From positions 1-15,703 of the forward strand of contig JAIFNF010000119.1 of the NCBI GenBank assembly GCA_020047885.1: a stretch of 15,703 nt of DNA, read 5' to 3'. The notes beneath the pieces were generated by a model that ran no database searches, was not told the DNA's origin, and was given only the letters and a program-made list of their open reading frames with translations. This document shows, piece by piece, positions 1 through 15,703 of this stretch (position 1 is the first letter of the stretch; the number at the start of each line of letters is the position of its first letter). The stretch comes from Gammaproteobacteria bacterium (GTDB lineage: Bacteria > Pseudomonadota > Gammaproteobacteria > Competibacterales > Competibacteraceae). A program made the translations under genes and the position numbers.

Positions 1-93
1 GAACCTTGCGCCCGGTTGTTGAGATCGTTTTTTGCCACTACGGACTTAAAGTGATGAGAATCATCGGTCATCGGCACCCCCGAGATGAGGATC

Positions 94-177
94 GAGCCAC
101 GGAAAGACACGGAAGACACGGAAAAAAAGAATCTTCCGTGTTTTTCCGTGTTTTTCCGTGGCTAGGTCTGGAAGGGT
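94..177. repeat. Palindromic intergenic repeat, copy 1
   Basis: An imperfect inverted repeat: the arm starting CCACGGAAAGACACGGAAG at 97 pairs with the arm ending TTTTTCCGTGG at 161. Each arm holds three copies of CACGGAA. A near-identical copy in the same orientation lies at 14086-14168, including the flanking GAGCCACGG and GGAAGGGT. It ends about 31 bp past the glgB stop. It would form a long hairpin in RNA, but the T-runs fall inside the structure, so it is not a standard terminator. Bases 1-93 show nothing else recognisable. Confidence 0.85.
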
Positions 178-207
178 ATAGGGGTATTTTTTGCGAGTAG
201 CCTTACA

Positions 208-3200
208 TCAAAGCGTAGGAACACCCAGCACCGGCGGCGCGGGTTTTAGCACGACCGCACTGAGCGGCGGCAGATCGAGGACGATGGAAAACGCAAAGCC
301 GTGGCTGGAAAACTCCTCGGCAGTCACCTTCCCGCCCGGCACGGTCAACCCGAAACCGCCATACTCGCGGGCATCGCTGTTCAGCAACTCCCGATAGACG
401 ACCGGATACGGCATACCGATTCGGTAGTTCGGGCGCGACTGGTCGGAAAAATTCAGCACAAATACCAGCGCATCGCGGGGATCACGGGCGCGGCGCTGGA
501 ATACCAGCACGTTGGTCTCGGCGCCATTGGCATCCAGCCATTCAAAACCGGCTCCGTGGAAATCGACCTGATGAACGGCGGGTTCACGGACGTACAGCTT
601 GTTCAGCGCCGCCAGAAAACGCCTTAATCCCTCATGCGGCGGCATCTTCGCCCGCACCCAGTCCAGTTCAGTATCGTGATTCCATTCGCCGGGCTGGCCA
701 AACTCCCCGCCCATGAACAACAGTTTCTTGCCGGGATGGCCGTACATGAAGGCATACAGCAACCGCAGGTTGGCAAACTGCTCGCGCTCAGTGCCCGGCA
801 TCTTGCCCAGCAGCGACTTCTTTAGATGCACCACCTCATCGTGCGACAGCGACAGGATGAAGTTCTCATTGAAGGCGTAGACCAGCCCAAAGGTCAGCTT
901 GTCGTGATGGTGGCGGCGATGCACCGGCCCTTTTTGCATGTAGAACAGCACATCGTGCATCCAGCCCATGTTCCACTTGAAGCCAAAACCCAGTCCGCCC
1001 ATGTCCGCCGGCCGGGAGACGTTCGGCCAGGCGGTCGATTCTTCGGCGATCATCAGCACACCGGGGAAGCGGGCATGAACCACCGCATTGGTGTGCTTGA
1101 TAAACTCAATCGCTTCCAGATTCTCGTTGCCGCCGTATTTATTGGGAATCCAGTCCTTTTTCGAATAGTCCAGATACAGCATTGACGCTACCGCATCCAC
1201 CCGCAGCCCGTCAAAGTGGAAGGTATCCAGCCAGTACAAGGCATTGGCGATCAGGAAGTTTTCCACCTCATGCCGGCCATAGTTGAAAATCAGTGTTCCC
1301 CAGTCGGGATGCTCGCCCTGGCGCGGATCGGCGTGTTCGTAAACGCAGGTGCCATCGAACCAGGCCATGGCGTGGGCGTCTTTGGGGAAATGCGCCGGCA
1401 CCCAGTCGAGAATGACGCCAATGCCGTTCTGGTGGCAGCGGTCGATCAGCTCCATCAGATCGTCCGGGCGACCAAATCGGGCAGTCGGCGCATAGAAATT
1501 GGAAATCTGATAACCCCAGGACGGGCCATAGGGATGTTCAGCGAGCGGCAGGAATTCAATGTGCGTGAAGCCCATTTCCAGCACATAGGGAATCAGTTGA
1601 TCGGCCAGTTCCCGATAGGACAGGAATTCCCCGTCCGGTTTGCGCCGCCACGATGCCGCATGAATCTCATAAATCGCCACGGGTTGCCGCCAGGCGGGTT
1701 GCCGCATCCGCTCCTGCATCCACGCCCCATCGCGCCAGACATGCTTGCCGGCCCGGTCATAAACGATGCTGGCAGTGCCGGGCGGCACTTCGGTGTGGAA
1801 GGCGAACGGGTCGGTTTTCAGGAACACGTTACCGTTACGAGCCAGGATCTCGAACTTGTACAGTGCGCCCTCGGCCAGACCGGGGATGAACAGTTCCCAA
1901 ATCCCGGAACCGGGCCGCAGCCGCATGGGATGACGACGACCATCCCAGTGGTTGAACGCGCTGACCACGCTGACCCGCTGGGCATTGGGTGCCCAGACCG
2001 CGAAATTGATGCCGCGCCGTCCGGCCACCTCGGCGGGATGTGCGCCGAAATTCTCGTAAATCTGGTAATGATTGCCCTCGGCGAACAGGTAGCAATCCTG
2101 GTCGCTCAAGATCGAGAAGGTCGTCGCGTAGGGATCAGCGAACGTATGCGGCTCGCCGTGTTCCAGGGTGCTGATCTGGTAACGCAGATCCTCCGGTTCC
2201 GCCGCGACTACCGTTTCAAACAGGCCGCCCGCATAGATCGGTTGCAGGGCATACAGCAGATGCGGCTGGCGCTCGTTCAACAGCCAGGGCGATTCGGCAT
2301 CAGGCAACAGGGCGCGCACCACGCTCAACCCGGCCTCGCCCAGCGGATGCGGCCCGAGGATGTCATGGGGGTTGGTGTGCCGACCCTCGATCAGCGCTTG
2401 GTGTTCCGTCGGCTTCAACGTCAGTGGCGGTGCATCGTCACGCAGCAGGAAGCGCAGGCCATCGGCACTCTTCGGCGAACCCAATCGGGCGATCAGGGTG
2501 CGGACATCGGTGCGCAGGGCGTCGATGTGGTAAACCTGCCGCCAGAACCGGGCGTTGGCTCTCAGGAAATTACAAACTTCTGGCCGTTCCAGATTAAACG
2601 CCTGCATCCCCGGCTGGCCGGGAACGTCGACATCATAAAGCCGCGCGCCATCGAACCAGGTCAATTCCTGACCCTCACGCGGGATCCGGGCGGGAATCCA
2701 GTCGAGAATCACACCGATGCCGTGTTGATGACAGGCATCGATGAACGCCATCAGTTCTTCAGGTCGGCCATAGCGGGGATTCGGGGTGAAATAGCCGGCC
2801 ACCGTTTCGCCGGGCGTCCAGAAACTCAGTTCGATATGGACGCCGGTCCGCCCCAGCAGTGGCGGCAGCACCTGTTCTTTTAACTGGGCGTAACCGGCGA
2901 CCTGACCGGGATGGTCGCCGAATGTCACCCGGTGGATAGTCACGGGCAGTTCCCAACCGGGCGTTGTCAGCGCCTGCGCTATCCACCGGCTATCCGCCCA
3001 GGCGTAACGGTGTTCGAGGTCGCAAACCAGAGCAGCGGTGCTGGGATAAACTTCAGTTTGGAACGCCAGTGGATCGGTTTTAAGGAACACTGCGCCTTCG
3101 CCGTTGCGAATTTCATATTTATAGAGATCGCCCAGACCGGTGCCGGGGATGAACAATTCCCAAACCCCGGAATCATGCCGCTGCATGAAATGCCGACGGC

Positions 3201-3675
3201 CATCCCATTGATTGAAGGTGCCTACCACACTAACCCGACTGGCGTGCGGTGCCCATAAGGTGAAATTAACCCCGGCCACGCCTTTTTTCGACTGGGGATG
3301 CGCACCCAGTTTGGCGCACAGCGAGTCCAGTTTTCCCTGATGTAACGCCGCGCTATCCGCCGGACTGAACGCCGAGTCGTGAAGAGCATAAGGGTCGTGG
3401 AACGTTGTGATTGCTCCGTCGGCGTCAACCGTCTTGAACTGATAAGCCAGATGCGTCACGCCGGGCCAGCGGCTCGCGAACAGTCCATCGGGGTGCAAGC
3501 GCTGCATTTCGCGTGGGCTGGTTCCATCCGCCGGTACCACATAAGCCCGTTCAGCACCGGGTAGAAAAGCGCGAATCAGCAACGTCCGTTCCCGGCTGTC
3601 GTAGTGAGGCCCCAAAACCGCGTAAGGCGCGTCATGACGTAATTCAATAATTTTTTGAAGGTTTTCTTCCAGCAT
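208..3675 (-). CDS. glgB: 1,4-alpha-glucan branching enzyme with duplicated N-terminal half
   Basis: Cytoplasmic GH13 enzyme that makes alpha-1,6 branches in glycogen. The 1155 residues compare with about 730 in ordinary GlgB. Residues about 424-1150 form a complete enzyme: N-terminal domain (424-520), CBM48 (550-640, WAPNAQRVSVV, FNHWDGRRHPM), GH13 barrel (660-1025) and C-terminal beta domain. Catalytic motifs are present: DWVPAHF at 757, GLRVDAVASM with nucleophile D827, AEES at 877-880 with the acid/base Glu, and SHDE with D946. Residues 1-400 are a diverged second copy (LWAPHASRVSVV, FNQWDGRRHFM) that stops after the region II equivalent (DALRTD, D390). That copy has DWIPARI instead of DWVPAHF and lacks regions III and IV, so it should be inactive and may bind glucan. 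The start follows AAGGTCAGGGCG. No other glg gene is adjacent. Family assignment is certain; the role of the first copy is inferred. Confidence 0.95.
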   Translation of the reverse strand: MLEENLQKIIELRHDAPYAVLGPHYDSRERTLLIRAFLPGAERAYVVPADGTSPREMQRLHPDGLFASRWPGVTHLAYQFKTVDADGAITTFHDPYALHDSAFSPADSAALHQGKLDSLCAKLGAHPQSKKGVAGVNFTLWAPHASRVSVVGTFNQWDGRRHFMQRHDSGVWELFIPGTGLGDLYKYEIRNGEGAVFLKTDPLAFQTEVYPSTAALVCDLEHRYAWADSRWIAQALTTPGWELPVTIHRVTFGDHPGQVAGYAQLKEQVLPPLLGRTGVHIELSFWTPGETVAGYFTPNPRYGRPEELMAFIDACHQHGIGVILDWIPARIPREGQELTWFDGARLYDVDVPGQPGMQAFNLERPEVCNFLRANARFWRQVYHIDALRTDVRTLIARLGSPKSADGLRFLLRDDAPPLTLKPTEHQALIEGRHTNPHDILGPHPLGEAGLSVVRALLPDAESPWLLNERQPHLLYALQPIYAGGLFETVVAAEPEDLRYQISTLEHGEPHTFADPYATTFSILSDQDCYLFAEGNHYQIYENFGAHPAEVAGRRGINFAVWAPNAQRVSVVSAFNHWDGRRHPMRLRPGSGIWELFIPGLAEGALYKFEILARNGNVFLKTDPFAFHTEVPPGTASIVYDRAGKHVWRDGAWMQERMRQPAWRQPVAIYEIHAASWRRKPDGEFLSYRELADQLIPYVLEMGFTHIEFLPLAEHPYGPSWGYQISNFYAPTARFGRPDDLMELIDRCHQNGIGVILDWVPAHFPKDAHAMAWFDGTCVYEHADPRQGEHPDWGTLIFNYGRHEVENFLIANALYWLDTFHFDGLRVDAVASMLYLDYSKKDWIPNKYGGNENLEAIEFIKHTNAVVHARFPGVLMIAEESTAWPNVSRPADMGGLGFGFKWNMGWMHDVLFYMQKGPVHRRHHHDKLTFGLVYAFNENFILSLSHDEVVHLKKSLLGKMPGTEREQFANLRLLYAFMYGHPGKKLLFMGGEFGQPGEWNHDTELDWVRAKMPPHEGLRRFLAALNKLYVREPAVHQVDFHGAGFEWLDANGAETNVLVFQRRARDPRDALVFVLNFSDQSRPNYRIGMPYPVVYRELLNSDAREYGGFGLTVPGGKVTAEEFSSHGFAFSIVLDLPPLSAVVLKPAPPVLGVPTL

Positions 3676-3782
3676 CGCCCTGACCTTTTCTGTGTAGCGC
3701 TGCTTGCGCCAATGCTTATTAACATAACAAATTTACGGATTTATGTAGACAGCCACGGCGCGGTTCCAGCGGATTTTTACCC

Positions 3783-3816
3783 AAAAAAACGGGGCGACGC
3801 TGAGTAGCGCCGCCCC
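3783..3816 (-). terminator. Rho-independent terminator of the Spy/CpxP-like gene
   Basis: On the minus strand, GGGGCG...CGCCCC with inner CGCT/AGCG pairs form a GC-rich hairpin (3791-3816) with a four-base loop and one mismatch. It is followed by C, G and seven T (3783-3789). It lies 28 bp after the stop of the gene ending at 3845. Confidence 0.9.
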
Positions 3817-3844
3817 TGATGAGTGGGTTAGTTAATCAGCAAAA

Positions 3845-4417
3845 TTAATCGTCTTTATCACCGGGTTGAGCCGGTGTATTAGCCGATTGAGCGGCCCCGC
3901 GCCCCTGGCCCCGCCTTTGACCGCGTTCAGTAAAGAACTTGTCCATGACCTGCTTCTGGGTCGGATCCAGCGTAGCGTACAGATCGTCGGCCGCCTTGGT
4001 CAGCGCTTTCATACCCGCTAGATTCTGCTCCATGAATTGCACCCGTTCCTGGAAATGCTCCAGCGCAGTCTCATCCTTGTCGCGCATCTCCTGCCGACCC
4101 TTGAATTTAGCCTGGTGGTGCGCGTCCTGAGCGGCCAGGAACCCTTTCCAGGCGGCTTCTTGTTCCGGCTTGAGTTTGAGCCGTGCCGCCAGCAACTCCA
4201 TCCGTTCTGCATGGTATTGCTGCATCATCGCGTGGCGCTGTCCCGGCTGACCGCGCCCGCCACCCATCATCGAACCATGACCACCACCGCTCATCATGGG
4301 GCAATCAGCGCCCATCATCCCGCCATGACCGCCCCAGGGACCGGCGACAGCGACCGCCGACAGACCCAGACCCGCGATAACCGCGACTGCCAGTAGATTC
4401 TTACGCAATGTTTTCAT
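3845..4417 (-). CDS. Spy/CpxP-family (LTXXQ) periplasmic protein
   Basis: A 190-residue exported protein. The start at 4417 is preferred over an ATG 39 bases upstream because GAGGAG sits eight bases before it and a signal peptide begins at once: MKTLRKN, a hydrophobic stretch, then AVAVA with likely cleavage after A25. The mature N-terminus (26-60) is rich in Gly, Met and His (GGHGGMMG, CPMM, HGSMMGGG), which suggests metal binding. The rest is predicted helical and charged, with two LTXXQ-like motifs, LKPEQ at 82 and LDPTQ at 150, as in Spy, CpxP and ZraP. Such proteins are envelope-stress chaperones or metal-responsive regulators. The C-terminal tail is low complexity. It is monocistronic, with a terminator downstream and candidate OmpR-type sites upstream. 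Family is confident; whether it is a chaperone or a metal sensor is not decided by the sequence. Confidence 0.88.
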   Translation of the reverse strand: MKTLRKNLLAVAVIAGLGLSAVAVAGPWGGHGGMMGADCPMMSGGGHGSMMGGGRGQPGQRHAMMQQYHAERMELLAARLKLKPEQEAAWKGFLAAQDAHHQAKFKGRQEMRDKDETALEHFQERVQFMEQNLAGMKALTKAADDLYATLDPTQKQVMDKFFTERGQRRGQGRGAAQSANTPAQPGDKDD

Positions 4418-4475
4418 GATTAAACTCCTCGGTTGCTTGGGTTGCTTGTTGAACATGGGCCTATTAGACGCCCGC

Positions 4476-4524
4476 TTTGTAACCAGAGTTTTGCCGGGAG
4501 GGGAATTTTGTAACGATTTGTATC
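4476..4524 (-). promoter_or_regulatory. Candidate OmpR-type operator and promoter of the Spy/CpxP-like gene
   Basis: Reading the minus strand, GATACAAATC and GTTACAAAAT lie head to tail with a 10-bp period (4505-4524). This matches the tandem half-site pattern GnnAC-N5-GnnAC bound by OmpR. A further GTTACAAA at 4476-4483 lies 31 bp downstream and could double as a weak -10 (TTACAA), 17 bp from a poor -35 (TTCCCC). That layout fits an activator-dependent promoter. An OmpR-like regulator is encoded at 11909. Not tested against background frequency. Confidence 0.45.
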
Positions 4525-4550
4525 AATTCCCCAGAACGGCTAGCCAGGTG

Positions 4551-4717
4551 GTAGGCGCGGGCCATGCCCGCGAATGACGGGTGTGCTGGTCGCTTCCTTC
4601 GCGGGCATGGCCCGCTCCTACGCCGGGTGTTCACGGGCATGGCCAGCTCCTACGTCGGGTGTTCGCGGGCATGGCCAGCTCCTACGCCGGGTGTTCGCGG
4701 GCATGGCCAGCTCCTAC
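4551..4717. repeat. Left REP array of the RAYT unit
   Basis: One inverted REP (4551-4573, GTAGG then GCGGGCCATGCCCGC) is followed by four direct REPs starting at 4600, 4632, 4664 and 4696. Each has a 22-base core (GCGGGCATGGCC..., ending CTCCTAC) and a 10-base spacer close to GCCGGGTGTT, giving an exact 32-bp period. In the opposite sense each begins with the GTAG tetranucleotide typical of REPs. Three of the four direct units read GGCCAGC instead of GGCCCGC, which puts one mismatch in the stem. The last unit overlaps the transposase stop codon. Confidence 0.9.
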
Positions 4718-5184
4718 GGCATGGGCAACCATATCGTATTCCAAAACGGGTAATCGCCGACATGCCGAACCAATCCGGCTCGCACCGGGTTGGCGACAAT
4801 ATATCGGGCGGTTCCCAATAAATCCTCCTCGCGCCGCAAGGCATGGTCGTGATACGCCTTGGCCCACAACGGACCTTCGCGCCCCAGTGCCCGGTTGACC
4901 CGCCGGGCACTGGCGGATTTCAAGCGATTCACCATATTTTGCAAGCTGATTTCTTCACCCAATTGCAGCAGGCCATGAAAATGGTCGGGCATCAACACCC
5001 AAGCCAATAATTTCGCGTCGGCTAACACCGCTTTGTCCTCAAAGGCTTGCGCAGCGGCCTGCGCAGCCTTGAAATCGGCAAAAAATAGTTGGCGTTCCAA
5101 TGTCGTCGTGGTGAAAAGATAGATTTGCCCTTCAATCGAAACCCGCCCTTTGCGTAAGGCGGTATGGCCGGGTTTGGTGTTCAT
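4714..5184 (-). CDS. REP-associated tyrosine transposase (RAYT)
   Basis: A 156-residue single-domain Y1 transposase related to the IS200/IS605 TnpA family. The HUH motif is seen as MPDHFHGLL (H68, H70), and the probable catalytic tyrosine is Y128 in ARYIVANPVRAGLV, the usual context in this family. RAYTs are thought to nick and move REP hairpins carrying a GTAG or GGAG guide. The start at 5184 follows AAGGGACACC. An inverted REP lies 10 bp upstream of the start. The TAG stop comes from the GTAGGAG head of the final left-array REP, so gene and repeat are physically joined. Length and motifs look complete, so it is probably functional. RAYTs are usually single-copy, domesticated genes. Confidence 0.93.
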   Translation of the reverse strand: MNTKPGHTALRKGRVSIEGQIYLFTTTTLERQLFFADFKAAQAAAQAFEDKAVLADAKLLAWVLMPDHFHGLLQLGEEISLQNMVNRLKSASARRVNRALGREGPLWAKAYHDHALRREEDLLGTARYIVANPVRAGLVRHVGDYPFWNTIWLPMP

Positions 5185-5194
5185 GGTGTCCCTT

Positions 5195-5351
5195 GTAGGA
5201 GCGCCCCATGGGCGCGATTTGAGGTTGGTTTATCGCGGGCATGGCCCGCTCCTACGCGGGGTGTTCGCGGGCATGGCCCGCTCCTACGCGGGGTGTTCGC
5301 GGGCATGGCCCGCTCCTACGCGGGGTGTTCGCGGGCATGGCCCGCTCCTAC
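5195..5351. repeat. Right REP array of the RAYT unit
   Basis: One inverted, divergent REP (5195-5217, GTAGGAGCGCCCCATGGGCG) is followed by four direct REPs starting at 5234, 5266, 5298 and 5330. All four share the core CGCGGGCATGGCCCGCTCC plus TAC, separated by GCGGGGTGTT, again with an exact 32-bp period. Unlike the left array, all stems are perfect (GCGGGC/GCCCGC with an ATG loop), suggesting recent amplification. Both arrays have one inverted copy followed by four direct copies. Confidence 0.9.
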
Positions 5352-5503
5352 CTGCATAGGGGTAATGGACGACTCTCTTACGCCAACCGGACAAAATTCC
5401 GATTTACGCTGAACCAAAACACAACCCGGAAGCCGGTGCAGCGCCTTGTTGTGCGGCCACCTGAGTGTTGAACCCACCCCATGCAAGACCAAAAGGGTTC
5501 GCG
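5352..5503. other. Intergenic stretch with no recognisable feature
   Basis: The interval between the right REP array and the hsdM stop shows no convincing ORF, and no hairpin followed by a T-run was found downstream of hsdM. Confidence 0.5.
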
Positions 5504-7111
5504 TCACGGCAAGGACGGCAGACCCAGTTCGATGAGAAACGCATTGTGTTTGTCCATTACGGTTGCGATGTGCTGAGCCAGCGATGCCAGTTCGGCATGG
5601 GTGGCCGGCAAATCAATCGCCATTTCCGCCTCGGCGGTGCTGATGTAGCGCGAGATGTTGAGGTTGTAGCCGTTGGCCGCTATCTCTTCCATCGCCACGC
5701 GGCGGGCGTAACGCGCATCTTCCTTGCGGTACTGGTAGGTGTCGAGAATCTGGTCGATGTGCTCGAGCCGCAGCCGGTTTTGCCGCTTGCCTTTCTCGAA
5801 GTGCTCGGCGGCGTTGATGAACAGCACGTCTTCGGGCTTCTTGCATTTCTTCAACACCAGAATGCACACCGGGATGCCCGTGGAGAAGAACAGGTTGGCG
5901 GGCAGGCCGATCACGGTGTCGATATGGCCGTCTTTTAGCAGTTTGGTGCGGATGCGCTCTTCTGCGCCGCCCCGGAATAGCACACCGTGGGGCAGGATGA
6001 TGGCCATCACCCCGTCGGGCTTCAGGTAGTGGAAGCCGTGCAGCAAAAAGGCAAAGTCGGCGGCGGACTTGGGTGCCAGGCCGTAATTCTTGAAGCGCAT
6101 GTCCTCGCCCAGCGCGTCAGTCGGTTCCCAGCGGTAGCTGAACGGCGGATTGGCCACGACCGCGTCAAACTTCGGCATCCTGGCCGGGTTCATTTCGCGC
6201 AAGGTATCCCATTCGTTGGTGAGGGTGTCGCCGTGGACAATCTCGAACTCGGAATCCTTGACGCCGTGCAGCAGCATGTTCATGCGGGCCAGGTTGTAGG
6301 TGGTGATGTTCTTTTCCTGCCCGAAAATTTTGCCGATGCCGTGCGATCCCATGCGGTGGCGCACATTCAGCAGCAACGAGCCGGAACCACAGGCGAAGTC
6401 GAACACGCTGTCGAGGTGTTTTCGTTGGCCGGTGGCGGGTTCCTGACTGTCCAGCGTGACGATGCCCGACAAAATGCTGGAAATCTGTTGCGGGGTGTAG
6501 AACTCGCCCGCCTTCTTGCCACTTCCCGCGGCAAACTGGCCGATCAGGTATTCATAGGCATCGCCCAGCGTGTCGCGGTCGGTCGAGAACTTTTCCAGCC
6601 CCTCGGCAATGGCTTTGATGATGGTGCAGAGTTTAGCGTTTTGCGCGGTGTAGCCCCTGCCCAGCTTTTCCGAATTCAGATTGATCTCGGAGAATAGCCC
6701 GCCGAAGGTGCTGGCGAAGGATTCGTTCTCGATGTAGTCGAAGCCTTTTTGCAGGGTGTGCAGCAATTCCCCGTCTTGGGTGCGGGCCAGTTCCGCGATG
6801 CTGCCCCAGAGGTAGGCGGGTTGGATCACATAATGCGTCTTGCGGCGCATCTGTTTTTCAAACTCGGCGGTGTCGCCTGGGTTCTGCGCGTACCACACCG
6901 CCAGCGGTGCACGGCGGTCGCCTGCGTCCAGCTTGGGGTAATCCGATCCCAGCTCCTTGTGGGCGGCGGTTTCGTAGTTGTCGGACAGGTAGCGCAGGAA
7001 CAGGAACGACAGCATGTAATCGCGGAAATCGTCCGCGTTCATCGCGCCGCGCAGTTGGTCGGCAATGCCCCAAAGCGTGTTGCCCAGTTGTTTTTGATCT
7101 TGGTCGGTCAT
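5504..7111 (-). CDS. hsdM: Type I restriction-modification methyltransferase subunit HsdM
   Basis: A 535-residue N6-adenine methyltransferase subunit that joins HsdS to form the M2S methylase. The N-terminal helical HsdM domain (about 5-150; TLWGIADQLRG, FLFLRYLSDNYE) is followed by the N6_Mtase fold. GEFYTP is at 202-207, the SAM-binding motif I DFACGSGSLL at 238-247, and catalytic motif IV NPPF at 321-324. Length is normal and no frame disruption was seen. The ATG overlaps the stop of the 65-aa gene upstream (ATGA at 7108-7111), indicating translational coupling. It is the last gene of the operon, after hsdR and hsdS; hsdM is more usually placed before hsdS. With hsdS broken it may have no target-recognition partner unless one is encoded elsewhere. 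Confidence 0.96.
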   Translation of the reverse strand: MTDQDQKQLGNTLWGIADQLRGAMNADDFRDYMLSFLFLRYLSDNYETAAHKELGSDYPKLDAGDRRAPLAVWYAQNPGDTAEFEKQMRRKTHYVIQPAYLWGSIAELARTQDGELLHTLQKGFDYIENESFASTFGGLFSEINLNSEKLGRGYTAQNAKLCTIIKAIAEGLEKFSTDRDTLGDAYEYLIGQFAAGSGKKAGEFYTPQQISSILSGIVTLDSQEPATGQRKHLDSVFDFACGSGSLLLNVRHRMGSHGIGKIFGQEKNITTYNLARMNMLLHGVKDSEFEIVHGDTLTNEWDTLREMNPARMPKFDAVVANPPFSYRWEPTDALGEDMRFKNYGLAPKSAADFAFLLHGFHYLKPDGVMAIILPHGVLFRGGAEERIRTKLLKDGHIDTVIGLPANLFFSTGIPVCILVLKKCKKPEDVLFINAAEHFEKGKRQNRLRLEHIDQILDTYQYRKEDARYARRVAMEEIAANGYNLNISRYISTAEAEMAIDLPATHAELASLAQHIATVMDKHNAFLIELGLPSLP

Positions 7112-7305
7112 GCGCTTTTTCTTCCCGGAGGATTACGGCGCAGTTCTTCCGCTGCAATCCGCACCAATCGCCCATCTTCCACAATCACGATATTCGTATT
7201 TGTCTGCATCGCGGTTTCACGGGCTAAGGCGGCGGCTCGCTGCATAGCGGCCAGTGAAGCACGCAAGTCTGGGTCTTGGGCTTGGGCAATGTCTGGTGTA
7301 CTCAT
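7108..7305 (-). CDS. Small protein (65 aa) between the zeta-like kinase and hsdM
   Basis: The start at 7305 is chosen because GGAGAG precedes it by seven bases and its ATG overlaps the kinase stop as TGATG. A longer in-frame reading would run back into the kinase C-terminus in the wrong frame. The protein begins MSTPDIAQAQDPDLRAS, continues as a likely helix (RAAALARETAMQTNT), then NIVIVEDGRLVRI, which reads as a beta hairpin, and ends with a basic tail. There is no signal peptide, membrane segment or Cys. From memory, similar small proteins accompany genes for COG4185-type ATPases, so it may be the cognate partner or antitoxin. That is inference. It overlaps the hsdM start by four bases and is intact. 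Confidence 0.75.
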   Translation of the reverse strand: MSTPDIAQAQDPDLRASLAAMQRAAALARETAMQTNTNIVIVEDGRLVRIAAEELRRNPPGRKSA

Positions 7306-7812
7306 CAGTTTTCTCTCCATTCCAGCAAGACAGGCTCGGTACCAGAGTTGTCGTAACTGGCCCAGGCATCCACTTCGGCTTTGTAGTGCTGATTGAAATT
7401 GTGCCATCCGGTTGCAAAGCGGCGACGGATCACGGGTTCGGGAATGTCATGCCCACCTTGGCGAACCCGCTCTTGTACGCGGGCGATGGCGGTCTCGACA
7501 TTGGGCAGGCAAAGGTAAAATATGATAACCTAGCGTCCGCCATTGTCGGATGTGCCTGAGATAGCCGCGACCGGACAAGGTGGTTTCAAAGGCGAAGCTG
7601 GCCTTTCGTTGCATCGAAGCGGCGATTTCTTCCAGCATCAAGCGCCCTGCTTTCACCGCAGCGGCCTCCGGCGCAAAGGGTGACAACCCCGCCGCAATCA
7701 GGTCAGCATTGATAAAGTGCGGGCATTGCGCCTCTTCCGGCAAAAAGGAACGGGCGAACGTGGTCTTTCCCGCGCCATTGGGTCCGGCAATGATGATGAT
7801 TTTTTTATTCAT
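7305..7812 (-). pseudogene. Zeta-toxin-like P-loop kinase (COG4185 type), frameshifted
   Basis: The first part (7812 down to about 7520) encodes MNKKIIIIAGPNGAGKTTFA with Walker A at residues 10-17, FINADLIAAGLSPF and FETTLSGRG, as in zeta-like kinases and predicted ABC-type ATPases. After TLGYHI the frame is lost. The family sequence resumes in another frame (LPNVETAIARVQERVRQGG, DIPEPVIRRRFATGWHNF) and runs to a TGA at 7305-7307. The break is at or next to the T-run at 7517-7520 and equals one base gained or two lost. A restored protein would be about 168 residues. Its ATG overlaps the hsdS stop (ATGA, 7809-7812), and its true stop overlaps the next start (TGATG). A sequencing error, real decay, or programmed frameshift cannot be told apart here. 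Toxin activity is not proven. Confidence 0.85.
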
Positions 7813-7830
7813 CCCTCCGCCTCATCCAGC

Positions 7831-7883
7831 GCGGGGAAAAGCTGTTGCATCAGCCCCTTTTTATGGGTCTTGAGCGTGTTGAG
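7831..7883. repeat. hsdS conserved-region repeat, distal copy
   Basis: Nearly the same 53 bases occur at 8449-8501 in the same orientation. Both encode the THKKGLMQQLFPA helix end of HsdS, once after TRD2 and once after TRD1. Such repeats are the usual substrate for recombination between hsdS domains. Confidence 0.8.
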
Positions 7884-8391
7884 TTTTTGGATTTGGGCGA
7901 CGATGAGATCGTCGAGGGAGGCGAGGCATGAGGCGATTTTTTGTTGTTCTTTGAGGTTTGGAATTAGAACATCAAGCTGCTCTATTTGAGTCGGATAAAG
8001 ATGAACAACCGTATCGCCTTGTGCAACCTTAGCGATCGACAACCGAAGCGGCCCATTCAATTGGTAGCTGAGAAAGACGCCATTTTGGCTTGAGCGAATT
8101 ACGTTAAGATCGCCACCAAGAGCGATATCGTCGCTCATCACACATGAAGCCTTCGCAATATCTATCTTCGTCTCACCAGATGCAGGAATGATTACATCAT
8201 TCCTCTTGCTCAAAAACAGCTCACTGGCATCGACGTTTGTACTGGAAGCTATTTTGTGAATCGTCTCCCCGTAGACTGTATAGAGCTCGCCGTAGCGAAT
8301 ACATGGCTGAACCCCATTAGCAACGATATCAACCTTTGAAATTCCTTTGCCCTTATATAGGGTGGCAACTGCACCGAGCTTTTCTTTGCTC

Positions 8392-8434
8392 CACTCCCCC
8401 GCCTCCCGAAACTCAGGAAAGCGCAGTTTGGGTA
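8392..8434. repeat. hsdS conserved-region repeat preceding TRD2
   Basis: Nearly identical to 9148-9190. Both encode PKLRFPEFR-AGEW, the entry to a target-recognition domain, in the same orientation. Together with the 7831/8449 pair it brackets each TRD with matching sequence. Confidence 0.8.
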
Positions 8435-8727
8435 GGGTTTCGCCTTGGGCGGGGAAAAGCTGCTGCATTAGCCCTTTTTTATGGGTCTTGAGCGTGTCGA
8501 GCTTTTGCGCCTCCAGGGTGATCAGTTCGTCGAGGGAAGAAAGGCCATCGGCGATTTTTTGTTGTTCGTTGATGTTAGGAATCGCAATAACAAAACTCTT
8601 CAATGAGCTTCCCGATAACTCTTTGAACGTGTTTCCCGAACCAAGATCGTTTAATGCGCCCTTCGATTTCAGTAAATAGTAGTAGATGAAGTGAGCATCA
8701 GACCGCGACAGCGGAACCAGTCCATGG

Positions 8728-8855
8728 GTAACCGTTCACCCCCCCCACCCCAACCCTCCCCCGCGAGGGGGGAGGGAGTCTTGCGAATCAGCGAGTTAGC
8801 GCTCCCCCTCTCCATTTATGGGGAGGGGGTTAGGGGGCGGGGTCTGAACGCTTAC
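8728..8855. mobile_element. 128-bp MITE inserted in hsdS
   Basis: The ends are inverted repeats: GTAACCGTTCACCCC at the left, and GTAAGCGTTCAGACCCC when the right end is read on the other strand. The similarity extends as C-rich arms for about 50 bp each, with inner hairpins (CCCTCCCCC-GCGA-GGGGGG). It is flanked by perfect 8-bp direct repeats GTCCATGG at 8720-8727 and 8856-8863. No ORF fits inside, so it depends on a transposase elsewhere. Deleting the element and one flanking copy joins HsdS codons NQGC and HGLVPL in frame, which shows the insertion site directly. Confidence 0.93.
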
Positions 8856-9237
8856 GTCCATGGCAGCCCTGATTGATTGCCATTGGTAATTTGTTTATTG
8901 CCAGATGACCAATCGGGGCGCGTGTAGAGATGATTACAGAGTTTTCAGGCAATAACTCAGAAGAGCATTTTTTTTAAGCCCTCTTCAGTGATTGATCTCA
9001 CCGTTTCTGCAACATAAGGACTCTCACCTTTGCCCATTTCGGCGGGCGTGATCCATTGAACACTGCCGCCCCAGTAGCTGGCGATTGATGTATCCGGTGT
9101 TCCCCCCCTGCGTAATGCGACAGGTTTCAGATATGGTTTTTTCCTCCCACTCCCCCGCCGCCCGAAACTCAGGAAAGCGCAGCTTGGGCACCAGCGCACG
9201 TTTTTTTGCTCACGCATCGTTGTCGTCCATAGGTGGC

Positions 9238-9340
9238 AAAACCACCCCGTCAGGCTTCGCCTGCCACCCCTCCGAAGGAGGGGAATAACCCCGCAAATTC
9301 CCCTCCTTCGGAGGGGTGCCCCGTAGGGGCGGGGTGGTTT
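9238..9340. repeat. Palindromic repeat between hsdR and hsdS
   Basis: The ends are inverted, AAACCACCCC (9238-9247) and GGGGTGGTTT (9331-9340). Inside are two palindromes, CCCCTCCGAAGGAGGGG (9267-9283) and CCCCTCCTTCGGAGGGG (9300-9316). This matches the structure of a MITE or REP-type intergenic element. No clear target duplication was seen. Its right end provides two bases of the hsdR stop codon. Confidence 0.8.
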
Positions 9341-11726
9341 ATTGCTCATACGCTCCCAGCCCAGAAATCTCCCGCCCCTGAGCGAGTTTGTGCAGTAGCG
9401 GGATCAAGTCTGCCATCAGCGCCAGTTCCGCCCTGGTTCGCGCCTTCCAGCCCACTTCCAACGGAGCCATGAGGTCGCTCAACTGTTCGCCGTCGAAGAT
9501 CATCCGGCGCAGGATGCCGTCCACAAAGCCTTGCAGGGCGGCAGCATCCAGCCGGTGCTGTTTGGCTACGTCGGCCAGTGCCTGGGTGGTTTTTGTGACC
9601 TTGTATTGGGCGTATTCCTCGCGCACACCCTGCACGGTATGCGGTTGGTGGGCGTCGAGACTGTCAATGTATTCGATGAGAGCCTCCCGGTCGTCAAGCA
9701 GCTTGGCATCCGATTGGATCAAGCCCAGCAATTCAGCACGGCTCATCGTCTGCTGGCCCGGCGCCTGGCTGGCATAGCGGGCAATCAGGGCCATGATGTA
9801 GTCGTAATCAATCACCGCGCTGGCAAACAGCACGAACTCGAAATCAATCTGCTGCACTTCTGGCGGGGTGCTGTCGTCGTGTCGGTCCTGCTTGTCCTTC
9901 AGGCGCTGGGCCGTATCGAGGTACACCCCCTTGAAGCCCTGCAACTGCTTCCTGGGCAGTACCTGCTCGATGCGGGCCTTGTGCTCGGGCGTCAGGTCGG
10001 TGTACTGGTCGATCTGGGTGTTCAGGCGCTGCACTTCCTTGAACAGGTTGATGAACTGGGCGCGGGCGGCGTCACCCTTGAGGTTGGGCACGGCTTCGGG
10101 CTGGTTCTCCAGCCCCTGCGATTGCATGAACGTATCCAACTGCTGCACGGCGGTTTGCAACCGGTCGATGACCACCGGAGCCTGGTCCACCAGCCAGATT
10201 TCCTTGGCGGGCTTGGTGGCCGCCCCGGAGAACAGGCTGATGGCGGTATCCACCGCGTCCTGCTGCTGGCGAAAGTCGAGGATGTTGCCGTAGGGCTTGG
10301 TGTCGTTGAGGACGCGGTTGGTGCGCGAAAGCGCCTGAATCAGCCCGTGATACTTGAGATTCTTGTCCACATACAGCGTATTCAGGTATTTGGAATCGAA
10401 GCCGGTCAGCAGCATATCCACCACAATCGTAATGTCGATCTTCTGCGCGTGGGGCAGGTCGGCATTGGGGTATTGCTGATCCTTGATGCGCTTTTGCACG
10501 TCCTGATAGTAAAGATCGAACTCGCTGATGCGGTGATTGCTGCCGTATTGGGCGTTGGGGAAGAATGCCTTGATGGCTTGGTGGTTCTCGCCAAATTGCG
10601 AGCGGTGGCATTCGTCGAAGATGAACCCCAGGCGCTGATGACGTAATGGCTCCAGGCGCTCCTGGTAGTTGCGCGGGTTGGCACCGTCGAGCGCCAGGCC
10701 GAGCTTCTGGATGGTGGTCACAATCACCTTGTCAGCATAGTCGTCCGAGAGCAGGCGGCGCACCAGGGTTTCGGTATTGGTGTTTTCTTCGACGCAGCCT
10801 TCCTGAAACTTATTGAATTCCTCCCGCGTCTGCCGGTCGAGGTCTTTGCGGTCCACCACGAACAGGCATTTATCAATGTCGGGGTTGTCTTTGAGCAGGG
10901 TGGAGGCTTTGAACGAGGTGAGCGTCTTGCGGCTGCCGGTGGTGTGCCAGATATAGCCATTGCCGCAGTGCTGGTGAATGCACTCGACGATGGCCTTGAC
11001 GGCATAGATCTGATAGGGCCGCATCATCAGCAGTTTTTGTTCGCTGGCCACCAGCACCATGTAGCGGCTGATCATCTGCCCCAGCGTACACTTGGTCAGG
11101 AAGGCGTCGGCGAAGTGGTCCAGATGGGTGATCTTTTGGTTGTCCACGCTGGCGAACTGGTAAAGCGGCAAAAAGCGCTCGTCGGCGTTGAAGCTAAAGT
11201 GGCGGCGGTTGCTGACGATGAACAGTTGCAGGAAACAGAGTAGAGTTTTGGTGTAACCGTTACCGGGGTCGTTCTTGTAATCGACGATCTGCTGCATGGC
11301 CCGGCGCGGGCTGATGGCCAGCGTTTTCAGCTCGATCTGCACCACGGGCACGCTGTTGATCAGCAGGATCACATCAAAGCGGTGGTGGCTGTAGTCGGTG
11401 TTGATGCGCAGTTGGTTGACGACCTCGAAGTTGTTTTTGCACCAGTCCTTGATATTGACCAGCGTGTAGTAGAGCGGTGTGCCGTCGTCGCGCTCGAAGT
11501 GGTTGCGCTCGCGCAGGTGTTTGGCGGCGGCGAACACGTCGGGGGTGACGATGCTCTCCAGCAGGCGGGCGAATTCGCTGTCGGTGAGATGAACGCGGTT
11601 AAGCACCTCGAAATGCTGGCGGAAATTGTGTTCCAGCGCGGCGCGATCGCAGAGGTCTGGGCGGTATTGGTACTTGAGATCGCCCAATTTCTCGATCAGC
11701 GCCTGTTCGATGTGTTGTTCAGTCAT
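9339..11726 (-). CDS. hsdR: Type I restriction endonuclease subunit HsdR, internally deleted and probably inactive
   Basis: HsdR translocates DNA and cuts it when complexed with HsdM/HsdS. The N-terminal nuclease domain keeps its PD-ExK residues: D118 (RFDVILL), then E132 and K134 (IELK). The helicase part has HTTGSRKTLTS at 261-271, where families of this kind have GSGKT: residue 266 is Arg (CGC at 10929-10931). Walker B is DECH at 371-374. FFPNAQ (388-393) is followed directly by YGSNHRISEFDLYYQ, so motif III (TGTP) and the beginning of the second RecA domain are missing; motif V (LLTGFDSK) and VI (QALSRTNR) remain. The total of 795 residues compares with over 1000 usually expected. The reading frame stays open, so a protein can be made. 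First gene of the operon, with a promoter at 11754-11783. Confidence 0.92.
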   Translation of the reverse strand: MTEQHIEQALIEKLGDLKYQYRPDLCDRAALEHNFRQHFEVLNRVHLTDSEFARLLESIVTPDVFAAAKHLRERNHFERDDGTPLYYTLVNIKDWCKNNFEVVNQLRINTDYSHHRFDVILLINSVPVVQIELKTLAISPRRAMQQIVDYKNDPGNGYTKTLLCFLQLFIVSNRRHFSFNADERFLPLYQFASVDNQKITHLDHFADAFLTKCTLGQMISRYMVLVASEQKLLMMRPYQIYAVKAIVECIHQHCGNGYIWHTTGSRKTLTSFKASTLLKDNPDIDKCLFVVDRKDLDRQTREEFNKFQEGCVEENTNTETLVRRLLSDDYADKVIVTTIQKLGLALDGANPRNYQERLEPLRHQRLGFIFDECHRSQFGENHQAIKAFFPNAQYGSNHRISEFDLYYQDVQKRIKDQQYPNADLPHAQKIDITIVVDMLLTGFDSKYLNTLYVDKNLKYHGLIQALSRTNRVLNDTKPYGNILDFRQQQDAVDTAISLFSGAATKPAKEIWLVDQAPVVIDRLQTAVQQLDTFMQSQGLENQPEAVPNLKGDAARAQFINLFKEVQRLNTQIDQYTDLTPEHKARIEQVLPRKQLQGFKGVYLDTAQRLKDKQDRHDDSTPPEVQQIDFEFVLFASAVIDYDYIMALIARYASQAPGQQTMSRAELLGLIQSDAKLLDDREALIEYIDSLDAHQPHTVQGVREEYAQYKVTKTTQALADVAKQHRLDAAALQGFVDGILRRMIFDGEQLSDLMAPLEVGWKARTRAELALMADLIPLLHKLAQGREISGLGAYEQ

Positions 11727-11753
11727 TGATGGTTCTCATTTTTCCTGAACTTT

Positions 11754-11783
11754 GATATAGCCGAAATCCTCTTACCGCGTCAA
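11754..11783 (-). promoter_or_regulatory. Candidate sigma-70 promoter of hsdR
   Basis: On the minus strand TTGACG (11778-11783) and TATATC (11754-11759) are 18 bp apart. The first match is five of six to the -35 consensus, the second four of six to the -10. The hsdR ATG is about 30 bases beyond. The region is AT-rich and lies between divergent genes, so the regulator promoter must share the interval; no clear one was found for the plus strand. Confidence 0.5.
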
Positions 11784-11908
11784 TTTATTTATTCTATTCA
11801 ATAATTTCCTACTAAAAGGCGTGAAATCCCCTCATTTGTTAATCTCACCCCCTCCAAACACCACAAGGGAGTAGTTATTTCCATGAGGTGCAAATTAAGG
11901 ACTGAACA

Positions 11909-12619
11909 ATGAGCGACCATCTGTTAATCGTCGATGATGACCCCGGCTTGCGTGAACTGCTGACCGACTACCTGAGCCGCAACGACTTCCGGGTCAGCGC
12001 CGTGGCGGACGGGCGCGGTTTGTGGGCGGCGCTGGAACGTGAAGCGGTCGATCTGGTGATTCTGGATCTGATGCTGCCCGGCGATGATGGTCTGGTCCTG
12101 TGCCGCACTCTGCGCGCCCGGTCGCCGATGCCCATCGTCATGCTGACCGCCCGGGGCGATGACACGGACCGCATTGTCGGCCTGGAAATGGGCGCGGATG
12201 ATTACCTGCCCAAACCGTTCAATCCCCGTGAACTGTTAGCGCGCATCAAGGGCGTCCTGCGGCGCAGTCGCAATCCAGTCGGTGAACCGGGCGAGGTCAA
12301 ACGCTTCCACTTCGCCGGCTGGACGCTGGACGTCGCCGCCCGGCAACTGGTCGCCCCGGATGGCGTATTGATCCCGTTGGGCGCCAGTGACTATCGGTTG
12401 CTGCGGGTGTTTCTGGAGCGCCCGCAGCGAGTGTTGAACCGCGATCAACTCCTGGATTTGACCCAGGGCCGCGAAGCCACACCCTTTGATCGCAGTATCG
12501 ATGTGCAAGTCAGCCGTCTGCGCCGTCGCCTGCGTGATGATCCCCGCGAAGCGGCGCTGATCAAGACCATCCGTAATGAAGGCTACCTGCTGACCGTCCA
12601 CGTCAGCCCGGAGTATTGA
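11909..12619 (+). CDS. ompR: OmpR-like response regulator
   Basis: A 236-residue cytoplasmic DNA-binding response regulator. The receiver domain (about 4-115) has the acidic pair D10/D11, phospho-acceptor D53 in LVILDLMLPGDDG, T80 in VMLTARG and K102 in LPKPFNPRELLARI. The C-terminal winged helix (about 135-232) contains the typical SIDVQVSRLRRRLRDDP and the IKTIRNEGYLL hairpin. IVGLEMGADDYLPKPFNPRE and GRE-ATPFDRSIDVQ are close to E. coli OmpR as remembered, so OmpR rather than a generic PhoB-type regulator is likely. AAGG lies eight bases before the ATG. The stop overlaps the sensor start as TGATG. Candidate OmpR-type half-sites occur upstream of the Spy-like gene at 4505-4524, a possible target. 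Confidence 0.93.
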   Translation: MSDHLLIVDDDPGLRELLTDYLSRNDFRVSAVADGRGLWAALEREAVDLVILDLMLPGDDGLVLCRTLRARSPMPIVMLTARGDDTDRIVGLEMGADDYLPKPFNPRELLARIKGVLRRSRNPVGEPGEVKRFHFAGWTLDVAARQLVAPDGVLIPLGASDYRLLRVFLERPQRVLNRDQLLDLTQGREATPFDRSIDVQVSRLRRRLRDDPREAALIKTIRNEGYLLTVHVSPEY

Positions 12620-14019
12620 TGCGCCGCCTGTTACCGCAATCCCTGTTTGGCCGGTTGACCCTGTTCCTGACCCTAGGTCTGACCATCGCCCAACTGCTCA
12701 GCGCGGCCATTCTATTGCAGGATCGCGATCAGGCGCTCTACCACGCCATCGGCGGGCATGTCGCCCAGCGCATTGCCGCTATCGTCAATCTGCTGGATAC
12801 GCTGGAGGATGCGGAACGGCAGCGCTTGGTCACCGCGCTGGATTTGCCGCCGACCCGATTGAGCCTTGACCTGCCCTGGCAAACGGATGCAGCGCCGGAT
12901 GAGCGTTATCACACCACGCTGTTTCGGGCGCTGTTGAAGCGTCAACTGGGGGCGGATCGACCTTTTCAACTGGAGGTCAATGACGATCTGCCAACACCCG
13001 CGCCCCGATTCGATCCCGACCGTCGCCCCCCGCCCGACTCGATTGAACATCCGCCGCGCTGGCGGATGCACGCGATGATGAGGGGCTTGCGTAATTTCGT
13101 GGTGCAGGTGCGCCTGCGTGATGGAGCGACCGTGACGTTTCAGCAAATGCTCCCCGAGGATGTGATCGCCTGGCCGGTTCGGTTGCTGCTCATTTTGGCG
13201 ATACTGCTGGCATCGGTCGCGGCATTGTCCGCGCTGGCGGTACGCACGTTGACCCGTCCCCTGACCGTGCTGGCGAACGCCGCTACGGCACTGGGCCGCG
13301 ATATCCACCGTCCGCCACTGGCCGAAACCGGACCACTGGAAGTCCGGTGCGCCGCTCAGGCGTTCAACACCATGCAGGAACGGTTGATCCGCTATTTCGA
13401 AGATCGTCACCGGATTCTTGCCGCTGTATCTCACGATCTGAAAACGCCGATTACCCGATTACGGCTACGCGCCGAACTGCTGGAGGACTCACCGCTGCGG
13501 GAAAAATTCCAGGCAGATTTAGACGATATGCAACAGATGGCGCAAGCGGCGCTGGACTTTTTGCGCAGCGGTGAAGAGACCGAACCGGTGGCAGCGGTCG
13601 ATGGCAACGCCCTGCTGGACTGTCTGCGGGAAGATGCCGAGGATGCCGGTCATTCGGTGGAAATTAACGGCGCAACCCAACAACCGCTACGCTGCCGACC
13701 CCTGGCGTTGAAACGGTGTCTGACCAATCTGATCGATAATGCGCTGAAGTACGGGCAATGCGCTGAAATCGCGGTGATTGATCGACCCGACCGGCTGACC
13801 CTAACGATTCGTGACCATGGTTCGGGCATTCCCAGCGCCGAACTGGAGCGCGTCTTTGAACCGTTCTACCGGCTGGAAAGTTCACGCAGCCGCGATACCG
13901 GCGGTACAGGACTGGGCTTGAGCATCGCCCGCAACATCGCCCGTGCTCATGGCGGCGAGCTGATGTTGCGCAATCATCCCGCTGGGGGGCTGGAAGCGGT
14001 GCTGGAGATTCCGCGCTAA
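12619..14019 (+). CDS. envZ: EnvZ-like sensor histidine kinase
   Basis: An inner-membrane sensor of 466 residues that phosphorylates the preceding regulator. The ATG at 12619 shares its A with the regulator stop; a TTG codon in the same frame one codon earlier is less likely. TM1 is about residues 12-33 and TM2 about 185-207, leaving a periplasmic domain of about 150 residues with a proline-rich part (TPAPRFDPDRRPPPD). HAMP is about 208-260. The DHp helix holds H272 in AAVSHDLKTPITRLRLRAEL, as in EnvZ. ATP-binding motifs are N374 (NLIDNALKYG), DHGSGIP at 399 and GGTGLGL at 428. All catalytic motifs are present. The signal is unknown; osmolarity or envelope stress follows only by analogy with EnvZ. 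Confidence 0.92.
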   Translation: MRRLLPQSLFGRLTLFLTLGLTIAQLLSAAILLQDRDQALYHAIGGHVAQRIAAIVNLLDTLEDAERQRLVTALDLPPTRLSLDLPWQTDAAPDERYHTTLFRALLKRQLGADRPFQLEVNDDLPTPAPRFDPDRRPPPDSIEHPPRWRMHAMMRGLRNFVVQVRLRDGATVTFQQMLPEDVIAWPVRLLLILAILLASVAALSALAVRTLTRPLTVLANAATALGRDIHRPPLAETGPLEVRCAAQAFNTMQERLIRYFEDRHRILAAVSHDLKTPITRLRLRAELLEDSPLREKFQADLDDMQQMAQAALDFLRSGEETEPVAAVDGNALLDCLREDAEDAGHSVEINGATQQPLRCRPLALKRCLTNLIDNALKYGQCAEIAVIDRPDRLTLTIRDHGSGIPSAELERVFEPFYRLESSRSRDTGGTGLGLSIARNIARAHGGELMLRNHPAGGLEAVLEIPR

Positions 14020-14032
14020 GGCAACGTGCAAC

Positions 14033-14059
14033 AAAAATCCTCCAGTGATCAGCCTGGAG
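14033..14059 (-). terminator. Possible terminator facing the minus-strand secreted protein gene
   Basis: On the minus strand CTCCAG and CTGGAG form a six-base stem with an eight-base loop, then GATTTTTG. The T-run is short. In the plus direction, after the histidine kinase, there is no T-run following the hairpin. It could stop read-through arriving past the palindrome at 14086-14168. Confidence 0.4.
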
Positions 14060-14085
14060 CATCGCTTTGACTTCGTATAAGGATG

Positions 14086-14168
14086 GAGCCACGGAACGAC
14101 ACGGAAGACACGGAAAAAAGCATCTTCCGTGTTTTTCCGTGTTTTTCCGTGGCCAGATTTGGAAGGGT
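14086..14168. repeat. Palindromic intergenic repeat, copy 2
   Basis: The same element as at 94-177 and in the same orientation, differing at a few positions (for example GGAACGACACGG against GGAAAGACACGG, and one A fewer in the A-run). The inverted arms run from CCACGG at 14089 to CCGTGG at 14152. It lies about 32 bp beyond the stop of the minus-strand gene at 14200, nearly the same distance as copy 1 from glgB. Confidence 0.85.
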
Positions 14169-14199
14169 GAGTGAGGCAGTTTCTACCCTAAGATGCCCG

Positions 14200-15703
14200 T
14201 TATTGACTGAAAGTGGCCTTCACCTTGCGGGCGGCATCCACGGTGACCCGACAGACGTCCAGCCCGGTGCAGTCGCCCTCCCAGCCGCCAAACGTCGAGC
14301 CGGCTGCTGCTTCGGCGCTCAATGTCACCAGCCTCCCCGCCGCGTAGACTTCGCCGCAATCCGTCCCGCAATCCACCCCGACCGGGTCGCTAACGATTCG
14401 GCCTGAGCCACTTCCCGTCTTGTAGATGATCAGGGGAAAGCTCTGGTTGCTGCGGTTAAACGTAGCGGTGACCGACTGGCTGCGATCCACGGTGACTTGA
14501 CAATCACCTTGCCCACTACAAGCCCCCAGCCAACCGCCAAAGGTGGAGCCTGCCTCCGCTTGGGCGGTCAGCGTGACCACGGTTGCGGAGGTGTAGTCTT
14601 CCCGGCAGTCGCTGCCACAATCGATACCCGCCGGGATGCTGGTGATGCGACCCGACCCGGATCCCATGGTGGCGGTCGTCAGCCGCATGAGCGCGTTGAC
14701 CGGTTCGAATGTTGCGACGATGCTCTTAGCCGCGTTCATCGCTACCGTGCAGACCGGATTGACGCCAACGCAAGCGCCACTCCAGACGGTGAACAGGGCA
14801 TCGGGATCGGGCGTTGCGGTCAGCGTTACGCTCGCCCCCGGGGGGTAGCTTTCACTGCAATCGGTGCCGCAGTTGATGCCCTCCGGGGCGCTGACCACGG
14901 TTCCCCCAACGCCAACGGTCACCGACAGGGAGTAGGGTTCGGTACTAAAGGTGGCGGTGACTGTACAATCGGCGCTGATCGGGCCGGTGGTGTAGAGTTG
15001 GCCGGTTTGTACACCGTCGCACCCGGTAACGGTAGACCCGTAGCCAGGTGACGGGGTGATGGTGAACCGGGCGACCCCGCCCTCGGGAATCTGTTGTGAA
15101 CCCGGTCTGATCGCGCCGTTCGATCCGGCCGTCGCGGTCACGGTGTGAGCGAGGGTGTCGGCTTCCACCGCGCCAATATCGATGGTGTCATTGACGATGC
15201 GTGGAAAGCCGGAGCCGCGCTGGTCGGTGGTGACGTCGGCGGGGATCAGCGCATTGCTGCCAACGTTCATTGCGGGGCTGCCCGCAACCGGCAAATGGGT
15301 CAAGGTCGAGCCGCCGTTATCCGTGAGTCCGCCAATGATGTCGCCGATCGGAATGCCGATATCGGGTATCAGGTCAGTGCCAATCGGGGTGGCACCGGAT
15401 AACCCGCTCACGCCGTTCACGCCGAACAGGTTGTTACCCTGCGAGGTGAAGGTGCCGCTTGCTGCAACCCGGATTTCCTGGCCGTCCACCGACGCGCTGT
15501 TGCCCGAGATCAAACTGTTGCCAAGGGTGAGCAGATTCTCCGTGTAAATGCCACCGCCGTAATTGGCGCTGTTGCCCGTCACCGTGGCGTTCGTCAGCGT
15601 GACCGGCCCACTACCGCCATCGATCCCGCCCCCGGTATGTGCCGCTATATTCCCGGACACCGTGCTGTTGCTAATGATCACGGCACCAGCAGACACCCCG
15701 TAC
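14200..15703 (-). CDS. Secreted beta-helix protein with C-terminal Cys-containing repeats (5' end outside window)
   Basis: The frame is open to the window edge, so the 500 or so residues seen are only the C-terminal part; the GTG at 15696 is probably not the start. Residues are counted from that GTG. Residues 1-100 show right-handed beta-helix repeats (ISNSTVSGNIA, LTNATVTGNSANYGGGIY, GNSLISGNSASV). Next is a choice-of-anchor Q type segment (LTDNGGSTLTHLPVAGSPA, QRGSGFPRIVNDTIDIGAVE). Four tandem repeats of about 75 residues follow (about 183-250, 255-330, 338-413, 421-496). The last three share DCG-DC, GASVTLTA-like strands, a WxGAC or similar motif and a closing VxATF. Such proteins are extracellular or surface-bound; ligand unknown. 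No sorting motif is visible at the C-terminus (KATFSQ). The frame is continuous. Confidence 0.85.
   Translation of the reverse strand, partial: YGVSAGAVIISNSTVSGNIAAHTGGGIDGGSGPVTLTNATVTGNSANYGGGIYTENLLTLGNSLISGNSASVDGQEIRVAASGTFTSQGNNLFGVNGVSGLSGATPIGTDLIPDIGIPIGDIIGGLTDNGGSTLTHLPVAGSPAMNVGSNALIPADVTTDQRGSGFPRIVNDTIDIGAVEADTLAHTVTATAGSNGAIRPGSQQIPEGGVARFTITPSPGYGSTVTGCDGVQTGQLYTTGPISADCTVTATFSTEPYSLSVTVGVGGTVVSAPEGINCGTDCSESYPPGASVTLTATPDPDALFTVWSGACVGVNPVCTVAMNAAKSIVATFEPVNALMRLTTATMGSGSGRITSIPAGIDCGSDCREDYTSATVVTLTAQAEAGSTFGGWLGACSGQGDCQVTVDRSQSVTATFNRSNQSFPLIIYKTGSGSGRIVSDPVGVDCGTDCGEVYAAGRLVTLSAEAAAGSTFGGWEGDCTGLDVCRVTVDAARKVKATFSQ

What the first reader, a model, noticed from the sequence alone, without database searches (positions are those of the whole stretch)
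7108..7812. Zeta-like kinase and 65-aa partner translationally coupled between hsdS and hsdM
Junctions are ATGA (hsdS/kinase), TGATG (kinase/small protein) and ATGA (small protein/hsdM), so all four genes form one coupled chain in the order R-S-kinase-small-M. A P-loop kinase related to toxins, with a likely partner protein, is not a standard part of type I R-M operons. It could be a back-up abortive-infection module, an addiction module stabilising the locus, or a regulator of methylase supply.
Basis: partly seen in the sequence, partly recalled or inferred. Interest (0 to 1): 0.7.

Follow-up and report, generated by a model that had tools for sequence, protein, structure and literature searches.

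The report
Kinase pair embedded in restriction operons
Between the genes of a DNA-restriction defence system sits a two-gene unit, a toxin-like kinase and a small partner, that turns up again and again inside such systems in other bacteria; in this copy the kinase and two of the restriction genes are broken, but the recurring arrangement suggests a built-in fail-safe or addiction device.

Summary
Observation confirmed. On the minus strand the order is hsdR, hsdS, kinase, 65-aa protein, hsdM, with the stated ATGA/TGATG/ATGA overlaps. This copy is decayed: the kinase is split between two frames, hsdS is interrupted and hsdR lacks about 165 residues; the small gene and hsdM are open.

The pair is not a chance insertion. 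In 369 sampled genomes, 16 of the 34 best-scoring relatives of this kinase lie within 500 bp of a restriction-modification gene on the same strand (7 type I, 9 type III), against 1 of 29 more distant kinases found by the same profile. Type III copies mostly sit between mod and res. In a wider set 14 of 80 do; the other 66 have no such neighbour.

Of 100 unbroken kinases with downstream sequence, 100 are followed by, or fused to, the partner, one weakly. Eight of 10 broken kinases keep it. The kinase models as a zeta/PezT-type core.

Best reading: a recurrent toxin-antitoxin-like module carried inside type I and type III operons, dead as a toxin here. Toxicity, substrate and trigger are untested. 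New variant of a known kind.

The parts
9339..11726 (-). hsdR, 795 aa; about 165 residues of the motor region missing relative to a 998-aa homologue
   Evidence: Pfam HSDR_N, SWI2_SNF2, T1R_D3-like, EcoR124_C; L101 HsdR aligns as 1-414 and 581-998
7809..9349 (-). hsdS, interrupted in its first target-recognition half; C-terminal part open (7809-8603)
   Evidence: Methylase_S; homologous HsdS residues ~5-50 at 9209-9075 and ~111-423 at 8735-7812
7308..7812 (-). zeta-like (COG4185-type, label recalled) kinase, broken: two pieces in different frames, 7447-7812 and 7308-7529
   Evidence: frames; both pieces match intact 172-aa kinases
7108..7305 (-). 65-aa partner protein, intact
   Evidence: 86 proteins at E<=1e-3, the window's own included; no Pfam or NCBIfam family at E<=1 and no PADLOC family at E<=0.1; relatives follow the kinase
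5504..7111 (-). hsdM, 535 aa, intact
   Evidence: N6_Mtase and HsdM_N, TIGR00497 above cut-off, 90% identical to G338

Best explanation
The pair is a decayed copy of a recurrent two-gene module, a zeta/PezT-core kinase followed by a small helix-hairpin partner, that settles in R-M operons, mostly directly behind the specificity or modification gene (hsdS or mod) and in front of the next subunit gene (hsdM, hsdR or res), often joined by overlapping stop and start codons. Inferred working: the kinase is a toxin, the partner its antitoxin made from the next frame, and linkage to the R-M operon makes loss or disturbance of the operon costly (addiction), or lets the kinase stop growth when the R-M system is overrun. 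Shown: the pairing, the recurrence, the predicted fold, the overlaps, and that kinase loss with partner kept is seen while the reverse was not. Inferred: toxicity, neutralisation, substrate, trigger. In this window the kinase is dead, and so very likely is restriction; the small gene is left as a former antitoxin, perhaps kept open because it carries translation into hsdM.
Against: In the broad sample 66 of 80 copies have no R-M gene within 500 bp. The partner matches no known family and the order is toxin first. The loss asymmetry is weak statistically (p about 0.03-0.06 for 11 or 9 losses under a simple length model) and some broken kinases in draft genomes may be sequencing errors. The same slot holds many unrelated genes, so it may simply tolerate insertions. 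I saw no toxicity data for this pair.
Confidence: 0.55

Rival explanations
1. R-M guardian: the kinase is held off while the R-M enzyme is intact and is released when a phage inhibits or destroys it, in the manner of PrrC masked by EcoPrrI; the partner or the R-M subunits do the holding.
For: Position inside type I and type III operons with coupled frames. A review describes PrrC, encoded inside a type IC locus, and PARIS as RM guardians, and says some such systems carry accessory genes thought to act as toxins (PMC12707154, passages).
Against: The many copies without an R-M neighbour need no R-M partner, so the small protein must suffice there. No link to anti-restriction proteins was tested.
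Confidence: 0.25
2. Island hitch-hiking: R-M operons lie in defence islands where small defence and toxin-antitoxin genes are shuffled, and the gap behind hsdS/mod is a tolerant landing place; the pair has no working tie to R-M.
For: The same slot in other hsdM loci holds DUF1016/YhcG, Bro-N, AAA_13, Fic, RhuM or PIN genes. Synechocystis pSYSG has hsdM, PIN genes, hsdS, a nucleotidyltransferase, the pair, DUF4433, macro and hsdR together (hsdM and hsdR by sequence match, not annotated in that table).
Against: More distant kinases in the same genomes are not enriched (1 of 29). Overlapping frames on both sides recur and are more exact than island-level clustering needs.
Confidence: 0.3
3. The small protein is the part that matters to R-M: a translational link or an HsdM/Res-binding regulator; the kinase is dispensable cargo.
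For: Small gene kept when the kinase is broken or replaced; its stop overlaps the hsdM start in the window and L104, and it directly precedes hsdM or res in L118 and L193.
Against: Pairs without R-M neighbours keep the small protein; in L102 and L109 there are about 300 bp or more between small gene and hsdM; natural fusions tie it to the kinase.
Confidence: 0.15

Closest known systems
epsilon/zeta and PezAT toxin-antitoxin systems
   Different: shorter kinase (about 172 aa), partner downstream, partner unlike epsilon/PezA as far as searched (no Pfam hit, no solved relative better than E 0.29); substrate unknown
PrrC / EcoPrrI (toxin embedded in a type I R-M locus)
   Same: a likely growth-arrest gene coded inside a type I operon (PMC12707154, passages)
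   Different: PrrC is an anticodon nuclease; here a zeta-type kinase with a separate small partner, found beside type III genes as well
AvrRxo1-ORF1:ORF2 (kinase effector with small inhibitor)
   Different: different context; no claim of common function is made
Genes 'related to TA modules' sll8001-ssl8005 in the pSYSG defence island of Synechocystis 6803
   Same: by position the same kind of pair beside type I R-M genes; I take sll8004/ssl8003 to be the pair from the gene order, not from a call
   Different: that paper (passages read) says they did not meet its criteria; in those passages I saw no test of them and no note that the arrangement recurs

Membership tests
epsilon/zeta-PezT toxin family | Zeta_toxin profile above Pfam's cut-off | tested here: met
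   intact embedded relative L083 (= L102 kinase) 41.3 vs 22.3 bits; the window's broken N piece alone stays below, 19.5 bits
epsilon/zeta-PezT toxin family | zeta kinase fold | tested here: met
epsilon/zeta-PezT toxin family | UDP-GlcNAc phosphorylation | not testable with these tools
   needs an enzyme assay
epsilon/zeta-PezT toxin family | epsilon- or PezA-like antitoxin upstream of the toxin | tested here: not met
   partner is downstream and matches no Pfam or NCBIfam family
type II toxin-antitoxin systems (general) | two adjacent, probably co-translated genes | tested here: met
   100 of 100 unbroken relatives; 65 of the 96 separate pairs overlap
type II toxin-antitoxin systems (general) | toxicity relieved by the partner | not testable with these tools
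   bench test; the loss asymmetry is indirect support only
PrrC-type R-M-embedded anticodon nuclease | PrrC / anticodon nuclease family protein | tested here: not met
   kinase profile and fold instead; no PrrC-named hit
type I R-M system | intact R, S and M subunits | tested here: not met
   M intact; S interrupted; R lacks about 165 residues: a decayed member

The most novel reading that the evidence does not exclude
A widespread guard class: zeta-type kinases with a dedicated small inhibitor are built into type I and type III R-M operons, behind the specificity/modification gene, so that phage attack on the R-M enzyme or loss of the operon frees the kinase and stops the cell. The partner may also sense the R-M complex, which would explain why it outlives the kinase.
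Probability: 0.25. Interest if true: 0.8.

Novelty: new variant of a known kind. Interest (0 to 1): 0.6.

Why it matters
Toxins inside R-M operons are known from a few cases such as PrrC. If a zeta-type kinase plus a dedicated small partner is a common passenger of both type I and type III operons, it offers a simple, testable second layer of defence or addiction, a new candidate antitoxin family, and one reason why R-M loci persist. Unbroken copies exist, at least one of them in a named isolate (Acidithiobacillus sulfurivorans), so the question can be tested directly.

Tried and rejected
Chance insertion: rejected on recurrence. A missing half of the kinase fold: the kinase alone already aligns to zeta over 165 residues, so the partner is not needed to complete the core; whether it covers the active site could not be seen, as no coordinates are given. 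Modelling the fusion with separate small proteins in the alignment: MAFFT placed them on the kinase part, so fusions were used instead. Phage carriage: no match of P0001 in the phage collection at E 1e-15; no match of the small protein in plasmids at 1e-4, although kinase relatives occur in 44 plasmid records at 1e-20. Family libraries do not know the small protein. Paper searches for zeta toxin or COG4185 with R-M terms (open-licence PMC only, listings seen) showed nothing that describes the arrangement as recurrent; the passages seen of PMC3874152, PMC7251935, PMC2701414 and PMC6211672 do not either. That comparison is itself imperfect: control flanks were up to about 5 kb against 9 kb, several are cut by contig ends, the seed set and cut-offs of the R-M search differed a little, and 2 of the 29 (L237, L238) carry the partner. 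The kinase tree is poorly resolved: 43 of 104 inner branches open.

Full report
What is there. The minus strand of the window carries hsdR (11726-9339), hsdS (9349-7809), a kinase (7812-7308), a 65-aa protein (7305-7108) and hsdM (7111-5504). Pfam gives HsdM_N and N6_Mtase for hsdM, Methylase_S for the open part of hsdS, and HSDR_N, SWI2_SNF2, T1R_D3-like and EcoR124_C for hsdR; the N-terminal kinase piece hits AAA_33 and Zeta_toxin just below their cut-offs, and the 65-aa protein hits nothing in Pfam, NCBIfam or PADLOC.

This copy is decayed. The kinase lies in two frames; each piece matches a different part of intact 172-aa homologues. Window hsdR aligns to a 998-aa homologue as 1-414 and 581-998, so about 165 residues of the motor are gone; hsdS is interrupted in its first half. 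P0122, whose small-protein part is 98% identical to the window's, starts with the first 21 residues of the same kinase joined to a few residues and the small protein, so there the kinase has been lost in a different way. hsdM and the small gene of the window are open.

Homologous type I loci. Among 369 genomes drawn from the class of Acidithiobacillus sulfurivorans, homologues of the window's HsdM (E<=1e-100) occur at 18 places in 17 genomes. I fetched and mapped all 18. Three carry kinase and small gene between hsdS and hsdM: L102 and L109 with open kinases, L118 (the locus also found as L053) with a kinase whose match lacks about residues 33-64. A fourth, L104, keeps the small gene overlapping hsdM but has a PIN-domain gene upstream and no kinase match. 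In others the same slot holds DUF1016/YhcG (L101), Bro-N and AAA_13 (L103), Fic and AAA_13 (L105), RhuM (L106), or RhuM and Fic (L110); further slot genes (in L105-L107 and L113) were not all searched. Several of the 18 are cut by contig ends (L108, L112, L114 at least), and three (L115-L117) are more distant, 46-47% identical, with hsdS behind hsdM.

The pair at large. In the 369 genomes the kinase profile gave 66 places in 57 genomes at E<=1e-15 (places counted by me). I took the 34 best-scoring places (L149-L179, L102, L109, L118) and, as controls, 29 of the 32 weaker ones (L210-L238), leaving out three fragments. An R-M gene lies within 500 bp on the same strand in 16 of 34 (type I: L150, L163, L165, L167, L102, L109, L118; type III: L149, L152, L153, L154, L157, L158, L160, L162, L176), in 14 of the 80 (type I: L004, L019, L024, L028, L038, L053, L055, L077; mod or res: L001, L012, L014, L016, L017; MmeI-like: L023), and in 1 of 29 controls (L212, a ResIII gene). 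Counting only loci with at least 900 bp on both sides it is 15 of 28 and 10 of 62. Fisher p is about 1e-4 for 16/34 against 1/29. L053 and L118 are the same locus. Weak labels: L149 is a short mod-like frame that Pfam does not recognise, L028 a short hsdM fragment, L176 a broken mod; L004 and L024 were labelled hsdM by the script but are HsdS by Pfam; L012 and L014 rest on the script alone. Pfam confirmed N6_N4_Mtase upstream and ResIII downstream in L001, L016, L153, L154, L157, L158 and L160, mod upstream in L152, res downstream in L162, and a methylase downstream in L017. Starting instead from a type III Mod, 42 matched places gave 30 loci: 7 carry the kinase (L180-L182, L198, L199, L203, L209), and these are the same places as seven of the 16 above; L193 keeps only the small gene, behind what I read as a MazE/MazF-like pair (that reading is mine, from the sequence, not from a family search).

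Junctions. I gave 26 loci (L019, L028, L055, L176 and the duplicate L118 left out; the plasmid locus L081 added). In the 22 with a measured upstream junction, 11 have the 4-base overlap and 19 lie within 14 bases; start codons were chosen by a simple rule. An ATGA- or GTGA-type overlap from the small gene into the next R-M gene can be read in L012, L016, L017, L153, L154, L160 and L162, and into another short gene in L014. L102, L109, L163 and L081 have gaps of about 280 bp or more on one side, and in L053 the hsdS-kinase gap is about 450 bp.

The partner. Of 113 distinct kinase places, 3 run off a contig end, 10 are broken and 100 are unbroken with downstream sequence. All 100 have the partner: 95 as a separate gene, 5 in one frame (L037, L055, L060, L079; L056 only weakly, fused to other sequence) (one search moved L042 to the broken ones). 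The search looked only at short frames starting near the kinase end and let the profile grow over four rounds; the same search at 324 other gene ends found none. Among the 29 controls the partner was seen in 2. Of the 10 broken kinases (in-frame stops, frameshift, insertion, deletion or truncation) 8 keep the partner (L053, L034, L042, L072, L161, L162, L172, L177; L172 read by eye, L072 a weak hit), 2 do not (L176, L179). Adding the window, P0122, L104 and L193, kinase loss with partner kept is seen twelve times, the reverse not once. Toxin-antitoxin logic predicts this, but a plain length model gives only p 0.03-0.06 for 11 or 9 losses, and some stops may be errors in draft genomes.

History. 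On a tree of 107 kinases (seven fragmentary ones left out), type I-embedded copies (14 rows) need 13 changes of label and type III copies (13 rows) 9; well-supported branches alone force 3 and 4, which could be one gain and several losses. Type III copies are somewhat clustered (1 of 500 shuffles as low), type I copies are not. Together with the different places in the operon (behind hsdS before hsdM, behind hsdS before hsdR, between mod and res), this points to repeated entry, but does not prove it.

Known work. Synechocystis pSYSG carries the pair between hsdS and a frame matching hsdR, with other toxin-like genes. A paper on its toxin-antitoxin systems lists genes there as related to TA modules but below its criteria (PMC4963859, passages). 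A 2025 review calls PrrC and PARIS RM guardians and mentions accessory toxin candidates coupled to R-M systems (PMC12707154, passages). I found no description of the recurrent kinase-partner insertion in the searches listed under Tried and rejected; the library lacks most subscription papers.

Verdict. The pair belongs to a recurrent, probably toxin-antitoxin-like module that lies inside or beside type I and type III operons in about half of the close relatives sampled in one class, though in a minority of the broad sample. In this window the toxin part is dead and restriction very likely lost. Function remains inferred.

Noticed in passing
window 4551-5383: Array of 32-bp-spaced repeats with inverted copies on both sides of a small IS200-like (Y1_Tnp) transposase gene (4714-5184, minus), like REP elements with their own transposase.
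   Followed up: partly
window 208-3675 (minus): 1155-aa glycogen branching enzyme with the GlgB_N and CBM48 domains matched twice and one catalytic-domain match.
   Followed up: no
L193 (G283), between mod and res: Kinase absent; two short genes that look to me like a MazE/MazF pair stand before the kept small gene.
   Followed up: partly
L104 (G309), upstream of hsdM: Kinase absent; a PIN-domain gene precedes the kept small gene, whose stop overlaps the hsdM start.
   Followed up: partly
L101, L103, L105, L106, L107, L110, L113: In this R-S-M type I family the hsdS-hsdM gap is a variable slot for DUF1016/YhcG, Bro-N, AAA_13, Fic and RhuM genes. One L107 slot gene matched no Pfam family; its other two and those of L113 were not searched.
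   Followed up: partly
L081, Synechocystis plasmid pSYSG: One cluster with an hsdM match, DUF433 and PIN-like genes, hsdS, nucleotidyltransferase, the pair, DUF4433, macro domain and an hsdR match.
   Followed up: partly
window 14200-15696 (minus): 498-aa frame with three divergent InlB B-repeat matches near the window edge.
   Followed up: no
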